A stretch of 64,000 nucleotides of DNA from Bolinopsis microptera. Lineage: Eukaryota > Ctenophora > Tentaculata > Lobata > Bolinopsidae. Positions 1-64,000 of the stretch are shown piece by piece. Position 1 is the stretch's first letter. Every line of letters begins with the position of its first letter. The stretch lies in NCBI RefSeq assembly GCF_026151205.1, contig NC_087078.1:12445118-12509117 (forward strand), in the 5' to 3' direction. Made by a program: the position numbers and the translations under genes. Below the pieces are notes generated by a model. It was not told where the DNA came from, did not search any database, and saw only the letters and a list, made by a program, of their open reading frames with translations.

Positions 1-324
1 CAATAGTCTGATAGCAACCAGCTTTCGAATTTTGACATATTCGAATATTTCTCTCCATTACTGACGGTTGCATATTTCAACACTTTGTTTCTGTCTGGTT
101 ATAATATACCGTTACAATAATGATTTTAATATACCCGGAATGATGTTAAAACCTCTCACCTTAAAATAAAGATCGGATAAATATTCCTAATCTTTTCCTC
201 ATCAAGATAAAGATTTAATAATTATATTTAATCTTTTTCTCATGTTATGATATGTAATATGAGTCCCTAAATCAAATGTTTGTAACTCCCAAAACTACCC
301 CCACATACCGAAATTATTCGCCAT

Positions 325-473
325 CAGGGACAAAAGGATTTCGCGGCATGTACGAAATCGCGAAATTTCCCATTCTCCGCGACAAATTTTATGTATAGTT
401 TAATGTATAGCCTGTTAAATTTCGCGGTACCGCGATTTTTGGCCAAAATAATCGCGAAATCCTTTTGTCCCTG
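325..473. mobile_element. hAT-type MITE, 149 bp
   Basis: The sequence shows perfect 21-bp terminal inverted repeats beginning CAGGGACAAAAGGATTTCG, flanked by an exact 8-bp direct repeat TTCGCCAT (317-324 and 474-481). An 8-bp target duplication with a CAG-start terminus is typical of hAT elements. There is no coding capacity, so it is a non-autonomous copy. It lies just upstream of a PNP exon, in what should be an intron of that gene. The termini look undamaged, suggesting a recent insertion. Confidence 0.88.
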
Positions 474-591
474 TTCGCCATATTAAATGAATATGATAAT
501 GTGATTTTCTTCTCCAGTACGTTTTCTGTAGGAATTCATCCTGGAAAGCGCAGGAACTCATCCGTCTTATCAACATTCCACCATATTTCAG

Positions 592-3500
592 ATTGGAGCG
601 GACGCAGTAGGAATGTCCACTGTCCCGGAGACGGTGGTAGCGTCCTACTGTGGGATGGTTGTGTTGGGGATTAGTCTCATTACCAACATCTGTATTGTGG
701 ACATAGAGTCTACGGAAACACCAAATCATGCCGAGGTTAGTAAAATGACTTTTAAAATGTCCTGAGATAGCTTAATATTTCATATTGTGTTATGTTACAA
801 AATGTCACGTTGAGTTGTCTCAGGACATTTTAAAAGTGACAAGTGATAAATAAGTGATAATGTCACCTGACAAGTATTTGACATGTGATCTGAACATTTT
901 AAGTTGATCTGCTAAATATTGCATTGAGCTGATTTGTTGTTATATTTACTTTTATATGCTAATCTGAAGTACTCTGAAGTCATATTGCGCGTTTGACAGT
1001 GGCACGCTGCGTAAACATTCGCGTAATAGTGTGAACTGTGGGATCATAGGAAATATTTCATGGGGTAAAATTAAAGCTTGTGCATCATTTCATATTTAGC
1101 CACAACATCACAAGATTTGTCAGGCTGAAAAACATGAATCTCCACTACAAAAACTGATGTTGAGAAATAACAACTAAGAAGTTTAATAATGCATTTCTCG
1201 ATATGTTACTCTGTTTTTGTCGACGTAACAGTTGAAACTTGAAAATTGCTTTTTCTGCGTTTTCATTGGGTCCACAAACTTCGAGATCAAACAAATTCTT
1301 CACTATTTTTTCAAATTCATTAATTGTTTTATTCCTTACTGAATTAAAACCAGAGAAGCAATCATGCCTCAGCTACCCAATTTATCCTCTGAATAATGAA
1401 CATTATGTGGATTTGGTTCATGGTTGTGGAATTGGGCAATTCAAAGTGGATTCACTGGTTGTGCCATTTTTGGCCAGCTCGTCTGCTTTTTCATTACCCC
1501 ACAATGCGATGTGTGCTGCTATCCATCTGATCTCTAAGATGTTAGTGGATCCGAGTGTATTGAGAGTGTCGTAACAGTCTCTAGTAGTTCTACTCCTCGT
1601 TGAGGGTGAGGATATAGCTTGAATAGAGGAGAGACTGTCTGACCATATGATGATGTGTGTGTTGGTATAAGTTGATAGATATTTACAAGCTTCGATGATG
1701 GCAGTGAGTTCTGTTTGATAAGCGGTGCAATAATCGGGAAGCTTGAATGATCTTTCCTCTAGTATAGTGTAGTGTTGTTGTTTTCAGTGGTGATAATATA
1801 ACCAGCCCCGCTACCTGAGTCTGTGCGTGACCCGTCTGTGTAGCAGGTGATGGTTGAAAGGAGTTGTAACGCGCGAGTCATCTTTTATGGGTCACGCGTT
1901 GGCGCGTAAATTAATAAATTGAGCTTAAGTTGTAAAAATTAAGTTGTAGGTTTATAACTAGTTAGGGAATAATGCAAAATGTCTGGGAAAAAATTTGCGA
2001 CAAGCTGATTTTTACAGGAATGTGTTGTCCATAGTGTCAGGAACCACCCCAAAGAGTTTTGAATCTGGATCTGTTGAGCAAAAAAAGTTACAGCCAATTT
2101 TCTTCAGGCGCGTATGTCAGCCTGAGGACCGCACTTGAAAAACGCGTAACTATCGTAATAAAGACACCCAGGAGCACCATAGGGGGTGTAAAATGACCGC
2201 AATAGTGACATTATGTGGGGCGAATCAGTGTTTTAGGGTCGTCAGATCTTTACTTATTGAGATAATTTCATTTTTATAGGCTAACCTCTCAAAAATTTAC
2301 TAAAATTTTGAAATTTTACTTAAATTTGGAAATTTAGCAAAATTGTTGTACAATTAAAACATTGTCTAGTTATCAGTATTCAAATTCTAAAATTAACTTT
2401 CAATTGTCAATTGATCCTTATATTAGTATAGTAAATAATATACATATCACATCAAATTCTGTAAAAAAAGATCCCGAATTATTAGCATGGTGTCTTTGAT
2501 TGGTAAATATTAGGTCACTTCTGGCTATCCCATTTCCTCAGAGTTGTTTGATTCTCCTGAATCGTCCTGTCTTTCGGGTGCATTAGTGCAACTTAATCCA
2601 TGACATTGGCCACATGCAGGTAGACATTTAAAGCCATACTTCCGGCAGGAACACCTTAAGTACTTACAAGGGTTCTCAACCTCCACCGAGCAATTGCAGC
2701 AAATGAGGTTGAGCATCCCTGCCGGGGCAATCGCAGCTTTAGTCGGGATTGGCCGGTAGTATCCTTCAGAACTCATCTCCCATCCATAATGTAGTGGATT
2801 TAGACTTGCAGTGTCGAGTGTCACCCAGTTATGGTACTGAAGATATGATCTTAATATATGCTCAGTTGCAGAGGATGTAGACGGTGGTAGCCTTGATGGG
2901 TTGAGTTTTTTCTTTGCTATCATTCTACTGTAGCTGAGAAATCTGAGAGTTTCAAGTGCCTTGGTTGTATCTCCATAGATATGTTGAAACAAGGAGAGGC
3001 CAGCTTCAATTACTTCATTTGTTGAAACTCTCACAGAGAGTAAGGATGTTAAATGACCCTCCTCATGAAAAGAAATTGCCTTTTTCAATATCTTCACCTT
3101 ACCAAAGCCATGTATACTGCTGACCGTGTCACATCCTGAGAAACTGTGAATAAACAGTAATATGCGTTTTATGTTGGCATCAAGAGCATTTACTATTTTA
3201 CTGATCGAGTGTGAGCCGTTTCTGGTCGTCATCACAATTTCATTGTGATTCTCAGTAAAATGATGAATAAGGAGGCAAAGTATATCAGTATCCTCTGCTT
3301 TTACCTCAACATCTTCGTAGAAGGACAAGTTTAAAGCTTTACTAGCTACCATGGTATCAGCATCATCAGTAGCTACATGTACTTCAATTCCATGTTCTGT
3401 AAAAACGTTCGACAGAAGCTTTATAAGCTCATGCTTGTTCTTTGAGTTGCTGAACAGTTTTTTCATCGGAACTGTGCACACAGTAGTACTTTTAATAGCT

Positions 3501-6500
3501 ATATCAGAGCAGTATGCCTTGATTCTTCGCTGATGCTCATGATCTTTTGTTGATCGGGCATAGCCATCAAACACAACAATCACTTTCCGCTGTTCGGATT
3601 TCGGAACTAGCTTAAGGTATTCATTAGCTATGTCGCCGTATGTTTCAAAGCCTGTGAACGAGGTAACTTGATAGAGTAGCCATCCACCATCAATTATTAA
3701 TGGGGAGGATGGGTTGCTAAATGTCACAGTACAATCAACAACATTCTTGAGGTATTGCCCAAGGGCTGCCTTGTTTGCCTTTCTCATCATCTGCTCATTG
3801 TTAAAAAGACTCATCGGCATTGCTGTGAGCTCATATTGCAAGCTTTCCTCCAGTGTAGACTCTCGTTCAGATGCGAAGACAAGCCGATTAAAAATTGTCA
3901 ATGAGTCTATCACAATGTCTTTTTCGTTCACCCTCACTGTCTTCTTTAGAAGGGTCAAGTTTCCGACTTTGCCTTTAACTCGAAACTTATCGATAAAGCT
4001 TTTGCCATCCAGCTCTTTCTGGAGGGCAGTACCAACTGAAATGCAATCTTCTGGGTTGACATTATCCTTCTCTTTCTGTGATATGAGACCCGTTGAGTAC
4101 GATAGCATTTTAGTCTTGTCTTCAGATTCGTCGAAATCAGCTGTATCTTTAAACCAACACAACAGCTTGGTAAACACTGCAATATTTTTCTGTACAGAAG
4201 ATTTGCTAAGATCTGAGTGATTAGCACTAGAGGCTTTTGTTGTTGTTCTTTTATTGGATAAGTCTGCAATAGCTTCATCGACACTCTCGTTTATCAACGC
4301 CATTTGATTGAGGGTTGCAGTCCATAACTGATGGGCAGATTCATGAGTTCGCATTCTCCCTCCAGACAAACCCCCTGATGACTTTGCAGCCTTCATTAGT
4401 CGCTGTTCGATCGACAGGTCTGTCCACACACCAGACCACTCGTGTTCATTATATCGAACTGTGTGCAGACCTACGACCTTGAACGTTTTGACTAGTGCCC
4501 CATACTGAATCTCAAGTACGGTAATCTGCTCAAGATACAGCCGTAGAGCTTTGGAGTACTGACCTCGACCTGCTGCTGCAAAGATAGGCAACATCTTAGC
4601 CACAATTGCAAGATGTAGATCGAAGTCATGTAACCGTTCTGCTCTTATAAAATCTTTTATTAAGCAAATGAAACCATGATAAGTTGTCCAAAGAGCAGCT
4701 GTGCGGCTGTTCGACGATAACATCTCGAACTTCTTTTTTATACGCTCTGATAACTCTTGTACGACTCTGGTCTTGTGGTTTACACCGAGTTTTTCATTGC
4801 TACACTTGGCAATGTAGCTAGCCATTTCTTCAAGATCCTCCTCTGCTATTTTGTCCTCAAATAAATAACAGCAGAGAGCACAATCTATTAAAAAGTGGGC
4901 CCTCAGTGCTTTGTAATAGGATCCACCGTCCATTATGTGAGTTACATCCCCAGGGTAGACTAATCTCATAAGGTCTTCCAGTCCGGAGTCTGCCATGATA
5001 TAACCCACACACCCCAAAAAGCTTTTCAGGGTGTGGAAGCCTCCCAGCCTAACAATAACTGGCATTCCTTTCTCGAGAACTATCCGACTAGCCTTCAACC
5101 AAAGTGGTAAATCGAAGGTGATTATCATCGGTTTGTTTGAGGCTGTCTTCAAGCACTCAATAAGTGTTGTATAGACTGTTGAGTAGCTGTCTGGGGGTTG
5201 ATCGATTATCTGCAGGAACTCAATTTGTGATCTTGCCTTCACATTGGGCTTATGCAGCGATTTCATGAAACCTTTCCAATTGACGGGAGGATTGGCATGG
5301 GTAAGTTTCATGAAAATGAGCCACGCTGCATAAAAAGCGGTGTCTCCAAGGCAAGAGGTATCATAAACAAACTTTCGCTGTAGTTTATCAAATGGCCTGA
5401 ATGTGACTGTGCTTAGACCATTTTCTTTGAGGGGGTGATAGGGGTAAACCTTTATTGTTAGATCATTAAGCAAAGTTGCTTTTTCGTCAGGCTTTAATCG
5501 TTGTCTTTCAATAATAGGTTCGATAACATCCGTGGGTGCTGGTGAGATAATCTTCATTCGACCCATAGCGTGGAAGGCAGTATTGCCATATTGTGACCTT
5601 ATCGCCAAATCAATATTATCGCCAACAAATTGCTCAACCTCCTTCAGAACTGGGAAATCTTCTGTCTCGACCTGTTCTTCAAAGCTTATTTCACTATCAC
5701 GGTCACTTTCATCACCAAAATCTATACTTTTATCCATTTCATCATCAGTAGCTTCTTCTTCATTTTCCACATCTTCATCTTCATCGTCTTCACTGCATGC
5801 AATTTGAAAATCTTCCACAGCCACATATTCAGGTATAGGTTCGAGGTGGTTGGAATACTTGTTCTTTAAATACGACCATTTATATTGGAGCACTTCAGGA
5901 TAGGATGAACAGTATCCTAGTTTGTGAATCTGTTCGATTAGATGTTTTGAACCAAACTTGTGGTCCAACAAGAGAGCCACTCCAAGCTGCTTAGGCATAG
6001 GACCTGACCTTGGTCTTAATGCTGATACTATATTCTGGGCCCATACATTTACATGCTTCTTCGAGTTAAGTAAAGTACTCAAAAGGTACGTCAAAGAGTT
6101 GGGTACATCGTAATCATCTGCCATCTCCTTAACAGTGGGGTAAAGCTTCCCATTGATGGGGATTGTTTTAATGTCGTTCATCAAAACTTTTGCTGCAGCA
6201 GCCATAAGCTCCAGTTTCTGCTGTTCTAGAGACAAGTCTTCGTTCTTACAATAGTCCCTCAGAATCTGACTACACTTATCCTTAAAACAAAGTACATCTG
6301 CCCTTCTTTCTTCATTTGTAAAGTATATACTTTCTTTGTAATGATCTAGAAGTTTAATTTTAAGATACTTTCGCGTGTAACAGTCTTTGATCCCGTCATT
6401 TTCATCGACAAACGACTGAAGTTTGCAATAAAGAAACTCCAAAGTGAATACCCCGTGCTCTGCCTTTTGATCTATCCATTGGCAGAGAAGGTTGAATGTT

Positions 6501-9500
6501 TTTTCTTTGTCTCCATCTGTCGACCTACCCACCTGTGGGGAAATTATAGGAGATTATAACAAAGAATATAAAAAGTCTGAACAATGATACAATTGCTATA
6601 TTTTCTCAAAAAAGTGGATGAAATAAACGTCAGATTTAGTTTAGCGCAAAGTTCATCGTTAAGTGGGAAATCGGGAGAAATCAGGGTCAATCTACTCACC
6701 TGGACTTCGCGGGATTTAGGTGGTCTCGAAAGGTCTCTATGACAATTTTCGCAGTACATAGCTTCTTCAGAAACAAGATCGTTAAGACCCTGCAATCTTC
6801 CATAAACTTCCATTGCATAATCGTCGCCCCTCGCTAAGCACATTTCCTCAAGACTCGCTTTAACTTCGATTGTGCATATTGTTCTGTATTTATCCTTGTA
6901 TCGATCTGAAAATTAAAAATATACATTTTTGTAAAAAAAAGAAAATCAACCATCTTATATGATGACTTACGCTTGAAAGTTTCAAAATACATCATATATG
7001 TGTTGTATTCACCTCGATTATTTCGAGCGTGCTTTAGTGGTTTGAGGCAGATAATACATTTATCCTTGTATAGTAAGATCGTCTTAGTTTCTTCGGTATC
7101 GTTACTGTCATCAAATCCTCGGCCCCTTTTACTTACACGCCGAGGCCCCTTCTTCTTGTTTTCGGCTTCTGTAAAAAGCAGATGATGGTAAGAGAGCTAA
7201 AGTCTAGAAGAAATGAATGCCTGATTACTTAATGATTATCAACTAATTCTTTAAAACAATTCCTTTTTTAAAGTATTAAAAATGAAACGAGGTATTCATA
7301 AATATAAATCAAATTTAGGTTTTCAAACCATTCAAGAGTTTATGAAAATCATTAACCACGTCCATTCTACAGCTCTGGTGGACATGTAATGTTTTTTTGA
7401 TTAAGTGCTGATTGACAGTTTCTAATTTGTGAAAATCCCCCAATTTCTCTAAATGGCCTATAAGGGTCTGTGCACCATCAAGTCGCATTTTTATCAACAC
7501 CGCTGTACCATCGTCACATAAAGCACACAGCCTTTGAATCTGAAAAAGAAATTTACATATTTGTGGAATGTGGATATAGATATTTGTAGGAGTAAAAGTT
7601 TTCCGTTAATAACACTTGTTGGTATTGAATAAAACAGGATAGCTAAATAACAAGTACCTCTGATTCTCTATTATCAGTTGTGGTGCTCCCAACTTCATCG
7701 ATATGCTGCGAAGTTGTCGATGGTCCTGGCTGCTCGTCGTCTATCGAAATCTGGTGCATCCCCACACTCAATTGTCCTTCATGTCCGCTTCTTTGCCTTG
7801 CTCTTGAAGGTCCTTCAAGTTGAGTGCTATCTGAAGATGGTCGCTTAGTACGACTACTACTAGATCCATCGGCACTGAGTTGTAGCAGATCATTTACATG
7901 TCTGGCACCAACTTTGCAGGTATCTGTAACAAATTGAGCATTAAGTTTTACAAATTATTAATGCTTGAATTTCTTGAGAATTCACTGTAAAGAAAATGTC
8001 TTATTGAATTGTTTATTACAACTAAAACTCTACCTAGAATGACTCTAAGAACATTTTCACGAGTAGTTGAGTCTAATGATATGTACTTGTCTCGTACTTC
8101 GTCAAGAGTGAACGGCCGTTGCAACCAATCTGGGATAATTATATTATAGTTAAACGTAACTATTCTAATTCCTTACTTATTACGATAAAATGTATACAAT
8201 TGCAAAAACTTTATGTGCTAAAATTTGAAATCATATCCAGTCCTTACCTAGTGAGACTAAGCAAGAAAAAATGCGCTTAAAAACGTCTTTGTGGTAGATT
8301 ATTGTCGTCAACAATGCTGTCCATGTTTCAAAATAACGCCACGTATAATGGTCTTTCCCCTGAGTTGATTTTGATGAAGTGCTAAAATTAAGAATCAGCA
8401 AAATAATCTCCGTTCCAAACTTTTCAATCCTTTTCAATTAGCGTATACAATTTCACGAAACTTTGACTTAAAGCGTTTACAAAGGTTTTTAAATAAATTA
8501 CTTACAAAGCTCACTCCGTAGAGAATGATAGAAAGACACGTTTCATCAGTGGTCAATTGTCCGTAAATTTGACCAGTTTTCCATCCCTTTAGTTTAGCAA
8601 GATGAACCTTACGAGTTAGGGTATCTAAACTCATTGGGTCATCGTATGAATACAAACAAAAAGAATGATGCGAATTGAAGCTGTTAAAACTAAAGAACCA
8701 GGAGACTGACTAGAAAATGATATGCACTCGCAGTTATCGTCTTAATAATTGGACGATAACAGATTTGGTGTTCTCGAGTTTCCATTTTGAATCCATTTGA
8801 TTACGTCTTTCATCTCAAAAATACGGCTTTTAAGCTTTACAAAGAGTTTTATCAGAATTTGAAACGTGATAATTGTTGACAAATCAACAACCTTATTTAC
8901 AACTACAAAACAAGGAAGCCATATCCAGTGGCGTAACGTTGCCTGTTGGCGCCCCCCTGCCGAAAAAAGCGCCCCCCTGTTGGCGCCCCCTCCCCTTTTG
9001 GTGCCCCTCCCTAAAATTGAACAAATTAGGTGATTTTAGAGAATACGCCGGTAAAATCTCTAAAAAAGTGTGTATCTAGAGCAAAACGCGCAGTTTTGCT
9101 AGTACTTTAGTTAAGTTTTCGAAATTGTCCCACATTCAAACGACGATTTGGCGCCCCCCTAAGACGGCGCCCCCCTGCACAGCGGGGTCAGCAGGGCCTT
9201 TCGTTACGCCACTGGCCATATCCGTACTCGGCTTCCATAACATCCCCACTACAACAATTTTCGCAAAATTTCCAAATTTAAGTAAAATTTCAAAATTTTA
9301 GTAAATTTTTGAGAGGTTAGCCTATAAAAATGAAATTATCTCAATAAGTAAAGATCTGACGACCCTAAAACACTGATTCGCCCCACATAATGTCACTATT
9401 GCGGTCATTTTACACCCCCTATGGTGCTCCTGGGGGTCTTTATTACGATAGTTACGAATTTTTCAAATGCGGTCCTCAGGCTGACATACGCGCCTGAAGA

Positions 9501-9930
9501 AAATTGGCTGTAACTTTTTTTGCTCAACAGATCCAGATTCAAAACTCTTTGGGGTGGTTCCTGACACTATGGACAACACATTCCTGTAAAAATCAGCTTG
9601 TCGCAAATTTTTTCCCAGATGGTCCTGTATTGATGTTAATTGTCCCTAACTAAACCTACCAAGACCCACGCCGAGTTGGACTCGTCGAGGGGGAGTGGGT
9701 CGAATGAAAGTTCAATGGGCCATAGTATATACTTCATTACAGAACGCTATTATATACTTTAACATTTGAAATAGCTTTACATTTTTACCCATTTGTGATT
9801 TTAAAGTTGATTCAAATCATGCAATTGTCAGGTATTGGAGACAGCAAACATGCGCGCTAAAGATCTGCTGAACATAGTGAGACTGACTGTAAGATGGGGA
9901 CAACATCTCTGGAACATTGAGGACAAGTAA
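592..9930 (+). CDS. PNP: Purine nucleoside phosphorylase, last two exons (partial)
   Basis: Two exons can be read. Exon 592-735 begins after an acceptor (ccatatttcag), ends at a donor (GAG|GTTAGT), and encodes [20 protein letters not shown] followed by LGISLITN. This is the conserved C-terminal segment of trimeric PNP, with the GMSTVPE substrate-site region and the SLITN stretch whose Asn binds the purine base. Exon 9832-9930 follows TTGTCAG and encodes [14 protein letters not shown] up to a TAA; both junctions are phase 0, giving ...NHAE|VLETA. PNP cleaves purine nucleosides by phosphorolysis in the purine salvage pathway of the cytosol. Earlier exons must lie upstream of the window; I found no GPSFET-like exon in 1-590. 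The last intron is about 9.1 kb because a 7.7-kb transposon and a retroelement fragment sit in it. Confidence 0.85.
1418..1860 (-). pseudogene. RNase H domain relic of a non-LTR retrotransposon
   Basis: Read on the minus strand, this piece carries a retroelement RNase H domain: [20 protein letters not shown], then after one frame break near 1755 [32 protein letters not shown], and [20 protein letters not shown], ending at a stop at 1418-1420. The acidic residues expected of the fold are present (TDGS, TELTAI, SDS and the Asp of EKADELA), with the His of AAH. No RT or endonuclease is seen next to it, so it is a fragment of a longer pol gene. It lies in the last intron of PNP in the opposite orientation. 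The family cannot be fixed from this domain alone; I-, Jockey- or Ingi-type elements carry such domains. Confidence 0.8.
1982..2352 (+). repeat. Left terminal inverted repeat of Academ-like element
   Basis: About 370 bp that reappear as the reverse complement at 9250-9619. The outer edge reads TCTGGGAAAAAATTTGCGAC and the inner edge ends in AATTGTTGTA. By eye there are only a handful of mismatches and short indels, which argues for a young insertion. Confidence 0.9.
2525..8634 (-). CDS. Academ-like transposase with XPG/FEN nuclease domain, multi-exon
   Basis: Exons read by eye on the minus strand: 8506-8634 (first ATG at 8634), 8248-8381, 8034-8129, 7658-7923, 7329-7539 (weak donor), 6971-7168, 6700-6905 and the long last exon 2525-6532 (about 1,335 residues, uninterrupted). 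Phases agree except between the first two exons, so the N-terminus is uncertain. In the last exon a FEN/XPG-like core is visible: [12 protein letters not shown] near residue 946, VVFDGY near 987, ATDDADTM near 1055, EDTDILCL near 1079 and [14 protein letters not shown] near 1136. These match the metal-binding Asp/Glu clusters and the helix-hairpin turn of flap nucleases. An acidic stretch lies near 244-280 and a Cys cluster ([23 protein letters not shown]) near 1275-1315. Further CxxC motifs (CALC, CIIC, CENC) lie in the upstream exons. The role is inferred to be transposition of the surrounding element; the strand-transfer chemistry of this superfamily is not known to me. Confidence 0.75.
8926..9214. 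mobile_element. hAT-type MITE, 289 bp, nested in the Academ-like element
   Basis: Inverted termini CAGTGGCGTAACG, flanked by a perfect 8-bp duplication GCCATATC (8918-8925 and 9215-9222). The interior is rich in repeated GGCGCCCCCCT blocks. There is no coding capacity. A fragment of the same family's left end occurs at 62399-62435. The 8-bp duplication and CAG-start termini support hAT. Confidence 0.9.
9250..9619 (-). repeat. Right terminal inverted repeat of Academ-like element
   Basis: Reverse complement of the repeat at 1982-2352. It ends in the complement of TCTGGGAAAAAATTTGCGAC at 9619. Confidence 0.9.
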
Positions 9931-10056
9931 ACTCATCGTATCTACTCCACGATATATTCTGGGACAATCCTAACAGCATTCACTGCATTATTCATGAGTT
10001 ATTACTTTATACTGAGAATTTTCGGTTATTTTAAGTTTAATAAGTGATCCAAGATA

Positions 10057-10163
10057 GGGGGGGAGGGGGCAACCATATTAAAGTATATCCCCGGGAAAAA
10101 ATTGGGAAAAAACCTACATTTTAATATACTTTAACATAGTTGCCCCCCCCCCCCCCCCCCCCT
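10057..10163. repeat. Small inverted-repeat element with G/C homopolymer ends
   Basis: A G-rich run followed by GGCAACCATATTAAAGTATA at the left is mirrored by TATACTTTAACATAGTTGCC and a run of 22 C at the right. It looks like a short MITE. A tandem array of a 14-16-bp AATTAGTTTACATA unit follows at 10163-10228. The rest of 9931-10690 is AT-rich and shows no gene. Confidence 0.6.
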
Positions 10164-10690
10164 AATTAGTGTACATAATTAGTTTACTTAATTAGTTTAC
10201 ATAATTAGTTTACATAATTAGTGTATATTATATTTGTGTTAAACTAATTTGATTTGTAACTCTGCCTGACTCTAACCTAATATGATCTACGATTTCATGA
10301 ATAATAGGGCGCAATTGTCGTATCTGATTAAGCAGTTTTTATTGGTTTTGCAATACTCTGCAGATATTTGATGGTGTATTTAATTGAATAGCTAAGTAAT
10401 TTTTGGGGCACTTTGATCTGAATCTGAATCTTTAATTTTATTATACGGTGATCGTGTATGTTATAGTCCGAAAAATGTATTATAACAACTTTAGAACTAG
10501 TGTCATAACTTCAGCTGAAATCAAAAGTAAAGGATGTAACAAAACTTTTTTTTTAACATTTTTCTAAAGGACTTATTTAATAAGAAAATATGTAAAACTT
10601 GCCAGGTGAAATTTTGCTGGACCGAAATTTCGCAGTTTTCGCCGAATATTTGTCCAGTGATCAATAAGGAAGTTAACTATGGATGACATG

Positions 10691-10840
10691 AGCACATTTA
10701 AGGTGCTGGAAAATTGATTCCGGCCGGGGAAAGTATCCCAAAGAATGAATTACAAAATATTGTCGAATTTCTGCCCTTTTTCAAATGTGATATGGAGAAA
10801 GCACCGAAAAAGGAAAAACCAAACTCCAATTCGTGTCCTA
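10691..10840. repeat. Diverged copy of the 13.2-14.2-kb repeat family
   Basis: The order of short blocks here (ATGACATGAGCACATTTAAGGTGCTGGAA... then CCTTTTTCAAATGTGATATGG and ...TCCTATTTTCAAA) resembles 13770-13930 (CACAATTGAGGTGCTGGAAG ... TCCCATTTTCAAATATTACA). I read it as an old copy of the same interspersed repeat. It ends next to the tetraspanin stop codon. Confidence 0.4.
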
Positions 10841-10849
10841 TTTTCAAAG

Positions 10850-13140
10850 TCACAATTGTTGGTTCTGAAGTGGTACAGCCTCGCCCTCCTTGTCACCAGG
10901 TTTCTCACTGACACAAGCCCAGCAGCAGCCGACACAGCAGGTATCACGACGGTTGTTGACAAGGACCAGAGCTAGGATCAGGTTCAGTAGGCTCAGAGAG
11001 AAGGTCACTGCTACTGCTACAGCTGTCCAGTCGAGACCAGTGCTGGAATACCCGCTCAGTAGAGACGTGCAGCCCTGAATAATAAAGTAGTTTATAAGAA
11101 CTCGTTTCGATCAGCAAACACGATTTAACCCAAATTTGCTATTCTTTCGACTATAGATTTTGACTGTATAGACTGTACAGCGTACCTGTGAGTAGAGGTT
11201 TTTCGGTGAGATAGAGTTGTCTGAACAGACAAATGCAGGACAACAGGAGCAGGGGTAACCCTCGTGGTTAGATATCCAGTGAGTGGCCGCCCCTCCTTCA
11301 GTGAAGTCTGAACTACCGCTGGATCCGCAACACTGCAAAGCCCCCTGAGACAAACGGTTTCAGGTTAAGAATTTTATCAAATCCTCATTCCTCTCAACAG
11401 TATAATTATCATCTGGCATGCTATTTGATAATGATTATATCCGAAGTTATTTTACAAATGATACCTGTAGAACGTCTATTCCAACAGTTGCCAATGCTTC
11501 GTCTCCGTAGGTCGAGTAAAGGTCCCCAAACTTAGAACTGATCGTATCATCTAGATCGTCGACATCAGACAGGTAAACAAGTCCAGCCATAAAGAACAAG
11601 TGTATAACTAGGAGGAAACACAGCAGCCATATATGCTGAAATGCGATGGTAACAGTTTTAGTTGCAGCCTTCTTATGACTAGAAATAACTGTGAGTTTAG
11701 GATATAATTGATAAATGTCTACCCTGTATTAAGATTTCTAGCTGTATGACTTGTATTCTGTACTCGTATTTGTAGGAAATTAGGAATACAAGAAAAGGTT
11801 ATTTACCCAACTTACAATTTCATGGTCAGTTGCGAAATACAAATAATACATCTTATTTCAACAAAGTCGTTTTCACTAAAAGTTATAACAAATGCCGGGT
11901 CACTAACCAGAATAAATCCCCAGTTTCTGAGTCGAAGAGAGGCACCCACAATACCAGATATTCCCATTGTAAGAATGTACACACTAACAGCGAACAGTCC
12001 TACAGAGACCCGTCCCGGCCTGGTTTCATTGCTTTAATGTCCACTCCAAAAGTTTCTGTTATTTGTGTAATCAATTTCATAAGAAAAAGTGGATTTTTAA
12101 AAACTTTTCGCGTTTCATGCACGCTTGGCTAAAACTTACGTTACTTCACAAGTTGTTACGCATTTGGTATCTGCTATAGCCAGAATACATGCTCCAACAA
12201 ACAGAACCACCCCCAACAGCTGAAATTTTTATTACATGAGATTTAATTTATTTAATTGTGGCCTAAGTAAACTCAGTTTACACTTTACGTTTCATTTCAA
12301 GAGTTTTCCGTGTAAAATTATACATTGGACCAGTGACTAAAAATTTGTAAGGAATAAATTATAAATCAAAATTTTTTGTGGTTTTGTCTGATTGCCTAAA
12401 TCAATTTGACAATCTGACAATTGATCATGATTATCCCTGTTCAGAAACTGCCAAAAGGTTTATACTTTATAAACTACAGAAGTGGAGTACAATATGAAAA
12501 AGATGAACAGTCAATCTCACTAACAGTGTTTATAATGTTGATGATGATAATATAAGCCCTCATGGTGCTAAGACAGCAATTTCTGCCAGACCCCATAATA
12601 TTATATTTTTACAGAACAACTAAAACTGAAAGCAACTTCAGAACAGTTCCTATGAAGGCTGGTACCGATGAGAAATTCAGATATACATCTGCAATCTGCA
12701 TTCTGCACCACACGAAATAATGTATTTTCTTATTTCCTGGTTTGGATGCCTTGAATTGTGATGATTAATGGTACTTGGTCAGATCCTAAACTATCCTAAA
12801 CTATCGTTTCTCAAGGATTCGCCCTCAGTTATATTTGTATCAATAAATAACATACCCCATGAATTTCAGCGTTTCAGTTCTAAAATATAATCCTAATACT
12901 TCATCAGCTGTTGAATTGAAAACGTATAATGATAATTTTCTGCATGGCCTGCAAAACTTATGGAGACTTGTACAAAAGCTGATCAGCTCATCATGTAACA
13001 ATCTTGATAACCTTAGTGCATATTGTCTTGTGTGAAGGGAGAGGAAGTTACACCTACAGCGCGTTCTCAGTACTCACAACTTTCATTAAAGGAGACAGCC
13101 AGACAGGAGAAAGTATGACCAAGAATCGTACGACGTACAT
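10850..13140 (-). CDS. Tetraspanin
   Basis: Exons on the minus strand: 13078-13140 (first exon, tentative), 12140-12219, 11908-12031, 11465-11635, 11186-11344, 10850-11074. All phases close and give about 273 residues, a usual tetraspanin length. Visible landmarks: TM1 in LLGVVLFVGACILAI; TM2 in LFAVSVYILTMGISGIVGAS; TM3 in WLLCFLLVIHLFFMAGLVYL; the large loop with the diagnostic CCG motif (GALQCCGSSGSSD), a PCSCC cluster and the final Cys in GCTSLL; TM4 in VAVAVTFSLSLLNLILALVL; and a Cys-containing tail (RRDTCCVGCC) likely to be palmitoylated. These are multi-pass membrane organisers. The first exon (MYVVRFLVILSPVW...) has a good GTGAGT donor and matching phase, but lacks the Asn usual in TM1, so it is the least sure part. 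Confidence 0.85.
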
Positions 13141-13159
13141 GTGTCAAAAGCAAACTTAC

Positions 13160-14175
13160 AATCAAATTTGCATTTCAAATTTGACAGATTTGATGGACTT
13201 ATTGCCCAGTGACCAATTAGTCTGCTAACTGAGGATGGTGTGAGACCAAATTATAGTACTGGAAGTCAAAATCCCCGACAAAATGGGAAAACCATATAGT
13301 CTCATTTTCAGCTTTTGAAGACAAACTTGTCCTACCGGTAGGACATATTCAAAATTTTCATTGCATCAAAGCTGCTTCCAGTACCTTGATGGCGACTTGT
13401 GTCACTCTCACCGACCTCACTGATTGGTCACTGGTCAAAATTTCGGTCAAGGGTGAAGGGGACCGAAATTTTATATTCAGATGATTTTGCGTTTATCAAA
13501 GCTTTCTTTGGGAATAGAACTTTGAGAACCTCAATCGTGTATTATGCCATCTTCAGTGACCCATGTAAGATGGTCATTCAAAAATATTCAGTAAAAACAG
13601 TGAAATTTGGGTCGCGGAAGGCTGAAATTCGAATATGTCCTACCGGTAGGACATATTCAAAATTTTTATCGCATTAAAGTTTTCTCCGGATATACATACT
13701 TTTTCCAGTACCTTGATGGCGACTTGTGTCACTCTCACCGAATTCTTCTCCAGAAACCAATTAGTCAGTCAACTATAGATGCCATATGACACAATTGAGG
13801 TGCTGGAAGTTTGATTTTGGTACGAGGAAGCTTACTACTATACAGAAAGCTTTACAAAACAAAAATTCAGATTTTTAAATTTATGTCCCATTTTCAAATA
13901 TTACAATTTCTGAGCAGAAATTTGACAGATTTGGTGGACGTTTTGCACAGTGACCTCTGTGACCAATTATTCAGCTAACTGAGGATGATATGCGACCAAA
14001 TTGAGGTACTTTCTCCAGAAACCAATTGGTCAGTCAACTATAGACGCCATATGAGTATGACACAATTGAAGTACTGGAAGTTTTATTTTGGTCGGAGGAA
14101 GCATATTACAGAAAATCGAAAATACATATTTTTAAATTTCTGTCCCATTTTCAAATATTAAAATTTCATGTCTTG
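13160..14175. repeat. Cluster of related repeat copies
   Basis: Long blocks recur here. A 28-bp block starting CCTACCGGTAGGACATATTC is at 13332 and 13637. A 35-bp block starting AGTACCTTGATGGCGACTTG is at 13379 and 13709. A block starting TTCTCCAGAAACCAATT is at 13744 and 14010. AAATTTGACAGATTTG is at 13179 and 13918. Spacings are about 270-330 bp, so this is a degenerate tandem or a cluster of one interspersed family. CCTACCGGTAGG is itself palindromic. The short ORFs here have no recognisable similarity and I do not call them genes. Confidence 0.7.
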
Positions 14176-14244
14176 TGTAACGAGCTTGGAGGGATCACAT
14201 CGTCAATCAATCTTTGATTGATTGTTGATTGGGTTAAAAATAAA

Positions 14245-14547
14245 CAACAACAACAACAACAATGGCGAACCTAGCAAGCTAGGATCGAGGGGCCGATCTC
14301 CTTTTCTTTTGCGGTGCGGCCACGGTCCTTTCGGTACAGATTTCCCTGCAGCATAGTCGGGACGCAACCCCAGGCATATGCACTCGTGTTATTTTCGCAT
14401 CTCTTAATGAGAGCTACCACCATTCACACCATGGTTTGGTAAGCGACGGCTGCCCATAAATTTTGAAATCTTGGCCCAACTGGGATTCGAACTCGCATCG
14501 TCAGGGCCAGTAGACAAGCTGATTAACCAACTAAGCCACTGAGCCAC
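14245..14547 (-). mobile_element. tRNA-derived SINE, full length
   Basis: On the minus strand the 5' end is tRNA-like: A-box region GTGGCTTAGTTGGTTAATC and B-box GCGAGTTCGAATCCCAGT, the two internal Pol III promoter blocks. The body runs through ...CCGCAAAAGAAAAGGAGATC... and ends in a (TTG)n tail. An exact 11-bp target duplication TTAAAAATAAA flanks it (14234-14244 and 14548-14558). A 3' part of a related copy is at 58347-58520. Confidence 0.9.
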
Positions 14548-15049
14548 TTAAAAATAAAAGGGACATTAAAATGTACATTAACATTAAATACCATGCGTAC
14601 GCAATCTTTTTTTGATGGAGCAAATTACAAATGGCACCGGTGATTTGAACTGAGATAACAGGTACAAATTGGTGGCAATTTGAAATAATGATCACTGATT
14701 TTCAATTTTGACCTGGTGCAAATTGTATCATAAAAGCATATTATTCAGTTCTTATCAGTTCTTGTCAGTAATAGAACACAATATATACACAATTATAATA
14801 CACACTAATTATGTAAACTAGTTATTCACACTAATTAGGATGGCAGTCATCTGAAAGGTTTCTAACGTTACTATTGAGTTCTAACAAAGACTATTCCGTA
14901 ATTTCTGTTATATATTGAATATGTCTTTTGTCACTTATTATTAATTCCGCTTCACGCGGAAAGACTAAACAGAGGTTAAATTTTCAGCACATCCGACAGC
15001 AATACTAATTGGAAACTCGTTCATCAAGGATAGTTTTTAGGTAGTCACC

Positions 15050-15390
15050 GTAACCAAGATTTAGCAAACTTCGACCAATGTTAACTTCGGCCGAATTTGG
15101 TTTACACTTTACACTTTACGCGACAGTAAGATCAGATCGTTCACAATAAGGCCATATTTAGCTATTGAACACTCCCTCATCCAGTGACCTTTCTTTCTTT
15201 TTATCGTGACTCTGTGCGTCTTTTTTTTAACGATATGACAATACATTGATGTAGTAAAGATTTAAATTTGTAAATCTCCAGTTAAGCAGTTACTTGCTAC
15301 TGCAACTGCGGGTCCTTTCACAACATGAACACGTAAACCAACTTCGGTTGCAAAGTTAAAATTGGCCGAAGTTTGCTACATCTTGGTTAC
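15050..15390. mobile_element. MITE with about 60-bp imperfect inverted termini
   Basis: The left end GTAACCAAGATTTAGCAAAC...TTCGGCCGAATTTGGTTTA is mirrored by the right end ...AACCAACTTCGG...GAAGTTTGCTACATCTTGGTTAC. There is no coding capacity and no clear target duplication. The flanks 14560-15049 hold nothing I recognise. Confidence 0.7.
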
Positions 15391-15507
15391 AGTTAGTGAT
15401 CTCTATTAAACGGTTCATTTGGAAAAGCTCGAAGGGACTGCACAGAGCAACACAATTTTGTCGAAATGGCGGCACAAGTATTTGATTACTTTAGGTTTCG
15501 TCATCGC

Positions 15508-15569
15508 TCAAACCTATATATAGGTTTGATATATAGGTTTGATAACTGAGCGATATATCGCTCAGTTAT
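15508..15569. repeat. Two adjacent perfect palindromes
   Basis: 15508-15529 is a perfect 22-bp palindrome with centre CCTATATATAGG. 15542-15569 is a perfect 28-bp palindrome with centre GAGCGATATATCGCTC. Related half sites (ATATAGGTTTGATA, TATATCGCTTAG) lie between and after them. Either can form a cruciform or hairpin. Confidence 0.85.
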
Positions 15570-16726
15570 ATATCGCTTAGTTCCCTGATCTAGGAAACTA
15601 AGAGCCCCAATTATCTTGATTTGAGATTCAAGGGAAACCCACACCACTCTCCATTTCTACTGCTATTTATGTTACATTATAAAACTAAAATGGTGATTCT
15701 CCCGGCACCTATAACTCAGCTCAATTACAAAAGGACAAATAAGGCTCAGGCCTCTTTTACACATGTGATAAGCACGATTTAAACCAACCATCTACTTGCT
15801 AATTGCTAAAGTATCGTTTTATTCAGATGCAGCACTCTTACTCTCGAGCCAGGAGCTGAGGGGATAATATGTAGATTTCTCATTTTGACCATATTTGGTA
15901 TAATTGGGGTGGTAGGATCGCTCTCTTATGCCTAGATTGTGCGATAGCTCCAGCAGGTCGCTGATCACGTTGGTTTATACGGTTAACTGTGTCGCCCAAG
16001 TGAGCCTGGACAGCTGGCGTTGTGGGTTTACGTTGTTAGACGTGATTAACAGCTCGTCAAGCCTGGGAAACGTCCCAACCTGTTTCTGGGGAACAGTTCC
16101 CCGGCAGCATGTAGCTTTGTTTCCAGCAGCATGTTCTTATATCCGGCAGTATTTTGTTATTGTCACAGTTCACATGTTGCCAGATTTGTCGCTAATCGCT
16201 TTGGTTACCGTGCACACGTGTGACGAGTGATCACGTCAGCCTGTTAACCACCGTCTCTCTGGATGATGATTAATCCGCCAGCACTTTGATGATCTCGCTT
16301 CCAGTGTAGACTAACTTATATCTTGTCAATATAATAGAATTGTTTTGGAAATATCTTCTTATTCGCTGTCGGTTAGTCTCTGCATATTTCGATTAGTATT
16401 TTGCTGTGGTAACTTGGTAAACTTTGAAGCGTAATTAACATATTGTGTATTGTATTGTTTTCTAATGTATATTAATATTATGTCAATGTGCACGGTGAAT
16501 TAAAGTGTAGGGGCGGAGATGCGACCACGACACCCTGGATGTTGATAAATTGTCATAAATGGACATTTTTACTGATGGACACAGTCAAAAGTCCATTATT
16601 ACATTCAAAAGTATACAAAATAAATAGATTCATCGAATTTATTCGCATTTTCGTGCTGATCCCTGAATTATTGGATCATTTGACTCCCAAGTCTCCCCTT
16701 ATTGTCGAAAAGTCAGGTTGTTCCAG

Positions 16727-16759
<33 letters not shown>

Positions 16760-17681
16760 TTTGGCTTTACCTGCGTGTGAATGTATATAACACCTACCTA
16801 CGTACCTATATACCGCGGTCTACGGTACCAACATGTAGTAGGCATACGATAGTGATTAGCGATACCTACATATACTTGTAATTTGTATAATGTGTATAAT
16901 GTAGTGATATATAGTGTAGTTCTGCTTCAAAGAGGCACCTTTGTCAGTGATCTGGCGATCTGCCCCTTTTTGCTGCTCTTGTTAACTTGTTAGTCGTTTC
17001 CACGAAAGTTGAACAATTTTCAATACTTTCAGCCGTTGAGTTTTGTGCTTTCGGTTAAAGGTTTATTGTGTAACTGTAATTGTTATAGAATTCTGCTCAT
17101 TCGAACTAAAAATAGCCGAAATTACGCAAACTAACATCCTCCTTCGTCAGGGCGTATAATTAAATTTCCATAAATGGCGTAATTTGGAGCATAGTGCTGA
17201 ACCATAGAGACCACTATTATAACCTCGGCCTAAGCCTTAAAATCAGCATTTTACTGGCTGAATTTGAAGTCAACCTAATTACGTCGATTATATAGATGCT
17301 GATAGGTTAAAAGTTGAATACCATAAATAAATATTAATCCAGAATTCAAGAACACTCCGAGAACCTGATACTGAATTTAGCAATATCACTTAGGTTTCGA
17401 ACAAGAGAGAATCGAACACCTGCTCACCTTAGCACCGTGACAAATCAGCGGTGGGACGGTGATTCCGATCACCGATGTGACATAGAAAGAACACGCGGTC
17501 CACAACATCAATATGTATCGATAAGACTCAACAATTAGCCAGTTACAATCAGGAGGTCCACTAACACCAAGTGATTTAACCTCACCCAACCTCACGGCTC
17601 ACTTTACCTCACTTAACCCTAACTTAACCTCACTTTGCACTATCACAAACCACTGGAGGTTACCGGGAAAGGAGGACTAAA
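15570..17681. other. No recognised gene
   Basis: The stretch before the SLC46-like gene contains short ORFs without recognisable domains, a run of about 30 C at 16729-16759, and a short direct array of AACCTCAC-like words at 17577-17635 just upstream of the transporter start. The C run is likely to be an unstable or poorly sequenced tract. Confidence 0.5.
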
Positions 17682-20600
17682 ATGGCATTTAAAGTGACAG
17701 TGGAGCCCATCATATTCCTGTTCATGTTCACAGTTTACCTGTGGTATCCTCTTTACACGGAGTTGATATTCGAGAACCTTATGGGATCAAAGAACACAGC
17801 GTGCAAGTAAGAACTAAAACAGAAGAGACAGAAGATGATGGCCGGTGATTGCCGAAAGATTCTGTTTTACCATTCACTTGAAAAATGACATAAGATTGAT
17901 GCCAATTTAATCATCAAACTTCATCGAAACTGTCGAAGTAAAATAACATGCAACCTAGTACCCTCAGTATCACTTCTTAAGTGGACCAAAAAAGCTTTAA
18001 ACTCTGTCTCAGGGAGAACGACACGGAATGCGCGGAAAAGAAGAAGGCCGCTCTGGAGGAGTCCTCTAGGTTAAATCTCTATATCACAGCTTCCCGTCAC
18101 GTGCCTGCTTTCTTTGTAGCTCTTGTACTAGGGTCCTTTACTGACAGGTACCAGTATGACAATGGCTGGGATAATTAATATTGCTATTTTAGAAGCACCA
18201 AGCGTGAATAGAACTTTATATTATTAAGTTAACAAACTCAAAAAAATGAGGCATATCACCAGAATCTGTCAATGTGCTCATAGTTAAAACAGCTTTCTCA
18301 TTTGTTTTCAGGTACGGTAGAAGGCCAGCTCTGATACTTTCCTGTATTGGTAATACTATCTGGACGACATTCCTTCTTCTTCAAGTTTACTTCAGGTCAG
18401 GAAAATTGGTGAAAATTAATAGAGGCCTCAACAGTATGTTGACCAAGGGATTCGATTTTAGATTCAACCTTAGTTATTGATTTTGATCGCAGTTAAATTC
18501 AATTTTTCGATGAGCATGCGTACATATATAAAACGGCCCCTAATCTTAAATTACTTTAACCCCCACCCTATACGATAACCTCCCTCATCCAGATTCTCAG
18601 TGTATTACTTCCTTATCGGAGGTTTCCTAGATGGAATGTGTGGAGGTATCAGCACATTCCTCTTTGCCTCATTCGCTTACGCTGCTGACACCTCGAGTGA
18701 GGAGACGAGGACCAAGAGGATCTCCCTGACTGAGAGTATGGTCTTTCTGGGAGGTTTTCTCGCGTCTGTTACAGGTATTGTACATATAAAGGAACCATTT
18801 AAACATCCGTTCGACACGTGAACTGGGTGGTCAAATCGGATATATTTACTAAAAAGCTAAATTAACCAAGTCGGAGAAGATTTAAACCTATCAAAATACA
18901 TACAACAAAAGTTTGAAGTAAAAGTAACCTGAAAAAAGATCTGAGGCGGTGCTTCACAATGTAATTATGCAGGAGGCCTGTGGTCGGACGAGAGAGGGTT
19001 TGCAGCACCACTCTTTGCAGTTCAACTCTGTAACGTCCTCATCATCGTCTACATCGTTCTCAAACTAGCCGAACCTAGGAAGGTTAATCCGTCATATTGC
19101 TGTTGCTAATTATCATAATCACACGACACATTATGTATATTTATTTGTTCATTTAACGTCATGACGTCAATTTAATCGACTACTATAATTGAAGTTCACA
19201 AACTGTACAAGCATGCATAAATACCTCAAATGACCAGTTTCCTATCATTTCAGGTATCAAAAGTGCGATCTTATAAGTTCATCGAGCATTTTAAACGGAC
19301 GTGCAACCTTTTGGTGTAAGTATATAGATAGTAAGAAGTTATAGATATGCATGAGTGGAATTAAGTTTCTCAATTGCACTAACTTTAGTTTCTCAATTGC
19401 ACTAACTTACAATTGTTTTTTCGATCAATAATAGTGTACAGATTTTTCACATCAATATCAAGACATATAGACTGATTTAGCAATGGAGATATACTTATAG
19501 ATATGCTACAAAGTACGCAAGAAATAGGAATTAGTATATTTAGTCTGAAATACCTCTCAGAGCGCCGAGAGGAGATCGCAAGTCCTTGTGGTTAGCGCTG
19601 CTTATCTTCTCAATACTGATAGCTGTTCTAGCAGGCACCAACAACATCTTCATCCTCTTTCTCCTCGACAAACCATTTGAGTGGTCTAATGTGAGTACTG
19701 GGTTAAGTTATAATAGATGTGAGCAGTTTTAAGGGTATAACTAGGATCTACAGACGGCATAGGACACAATTGAGGTACAGAACCCCGCCTATTAATTTTC
19801 ACAAGGGGTCGTTCACATATTACGTAATCAGCCGAGGGGGGGTTTCTAAATGCTTACGGTTGATAATGATTACGGGGGGGGGGGGCGGGGGGTTTGGTCG
19901 TTGATTACGTAATCAAAATTTTCTTTTTCACCCTCTATAATAATAACGATTTGACAATATTCTAATTCAAATTCCACTCAATTTCACTCTGATAGTGATA
20001 AAATTTAGAAATTGATCGAATATCCAGCTATAAAAACTTGTGGAAGTCAAAGATGCCCCTTTAAACTTTATAAGACGTTTTGATCATGCGATTGAAACAT
20101 TTAAAAAACAATATTTCAGACGAGTATAGGATACTTCCTTGCGTTCAACACGCTACTAAACGGAAACATAACTCTACTGGCACTCCCCAAATTCAACAGA
20201 CAAGCGGGGGACTACTGGACAGCACTGGTTGGAATAATAGCCGCGTGTATCAGCTCTATCATCGTGGGCGTTTCCACTGTTGACTGGATGCTCTTCTTTG
20301 GTAATAATAATCAATATCTACTGCATTACATATAGAATTTTTGTTATAGTGGACAATTGTGTTAAATTACTATGGTCACTAATGATAGTATAGCACAACT
20401 TCCAGTTTATCATGTATAACGTGACAACTGTAATGAAGAAAATTATAAACACAATTATCCCGTTCATACTCTAGATACTATTATAAAACCTCATGGTTTT
20501 TATAGGTTCCACAGTTGGAGCAGTGGGCAGCATGGCTATCCCCACACTACGATCAGAGATGAGCAAGATGGTATCCGCTAACAACCAGGGTTCCCTCTTC

Positions 20601-22265
20601 TCAGTAATGTCCGCTTCAGAGGTGCTTGTGGCGCTTATCAGCAGTTCTGCCATCAGCAAGGTAATCTTATCTTTTAGTCACAATGTCACGTGAAGTATTA
20701 CATATTAGGTGTCCTCGGATCTGGTAATATGAAGCTCCTGTCTGAATTAAGTTACCGAAAATGGAAAATGCAGATATAAGTACAAAGTCAAAATGTGAAA
20801 CTTAAGGACTCAGTTCTGATCGATAAAGAATACAAGTTTAACAAATTTTTATTTTTCAGATCTACGAAGCAACTCACTCCTACTACCATGGCTTTTGTTT
20901 CCTTATTGAAGGAGGTCTTGCTTTCATCGCTATTGGTCTACTCATGTGAGACTCATAATATTAGTTATCCAATTAACTGTATAAATGATAGTTACCGGTC
21001 TAATGTATTTTATCATGAATTTTAATAATATAATTATGCTCATTATCTGAACAGTGAGGATCAGATAAGGAAAAGAATAACTGCTGTCAGACGTCATCTT
21101 AAGACAAAACTATCTAGATATTCAGTAGCTAACTCACAGTTACATCACACTATTTGCCTTTTCTACTTTATCTAACATGTTTCAGCGGGCACAAGCTGAT
21201 AAAAGCAAGAAAGAAGGAGGACAAAAGAGAGTTGATAGACCCAGAAGAAGAGGAATCAGCTGTAAGAATTATGATACTTTACAAAGTTAAAAGTAACACC
21301 CAGCTTAAATTGTTTATCAATTAAAGCTGTACTTATATATATTAGATTTATCACAAAACACAAAACGAGCCCTGAATGAACGTTACAATAATTAATACCT
21401 TACAAGACATATTTATAACGTACGAAATGTGGCGGTTTTCCGAAAATTTCGCCATATTTTCGGACCGCCAAAATTTCGGTCGTCGTAATAGAATCCGTCA
21501 CATTATCTTTTAGCTTATTTCAATGACTGTGCCTTCACTGCTTTATTTTGTTTCTAAAAGTAATATCAAGTAAAATAAATAAATAAATTCTGGCATCTTG
21601 GGACAAATTATCACCACAACAATGACTAATTGAATGTCAAGCAATACAGTTTAAATTTGCATTAAAATACATGTATGTGCTAATATGAAAGTCTTACAGT
21701 CTTAATACAGACTAAGTTTGAACATGATTTTACCGAATTTCAGAAATTTCCTTACTGCTTACTGTCACAAAAAATGATGAAAATACCCTTATTTTCTGTG
21801 ACGTCCGAAATTTGACGGTTTTTGTTCAATTTCGCCATATTTTCGGACCGCCAAAATTTCGGTCGTCGCAAATTAGGCCGCCATAAATATGTCTTGTAAG
21901 GTAGATTATCAGCCTATGAATTTCAGCCGCCGGTGTTCGTAATGTCAGATCTGGAGGACGATGACGAGATACTAGACGATATCAAGATTAAAACCCAGCT
22001 CACACTCCGGTCATCTGATCCTGTACCCCTACCCCGGACACCTGATCCCCTGCTCAGATCATCTGATTACCTTTCACCCTCAGATGGTCCCTCCACTTCT
22101 ACTGACAGAACTCGTCAGACAACCGGAGCTGACATCGCGCTGGACAACTCCTTCGAGACGATTGATCTGAACATGGATACTCAGATCATGGCACCTGGTA
22201 GCTCGTCTTGTGGTCACGTGACATGCACATCACACACTCAGGAACCTTGCATCACCAACTTGTGA
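17682..22265 (+). CDS. SLC46-like major facilitator transporter (proton-coupled folate transporter family)
   Basis: Twelve exons with fully consistent phases: 17682-17806, 18013-18147, 18312-18395, 18593-18774, 18973-19082, 19254-19315, 19561-19690, 20120-20300, 20506-20660, 20860-20945, 21186-21261 and 21927-22265, giving 554 residues. The protein starts MAFKVTVEPIIFLFMF (TM1). It has the MFS loop 2-3 signature LGSFTDRYGRRPALIL, a second cytosolic segment with EETRTKRISLTES before TM6 (...LGGFLASVTG), and later STVGAVGSMAIPTLRSEMSK and ANNQGSLFSVMSASE. These are typical SLC46 positions. SLC46 members move folates, antifolates or muropeptides with protons across plasma or endolysosomal membranes; the substrate here cannot be told. 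The C-terminal tail from residue about 440 is acidic and Ser/Pro-rich, probably disordered. Introns 7 and 11 hold MITEs. Confidence 0.88.
19803..19916. mobile_element. Short palindromic MITE in intron 7 of the SLC46-like gene
   Basis: The left part GGGGTCGTTCACATATTACG ends in TAATCA, and the right part is TGATTACGTAATCA. A G-rich centre has long G runs. A related unit (GGGGCCGTTCATATATTACG) is at 57777-57911. No coding capacity. Confidence 0.65.
21398..21901. mobile_element. MITE with TA target duplication in intron 11 of the SLC46-like gene
   Basis: Inverted ends CCTTACAAGACATATTTAT, flanked by TA on both sides (21396-21397, 21902-21903). This is the pattern of Tc1/mariner-derived MITEs. 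Internally a 38-bp block beginning TTCGCCATATTTTCGGACCG occurs twice in direct orientation (21449 and 21831). The right end stops only 25 bp before the last coding exon of the transporter, so its tail forms part of the branch-point region. Confidence 0.8.
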
Positions 22266-23477
22266 AATTGCTGGTTGAATGTAGAACTGGGACTGCAAAG
22301 ACTTGTATACTTGCAGTGATAGGCCAGAGTGGCGTGAAGAATCTTATTTCATTAATAAATTATTGTAAAGCAATTGTGGGAAATGATATTAAATTTGCGT
22401 AGGTTATTAGGTGTGGGGTCAGATAATGAGGTACATCTGCACTGATAACAGTGGATAATTGTAACCAATTACGAACACAGCAATTTACAATATTCAGAAC
22501 CCATTTTGACTCGAAAATCTATGTCTAAATGTATGTATGAATTTATGAACAATGAAGTACTACCACTTTTGTACCATGAAAATGTACGGTCATTATGCAT
22601 ATCTAAAGGAAGAGTGCAATTTTTCAAATAAAATTGTGTTTCTTTTATTACTATTTTCACGATCAGTGGACATTTACTTACGATTATTTCGTTAATTTAA
22701 TCGATTATTTTAATGTTATTTATTTGATCTTATTCATTAATTGATTCAATTGTTTCCGTTACAAAATTGAGTGTCGTAGGAAGATCACATTGTTTTAATT
22801 CTTTTGTTAAATAAAAAATAGGGCTATATATGCTGATGAAAACATCAAATTATTCGAGAAACATAAAAATTTTAAAGGGTTTTAACATTTAAACCCAAGC
22901 CATGCCCTATAATTACAAAACTACAACTAAAAACTGCAAAATATTAATAACAATACGTAAATTACTACATTTGTTTTAGATCATAAGTTTTCTGATAAAA
23001 GAAATAATTGACAGACCCCCTATAATTATGTACCTATTATCATAAATAACGAAATAAATGCAGCACTTATCCTTGACACATGTTAGGTGCTCCTTTATAT
23101 TCTTGTTGCCGAGTGTAACGATCGCGATGTAAGGGCAGCACATAAATTGTGTCAAAATATCAAATATCCTAGCTAACTTTTTACATTAATTACAACACCA
23201 TATCTAGCTGATAAGACGCCAGTAGCAAATACATTCTTTTATACTACGAATAAACATATGTAAACTGTGATTTTTATCATCATAAAACCTAATTATAAAT
23301 CCTACCATGTAGGGTAATGAGGCTGATTTAATCCCAATAAACCGATCCAAAGAAAACATTTTGAAGACTCAGGTCCATATTTTTGATCATCATTAAAGTT
23401 TTGTTGAAGATTAAACAATAGAGTCATGGGTAAGTTTCTACTTTCCATCCAGCATGCACAGTTTCATGTTTCCCGAG
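22266..23477. other. No recognised gene; 3' flank of the SLC46-like gene
   Basis: AT-rich sequence between two convergent genes. It should contain the transporter's 3' UTR; AATAAA-type words occur at 22345 and 22627. I see no other feature. Confidence 0.5.
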
Positions 23478-26400
23478 TCACCAGGCTCGTTGCGATCTGG
23501 GTCGCGGAGCAGTCCTAGGCCTCTCTCGTGTGTGCCGGGCCATGGCCCTCTCCATTACCGTACCTTCGTCATACGCGCCTACCTAATGTTCGGGGAGAGA
23601 ATCACACTTCAGATTAGTACACATTCCATTGTCTCGTGACTTAACTTAATTCATTAACACATTTCTATTTGAGCCACAAATTTGGTTATTATGTCAAAAT
23701 AATAGGCTAGGTGATTTTGACTATTACACGAATTAAGCTAAGATGAGAACCATCTGATTTGATAAATATAACAGGTTAATGCCATCATCCAACGCTTTGG
23801 AGATTGTGGCAAGTACGATAAACGGGACCAGACTTTCACAGAATTGCTTCACGGTTACATGATAAAATACAAGTACAAGTGCTGAAATGTATGAGTATTC
23901 TGCTGCAATAAATTAAGAGATCACTCATCACTGTTGTTTTTTTCAATAAGTCCTAATATTATAATTACCTCCCTCAATACATGTTCAACTTTTATGAAAA
24001 TCAACAGTTGCAAAAGTAGATTTCAATAAAACACAGTCACTCATTAAAGCTATAATTATAAACCATGGTAATCTTAATTATGATAACATAATATGTACAT
24101 CTTTTAGAAACTTTATATATTACAATTATTGTAACACTGAGTTGAACCTAAAGGAGACTACTAAATAAATGCTTGGATCTACTCATGCAATGACGCAACT
24201 AAATTGCAAAAACTAGGGTCATTTAGATTGAACAAATGGTCAAAGACCAATATCTTCTTTATTTTCATGCAAGATTGAAGTTAAAGACATTATTGTAACA
24301 TACTAATGAAAGAAAATAACGAATATCGTGCTTTCAAGAGACCTAAGTCAGTTACGATGTTCATGATCATGCATTTCTTTCAGACCTGAGATTGAGAATA
24401 AACTTTGAATGGAAAATATTTTGACAACCGAGTCTTAGAATCGTGGTAAGCCTTTTGTAAATAAAACATAAATAGCGACAAATGAGGCCTTTTCAATCTC
24501 AACGTCTTGCCAGAGCTGGTGACGATTTAGAATTATTATCATTTCAATAATAAACCTGCTGCATGACAGAGAAGAATGTCTTTTCAAAGTTAGATGATTG
24601 TTGTTACACATGCAACAAAATCAACAAGTAAAACTTTGAATATGATCCCAGTTTAATTTTAAACAAAGAGTGTAAATATGCTGAATAACGATGAACATTT
24701 AGCAAGTCTTAAGAACTAAAAGTGGTTAAAGTCATTCTGATAAGCAAACAGTTAGTTAGAAATGCTCAAGTAACGTACATGGTGACTGTAAGCTACAAAA
24801 CTATAAGAAAAGAAGGTGTGGTGCTCTTTTGGGATTTCGTCCGTGTTGGGTTTTGTCCGTGTGGGGTTATCCCCGGCTTTCTTCTTGATGGCCGAAAATA
24901 ACCCCAAACAGACAAAAATCCCAGCGAACAAACGCCCAAAACCAAGCTGAATGGTTTAACAAGCGTCAAATACGTTAGAACAAAAACCTACATGCGTCAT
25001 GCACACGACCCGTACCTATACATAAACAGACAGACATGCGACATGTATCAAGAAAACGGGGGCTGACGAACCTACCAGCTACATAACGGTTCGTCGCCGA
25101 GGTGACATAATTCTTGGCAGTTTCTCCGCCTGTAGATGCTAAACGTAAGCCAATGAATTAGATAATAAATTGGCTGATTAATACTGAAAACCACCAGGGA
25201 GTACTTTAGTACTGTTCGCACTACCATCACGGCTACTAAGAATTTTGCCCCGATAAATGATAAATAAGGATTCACAACCCATGCACGAACTCGGAACTGC
25301 AAGAAATCAGTTATTACTGGTAGTGTTATGTTATGGTATTTTGGAGTATAATATGCCATTCTGCCACATGCCAATCATACATGCATTACTAGTAGGTACG
25401 TTCAAATATTACGCTCCATAGAAGTGCAGTACAACTTGATACCTTCAACGTAACCCAAATTCGATGAGATCAATTTTCGTGTTCTTAAAGCATAATCATT
25501 AATCAATCTAATCAATATAATTTCAGTGGCATGCGTTAAAGCAATGAACTGTGTATTTAGGACTATCGGTTGCTGTCCTCAAAACCTCCACAAAGGCGGC
25601 TCATCGCCTGTTATTGGGTCCAACTGAAGCTTGTCAACCTTTCGTTTGAAGGTTCCATTTCTCATCAATTCGATTGGTAGGCTACTTCGAATGTCGTATG
25701 TTTCGTTTTGTTTTCTTTCAATGTAACTTACCGATTGGCCAACGCGGGGTAGGACAGGGAATTTTCTTTCTAGTCTTCCTCTGTATATGTGGCCATCTTG
25801 TCCCTGAAGTTCAGTCTCCCTGAAGTTTAATCGGAATTTTAATGATCTCTGGCTTGTTATATAGATTAACGTACAAAATAAGGAATGATCAATAAGTTTT
25901 TCATTGTACTATTACAATTATTTCTGCTGTATTATTATCGAATCTTTTTATGTACCTTTGAAAACTTATCATGATTGAAGGCGATTTTGTGACATGTGTG
26001 GGTATGATGAAGATTTATATTGAATTTGCTAATAAAATTATAACACAAAATAAAATAATCAGTGACTAAAAATAAAATCGATTCATTTTTATATCCACAT
26101 TACAAACCTATACCCCTCTACAAATTATGATAGTACTGACTGATTTGGTTGAATTTGAGAAGTATTCTTTACGAATTGCGGTGAAATCGTCCTAGAAGCT
26201 AGAAGAAGGGTACAATTTTAGAATTGATGCTTGAAATATTTTTAAATCGTTCATGCTGTCGACTTAAACTCTCGAATTTCTTTTCGATTTTCAATTTTAC
26301 TTTACCGCAATTCGACGGTATTGTATACCACCCCCAATTCAACCGGATTTTTCACTACCATGGTTTTAATAGCTAATACATCTAAAACTTCAAAACATGT

Positions 26401-29400
26401 AAATAATTATGAAAATCTAATATGATAGAATCTATCAATATGATATACTGATACATCTACCATTTCACGTTCAACGAGCATGGAAAGATGATGGTATAAT
26501 GATAAATAAATGTGACAGTGAATGACATGACTAGATGACGCAACTAAATGGGAGACCCCCAGGAGATCATTTTACTGATTTGAAACCAGACTGTGCTTTG
26601 GTTTGTTACATACAATCTAGATGTGTATATTGTATAACGTATTTTGTTTCCCATCTAGTGACACTATCTATCACACACTAAGTCCACGCTTGATTTTCGT
26701 TGCTTTTAGGTGTTCTTGTAAAATCAAGCCGAGGCCCATGGTGAGTGGGCGTTTTGGGACGGTTTATGGGTGGTGGGCGACGCTCTCTGGTGACGTCGGT
26801 GATTCGATTTCGGTTTTGTGAGGTGTAGTTCAAGTTGCTGTTGATATATTTTCCTTTGTACCTGTAATGATATTTACCTTAGTGGAACTGGGACTGGGGG
26901 CGGTTCATCGTCTTTGAAAAACTGACTGCGATTGAAAACAGGTAACTTGGCGTTATACAGTAAAACCTCGATTTATCGCACAGTTTGAAGGAAAAAAGTA
27001 CGGTAAATCGGGGTTTTACTGCAGTTAGATTTGCTCACTTAAACTCCAAATGATAATATTTAAAGAGAATGAGCCATGAATTAGGGATTAGAGTTTGAAC
27101 AATCTGATAACTGATAAGCTTGCTGATTCAAAAAGAAGCTCTGTATGTCCATTTTACATTAAAACTGACATCGATTAATAAAAAAAAGTCAACTCGTTAT
27201 ACCTGAGAGCGCTAATGCGGGTACGTCTATGAGCGTAAGTCATGGTGTGCATTCCTCCGCAGCTCCGATTAGTTTGAGGCATGTCGTACGGGTCACTGTT
27301 TTTTGTGTGGAGAAGACTGACATAAGTATACAAAAATATATAAAATTCTAAGTTTGTAAATTGCATGAATCATAATCATTGATCACAAGAGGTTCCATCG
27401 TGTTATTTTCACACACAAACAAAGTGACACATAGACAAACTCTGATACAGTTTATCAAGATAAAATACAGCAGTTTCGAAATGTAAGCGCGCACTATGTT
27501 TAGAAGTATAAATTTGCCAGCGCAAGACTAAGAACAGAAATATATAATTACTATGATTAGATGGTAAGAAGGTTCACTTCTACGAATATACAGCATAAAA
27601 TGTACGAACACTCTAAAAGATCAGATCAAGTACAACACAAAACAATACTGACCTCCACGGATATCTCGGAATGTTCTGACTAAGAGCGCAACCAGATTAG
27701 TAAAAAGTTGGACTTAAATGGTATTTTTTGGTTCGTCCAATCTATTAGGTAAGTCATGACCCCATATCACATGTATTAAATCATTGCATCTAAAGATCTG
27801 ACAAAGTTTAGGTACTCACTTGCGCTGGTGCTGTCGAATGAGTTCTAACTCATATGTAGTGTAAGGTCTATTACTTCGCATGCCTGGGAAGCCATATGAC
27901 ACAGGTAACGTTGATGGTAACATATTTCCTGAGTTCACTTCAACTGGTCTGTCGCATGATATACAGTGGAACTTCAACAATCGTCTGAAAAGAAGATTCA
28001 CTAATTTTAGAGATCAGGGAATAATTGCATCTAAATTCTAACTACTATCTTGAGAAATCCTCCAGCTGAACAGTTAAATTTAGAAGAAAAAAGATCGGGA
28101 GAAATTGTAGATTGAAGTTTACTAACCTCCTCATACCAGCTGCATCCATATCAACCTCATTTGTTGGAGGTTGGGGCGGACCAGGTGCCTTCAACTTATT
28201 CAGCCTGTTCTCTGGCAATGGTTGAGGTTGGGAATCAGTTAGGTACTCTCTCAGAATATATAAAAGCCAATTTTTTTCCCTGCTCTTGCCGAAGGCAAAA
28301 AGATCGTAGGGAATAAGTAATCGGGTTTGGATATATGAGGTGGCCCGACGGTCCTACGGTGATGACAAAAGTCTGCTCCTTCGCAATATAGACCACTCCC
28401 CTATAATTATGTGTATAAAAGGAGGCAATTTTGCGCGCGCGACGCCAGCTATGTGTTAATTAATTACAGGCATAGCAACCAGTTTTAGGTGCTTGACGAC
28501 TGTTACACAGGTTTCCATCGGGTTGCAATTTACTCTAATTCATTAATATAGCATATTAGTCATCTGAGCGGATCAATCATCAATACAAGTGTTTAGTTAT
28601 TTTGTTGAAACAAGCTTAATAAATTACCGAGTGATAAAATTCAGCAAGTCGAAACAAATTAAATTATTATATCAACTGATAAACTCGTGGCCGAATATTT
28701 TACAGTTTATCGAAACTGAATGGTAAAAAGCGATTACATATTTAAGAACAGATGTTACTTTACATTTACATTCAAGAAGCAACTAAGATCAAGATTGCGG
28801 TATAGTATGCTTTTAAAGAATCCTATATAGTCGATGGTGCTGTAGATGTGTCGAGTAAGCATCAAAATGTATTAGTTTATGTTAGATACAAATAATAACT
28901 AAGATTAGACAGAATATTTTATTACAGTCAATAAAGTTGGCATACGATGCAGTATAAATATGACGTGACTGTGACATGATCATACGCATCGTTAACAGTA
29001 ACACGAAACAAAACCGCGCAACATATGAAATTATCTACAACCAAACCACATATAGAATATAGATCGACGGCGACACCTAAGATGCGCGCAGAATTTTCAA
29101 GTTCTGCACGCCTAATATAATGAAAACGATTATCACGTGCGCCAAACACCACTCTGGGATACAAGTAGAACAATTACATTGTAGGCAGTAGGGAAATTTA
29201 ATCGTGCGTGGTGTTACCGCGGCGAAATTCTTGTTTCAGACACATTTGAAAAATATTTTAAAAACGATGAAATTCTTACCCAGGAAGTCCTTGACATTCT
29301 GTAACTCCATTCTGTCAAGTTTACCCTCAACATCGTTAGAAATCTGGGTGATGGCATGTTTGAGGGCAGCCTCCTGGCCCTCGCAACGCTGTAAGGCACT

Positions 29401-32400
29401 CTCTAGACCAGAGTTCAGCTTCTCAAAGTGATTATCTACAAACACTCTGTTTGCCTTGTGGTCTACTACCCGTTTGTCTGCTTTGTCTTCCATCTCCAGG
29501 ACGACAAAGTCTTTGTCAGCCTTCATCTCTCTCAGATCATCAACTCCAGAGTACAGGGTCTGAGGGCATTGATTTCAATTAACTAACGATAGTTTCAAAA
29601 TTGACCACAAATGAATCTCTAGGCATAATATTGCGTCCTGTGCGATAAACCACGTTGCATAATATTAATAAATCTGTTATGTATAATAACCTTCAAGTGC
29701 AGATCATTCTGGGTTGCGTTATCACTGAGTTTATTCAGCTGATCGTGGTGGTGCTCTTGTTCGTCCTTGAGAGCTTTAATCGTATCTTTCAATGTGTTCA
29801 AGGCTTCGCTGTCAAGTTCCTGGATATAAAGCAATGAAAGGCATTAGTTTGGTCAAATCAAACGGAACATATGCTATCAGACTTTCAACTGACTAAGGCA
29901 GGGTTAAGACAATCTCGACGCTAGCAACGTCCCCTTTTACATAGTTCCACTAAAATGATAATTTAAGATTAAATATGTATAGTAATAGGTAAATAAAGTA
30001 AAAAATGTAATAAAACGGTAGGGATAAAGTCTTAGTTGTAGTGAACGCTGAACTTAGTCGTACTGAACGTACGTTCCAATCATTTTGTAGTGAACGTTTG
30101 TGAACGTTAGTGAACGTTAGTCAATATTTTGATAATTTTTCCGATAGTTTTTAACTTTAGATGGATACAATGAGATAAAACCATGTTTTCGGAATTATAC
30201 AGTAAATAAACAATAATGAATAAAAATAAGTCACTAGTATAGCAAATAGTAATGAAATTATTGCTCCTTAATTCGTGAATTGTTCATAAGACGCAAACTT
30301 GCGTTAACATAAATAAGGTCTCGCTGCTTGTCAACTGTGAGGCGGTTTCTTTTTTTGTTTATCACCCAGTCGTACAAGCTCCAATTCGTCTCACAGGGTG
30401 AGGCTGATGTTGATAATGATTGCGACAGCGCTTTCATTGCAAAACTCTGTAGTTTGGGTACCTCGCAACCGAAGTTGCTCCACCAAGAGACTGGATCGTC
30501 AGAATCTTGGCTAAAACTTGAGGCAGCGTCAGTAGAGAATAAGCCTCTTTTCTCTCGGTAGAACGTGTACTTCGAAAGTATCTTCTTCTTTGTTGCGCCG
30601 TCATACCATGTGTCCATGACATCTAGAAACTCCTTCCAGACATCCTGATTCGTGTGCTGATCATATCCCTGATAAGCCGGGTGAACACAAAACCCTACTG
30701 AATGTAGAGGGAATGGAGCTCGAGCCACCTTTTGTTGGCAAGACTATCACTAACCATATCACTTTTATGGTTTCTATTGCGGAAAGCAAAATTTGCTAAC
30801 TTTAAGGTGAACAGATAATATTTGTAATAAATTACACCGATGAAACCAACAGGAATCTTAAGACTATTGTCTGAAAATCTAAGCAAGACTATTATCGGCA
30901 TGAGAATTGAGCATAAATAGTCGACTTCTATCCAGAAATGGGGGTCAAACACTAAATCTTTAGCGCACTCAAACAAATTCTTGTATGCATTACTTTTATT
31001 GCTAACAGACTCAGTAAGGGTTGGATCAATATAAGTCTTAATCAAAGTATCCTTGGAACCCTTCAGTCTCTCTAACATAATAAACTGGGTGGCAAACCGA
31101 GTTTCCCCTGGTTTTAGCAAATTGACATGAGAATGGGTTCTAAACGTTTTTAGAATCATGTCGTGATTCTTCACATTTGTAACTATTTTGTTACAATTCG
31201 ACAATGTCTCCTTGGTCCAGCTCAACTTCCCAACATCCTCGGCAAGTAGATCAAACTGGTGGGTTACACAGCATGATCCTATGATGTGTTCATAATCAGC
31301 TTCGATTAAGCGTTGTAGAGATTTATTGACATTTGGATTGTCTGTTATACAACGTGGCAAATCCTGTCGGCGCCAATTTCTTCAATTTTGGCTTTTACAA
31401 ATACAATCTCATACTGACCATTCGCAGTTTTCTCAACCCCCGTAGCATTAACCGCGTCATGAAAAATAATGTCCTGCCTTTGCACGAGGATGAAGTTAAC
31501 GACATTAACGGCATTTTAATTTCATAATACTAATAGCAATTAACGTTCCTTATGTTCCGAACGTTAAAATCTTTTAGCGAACGCGTTCACAAACTATTTT
31601 TAGTGAACGTTCCGTACGTTCACTACAACTAAGGATAAAGTATATTGAAACGTAGTCAACACGTCATAAAACGAACTGACCCAATAATTAAACTAATAGA
31701 TCTCCCGCGCAATTCTAAGACTCCGATTTGCGCCGTTGCAAAGTTATTATAAAACTAAATTCAACACGTGCAACAAATATATCGCAACAATAGAAATAGA
31801 TGCCATTAGGTCAAGCTATGGCATTAATATATTTCCACACCCAATACCAAACTTATTCTTTAGCCCATGCCTCTTTACCACAGATAAGTATATTTTACTA
31901 AGACGATCCCGTCTAAAACCCAACTCAATTAAATCATCAGTAAATTTCAAAACCCTATCAGAAAAAGCAACAACGTTATTACAAATCCTAGAATATCTCA
32001 CAACCTGTGAACAGTACGTGCCATATAATACACTACTAGCTTGATTACTCATCAAAGGTTGAAACTTAACCACTTTAAAACCAAACTTATCCCTTTTATC
32101 ATAAACTCTACAAGAAAACTTCCCCTCTCTATTTATCGAAATATCAAGATCTAATACATTGGCGGCACTATATACTTCATTTTCCTTATTAAGAGTAAGT
32201 GAGTCTGGATATATTAACTTAAAATATTCCTCTAAGTAACCATCAGAGTTAAGGGTAGTAATATCATCTATAAGTCTAAATGTATTATTTAACTTCTTTA
32301 CAATATAGTATCTATTTTTATACGTACTATCTAAGAAACTGTTCTCAAAATACCAAAGTGTTAAGTTAGCAATATATGGACCAGGGTTGATTCCAATAGG

Positions 32401-35400
32401 TACACCGATATGTTGCCGATATAAGATCTCTCCTACTTTAAAGTAACAATTATCCAGTAGAAACTCAACACATTTAATCAACTTAACTTCATCAAAAGCC
32501 ACAGTCCCATCTCTAAAGCTATTAACCCAAGCAGACCCTTTATCGTAAACAGCTATAAACTTCTTCCTACTATTCCTAAAGGCTAATTTAACAGTAAACT
32601 TGAGAGCATCCTTGATATCTTTATGGGCTAAATTCGTGTATAAAGTAGAAAAATCAAAAGTTTGGAAGTTTCTCGCTAAGCTATTATCATTAATTTTATC
32701 TAAAGCTTCTAAAATCGGCTTATTATTCAAAATGACCCAATTCCTATTAACTCCTGTTACTTTAAACAACATGTTAGTATATCGGCAGATCTCTGAATAA
32801 ACAGCCTTTAAGGCTAAAGAAATCTTTACTGCCAAGGGCTTAATACTACAATTAGCATAAGAAATAACATACCTAAACTTTAAAATTGGCTTATGAAATT
32901 TAGGACTCGAAAACATGTGAGGCAAATTATCAATATTAGAATCTACTTTTATCCCAACGTCTTCTATGAACTTGAAAATATCTCTGTTAATATCACGAAC
33001 ATCATGCTCCCCACTAACATCATCAATACCCTCATTAGATTGACACTCTTGTATAATATCACTTAAATAATAATGTTTACAAATTATAGCGACGTTCTTA
33101 GTTGCTTTGTCCACCGGACATAAAACAAAATACTTTCTAATAAACGCTAATTCTTCACAAGCTTTATCATTACTAAACACAGATTTCCTTTTAAGCTGTT
33201 TAGGATATTTCATTTTAAGAGCTTCAGTATTCTTCTTAACAATGTCACTAAATTCATTAAACCAACCATTTAAACATGCACTATCGATTTTCTCTTTCCT
33301 ACTCCAAGGTTTTAAGATTTCTTTAACATTATCTATTACCGAATTACAATTCTTATCAAAATCAATCGTTTTAGGTTCTTTATAAGAAGGACCTTTCTCT
33401 AACAGACTTCTCAAGGCGTCGTGCTTTACAAAATTAACATCCCCAGTCACAACATGACCACAATCCTGATTTACGAAATCAGTAAACATATGACATTTGC
33501 ATTCTAAAGGTTCAGTGTCTCCCTTAACAACGTTATTATAATTAAATAACTTCTTAGAAACATTATCAGTACCTTTATATACAACAGTAGGTTCCTTAAT
33601 GTTACAAAAATTAACAAACGATTTCAAACTAGGAGATCTAAAAACTCTAGGTAAATTTAACATTTCAATACCCTTGTTCACAAAATCAATAGAACATAAA
33701 ACTTTAGGCTTACGGACGCTCTTACTTTTATCAGTTCTCGAGTTAAAAGGTCTAATTTTATAAGTGAATAAGTCCATTATAATACAATGTATCTGAGATC
33801 TACTAGGGTCTAGGTTATCAATTTGAAAAACTTTATTTAAATAGCTCTCTTTAAGTTTAACTAGTGTAGACTTATTTAAAGGAAACAATAATTTACGTAA
33901 TAAAATATTAACGTCACTGTGAAAAGGTTCAACAACTAAACGTAGTAATTCACCCAAAATATTGTCAATATCAAACTGAGATAAATCGCTTTGCTGTCTA
34001 TCAGCCCAGGATCTCTTTCGAGAACTATCTTTACAAGAAATAAATTTAGCATATTCACAATTATAACTATCTTTATTTTCTAAACTATCAATCCTATCAT
34101 TAACCCCATAAGGAAATTGTGTTTTAAGTACTCTGATCTAACGATCTTCATGTCCTTTCCTAATTTTGGAAATACTTTCATCAATAACAAATTTAGTAGA
34201 ATTAGGACGCTTAACACCAGTTCTCCCCGTACCTGCAAATTTCTGAATAATTTGAACACTAAACGAATTACAATTAATAGATTCTAAAAAATGCTGTCTC
34301 AATCTAAAATTTCCCGAATTTCCAGTAGGATTCGTAGTCCCACGGTGTTGCGACATACGATCCTTAAGTTCTTGCACAGTCTCTCCTACATATTGAGAAT
34401 TACAACATTTACAGCTCAAAAGATAAATAACATTAGTACTTTTACAATTAATAACTTTTTCTTCTCCAACATCAAACTCAAATATACAGTCAAATTTAGT
34501 CCCAGATACAGATGACCTAAAGTCCATTTGGGCATTTTTTTAAATCGGTGTGGCCCTAAGCTAGCCTAAACTTTCTGAACCACATGGTTTTGCGCGGCTT
34601 TAAATGAATATATATAATGCGCGGCGCAAAAAATTGTGCAGTTTTATACAAAATATCTTCCGCGCCCGCTCAACAAAATATCAATTCTTTGCAAGTGTTA
34701 AACTGGCCAATCAAGATGCAAAAATTTGGTTTTTGATAGCAAATAGACATGAAAATTGAACTACTTTCGTCATAGAAATTAAAAGTTAAAAACAGGGCTC
34801 AAGAGCAAACCCTTAAATGTTGGTGTCAAATCGTACTTTGAGTCAAGTATAGAGTAAAGATACAGTTAAACTGCGAAGGCACAACACCAAACCAACCTTA
34901 CTCTATCTCCCAAAAACAACCTTCTCCTGGTCAGCCATGTCCCTCATCCTGCACTTGACCCCCGCAGAGGTCACAAGCCCATCGGAGCACAAATGAGCGA
35001 GAAACGGGGAAGCCTTAGCTACCGGGCTAAGGACTGCATCACTAGCAGCGAAATACGGATATACCCTCCCTTTTACATGCGTTCAACCGGCACCCGAACC
35101 ACACGCTGTTTCTTAGACATAACTTCCCACTTACATCAGTGTCTTCTCGCATCAACTGGCATCGGCAAGTGGCGACACTGTGTAGACTCAACCCTGAGCT
35201 TGATCAGAATCTTCAGTCACAAACCTGACACCGTTTCGGGGCTTTCATTGCGATACGGTTTTCTGTCAGGTGCCCCAGCAGTCTCTCTTGGACCACCATC
35301 TGATCTGACAATCACCCGAGGATACCTGCTAGAGCTCGCGATTTACGACGAGTTAGCTTATGGCACCTCTGGCTGTTAGGTGAAGTCATAAAGCTCAAAC

Positions 35401-38400
35401 AGCTCTCATCTCCCACTCTCTTTTCCTAGACAGCAGATAAATCCATCTTGAACAATGGGCTGCATCCTTCCCACAATCTCTGACCAACTTCTTGAGGGCT
35501 CTCCCAGTCAGACCAATCTTCCTTGATGCACACTCCAAACTTGCTGCGACCACACCTCTAGCACCAACCTCAACAGCAAAGCTGAAACATGACCACCCAT
35601 TAGCTTGTATTTCCGCTTGTAGACTGTTATACCGATCAAGCTTCAGCTCATGGGATGCAGCTATTCTCTCTTCCGACGGTACTGTAAGCTCCCACCAGAT
35701 TACTCTCTTGGAAGCTTTCGAGAAAAGAACCAAATCTGGTCTTAATCTGGTCGTTGCTATATCCGACGGGAATTTCAGCTGCTCATCCAGGTCTGCTAAT
35801 ACTATCCAATCAGTGGCCCCACTCAGAATCCCAAACTCACTGACTTTCGACCTCTTCACCTCCTTAAACCTCCCTCCTGCTGGAACAAACTCAATGGCTT
35901 TCCGAGTGACACAAGAGCTCTTCCTCTTGTTGACTCTCCGCTCACAATGGAATTTCACTTGGTCTGCTATTTGTTTAAGCACCTTATCGTGGCGCCATCG
36001 GTATCTCCCTTGACTTAGTGCCACAGGACAACCAGCCAGAATATGCGGCACAGTTCCCAACTTGTCACCACACAGCTTGCACATCCCATCCTCATCCTCG
36101 CTCCACTTGGATGCTAAAGCTGGTGTAATAAGCGTGCCATACACAGCACTAAGCAGAAAACCGATTGATGAGTCCCCATACTTGAAGAGCGTGTGCCAGC
36201 TCATGTCAGTCCTTGTCACCAGCTCTCTCCAATTACCCCACCTGGACTGCATCTCCAACGTACCCAACTGCACCTCTCTTTCCTTCCTGATGTTCTCCTT
36301 AACCCTATCCAACACCTCCCTCTGCTGCTCCTTTTCTGACATCTTCTCCCAGGGCTTCTTCCAATCACCGAAACCAATTCCCGCTCTACTAAGAGGTTGC
36401 ACCATACCTCGCACTGACTCACACACCAAGTCTCTTTCAGCTTCGTGAAGCTGAGCATCTGCCTTCCAAACTCTCCCAGACCGCACCTGGGGTTGCACCG
36501 CTCTGATCAAAGCATCCTGAGATGTTTGATATGACTGCAAGAGACGGCACTTTTCTACTTTCCAAGTGTCGGTTAGGTTGTCGATGGGGAGAGCAACACT
36601 GGATGAATGACTAAACAGGCAAGAGCTACTAAGCGTGTGTCCCACTCCTAGCCATTTTCTGAGATGACTGTTAGTTGTTTGCTCCCAGCGAGAAACAGTG
36701 CTGATCGGGATATCATAAATGGCAAGTGGCCACTTCATCTTTGGAAGGACCATATACTGATACCCCCAACATTTCTGCAGGCCGGTGAGGGAGCTAAGAT
36801 CGAGTCTACTGAGGTATGTAACAAGATCCTCGTGTGTTTTCTCGATTATAGCTTTGTCCTTTCCTTCTGCCCGAATCCACCTCCCTAGAAACTTGATTGG
36901 TTTCTCAGATACATTCGGGATCACCTCCCCGCTAAGCTGCAACCTCGCCTGACTACCTTCTGAACTCTCTACAACCCACTCCACTGTCACTCCCTTCTGG
37001 TAGACTAGTGCCCTAGACTTAGACGACTTAAGCTTGAACCTTGACCACACAACGAACTCCTGATAAACATCAAGCAGGGTTTGCATATCTACCATTTTAG
37101 CCGTGGTAAGGCAGCTATCATCCATAAACAGCTTAAGGGGTGGTATAGCTGTTCCATCCTTAATGTACTCGACACTCCTGGGTACCTTCATCTTCAAGTA
37201 CTCGTCAGAAAGGTTCATGCATAGCACAAACAAGATCACCGAGATGACACAGCCCATAAATATTCCTATCTCGAACTGCTGCCACTCTGATGTCACTGTT
37301 TTAGAGGAGAATCTTCCGTAAACTTCCGAGAAGTATTTGATAACGATGTTGATAACTTTCTCGGGGATATGATAGAAGCGGAGTGCTTTCACAATAAGTA
37401 AATGTGGAACAGCCCCGTAAGCATTCGCCAAGTCTAACCAGACAACACTCAGATCCTTTCTCTTAACTCTAGCATCTTTGAGCACCTCCCACATAGCTCC
37501 AAAGTGCTCTGTACATCCGTGTACACCAGGAACTCCACCCTTCTGCACAGAGAGATCCACATACCCGTTAGCGACAACAAAGTTGGTTAATCTTTTCGCC
37601 AACACAGCGAGGTATATCTTCCCCTGAATGTTTCCTAGCGATATAGGACGTCCTGTGCTGGGTCCAAAATCTCCATCCGCCTTAGGAATGTAGATCCCTT
37701 CAAAGTACCTACAGTTGTCTGGGTACTCCTCAGCCTTGTAGCCTCCTCTCAGCACATGCCACAAGTTCTGAGATATTCCTGGACACCTCTTGTACACCGT
37801 ATACGGGATGCCGTTGTTACCAGGTGAACTCTTACCTCTGGCTTTCTTAACAACCTCTTCGAACTGCTTCTTGGTTATATTCCTGCTGTCAAACCCCACA
37901 GTTGGGCTAGGAGCTGCCTCAGGTAACCCATTCAGAACGCCAAGAGGAACTGCCCGACTGGCATCACTATACGTATTAGACAGGTGGTTGTCTAACTCCT
38001 CCTTACTACACTTTAACTCTCCCACAGGGCTTGGTTCAAGAATACCTTTAATAGCCTTGAAAGGATCTCGAGTAAACCCACCTCTCTGTCTCCTCACTTC
38101 TCTCTGCTTCTTCCTCCTTGCCTCTGCTCTTCTCAACTTACACAGCTTCTCTGCCAGGCCTCTAAGCAAAGCATTGAAACCATCCTTTACAGACTGGGAA
38201 CAAGCTTTCCTGGCTTTCCTCCTCAGCACTCTCCTCTCAATGACCAACTTATCAATCTCCTCCTGTCTCCTGTTGGCAAACCTGAGACCTTTACCTGACT
38301 CTGCACCATCAATCACGAGCCCAAACCATTTCACACCATCATCATACACCGTGTCGCAATGGCTCACCATCTTCTCCTGGAATGGCTTCCCCTTCTGCTC

Positions 38401-41400
38401 CTGTCTCACTCTCTTACTAACACTCACATCAAACTCTACCCACCTCTCATCCTTTGCGGCCGGCCACTTCACCTTGGGCTTCTTAGGGGCAGGTGGGTCA
38501 ATAGAAGAACTCTTTGAAAGAAGGGCCTGGATATCCCTGGCACTGTGGTTATCGTCCTGGTTGGTGTCAAATCGTACTTTGAGTCAAGTAATTGATCTTA
38601 TTAAATAAAAACGATAAACATACAGCTGTTGGCTTCGGTGAATTATCAATAGAATCTTGTAGAATCTTGTATCTGTCCATGATGTCCTCGATCTGGCCAT
38701 TGAGCTCCGATATTGCCGCCTTGTTTGTCTCGTTCTCTTGGCTTATTTCTCCGATCTGAATAGATCGTTGGTAATGATAAGATCACTTCCAAGTAATTTA
38801 TGGCGAGACAAATTGATCAACTGACCAAAAAAATTGCTGTCACTAAAGTAGGTACTAAAGTGGCAGTGAAAAGAAATTGGGCGCCGGTTCGGAGAGCAAA
38901 CATTAGTTGTCATGCTGAGAGTGTAGAGCTGAGTGCTCTGGATGTACTGGGGTAACTTGATCCAGATAAATTGATTATAGCCTGGTTACTAGGTGCTATT
39001 ACCTACAACTAGAGCATGTATACAGCTTATTGCTATAGTGTAAATCACTGTAAACGTGGGAGTACACTACAAAATGTAAGAGTTATATTTACTCCAAGGC
39101 ATATGCCAATATGCGCTGTTGGTTGATTCTCTAATACGACACAATGATTAATCAAATAACCAGTTTATTTAATCAGTATTCTTACCAATTCGGCTGCTTT
39201 CAAAGCATTATTCACTCCATTTTGAAGAAGTTCCAGTTGTGACTTCAGATCGTCGGGTAGAGCCTTACCACCGAATTCAGCTGAAGAACGAACACATGAA
39301 ATTAGAGATATGAAACATTTGTGATGTAATTCTTGATGACATTTTGTTTGATAAACATCTTTATGTTCCTCTGGATAGTAATTTCAAAATTAGATTCCAT
39401 GTGCACCATAACCAAGATACACCAGACACCTGGCACTTTAAATCTACTGGAGACTTTAAAATGTCCTCAAGTTTAAAACAAGGCTACAGTAGAGCATGAA
39501 CATTAATGAGGTGGACACAGCACATGGAGGCATGATAAAACTGCATGTTGCTAAGGATGGCTATGTTTCAGCGTTTGAAAGATCGTGAAGCAAGTCCGCA
39601 AAGAAAGTTGGCATTTTATGAGGATGCTTTTTATGTTAGTATTTTATGAAGATGCTTTACTGTAGCCCATTTCAATATTTGGATAAACATTTACAGACCA
39701 TTTTGGAGTCTCTGTTGGGATTTCTTTAATAAAATCTGATTTTCTTTTACGCTTTCCATTAGTAGTGCCGATCGTGAAGGGCTCCTTGAAATTGGTGGAA
39801 GTATGGCGAGTGGAACTGGAGATGTGATAAAATCTTCCCGGAACATTGGTAACGGTGATGCAGATGCAGATGCGTGGTTGATGCGTGGCAGGGGTGAAAT
39901 CATGTTTATTGGTTGTTGCTCATCTTCCATTTCTGTGAAAGGTGACATGATAATTGATAATGACATAGTGGGCCAAATAAGCTACAGTAAAGCATCATAC
40001 ACTCATACAGGTTCAATAATTGGTTCTCTACATTACAAAAGATGATGTAGTGAAATTAATTTCAGTCCAGTGAACCGTGCTTTTCTAATTTAAGGATTTA
40101 CACTTAAGACCAAGAACTCTAAATACATGTATGTATGATATGCAATCACCTATTATCAAATTCCGACCGCATGAATGTCCAACGTTGAATTCAATATGGA
40201 GGGCTAATGATAATCTTAAAATTTCGGATGCTAAGCCCTTGAATTAATAGAATAATGCTTGCTAAGTCATGATAGCTGCTCACGCATAAGATTCGGCGGT
40301 TCGAAGTGTTGATCACTTGCTTGACTGAATCAAGCGGAATCAGCGTAGCGGCAAAGCTTAATTCAGCGTACTTCAGCTTGGATTATTTTCCATTATATTA
40401 CGTAGATTATTATAAAACCATGATATGAGATAGCAAATTCGTTCTTGTACAGTTTTCCAATAACTTCCTTTTCCGGTCCAGAAATCTTGTCTCCAAGATC
40501 AGCTTGGATAATTTTCCATTATATTACGTAAATTATTATAAAATCATGAAATAACTATTTAAAGACCGTGACGTGAGTAGGTACTGGTGATTTGAAATTT
40601 TCGTACGATGTCGTAAATAAAATAAGATGTACATTTGATGCATGTTCAAAAAGTAAATGCATGCCGAAACTTGCATGATCAATGCAATGTTGGATTTGAC
40701 ATCAATAAAAATAAACATTATGATTGTCCTAATATGATCATGTTGGCAATTGGTACTCCTTCGAGAAAGTAGCAAATACCAATTGTAAACATATTTTAAA
40801 CAAAATATGCAAATCATATGATCTCACTGTTTACAATTGCACCAACGTGTATTTAGATTCGCAAATGTTGCCTCAGAGATATTGATAATTTCGTTTGAGT
40901 TTGCGGAGCATTTCTATAGAGTTTTAATTGTGGACATGACGTAATGATACATTCAAGTTTACATTTGAGGTGAATTAGAAGATGAAGCGGGATAAAACCA
41001 CAAAGAAGGCATTGTTTCTAACGCATCACGTGATGCAACACATGATGCGTTAGATTCAGTCTAGCTAGGGCCTAAGCGACGCCAACCTACCGAATATTAT
41101 CTCTATTCTTACCTCCAGCTGCAAAATATATCCTTAGTTAGTTTAAACAAGAATAGTGTCATCAGAGGAACTTGTTCCGTGAGATCACTAAAAATTACAG
41201 CCTTTCATGCGTACATATTTTTGGATACTTAGGGGTCAATTTAAATTGACAAAACTATAGTACCGTACCTTCAAGAGCAGCAATGCGGTCCTGTAGATCC
41301 TGAAGAGCCTCAGTGAAATGTTTTCGTGCCTGTTCAGTTCGCGAGGAAGGAGGTCGCTGTTTAATAGCGTCCTCGATCCTTGCAGCAAATTCGTCCTTGT

Positions 41401-44400
41401 CCAGTTTTCCAATAACTTCCTTTTCCAGTCCAGAAATCTTGTCTCCAAGATCGTCAGTCTTTTGGTCCAGTTCGTCAGCCTTTTGAAGAGCTGCAATTCC
41501 CTCGCGTGAGGGGGGAGCAGGGGTTCGTGGTGGCTTGTAGTTCCTTAAAATCTCATCCAGTCCGATCCATGACACGTAGTTTTCCTGTATGTTTGTGATG
41601 TCCGCCCGAGTGGGTAACCCCGCCATCTTGCCATCAATTTCATCCTTGAGTTTTATCAAACCTTCAACCTTCTTTGCCAGTTCTTGAGCCAGTGCCTCGT
41701 CTGAAATACGACACTGTTATCATTGGTTACTTGATACAAATGATAAGCATTTAACTATAAACCGCCGCGCTAAACACGATGCTTGCTGCATGATATTTTA
41801 ATACCGCCAATGATTTCAATGTGATGAATAGTTCGTCCTCGGGAAAACTTTAAATTACAGCTGAACACAATGCCCACGATAAGCACACTATCAAACCGGA
41901 GTTGTGATACCATTGTTAGGTATTTAAACATACCAACCCGACCACATGAATGACTCTCGGATCGGATTAGAACGGCCATTTAAGCACACATCCCTATACA
42001 ACTTTAAGCACACATCCCTATAGCAACTTGCTCTCAAAGAGATCCCACGGTTTGAAAGCGGAAATTGCCCTCCAGTAGAATAGTATGTACTTGAAAATGC
42101 TATGGATATTGAATATTGGCAAAACACATAAGTTCGTATCAAAGATACGCCGTGAATTTTAAAGCAATTTTGTCTTCAGTGAAGTCTTGAACAATATCAT
42201 CGTGCACTGCAAACTACAATGACAAAATTTAGCCCTTGTTTCTTTGTTCTTTTTTTTAATCACACACAAATCAAGTAGACAGAAAACGAACTCTCAACTT
42301 GCAAAGAGACGAAGCTCATTCAGTTACCATAATTGAAAACTTTAAAAATCAGGAGCATATCAAATACGCATGATCAAATGAATAAAGAATCGACCTCAAT
42401 AACTAATAAGTATTAAGTACTCAGTACTGAATCAGAGTGTCAAGATATTGAATATTAGCCTACCCGGTTTTGAGTTTTCCAGAGCCCGTATTTTGTCCGT
42501 AAGTCCGTTAATCTTTTTGGTTTTCTAAGAAAATATTTTATATTTTAAAATTAGTGAAAATTATATCTTTATGCTAAAGACCTTGATTCGAATGAATATG
42601 TGATAGAGCAATAAATAGACTAATAATCTCGTCCAATTCCAATTAATTTACTAAGTTGATGAAAATTTTAGGACTCACCTCGCCCATGTCACTGATAAGT
42701 CCGTCAATCATAGCTCGTAGATCAATAGTTGAGTTTTCCTTGAGTTGGTCCAGATAAAATTTGTAAGAGTTCAAGTCCTTTATTTCTTTCCGGATTCCGT
42801 CGATCAGTTTGGCGTGCTAAGAAAAATGTTGGTTGGAGGTATGGAAGGGGGAAGGTCAGCCTCGGAAGAGCTGGTAACAAGCAAATAAATTAAATAAACT
42901 TTCAACAATACTCTCAAAAAGTAAGAATTACCGTTTCAAGGGTGTCTTCACAACCATCAACACGTTTGCCAAGATTAACAAAGTTCCACATGTCTCCAAT
43001 CATTGATTCCGTATGTTGCATCTGAAAGTATTCGTCATACTTTAAGAGTTTATCAAAGAAAACCGTAGTTAAAATTTTATCTCATTTCTAAAATTGCACT
43101 ACTTTATCTATGACTTAAAAGTTTAGAATTGTGTCACGATTCACATTACCACAATAAGAATATCAGTTGAAACCCACAACACAGTTTATAAGTTATATGT
43201 CACGTTAGTTACATACTAGTGCAATGTGAACATTAGTGAGCTCCTAACCGGACCTTATCTTATCTCCTAACAGGACCTTATCTTTGTGACTTATCAGCTA
43301 ATAAGTGATGAACCCTTCGATAAGTTGATACAGATTACACTATAGTAGTTTGTGGTTCATTTAGTCGAGGACTACGAACCGGCTCGTAAACACGAGAGGA
43401 TCCAAAAGGAAGCTTTTAAATCTCAATTTACGATTTATAATTTAAATAATAAACTTATTTAAACCTTTGTTTCATCGGGCACTAATCCGTCCATAACACT
43501 TATTTTCTTTTCCAGTCCATCAACTTTATCTTTCAAGTCCGATATCACTTGGTTATCTGAATCCGATAAAACGCTCATAGTAGACTCAACTGGCTTCGAA
43601 TCAGGCTCTGAAGAGAATTGGCAGTTTTTTAATCGTGGAGTAGAAAACATGATGGATAAATTAAACTACTTGCTTGCGAAATTTGAATGATATTCTAAGT
43701 TTTAGCGATAAAATCCTCATAAATAAGAGTGAATATTGAACTTTGATCGTACAGCAGTCAGCACATGCATAGCCGCTGAGTGAACACGTGTCGGAATTGT
43801 TCACTCTAATCACTGGAAACCACAACTCTCCGTGACCACATCTTGTGCAATTCACGATACAATTACCACGAACCACCTTCATTGCAGGACAAGTTCGTTT
43901 TACATGATTTGGTCTTTTTGACTGCACAAGTTTTAAAAGTGATTAATTTAACACGTATGCTATTTTGCAGTGCAGAAATTTGACCAATGTAAATTGTAAA
44001 CGGTCCGACTCAACGCAAAACAAAGGCTGGCAAGCAAATAGCAATTTATACAACTTAGAACGAATCACAATTAATGTAAAGAATAATTGAAAGAATAAGC
44101 TTAAGTTTGATGCATTGAAAAGTAACTGTAATAGTAATACGACCAAGACGCGCTGTCTGATATTACAATAATTTAAAATCCTCACTTACCAGTAGTCAAG
44201 GCAACGTTTGGCAAGGAAACGGTTTGTTTAGGAGAAGGTGGCCGATCATTACCATCTTCTATTAATATCTGAAATGGGTTTAATTTAATGATTCGTTTAA
44301 AGACGGAATTAAGGTCGCGTCAAATGAAATAACTGAGAGAGTAAATCCGTAGGATTTAAATTTTCTGTGAGGTTAAAATTGTCTGTAGGATTTTAAATTT

Positions 44401-44687
44401 TTCAACAAAAATAAATGAAATTGAGCAAAAAAAGATTTATAATTATATTAGCAAAGTAATGATTTCCAAGGCTAAACATTAATTCTACGTAATCTTACCT
44501 CTAAATTTCCGATTCCAAGGTGCTTCACAAGTTCATGGAGGACTCTGTTTAGATACACAAAATTTACTGTCGACTTCTGCTCGTGTATGTCGACAGAAAG
44601 GTCGATAAATTGGTGAAGTTCGACCTTCGTACCCATTACGAGATCCTCATTCAGCTGTATACCATGATTTTCCCTGGGCCCTAACAT
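23478..44687 (-). CDS. QRICH2-like protein (DUF4795 domain), about 21-kb gene
   Basis: Exons on the minus strand, all in phase: 44499-44687 (ATG at 44687 or 44636), 44190-44268, 43465-43607, 42932-43021, 42679-42816, 42464-42524, 41269-41700, a 6-nt microexon 41113-41118 (optional), 39186-39280, 38624-38755, 29691-29819, 29280-29559, 28127-28247, 27820-27984, 27203-27295, 26878-26925, then one of three ends: 26678-26861; 25579-25819; or 25732-25819 joined to 23478-23582. The product is about 794-813 residues. The N-terminal exon (STVNFVYLNRVLHELVKHLG) and the long coiled-coil middle are of the DUF4795 type. The C-terminal part has VEGKLDRMELQNVKDFL, then RLLKFHCISCDRPVEV, then RPYTTYELELIRQHQR and RSCGGMHTMTY, all typical of glutamine-rich protein 2. 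In mammals QRICH2 is needed for sperm flagellum assembly, so an axonemal role is likely here. The 8.8-kb intron 29820-38623 is full of transposons. Confidence 0.82.
23583..25578. other. No recognised feature between alternative 3' exons
   Basis: If the model is right this is the last intron of one QRICH2-like isoform and beyond the end of the others. A short imperfect inverted pair (TTGGGATTTCGTCCGTGTTG ... ACAGACAAAAATCCCAG) lies at 24829-24933. The rest is AT-rich with no gene visible. Confidence 0.4.
26958..27021. mobile_element. Short MITE, pogo/Tc1-like ends
   Basis: CAGTAAAACCTCGATTTA at the left is mirrored by TAAATCGGGGTTTTACTG at the right, with TA on the left flank and CA on the right. 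About 64 bp, lying between exons of the QRICH2-like gene. Confidence 0.65.
30031..31633 (-). mobile_element. Decayed hAT transposon with intact ends
   Basis: Inverted ends CTTAGTTGTAGTGAACG are flanked by an exact 8-bp duplication GATAAAGT (30023-30030, 31634-31641). Subterminal regions are crowded with GTGAACGTT-like words. Inside is a minus-strand hAT transposase remnant. The 1.6-kb length is short for an autonomous hAT, so part has been lost. It sits in the large intron of the QRICH2-like gene, next to the Penelope-like element. Confidence 0.9.
30258..31525 (-). pseudogene. hAT transposase, N-terminally truncated and frameshifted
   Basis: Three reading-frame blocks follow each other: 31525-31340 (DIIFHDAVNATGVEKTANGQ, EEIGADRICHVV), 31357-30695 (ITDNPNVNKS, SCCVTHQFDLLAEDVGKLSW, LKPGETRFATQFIMLERL) and 30728-30258 (DDPVSWWSNFG, then LYDWVINKKRNRLTVDKQRD and LIYVNASLRLM). 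The last block is the hAT C-terminal dimerisation domain. Frames change near 31340 and near 30710. The BED zinc finger and the first catalytic part are missing. The copy is therefore not functional. Confidence 0.85.
31816..33957 (-). CDS. Penelope-like reverse transcriptase ORF
   Basis: A 713-codon uninterrupted frame. RT landmarks: QTFDFSTLYTNLAHKDI near residue 434 carries the first catalytic Asp; IGVPIGINPGPYIANL near 525 is the template-grip region in the form seen in Penelope-like RTs; RLIDDITTL near 561 is the catalytic xDD box. The given start is a TTG immediately after an open stretch; translation more likely begins at the GIY-YIG ORF upstream, since the 60 codons between the TAG at 34138-34140 and this point are open and in the same frame. 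The catalytic residues look intact. Confidence 0.82.
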   Translation of the reverse strand: MGELLRLVVEPFHSDVNILLRKLLFPLNKSTLVKLKESYLNKVFQIDNLDPSRSQIHCIIMDLFTYKIRPFNSRTDKSKSVRKPKVLCSIDFVNKGIEMLNLPRVFRSPSLKSFVNFCNIKEPTVVYKGTDNVSKKLFNYNNVVKGDTEPLECKCHMFTDFVNQDCGHVVTGDVNFVKHDALRSLLEKGPSYKEPKTIDFDKNCNSVIDNVKEILKPWSRKEKIDSACLNGWFNEFSDIVKKNTEALKMKYPKQLKRKSVFSNDKACEELAFIRKYFVLCPVDKATKNVAIICKHYYLSDIIQECQSNEGIDDVSGEHDVRDINRDIFKFIEDVGIKVDSNIDNLPHMFSSPKFHKPILKFRYVISYANCSIKPLAVKISLALKAVYSEICRYTNMLFKVTGVNRNWVILNNKPILEALDKINDNSLARNFQTFDFSTLYTNLAHKDIKDALKFTVKLAFRNSRKKFIAVYDKGSAWVNSFRDGTVAFDEVKLIKCVEFLLDNCYFKVGEILYRQHIGVPIGINPGPYIANLTLWYFENSFLDSTYKNRYYIVKKLNNTFRLIDDITTLNSDGYLEEYFKLIYPDSLTLNKENEVYSAANVLDLDISINREGKFSCRVYDKRDKFGFKVVKFQPLMSNQASSVLYGTYCSQVVRYSRICNNVVAFSDRVLKFTDDLIELGFRRDRLSKIYLSVVKRHGLKNKFGIGCGNILMP
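34138..34527 (-). CDS. GIY-YIG endonuclease domain of the Penelope-like element
   Basis: About 129 codons. The GIY-YIG core is VIYLLSCKCCNSQYVGET near residues 32-50 (an IYL...YVG version), followed by LKDRMSQHR with the conserved Arg. A CKCC pair lies between the two halves. The frame ends in a TAG at 34138-34140 and then continues open into the RT frame. The nuclease would nick target DNA to prime reverse transcription. Confidence 0.82.
   Translation of the reverse strand: MDFRSSVSGTKFDCIFEFDVGEEKVINCKSTNVIYLLSCKCCNSQYVGETVQELKDRMSQHRGTTNPTGNSGNFRLRQHFLESINCNSFSVQIIQKFAGTGRTGVKRPNSTKFVIDESISKIRKGHEDR
34850..38559 (-). mobile_element. 5'-truncated RLE-type non-LTR retrotransposon
   Basis: The element is bounded by an exact 31-bp direct repeat (34819-34849 and 38560-38590, starting GTTGGTGTCAAATCGTACTT), read as the target site duplication. 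The pol ORF is open right up to the 5' junction, showing the copy is truncated in its N-terminal part. The 3' UTR is about 540 bp (34850-35394), with no poly(A) tail at the junction. It is inserted in the large intron of the QRICH2-like gene on the same strand. Confidence 0.85.
35395..38559 (-). CDS. RT and restriction-like endonuclease polyprotein, N-terminally truncated
   Basis: The frame is open from the 5' junction; the first usable in-frame codon in the listed 1,025-residue ORF is at 38472 (GTG). RT motifs: RPISLGNIQGKIY near 280, GGVPGVHGCTEHFGAMWEVL near 315, VVWLDLANAYGAVPH near 344 (first Asp) and LFMDDSCL near 452 (catalytic DD). After the RT come a CCHC knuckle CKLCGDKLGTVPHILAGC near 800 and the restriction-like nuclease signature RPDLVLFS ... 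WWELTVPSEER near 907-925. This is the plan of the R2/R4/NeSL/Hero group, which has no APE nuclease. I cannot place the clade more exactly. N-terminal DNA-binding fingers are missing. No internal stops, so this is a young copy. Confidence 0.85.
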   Translation of the reverse strand, partial: QDDNHSARDIQALLSKSSSIDPPAPKKPKVKWPAAKDERWVEFDVSVSKRVRQEQKGKPFQEKMVSHCDTVYDDGVKWFGLVIDGAESGKGLRFANRRQEEIDKLVIERRVLRRKARKACSQSVKDGFNALLRGLAEKLCKLRRAEARRKKQREVRRQRGGFTRDPFKAIKGILEPSPVGELKCSKEELDNHLSNTYSDASRAVPLGVLNGLPEAAPSPTVGFDSRNITKKQFEEVVKKARGKSSPGNNGIPYTVYKRCPGISQNLWHVLRGGYKAEEYPDNCRYFEGIYIPKADGDFGPSTGRPISLGNIQGKIYLAVLAKRLTNFVVANGYVDLSVQKGGVPGVHGCTEHFGAMWEVLKDARVKRKDLSVVWLDLANAYGAVPHLLIVKALRFYHIPEKVINIVIKYFSEVYGRFSSKTVTSEWQQFEIGIFMGCVISVILFVLCMNLSDEYLKMKVPRSVEYIKDGTAIPPLKLFMDDSCLTTAKMVDMQTLLDVYQEFVVWSRFKLKSSKSRALVYQKGVTVEWVVESSEGSQARLQLSGEVIPNVSEKPIKFLGRWIRAEGKDKAIIEKTHEDLVTYLSRLDLSSLTGLQKCWGYQYMVLPKMKWPLAIYDIPISTVSRWEQTTNSHLRKWLGVGHTLSSSCLFSHSSSVALPIDNLTDTWKVEKCRLLQSYQTSQDALIRAVQPQVRSGRVWKADAQLHEAERDLVCESVRGMVQPLSRAGIGFGDWKKPWEKMSEKEQQREVLDRVKENIRKEREVQLGTLEMQSRWGNWRELVTRTDMSWHTLFKYGDSSIGFLLSAVYGTLITPALASKWSEDEDGMCKLCGDKLGTVPHILAGCPVALSQGRYRWRHDKVLKQIADQVKFHCERRVNKRKSSCVTRKAIEFVPAGGRFKEVKRSKVSEFGILSGATDWIVLADLDEQLKFPSDIATTRLRPDLVLFSKASKRVIWWELTVPSEERIAASHELKLDRYNSLQAEIQANGWSCFSFAVEVGARGVVAASLECASRKIGLTGRALKKLVRDCGKDAAHCSRWIYLLSRKREWEMRAV
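39640..39993. repeat. Inverted-repeat unit containing an unexplained minus-strand ORF
   Basis: GATGCTTTACTGTAGC at 39651 is mirrored by GCTACAGTAAAGCATC at 39978, and a further copy GCTACAGTAGAGCATG is at 39483. Between them lies an open minus-strand frame (39691-39966, 91 codons; EMEDEQQPINMISPLP, FREDFITSPVPLAILPPISR) that looks protein-like but matches nothing I know. It may be an exon-like fragment captured by a MITE, or chance. Confidence 0.4.
40374..40555 (-). repeat. Tandem duplication with a copy of part of QRICH2-like exon 7
   Basis: A block starting GGATTATTTTCCATTATATT occurs at 40379 and again (GGATAATTTTCCATTATATT) at 40504, about 125 bp apart. Between them 40434-40500 is nearly identical to 41388-41454, inside the 432-bp coding exon of the QRICH2-like gene. 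It encodes the same piece with a few changes. No splice sites in phase are apparent, so it is a pseudo-exon fragment. Confidence 0.75.
41018..41053. repeat. 36-bp hairpin-forming inverted repeat
   Basis: CTAACGCATCA ... TGATGCGTTAG, with an inner palindrome GCATCACGTGATGC. It lies 60 bp before the microexon (in plus coordinates) in an intron of the QRICH2-like gene. Confidence 0.75.
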
Positions 44688-44699
44688 AATTTGATATAT

Positions 44700-47600
44700 C
44701 AATTTTTCTATAAAATTATGTCACCCTATGTCATGAATATTAGCGTGGGAGTTACTATTAATTTTCATCAAGTCAGTCTAAGGTAAGGAAACAAATCTAA
44801 GATTTAATCAATTTTGATAATAAAATCTGGCAAGGAATACCTAAATTTAGCAAATCTCCCATTAATTTATGGCCAGATAAAAAGTGGCAACCATGGTAAC
44901 CAACGATATTACTGCATGAGAGTACCGACAGGCTCTGAAATATGATTCAGAAGTATCATTGTAGCTAGCTCGCAATAGAATATGAAGGAAATAGAAATGA
45001 AATTATGTCATTCGGAAGGCTTTATCGGCAACTGTTAATAGCTTAGCTCGTTTGAAGCACTTTATACCTCAAGAAAGAGTAACAAGCAACGTTTTAACTT
45101 GTCTCCTTACAGTCTTCAGCACTGTGAGAACGTAGCGGAGAGGTTGTAACAATTAACAAAGGTATCGTAACGTAACGTTAAAGTGTTGTAACGACCGTAT
45201 TGCACGACTCTGAAGACCGAATACATTTACTATTATAGACTAAACTTTTTAGACATTATCTAGGAATTAGGATGTCGAACCATGTTCAGGGCCCCTGTAC
45301 GTGCTACGTGTGATTTAAAAACTACCCAGTTGTACCAGCCTTAGATCTTTTGTAAGAAAGCTATTAAACTATTAAACATTTAAACTATTAAACATACAAA
45401 GTACTCCTTCAACCTGTTCTAGAGACTTCTTGTAACGATTCCTTGCTAAACCCCCGAATTAAGTCAAGGGTACTGGGTATCAAAACCAAACAATAATTCC
45501 CTTGTCCAATGGACACTCAAGAGAGGGACTGTGGCCGATGCAGGAGAAGACAGAAGACGTGTAACACTGTGCTCCATATGTGTTTCCAGTCTAACTTACT
45601 CTAAAGTTAAGCAATTCTCAATTTCTTTGATGGTATCAATGATAGAAGGTAGTCACACTTTGCCACACAAAGATTCTAAGAAATTTATATTCGATAGCTG
45701 TGATGAAATCATACTTCTTTCAGATAATGGAGGATTTACGACTCGACTCACTAAGAGGAAAACTAGCAAAAATTCTGGCTTAAATTTCGAGAGGTGGCAT
45801 TTATAACGTAGTTAAGTGGTATGGCTGCACAAAAACTACATGATAATAAAATCTAGAGGACAGATATTAAGTAACTGGTGTACAGGATCGAAGCTTAGCT
45901 TACATAGTTATTGACGAAAGCACAAACTAATGTGCAAACTGGAGCTTTATAATGCAGAGCAGGTGTTATGACAGCTGCATCCTATCAGAGAGTTGTAACC
46001 ATCCCACTTCGAGTCGCAATTAAACTAACTCTAACATATTTAAATGGTTTAACGAAATTTAATTAGGGTAGGCTTGTATGCTGACGCCCTAAGAACCTAT
46101 AACTAATTAAAAGCGCTGAGGGGGTAAGGCGCAGGCGGACACAAATTGTAATCTTTGACAAGCAGTTTATATACTATGTAACTTTTATTCTTTGGATTCT
46201 GTTATTTTTAAACCTTTGCATTGAATTCAGTAACTTTCTTAAGTACTGATGACGTTCAGAGATGGGGTAACTCTAAGAATACAATTCAGTCAATCTTTTA
46301 ACTGCATCTGAGGGGATTATCTAACGAGTTTGACTATAGCAATCATCAAAGAATCACCAGTCAGAATTAAACGAAATTGTGGTAAGTGGTTCGCAGATCT
46401 CTTCGTTCACGGTTCATCCCTTATAGCTAGAAAGGAAACGATACTTGTGTTATGTAATGAATTGCGGCAGGTAATAATCCGGGCCAACCCAGTTAAATAT
46501 AGGTAATAATCCTAACATTATCAAGCAAGCTGCACCGTCAAAAAAGCTGCACTGTCAGAAAACAGCAAATGCATCGAGCATTAGCTTAAATATTGATTAA
46601 AATATTCGCTGGAAAGAATCCAATCACTACAAACGAGATATAGAATAAAATAACACGATGTTTAAGGAAGTGGAGAAACATTTTCTACCGCAAACCATCA
46701 GAAAGGGGCAGATACGCATGAACGTCACACAATACCAGACAGCCATCGTGCGAAAATTGCCATAGAGATACTCCGCAAAATTGAAACAAATAATCTAGCT
46801 AGATTTGAGCGCAATACTATAAGCGCGCGGCTCCTACCAATAAGACTCTTTACTGTTGAGTATTTATTTTCAGTTTTTATTTACAATTTTGTCATTTGTG
46901 TTTTTAATAAAAAAAATAAAACACAGCTTTATATGCTAAGTAGCTAAAGTAAACACTAACTAAACTAGGTCCAGATATTTTAATTGCATCGATATTTTTA
47001 TTAAAATATAGTAAGATAAATATAAATTTGCAAAACAACATGATAAAATAAATTTTAATTGTGCAATTACATCCAATTGTGATGTATAACTATATATTAT
47101 ATGTTATTATTTTATAAATTGAATACATTTTTGAGTGTGTTCATGAAATTTTATTCAGATTTCATTTTTTATAGTGTAAAAGTTTTAATGTTTATTTCAA
47201 AGAATTGAAATTTTAATAAAAACACAAATTTAACAAAATAATGTATATTTTTTAATTGTAAATAAATGTTTTATAATTATTAATAGGACACCTCGTTTTT
47301 TAAATCTAAATTTGTGTTACTGGGCCGCGCTCAGCTTGTCATTCCGCCAAATACATATGTTCATATGTTAATGAACATAATAGCCTGGGGTCCTCAGGTA
47401 AAATTTGTGTGGCATTATAATTGGGTAACAATTTGGCACAGTCAAACAGTCAACTTCGAAATACTTATTAGTAATATTGAATATCAAGCAATCTTATTTG
47501 TTGAAAACGTTAGCCGCGCATAGAGAGTATCAAAACTGTAGTTTGGGTATGCGCGTGAATTTGTTTGTCGCGTTGGATAAAAGAAATTTGTGGACCAATA

Positions 47601-48198
47601 GATTTGCAACACATTCTATACATCCATTGCATAACGTAGTCTATCGCACTGCTCTAATAAAGCCTACGTAAGCTCCAGGGGTTGTTATTCTTCAATCCTT
47701 TTCTGGTTGGTCAGCGGAATTGACTGCTTATTCCGCCCCAACTAAATCTTACATTTCGTCGTACTTGACCTTGTATAGTTAACTCTTTCAAACCTTAGTG
47801 AAATGTTTACTTCTTACCTTTCGTACACCTTCCGTTCAACGCTACGAAAGTTTTTTACTCATAGTTTTTCTTAACAGCGCAATCATAGGCCCTGACAGTA
47901 TCCGATCATTCTATTGATTTGAAATATCTGTACGGAGTCATGATCTCATGCTAGACTATTCGCTCTATTCACTTGAATAGAAACTGGGAACAACCTAGCA
48001 ACTAGCAAGTAGCAAAACCTAAAATCACATTGATTTATGACCACCATAAAGTTCTACCAGTCTTCATTGTGGTCATCCTATTTTATTTACCCTAAAAAAT
48101 CTTACAAATAATAAGTACACCAAGCTAATTATCTGCCGACACGTACACCATGCTAATTCTCTATCATATTCTAGGGGCGCCATAGTCCAATACAAAGC
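44700..48198. other. Intergenic; no recognised gene
   Basis: The region lies between the divergent starts of the QRICH2-like gene and BiP, so promoters of both should be here. It holds a very AT-rich tract (46870-47310) and a short ORF at 45531-45806 with no recognisable domain. Just upstream of BiP a direct repeat ACACCA(A/T)GCTAATT occurs twice (48117, 48146). I saw no canonical ER-stress element (CCAAT-N9-CCACG) by eye. Confidence 0.5.
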
Positions 48199-51522
<3,324 letters not shown>

Positions 51523-53700
51523 GCACGGGACAATCAAATCACATCTTAGGTTAAATTCTCTTACCATCCTTGCCCATTTTAATCACAGACTGTGGAATTA
51601 AAGATCCAGATTTTTATGTAGAAAGTATAACTACCGGCGGTTACTCTTCTCAGTCGTTAAGTTAATTACAGTTCAGTTTGGTTGTAGAGCTGTGCTCAAG
51701 GCCTTCTCCTAAAGTTCGCTATCCAAGTTTGTGTTGCTATTTTTAGATGATTCTCGTTTACTAAGAACTTTTTTCTGGGAATCTGAGCACCATTGGTATT
51801 TGATATTGTGTTGACTTTGTTATATATTGCATTTTTATGTATTTATTTCACTTAAATGTTGAATGGTTGATATAAGAAAATGTCGTGTCCTTACTTTTTT
51901 CTTACTGACGATTTCAAAGTTCGAGTTTTATCTGCAACTGCACTGAGTGTGGCTGTTCTAACAAAGGCTTTAATTAGATGTAACAGGTGCAGTAAGATCT
52001 CAGAAGCCACCAGTTGTCTAGAAAATTAGCCAGGTATTAGGACACGTATGTTTAGCTGAAGAAAAAGCTTTATTGTCGTTGTGACACGTAAAACAAAGCA
52101 ACTGGTTGGAATAACAGGTACAATTCTAATGAGGATTGAGAACAGATCTTGATGAGGTATAGTGACGTAATCTATTGAATAGAACCATCAATCACGGCAA
52201 TTTAATTGGCTCAAAATAACAAGTCTTTTCTGAGGTTACTTGAAACTTTAATGAGTGCGCACTCCAAAAATAACCTAGTTTTATTGTATGTACAGTGTAC
52301 ATATGTATTGAGCAGTAATGGGTTGGTCCGCCTCAGTATGTTCATTATTTTACTTTGAGTCATTCGGCGAGTAAACAAGGTTCTTGTCCAGTGACGTAAG
52401 TTGTAGATACCATACTACTGCAGATAGTACAATGTATAGTTATCAACCTGTTCCCATATATTACGGATGTACTGCATGTAGAGCCACGTGATCACTAGCT
52501 TATTAGTTAGTCCTGATTTTGAGAACGTGTATAGAATCGTACCCACAAAGATAAAACCGTCCGCCTTTTATCAGTGAAACACTGAATGTGATCAACTCCT
52601 TAGTTCTGACCCAGTTCTTTACATAATATTGCATCACAAATGCAAGCAGTGGTATTTCCATGTTAACCGCAGGCTTGTTTCAGCAATATCCAAACAAGCT
52701 CATCGTAATGAAGATGGTATCCGTAATCAAGTTCGTATTAACAATCACGTATGATCACTATGATAAGTTTTGTGACTTAAAGGCTTTTACAGTGAATTTA
52801 GAAGGTATTTCACTCCGCCTACACCCACTTTGTGATGCAATCCGTGTGTTATGACGGATGTGCAAAAAGTTTTCCGCAATCTCTACGTAATCCTACAAGC
52901 ATACGTGGGCCTATCCGGTACCATCTGCAGTATATTTTATATCTGAAACGTTGCGCGCGATGAGCTGTTTTTAGATAAATACGCACGACACGTTTAATTG
53001 TGATGAGCGTAGATTTCGTTAAGTTAAGATATCATACGTGTCCTACGTGTACAACTGACAACCGCTCCAGAGAAAAGTCTGCTTGACAGTTGACCGTGGG
53101 TGTGTTTGCGATTTCAGGTAAACTTTTGGTCTGATATTCAAATAAAAACACTAGATTCAAAACCAAAAAGCAATCACAAGTCTGACAATAGCATCTAACA
53201 AAACACATTCGGTATCACCAAACCTTTTTAGGCTTCTTTCAACTTAATAAACAGTAAGCTTACTAATTTTTCAACAAAAATGTAGATCTAATTACACTGT
53301 ACATTAAAGCTTTACAACTAAACACTTCACTTTAACCAATTTATTAACACAAATTTCAAATCTTACTCCCACAACGGCTGACGGAAAATTCTTTTTCAAG
53401 TGTTCAAATATTAGCTTAAACTTAATTGTGTCCCAATTTAATTTTTATAAGAAAAATTCACAGGAAATATGTAATATTACCAACTTGGCACGAGCACAAG
53501 GGAAAATTGTATCCATAACAAGATGAATACTCAAATAATTAAACCTAACACCTTTAAGTCTAAGATAAGAACATTGATCAAGAATGAATAACGATAACTG
53601 ATTTTGAAAATGGGAAAATGATACATTTTAACTTCATCTTTTATGAACATGGGATTCTGATTCTGATGAACAGGAATTGTTTTTGGACGTGTGTACTGTG
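51523..53700. other. BiP 3' UTR and intergenic region
   Basis: The first few hundred bases should be BiP 3' UTR, with an ATTAAA word at 51596. Beyond that I find no gene, RNA or clear repeat. Confidence 0.5.
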
Positions 53701-54539
53701 TATATGGACACGTTCATTGAAGTTTGAGGATATTGGTAAATATTAGTGACCCTACTAAATGGCACGATGATGTAAAATGTGTCACACTATAAAACTATAT
53801 AAACCCTCAATGGTTAGGATAATCGTTTCATCCTCTAGATAAACTTTGTCGCATAACGATATCTTTATCAGACGATAAGATATCGCTTAAATGCGGCCGG
53901 CAGTGAGTTGTAAACTTTGTCACACTATAAAAATGTGACAGAGTTTATATGAACCCCTTGTTGCCGTGTTTGACCAAATTTTCGAATTTCAAATTTATAG
54001 GATAGTTGCATATGACTATTATCTACATATTTAGCTACTTTTTTCGTTAAATGGTAGCACCATGTAAACTCCGTCACACATTTAAGAAATTTATATGAGG
54101 GATGTTTATGACATCCTGACAAGAAATGCCGAATAGTCTAGCATTATTTTGTGAGCTGAATGTGTTTGGAATTGTTCACATATTTCATTGTTATAGGAAA
54201 ATACAAATACAGAAGGCAGAAATAGGTAAATTTAGTCACATAAATTTGTATGATATCTCAACATGTGTGAAATTGAGTAAATATTAGTATACCAACTTAA
54301 ACACCCTATATTACGTACTATGGATCAATTAACAATATTTCAACCATACGCCGGTCATATAAATTATTATATGGCAGTGATATGTTAACATTGGCAAAAT
54401 TTCAACACCTGAACAGGGTAAAAATTTGTAAATTTCGTCACAAAAAAAATATTATAACTTTATTTGCTCCGTGTTGGCAAAATAACTAATTTATCGACAT
54501 AGTGATGGTGATAAAGTAACATTATATACTAATTGAGGT

Positions 54540-55200
54540 ATGATTCTTCAAAATAGGGGCAAGAAATGTAAATTTCGTCACATCAGCCATAGCATTAGTT
54601 AGATAGATTTTCTTTCATATCAACTGCCCTTATTATAGCTAGAATGGATTTATACAGGAAATATAGAAACCCATGCCCATTTTTCATCACATTGAAATTA
54701 TACTGTTGGGGCAGGAAAAGTAAATTTCGTCACATTTCGGTAAATTAGTGATATCAAACTCAGCATTGTTAAACTTGGGTTCTGATTTGCTGAAAAATAA
54801 CCAACCAATAATTCCTGGAAGAAAATTGAATTTTAACTGAGGTATGGTTCTTTAAAATAGGGGCAAGAAATGTAAATTTCGTCACATACGTAATTTTAAA
54901 ATTTAGATATATTTTATTTCCTACCAATAGTCCTTATTATAGTCGGAATGGATTTATACAAGAAATGTAGAAACCCATGCCAATTTTTCATCACATTGAA
55001 ATTATACTGTTGGGGCAGGAAAAGTAAATTTCGTCACATTTCAGTAACTTAGTAAAATTAAACTCAGCATTGTTAAACTTGAGTTCTATTTTGCTAAACA
55101 ATAACCAACCTATAATTCCTGGAAGAACATTGAATTCTAACCGAGGTATGGTTCTTCAAAATAGGGTCAAGAAATGTAAATTTCGTCACATACGAGTACG
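54540..55200. repeat. 304-bp tandem repeat, about 2.2 copies
   Basis: The same marker (GGCAAGAAATGTAAATTTCG) recurs at 54559, 54863 and 55167, exactly 304 bp apart, and a second marker (GGAAAAGTAAATTTCGTCAC) recurs at 54714 and 55018. Each unit therefore holds two copies of the 15-bp motif 152 bp apart. Confidence 0.85.
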
Positions 55201-55369
55201 TCATTGTAAAATTTAGATACAATTTCTTTCACGTGAACAGTCCTAATTACAGTCCGAAATGATTAATACAGAGATACAGGAAATATAAAAACCCCTGCCC
55301 ATTTAATAATGTATGTAATATGTTAATCACAGACTATTTCATTCTATAATCATTGCTTCCAAATTTAAC

Positions 55370-55695
55370 CTATTTATGATTTCGTATCATTTTGTGACGA
55401 TGTTTACATCAACTGCCCTATACTTGAATCAACTGTATCCGTGTATCGTCCTTATATAGAGTTTTCCCGCAAAATGTAACCTATTTACGATGTCGTATCA
55501 TTTTGTGAGGATGTTTACAACAACTGCCCTATACTTGAATAAACTGTATCCGTGTATCGTCCTTATATAGATTTTCCCCGCAAAATGTAACCTATTTATG
55601 ATGTCGTATCATTTTGTGACGATGTTTACATCAACTGCCCTATACTTGAATCAACTGTATCCGTGTATCGTCCTTATATAGAGTTTTCCCGCCTT
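55370..55695. repeat. 111-bp tandem repeat, about 3 copies
   Basis: TTGTGACGATGTTTACATCA and near copies lie at 55392, 55503 and 55614, with a constant following text (ACTGCCCTATACTTGAATCA, then CCGTGTATCGTCCTTATATA). Each unit has one inverted copy of the 15-bp motif. Confidence 0.85.
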
Positions 55696-57776
55696 CCACA
55701 CCAAAATCAGATATAAATGATTTCGGAAATTCACCCAGAATTTCAAATTCCATTATATAATGTGACAGAATTTACACCATTTCCCAATAACCAAGTGCAT
55801 GTATTAGCTAACTTTTCAAAACAACATATTTTAGGGCTATGATTGGCAGAAGAACCATCAAATAATGAGTTGAAAGGGTTTTGAGGACACCTCACAGTAG
55901 AAAAGAGGTCTCTTATTCTGAGTGTGACAAAGTTTACGAAATATTGCCTTAAAGCCGTTCGATCCGTGCCCTTTAACCAATGTTGTATCATAATTGTTAG
56001 ATTGACCTAATCTACTATATTTCAGACCAAGGAATGATAATTGGGCAGCTATGGTAAACAATGTCACAAAAATGTGACATTTTTTACATTATAGTGCCTA
56101 AAAGCAATACATTTTATTTCTGAGCAGTGCATATGGGAGTATGGGTCACGTGGCTAATGTTCAGAACTTATGAACACGCTAGATTAATAGATGCTAAAAT
56201 TAAGCCACTATCGTCGAAAACGCTATTTTAGAAATTTACCAATATCCTCAAACTTCAATGAACGCGTCCATATATATCTTAAAACCTTGACTGGAACAGA
56301 GGCGCCAGCTTATTAGAATGGTCGAGGTCTGCCGAAATGAGTGTATCTGGATTGAGATATGGGGTTGGTTTGTCCTCCAACTATGTAGTTCCGATTCAGC
56401 ATCACGCTAAAATAGATGGAGATTAATATTAGGGGGAAAACAACATAGGCCTACAGTATTTAGTATTTACGGTACATCATTTACAAATGGGACTATTTTC
56501 CTGTAAAACATGCAATGATTGTGAGACAGTCGTTTGTTAATAATCTGTCCTGCCTCGATATACGGGTAAACCGCCCCTAAAATGTCAGCCACCCCTAAAA
56601 CGCCACTCTTGACTCTTGATTTATTGGATCCCATCTTCTTAGAAAGTATCTTACCTAATCATTTGTAACTCCTAAACATAAAAAATATCATTCAGACCCT
56701 GCCACATCCTGAAATTTAATCTAAATGATGCCATAAGGGCATTTTTTTCACTTTGTACGACTTTTTTACTTTTGAAAAAAAGCGCACAATTTTATAACTC
56801 TGGAATTCATTAACCCATTAGGGACGACGAGTTTTAAAGTTTGCCGATTTTGATGCCGTTTAACACACTAGGTCACTTTACAGCAAAAATGAGATATCCA
56901 AAAAAGCTAATCTGTATCTCGTTTACTTTAAAAGATACAGCTATGGTCGCATACGACCCACTCGTCCGGGTCGCAAACGACCCATCACGGTTTTTCGGCT
57001 TTAACTTCTGAAACAAAGACGTTAGGATAAAATAAAATAAAAAGCATAAGTTAAAAACATATGGTCAATACTGTGTGACTCTAACTTTTTAAAAATAAAG
57101 AATTTGGGTCATTAACGACCCACTCGGCTCACTTGCTTATTACTACATATGTCCATGTAACTTCTTGAATTCAGCCTAAAGCATGACATCATAAGTTCAA
57201 AATCGCCTCTCAGCAAGTGATAATCATCATAAACTGCGAAAAATCGGTTAAATGGGTCATTAGCGACCCACTAAGACCACAAAATTGATTAATTAAATAT
57301 AATGTTGTCAAACTTTTACAAATATTAGTATAAAAACATGTTATATCTTGGTCATTACTCCTGTACGTTGATTTAATTTTTAAAATCGATCAACTGGGTC
57401 AATAACGACCCACTCGAAAGTTGAACCACGACATTAATTATCAGTATCATGTTGTTCTACCATCAAGAAAGACACTCGTAGGTCTTAATTCCACGCAAAC
57501 CACGGGTGGCTGACTACTAGCCCTTCTGAGATCTGGAGTCTCACGGTAATCTGCAGATCACGTCACCCAATGACTGACGAATAATGGGCAGAATTGGATT
57601 GATAGGTAGGTGAGTTTATCAGCTGTTAGTACACGACCGTAATGTCGTGAGACAGCAAACAACATGCCTATCTTTTCCCGATTCCTAGAACGTCCAAGAA
57701 GAACTATACAACTGCTGGATTCAGATTTCAGATGGCTGCATCTACTCTCTTCGCAGCTCCCTTTCTTTACTTCTTA

Positions 57777-57911
57777 GGGGCCGTTCATATATTACGTAAT
57801 CACTTATTGGACAATTTTTACGCCCCCCCCCCCACCACATAGCTATTATGTCAAAATTACACAAGCTTAATCATTTGGAAACTCCCCTCCCTCTCGGCCG
57901 ATTACGTAATA
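57777..57911. mobile_element. Short palindromic MITE, second copy
   Basis: GGGGCCGTTCATATATTACG at the left and GATTACGTAATAC at the right, with a C run inside. Related to 19803-19916. Confidence 0.55.
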
Positions 57912-58346
57912 CTTGTTTTCGTTTTGAAAGCTGCCTCGTTGTTGCGGGGTTTGTTACCCAAAACGAGGTAGTTGTCTGAGAGATTGCAGGTTGCAGCACC
58001 GCCAGCCAAATAGGGGGGGGGGGGGGGGGGGGGGCTTTTTCCTTGTCCTTCTTCACAGAGCTGTAGATGTAGCCATCTGAATGCAGCAGTTGTTTAGTTA
58101 TTCTCGTACTTTCTAGGAATGAAAAAAACATATTGGCATGTTGGATTAGAATATGCAATTTGACCACTCGTCTTTCAGTATTTACCCAAGGTTACATGAT
58201 ATCTCGTATACTTCGTTCAGGGGATTTTTCTTGAGTGACATGATCTGATCACCGTGGGACCCTGGGTCTCAAGCGGTGGGTTGTAGCAGGTCGTTTACCA
58301 AGATTCGAAATTGACGAAAAAGGTAACAGAATCTAATAAGCAACAA

Positions 58347-58520
58347 CAACAGCATGGCTATTACCTAGCAAGTTAGGAACGAGGGCCGATTCCTTTTCTT
58401 TTGCGGCACGGCCACGGTCCTTTCGGTACAGATTTCCACGCACCATAGTATTATAGTCAGGACGCAACTCCAGGCATATGCAGTAGTGTTATTCTCGCAG
58501 CTCTTTGATGAGTGATGACG
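58347..58520 (-). mobile_element. 3' part of a tRNA-derived SINE
   Basis: Related to 14245-14547: shared CTTTTCTTTTGCGG, GGTCCTTTCGGTACAGATTT and CCAGGCATATGCA blocks and an AACAACAACA tail complement. The tRNA-like 5' part with A and B boxes is absent. It lies in the centre of the foldback element. Confidence 0.75.
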
Positions 58521-60641
58521 GCCCTTCAGTTGGCCCTGGATCTCAGAAGGGCTAGTAGTCAGCCACCCGTGGTTTGCGTGGAATTAAGACCTACGAGTGT
58601 CTTTCTTGATGGTGGAACAGCATGATACTGATAATAATTGATGAGGTGGTTCAACTTCCGAGTGGGTCGTTATTGACCCAGTTGATCGATTTTAAAAGTT
58701 AAATCAACGTACAGGAGTAATGACCAAGATATAACATGTTTTTATACTAATATTTGTAAAAGTTTGACAACATTATATTTAATTAATCAATTTTGTGGTC
58801 CTAGTGGGTCGCTAATGACCCATTTAACCGATTTTTCGCAGTTTATGATGATTATCACTTGCTGGGAGGCAATTTTGAACTTATGATGTCATGCTTTAGG
58901 CTGAATTCAAGAAGTTACATGGACATATGTAGTAATAAGCAAGTGAGCCGAGTGGGTCGTTAATGACCCAAATTCTTTATTTTTAAAAAGTTAGAGTTAC
59001 ACAGTATTGACCATATGTTTTTAACTTATGCTACAGTTTTTATTTTATCCTAACGTATTTGTTTCAGAAGTTAAAGCCGAAAAACCGTGATGGGTCGTTT
59101 GCGACCCGGACGAGTGGGTCGTATGCGACCGCAGTTAGTAAACAGCGTCTAGCTCTGTTTGTGAACATCTGATTATCACGGGCTTTTCATATGTCTCAAG
59201 GAAATCGTTGCCCGCAACTATTTTGTCCTCAACAAAATAAGCCTACATAAAGTTTTAATGTCCCAATCAAGGCAAGAAGTAAAGTGAAATATTTTCCAAT
59301 TATGACGACTAATTAGCCTGATTATTTAGTTGTTAGTAATTAATTGGGTCTCGACTGGAAAGTCAATAATGTAGCCCAATAAATTTTGAGCATATGTGCG
59401 AAAGATTCGTTGCGTTTAGTATTATGGTTTGTCCTCTATAGCCTCTAGAAAGCTTTGGCAGCTCAAGGAATTAGTTTTATTTTATTAATCGCAATAAACA
59501 TCCCCTAAAATGTCTAATTATCCCCCCTAAAATGTCATTTTAACCTGATCAAATTGCTCAGGCTTTTCCTAAGATGCAATGCATACTCACATTTCGTTAA
59601 TAGTTGATGTTAATAATTAACAAGTGCCAAAACAAGAGCTATTACCGCATACCATGCGAACAAAATACAAATTTGACATTTTAGGGGAGAAAAAATGACA
59701 TTTTAGGGGGCATATCATAGGTTTACCATAAACTAGTAAGTACCAAAAACCGTAGTTTTTGACATTCAATTTTTCTAAAAGCAGTCAAATCTAGTCTATA
59801 ATATAGAGAAGGTCAGATCGATTACTGGGTTGGCTTAGTTAACTACAGGTCACTAAAATTGCCAAAATGCAGGATGATGTTAAAAATCCCAAAAAATGCA
59901 ATTAAAACATGCAATTTGCACAAGGTTAAAATCACATTGAATCCATTTCTTTTGTGCCAATTGTTAGTTTATAACTAGATAATCTAACTACAGGTGTAAA
60001 TTTTGTTGACTGAGTTATTTTTTTGCCGTAAGTTCTGGGTATTCAAAAAAAAGTCCCCAAAATGTCACAAAAAGTAAATTGACTAAATTCCACCATTTTT
60101 TTTTCAACAGAGAGAGAAATTCTGGTCGACACCTCTCAGAAATAGGTTATATTTGTCCCAGAAGTGGTTAAAATTAATAATTGAGCATTATTCTGAGTGC
60201 TACACAACCTGTTTTAGCTGACGTTTTAGGGGTGGTGCACGTGACATTTTAGGGGGTGATTACGGTTTTGAGGTACTTCCTTTAGTGAGTGAATGTTTTC
60301 AAGTAGCTTAATGTTTTAATAAGACAAAACAAATAGTACTAGTGACAAAAGATAAATCAGGCCTCCTGTACATTTTGTAATTATCACACATAATATAGAG
60401 TTGACATTTTAGGGGTGGTGTTTTAAAAGTGACTCCATTTCAACGTCAAAAAAATTGTACCTGATTTTATTTTCAAATTTCCAAATCTTCCTGGCAGGCT
60501 AGAAAAAGGTTTAAATATTATTCCTAGACACTTCAGAACCCTGTAAATTTAGCCCTAACTCGGCAATCTGGGCCCAAAAAACAGGTGACGTTTTAGGGGC
60601 GGTTTACCCGTAACTCAACATCACAATAATCACATACACAC

Positions 60642-61254
60642 TCACTTGTTCCTAGACCAGTTAAAAGTAGAGTCACGTGATTTCCCTGACTTAGGGGCCT
60701 GGTTTGTGGTCGGTGAACTGGTTTCCCTCCCGGAACTCCCGGCCGATGACGACATGAGCCGACTCAATGGTCTGTCTAATAAACTCTGAAAGAAAACAAA
60801 CACGGATATATAATATACAGAGTTTACACACACAGTTGCTTGAACCTACTTGATTTATAGTGACATGGTCAATTGTAGAATAACTGAAGAATTGTTGATT
60901 TAAATGATTCTTTACGCTTTAATGACAAAATGTATTTCCATACATAATCTGAACTGAGGGTAGATATCTATAACGAAATACTAACCGGCATATGAAATTC
61001 CTTGCAAGCTGCAGGGTTTGTGACTGGTGAGTTGCACGCAGCAGGACCACGGGCTGCTGGAATAAAGGCAGCTGGTACTGGACCACGGGCTGCTGGTATA
61101 AAGGCTGAGGGAGTGCAGGCTGCTGGATTGAAGGCTGCTGGATTGAAGGCTGCCGGATTGGTGGACACTGGCGTTGCTGTCTTTGGCTTTAAAGGCATGG
61201 TCAGCGTTGAAGGGAAAAACGACTCCTTTTCAACAGGCAACAGCTTAGGTACAG
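60642..61254 (-). CDS. 3' end of an unknown Pro/Ala-rich protein gene
   Basis: Two exons on the minus strand: 60986-61254 (acceptor CTGTTTTCAG, donor CCG|GTTAGT) and 60642-60785 (acceptor TTTCTTTCAG, stop TGA), joined in phase 0. The first encodes a low-complexity run built from repeats of NPAAFNPAAF, AFIPAARGP and NPAAC. The second encodes SLLDRPLSRLMSSSAGSSG and a Ser/Thr-rich tail ending FNWSRNK. No known domain is recognised. The repeats look like a DNA minisatellite in coding frame (GCTGCTGG-rich). Earlier exons were not found. The plus frame of the repeat is also open, so the strand rests on the splice sites. Confidence 0.45.
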
Positions 61255-62398
61255 CTGAAAACAGTTAATTGTGATAAGCGTTAACTGTAATGAGTTTATG
61301 AAAAAACGTGGACTCCCAATCACAATGAACTTATCTACAGTCCCCTGTTCCTGTTCCCAAAAATGCACTATCACGCTGTCACGCATCTTCATAAACAGTG
61401 ACTGTAGGATAACATGTGTAGAAAATATGAACTTATTTCAGACTATCGATAAGTATAATATTATAGTATGTCAAATAGTTGCATATCAGTGCAGGTTCAT
61501 ACTACTGTCAGGCGTTTGCTGCAAGTTGCTGTGGTTACCGCCTATAACGCGAATTTGTTCTGCATCGATTAGAATATATCGATTATCTCAGATGAGATCA
61601 TGTATCATGCTATATTTTTGAATCGCGCCGCGCGTTTGCACAAAATGAACACGGTAAGAAACTTCCTTCACAAAACAATACAAAAGCTTTCGCGCGTTCC
61701 AGACAAAATTTCCCATTGGTCAAAATATATTTTGCGGTAAACCTCTATGTCAGGCAGGCTTCAAGTTGAAGACTTGGAAAATGTACCAACACTATAAAGC
61801 ACACATGAAACATGATAATTTGTATCAATATATATACAGATGGGTACACACTGAGGGACATACAATGAGACACATTAAACAGTTTTACCATTGTTATATC
61901 TCAGGTATTAACATTAAACATACGGTTTAGACACTCATTAAGGTTGCAAGCTTTTAGTGCCATCCCAATGGTGGAGCAAGGCCAGGCCTTGGAGACAATA
62001 GCTGTACATTACACAAAACAACATTTTCAACTCTTGGATCGGTAGTAGATTTTCAATCATCTAATTTCTAAATGTTTCATACCTTAATCTTTCGTAAACA
62101 CAAGGATACAAAAATGTTAAATGATAATTACTTTTATTCAATTCATAATAGCCGTAACCCCGAATTTCACTAGTTAATTAGAATTCCAATTATTTACAAG
62201 TAGAAAGGAATAATTTAGAAATCTTACGCTAATGAATCGAATTTGTAGAGTTCAATTTGATTTTTTGATCCTGTTACATTTTGCACTCGCCAACATTTGA
62301 ATGTAAGTCTGGTCTCTTATAGTAAGCTATACATTTTTCGTTCACAGAGAGAATCGCATGGATTGCTCTTGTTACGGAAATATTTATTGTAAGGTCCA
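61255..62398. other. No recognised gene
   Basis: The sequence upstream of the Pro/Ala-rich exons should contain its 5' exons or intron, but I could not identify any. An ATG followed by a good donor (ATGAACACG|GTAAGA, 61645) lies on the plus strand and might be an isolated first exon; there is nothing to support it further. Confidence 0.35.
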
Positions 62399-62435
62399 GT
62401 GGCGTAACGTTGCCTGTTGCCCCCCCCCCCCCCCA
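62399..62435 (+). mobile_element. Left-end fragment of the CAGTGGCGTAACG hAT MITE
   Basis: CCAGTGGCGTAACGTTGCCT and following C run match the start of the MITE at 8926-9214. No right end is present. Confidence 0.6.
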
Positions 62436-62584
62436 ACTCTTGTAGTACAACTACCTTTTACTACAAGCCAAATAAATAAGGTATTTATTGTTTTACTAAA
62501 TCCTAATAGAGTAATTTAAAAATAATTCATGGATAAAATGAGTTAATGATAATATTTATTTAAACGGGTTTTTAGGTCCTCCTT

Positions 62585-62795
62585 TTTTTGTCACTATATG
62601 GTGCTGTCACTATATCTAGTGCGTTTTGCACACTATATAGTGACAAAGATCAGCTGTCATTATAAAGTGCTTGTCACTGTATTGGTCAGACACGGCATCT
62701 GCCGCTTGACCCAATTTTGTTTAATTCCTGTTTAATTCCTAGATAATAGTGTTGTCACTATATTATAGTGTTGTCACTATATAGTGCGATTACCA
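62585..62795. repeat. Cluster of TGTCACTATA words
   Basis: TTGTCACTATATGGTG, CTGTCACTATATCTAGTG, CACTATATAGTGACAA, TTGTCACTGTAT, TTGTCACTATATTATAGTG and TTGTCACTATATAGTGCG lie within 210 bp in both orientations. CACTATATAGTG is palindromic. Confidence 0.75.
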
Positions 62796-62824
62796 ACATG
62801 ACATAATCGGGGGAGGCTGAGCAG

Positions 62825-62892
62825 CAGCAGAAGATCACCTGATCACCTGATCACATGATCACCTGATCACCTGACCTTGTTGTCTTCTGCTG
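62825..62892. repeat. 8-bp tandem repeat within a hairpin
   Basis: Five units of GATCACCT (one is GATCACAT) lie between CAGCAGAAGA and its complement TCTTCTGCTG. TGATCA inside the units is also self-complementary. Confidence 0.8.
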
Positions 62893-63423
62893 ATACTCAA
62901 AATTTTCAAATTTTCGTAATGCATCGACTACAGAGCTATATCGATTATTTGTTCAGAATCCAAATTACCTATCAACTATCAAGTGAGAGTTGTTGTCTTC
63001 AATTTTAATAGATAGTACGATAGTTTTACTGATTTATGGAACCATCTGCGCAAACATTTATGGCAGTTTTCTATAAAAGTGGTTTATCATTATACTAATT
63101 TTACCGAAATTTAGGGACCCCACGGACATATGGCCCCAAGTTAATCCTCCATCGGCAAGAAATGTTTTTTTTCCGTATTTGTACGTTTGCCTAGAGCACT
63201 CCGTATTTAATAGCATCGGCTGCAGCTGCTACTAGCACCTTCGTCCTTCGTCCTTCGCATCATTTTTATCGTCACGTCGAGGGACACGAACATGAGCTGA
63301 TATTTTCATATCCACGGAATATCAATTATTTGTTTTTAGTGCTCGTTACTCTTTCTCAAGCTGTTGTAGTAAATCTTGTCTAAAATTTCTTAATTTAAAC
63401 AAATCATTATAAGATAAGGAGCA

Positions 63424-64000
63424 ATGTTGGAGTTGACGCTGAGCACAGCACAAGTGGTTCCCCTAGCAACATTCTGCCTGCTGGTTGTAATAATGGGTCT
63501 GATTGGAAACGGCCTCGTCGTCTACTCATCTATCCGGTATAACGCCATAAAACTAGACCGGATCTCCATTGTACTGGTAAGGAACCTGGCAGTGGCGGAT
63601 ATGCTATACACTATAGTGGTGGTGATACCTATCACTGTCACCTACTTCGCTGGGAGGTACATTATGGGTGACATCTATTGCTTCATCAGCGCTCATCTGG
63701 CGTTCATACCTGCTGGTGTGAACTTCCACACTGTCCTGACAATTACAGCTTATAGACTCAGAGTGATTGCCTTCCCACTGCATCCAGTTTCAAAGAGGTC
63801 CATTCATCTAGCTATTTTAATGATCTGGATTTTCGCGATGGATGGACCAGCGGTAACTTTAGGCTACAAGTCCAATTTTGTGTTTGAACCTGCAGTTACT
63901 AGATGCCTCACTACAATTCATACAAATCAGGATGCTGCCCCATTATGGGGGACTGTGATCATCCTACAGATTATAGTACCTATTATCCTCATCACAGTTT
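63424..64000 (+). CDS. Class A (rhodopsin-like) G protein-coupled receptor, N-terminal part
   Basis: An open frame from ATG 63424 runs off the window after 192 codons. TM1 has the GN motif (GLIGNGLVVYSS), TM2 has LAVAD (RNLAVADMLYTIVVVIP), followed by the TM3 Cys (GDIYCFISAH). At the end of TM3 the usual DRY is replaced by YRL (ITAYRLRVIAFPLHP). TM4 (ILMIWIFAMDGPAV), a loop Cys (TRCLTT) and the start of TM5 (VIILQIIVPIILI) follow. Short N-terminus, no signal peptide. The ligand cannot be told. No intron is seen in the visible part. Confidence 0.88.
   Translation, partial: MLELTLSTAQVVPLATFCLLVVIMGLIGNGLVVYSSIRYNAIKLDRISIVLVRNLAVADMLYTIVVVIPITVTYFAGRYIMGDIYCFISAHLAFIPAGVNFHTVLTITAYRLRVIAFPLHPVSKRSIHLAILMIWIFAMDGPAVTLGYKSNFVFEPAVTRCLTTIHTNQDAAPLWGTVIILQIIVPIILITV

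Follow-up and report, generated by a model that had tools for sequence, protein, structure and literature searches.

A stretch of 64,000 nucleotides from the genome of Bolinopsis microptera (G000:C7:12445118-12509117; hereafter the window) contains, at positions 1959-9652, a single DNA transposon with defined ends, a 3-bp target-site duplication (TSD) and an exact empty site nearby on C7. The element belongs to a multicopy family with many rearranged derivatives, and the protein it encodes shows homology to nucleases of the FEN/XPG type. The best explanation overall, which we hold to be probable, is that it represents a DNA transposon of full length, which most likely belongs to the nuclease-bearing AcademX lineage of Academ and moves in the manner proposed below. 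To our knowledge, transposases in which a flap-type nuclease stands beside a presumed DDD/E core have been little studied, and this genome holds one full-length, recently inserted copy together with a clean empty site and many derivatives. Two features of this family go beyond the ordinary: its ends usually differ by one helical turn, and snap-back derivatives are abundant.

Ends, empty site and predicted gene

Both tips of the element start with TAGTTAGGGA, and its limits were therefore set at 1959-9652. The long and nearly identical inverted termini noted in a preliminary description of this DNA are present as arms 1982-2342 and 9259-9619, 361 nt that are 98% complementary in ungapped comparison and that blastn, allowing gaps, aligns over 370 nt at 98.4% identity; AAC stands on either side of the element (Table 1). 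We joined the flanks and searched them in the genome, a 264.7-Mb assembly of 232 contigs that contains gaps, and obtained one continuous match at C7:12436475-12436805. This is a local duplicate, 97.2% identical in a 571-nt alignment spanning the junction, in which the element is absent and AAC occurs once, and it gives the exact empty site that the preliminary description had proposed to look for. Since the duplicate carries one AAC and no element, the insertion took place later than the local duplication.

The protein is encoded on the minus strand, in an ORF of 1,342 codons from stop to stop that contains the long, uninterrupted exon of the preliminary description (exon 8 in Table 1). The split N-terminal region described upstream of it can be joined: in a model predicted from genomic sequence alone, GT-AG introns of consistent phase connect eight exons into a protein of 1,741 residues, the weakest splice sites being the acceptor of exon 2 and the donor of exon 5. 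In two decayed relatives, L039 and L040, coding sequence for the exon 7 region adjoins the beginning of the main exon, and exon 5 is matched in L039 too.

Table 1. Features of the transposon and breakpoints of its derivatives, in window coordinates
Feature	Position	Strand	Remarks
Left target-site duplication AAC	1956..1958	.	flank; one AAC at empty site
Short (L) tip	1959..1981	+	TAGTTAGGG + 14-bp spacer
Left inner inverted repeat	1982..2350	+	361 nt ungapped, 370 gapped
Conserved inner box ACAGGAATGTGTTGTCC, left	2014..2030	+	
Exon 8	2525..6532	-	1,335 codons + stop, counted from the acceptor preceding 6532
C-terminal Cys-rich motif	2588..2701	-	ORF residues 1285-1322
XPG/FEN-like nuclease domain	3059..3703	-	ORF residues 951-1165; motifs and profile-profile comparison
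Candidate DDD/E (RNase H-like) region	4274..5146	-	ORF residues about 470-760; suggested by conservation only
Exon 7 (YCENCH Cys module)	6700..6905	-	joined model; similarity in decayed relatives L039, L040
Exon 6 (CIIC)	6971..7168	-	joined model
Exon 5 (CALC...HQSC)	7329..7539	-	donor picked for phase, weak; similarity in L039
Exon 4	7658..7923	-	joined model
Exon 3	8034..8129	-	joined model
Exon 2	8248..8359	-	acceptor picked for phase, weak
Exon 1, predicted ATG	8506..8634	-	joined model
Nested hAT-like insert, 289 bp	8926-9214	.	CAGTGGCGTAACG ends, 8-bp duplication GCCATATC
Right inner inverted repeat	9250..9619	-	361 nt ungapped, 370 gapped
Conserved inner box ACAGGAATGTGTTGTCC, right	9571..9587	-	
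Long (R) tip	9620..9652	-	TAGTTAGGG + 24-bp spacer
Right target-site duplication AAC	9653..9655	.	flank; one AAC at empty site
Internal deletion	5431/9215		L002, L004, L015
Internal deletion	5311/8809		L017, L019, L023
Snap-back	3075/4733		L006, L007, L008, L010, L016, L018, L024, L025 (L025 by 4733 alone)
Snap-back	2813/4995		L009, L011, L014
Snap-back	3878/4574		L001, L005, L012, L021, L022
Snap-back	2597/5489		L020
Snap-back	2778/3881		L013
Snap-back, junction interrupted			L003

Unequal tips

The least ordinary feature of the element is the unequal length of its tip spacers: TAGTTAGGG is separated from the shared repeat by 14 bp in one tip and by 24 bp in the opposite one, both in the window family and in a second one (family 2). 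The pattern TAGTTAGGG-N(36-66)-ACAGGAATGTGTTGTCC occurs at 128 places in the genome, its reversed control at none. Among the 100 of these 128 ends that were listed, the span was 82 nt in 59, 72 nt in 37, 78 nt in two, and 71 and 68 nt in one each. Fifty-eight of the listed ends form 29 facing pairs less than 15 kb apart, and the other 42 are without a listed partner; 27 pairs combine 72 with 82 nt, one 71 with 82 and one 72 with 78, a short end thus facing a long one in 28 of the 29. Between the two families, 4 of 14 and 8 of 24 spacer letters are the same, compared with 35 of 47 in the adjoining inner repeat. That length is conserved while the letters are nearly random suggests that a spacing of one helical turn is under constraint.

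That the short and long tips were instead inherited from an uneven-ended ancestor and play no role in pairing is nonetheless a fairly probable explanation. It has to contend with the recurrence of exactly 14 and 24 bp in two families whose spacers share so few letters, and with the mixed composition of nearly all facing pairs among the listed ends, but it gains from a series of exceptions, which we sought among seven fetched short-tip places whose partner was missing or odd. L048 (C5:3833270-3837251) has two short-derived tips, with spacers of 14 and 20 and a proper TAA duplication; either a pair of this kind is mobile, or one of the tips was converted once the copy had inserted. In L047 (C12) the spacers are 14 and 14 and there is no matching 3-bp duplication, L052 (C4) is an inserted copy with spacers of 14 and 25 and the duplication ACG, and in L049, L050, L051 and L053 no second tip was recognised within the fetched stretch. 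In L025, likewise an inserted copy (duplication ATA), the long tip has a spacer that measures about 51 bp. A strict rule of short-plus-long pairing is not supported in view of L048 and L047; the one-turn offset between the tips is usual, not absolute.

The uneven tips may be how the transposase tells its two ends apart. In the 12/23 system of Transib and RAG, two end types have spacers that differ by about one helical turn and whose length is conserved beyond their sequence. The elements described here resemble this system in both respects, but the spacer of the window element sits between the terminal nonamer and the long inner repeat, any pairing rule would have exceptions, and the likeness drawn here concerns the ends. 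By analogy, Academ elements could have an end-pairing preference of one helical turn, independent of that of RAG/Transib, by which a 14-bp tip would be synapsed with a 24-bp tip and the hairpin or flap formed there would be processed by the FEN-like domain; we rate this idea as decidedly speculative and rather improbable. Because exceptions were found on re-check, such pairing would be a preference and not an absolute rule, and the conservation of spacer length over randomised sequence makes it directly testable.

Copies, derivatives and proposed movement

Searched with up to three mismatches, the R tip (39 nt) occurs at 26 places in the genome and the L tip (29 nt) at 36, the reversed-pattern controls having no genome match for either. 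Shared tips thus recur genome-wide, in keeping with the repeat-bounded element first described, and no copies with different ends lacking the inverted repeats turned up. Our window-family set comprised 27 copies, namely the window copy and 26 that were fetched (L001-L025, and L026 and L027 as two pieces of one copy). In 24 of them an identical 3-bp duplication was found on both sides when the flanks were read by eye; it had no match in L002, whose left tip is damaged, L021 and L024. All five fetched copies of family 2 (L028-L032) have a 3-bp duplication as well.

As far as our searches reach, the window copy is the only full-length one. In a protein search in which 35 of 526 first-look candidates were scored, other matches of the window family started at residue 375 at the earliest, save for residue 356 in L020. 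With residues 1-374 as query and E up to 1, the 16 matches were the window, a piece of L020, decayed fragments on C12 and distant relatives that match weakly, and the DNA of the 5' region (7200-8900) recurred elsewhere in the genome as six fragments and nothing longer. Leaving out the L026/L027 copy, whose middle is not in the fetched pieces, we classified 26 copies; only the window copy has the 5' exons, and the other 25 are derivatives. Six of these are simple internal deletions and 19 are snap-back inverted duplications, whose two arms both derive from a single side of the element (Table 1). The seven junctions measured have 0-5 nt of overlap or a 2-nt filler. As the members of a class occupy different sites, most of them with duplications of their own, the derivatives must have moved after they were formed.

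A whole-interior inversion in half of the window-family copies was considered and rejected, most of these copies being snap-back inverted duplications. True interior flips are nevertheless seen in family 2 and inside two of the derivative classes. In class 3878/4574, the interior of L001, L005 and L021 is oriented, relative to the tips, opposite to that of L012 and L022, and in class 3075/4733, the interior of L024 is opposite to all others; in family 2, L028 and L029 have the C-terminal end next to the short tip, whereas L030, L031 and L032 have it next to the long one. We infer that the flips arose by recombination between the inverted repeats, and the snap-backs when gap repair was interrupted and switched template.

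The window copy is young. Over 705 codons its family's protein is 61% identical to that of family 2 (L028), and the identities by codon position (.704/.82/.403; dN.28, dS saturated) point to long, old purifying selection. In the 928 codons for which six or more rows were aligned, the window copy has 10 private changes (7 N, 3 S), which do not support recent purifying selection on its ORF; singletons in the derivatives (198 N, 81 S, 15 stop) are close to the.70/.25/.05 expected under neutrality. The impression of an apparently intact element was borne out for the open frame in the eight predicted exons, the tips and the TSD, but has to be qualified for a nested hAT-like insert upstream of the predicted ATG, which may affect the promoter or leader. 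L017, L019 and L023 are without this insert, their sequence passing from 8926 to 9215. The window copy might already be defective, through the insert or through an unseen splice or promoter defect, and its derivatives might have been moved by a copy that is lost or unassembled. Three derivatives spanning the site without the insert, and an assembly with gaps, make this a possibility to be taken seriously, albeit a doubtful one given the open frame, the intact tips and TSD, and the closeness of the window copy to the derivative majority.

For a functional window element, we propose that the eight-exon protein would use its Cys modules to bind the shared inverted repeats, that a DDD/E-type core would cut and join, and that the XPG/FEN-like domain would trim a flap or hairpin intermediate. 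The element would be excised and would integrate at cuts staggered by 3 bp, and the gap left at the donor would be repaired from a sister copy; where this repair broke off, in many cases after switching template from one near-identical inverted repeat to the other, it would yield internal deletions and snap-back inverted duplications, which would then be moved in trans. The two ends differ in that the spacer of one tip is longer by 10 bp, and the interior can flip relative to the tips. Abortive gap repair in P, Ac/Ds and Mu elements produces internal deletions with short-homology junctions that are amplified in trans. The derivatives described here share these traits, but 19 of the 25 differ in being snap-backs built from one side of the element, and their recurrence may constitute a record of donor-gap repair. 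Movement through replicative or circular intermediates instead of cut-and-paste, with the snap-backs as template-switch products of replication, appears unlikely to us: replication through long inverted repeats would be expected to give snap-backs and interior flips too, and excision of the window element is a step that we infer, but the short-homology junctions resemble end-joining after a gap, and most DDD/E transposons of comparable shape cut and paste.

Nuclease domain and classification

The complete set of XPG/FEN acidic motifs reported in the preliminary description is present (D955, D996, D1064, D1066, D1088, D1090 and D1142). With the protein or a six-row alignment as query, scans with curated profiles (Pfam, NCBIfam, PHROGs) and sequence searches of the PDB gave no XPG match and only chance-level scores, and none of the seven places in the genome with Pfam XPG_I lies at a copy of the window element. 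The profile search that had been suggested thus failed with curated XPG entries, but a match was obtained by profile-profile comparison with host exons of the FEN1 family. For this, the nuclease regions of the window copy, of family 2 and of L043, a relative at 28% identity, were combined into a shallow query profile (Neff 1.7), and FEN1, XPG, EXO1 and asteroid-like exons of the host, named from their motifs and matching XPG_I, into the template. Hhalign scored 42.6 (probability 82, E 1.1e-5), compared with a maximum of 19.3 among 300 controls (150 column shuffles and 150 reversed-rotated). In an earlier set of controls, the maximum was 131.4 in 100 column shuffles, against 42.0 for the real comparison, and 18.5 in 100 reversed-rotated profiles; we think that the shuffle score was a parsing fault due to a wrong match-state setting on shuffled templates, and rely on the 300 repeat controls, for which profiles were built and the seeds changed. 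In the alignment, IDGG stands opposite VDAS, FDGY opposite FDG, DADT opposite EAEA, EDTD opposite TEDMD, and GCDT..GFGK opposite GCDY..GIGPKK, and it hence contains both the acidic metal-ligand series and the GCD..GxGxK segment of FEN/XPG proteins. An AlphaFold2 model of the region from single-sequence input had a pLDDT of 35.8, too low to be used. Together, motifs and profiles support a FEN/XPG-homologous nuclease domain with predicted activity.

The flap-nuclease-type core of the preliminary description stands as a nuclease-like domain, but is probably not the core. Residues about 470-760 of the ORF form a candidate DDD/E core, judged by its conservation, in which TFDxPL (D481), LGxFH (FH507) and SGLE (SGLE526) are conserved across families. 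As Academ is listed among the superfamilies that encode a DDD/E transposase (PMC9587614), the nuclease more probably represents an additional enzyme. Long inverted arms were not found around L043-L046, save for 108 nt in L045. Searches of the collections of viral contigs and genome contigs confirmed no relatives.

An XPG-like domain is a trait of Academ/AcademX elements, and a C-terminal Cys-rich motif is one of Academ. We would best class the window element as a new family of AcademX type, by its nuclease domain, the length of its TSD and the known traits of the superfamily, not by alignment with reference Academ sequences. The Academ-like assignment was upheld by the nuclease domain and the 3-bp TSD, and profile searches placed the protein in no other superfamily; the conserved C-terminal Cys motif is also present. 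For AcademX, the relevant passage of PMC10045372 gives a TSD of 3 or 4 bp, and 3 bp were found in 24 of 27 copies of the window family and five of five of family 2. AcademH bears the same superfamily name, but has, according to that passage, a helicase instead of a nuclease and a TSD of 9-10 bp, in contrast to the nuclease and 3-bp TSD found here; the scanned ORFs gave no helicase match. The passages on Academ in PMC10294476, PMC10045372, PMC10799480, PMC9587614 and PMC9783078 make no mention of unequal tip spacers or of snap-back derivatives; the primary Academ papers were outside the scope of this comparison, and we do not claim these features to be unpublished. A separate superfamily that gained a FEN-like domain on its own is very improbable: no library names the window protein and the filing was made without a reference Academ sequence, but the 3-bp TSD fits AcademX as described in PMC10045372, and an XPG-like domain is a known trait of such elements. 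In its TSD, its XPG/FEN-type nuclease domain and its C-terminal Cys-rich motif, the window element resembles AcademX.

Copies of the window family

Three derivatives of the window transposon, that is, deletion or snap-back copies elsewhere in the genome, retain the empty site of the 289-bp hAT-like element. The window-family copy on contig C5 of the host assembly (L048, 3833000-3837500) is flanked by a proper TAA duplication, and both of its tips are short-derived, with spacers between terminal nonamer and shared inner repeat of 14 and 20 bp (usual pair 14 and 24).

Related elements

No full-length copy of family 2, the related transposon family, turned up in genome searches; the copies seen (e.g. 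L028-L032) are ~3.5 kb each and coding only from about residue 407-470 onward, and one stretch (L031, C1:14556500-14566300) holds a tandem pair of coding units with 3,627 bp between them. In a relative, 28% identical (L043, C6:4305000-4313000), the nuclease and Cys regions are both open, and no long inverted repeats were found around it in 8 kb; it may be a gene that does not move or has been domesticated. An equal score was obtained at one further site, C6:4427774.

Window flanks

Features in and beside the window transposon (window coordinates)
Feature	Position	Location	Details
ORF	1418-1783	left flank	minus strand
Nested hAT-like element	8926-9214	inside transposon	289 bp; 8-bp duplication GCCATATC
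Inverted repeat	10057-10155	right flank	32 nt, 91%; poly-G/poly-C ends

The left-flank ORF reads like the RNase H end of a LINE, and the genome search matched ~1765-1855 at many places. At the right-flank inverted repeat, the element-free local duplicate of the flanks differs from the window.
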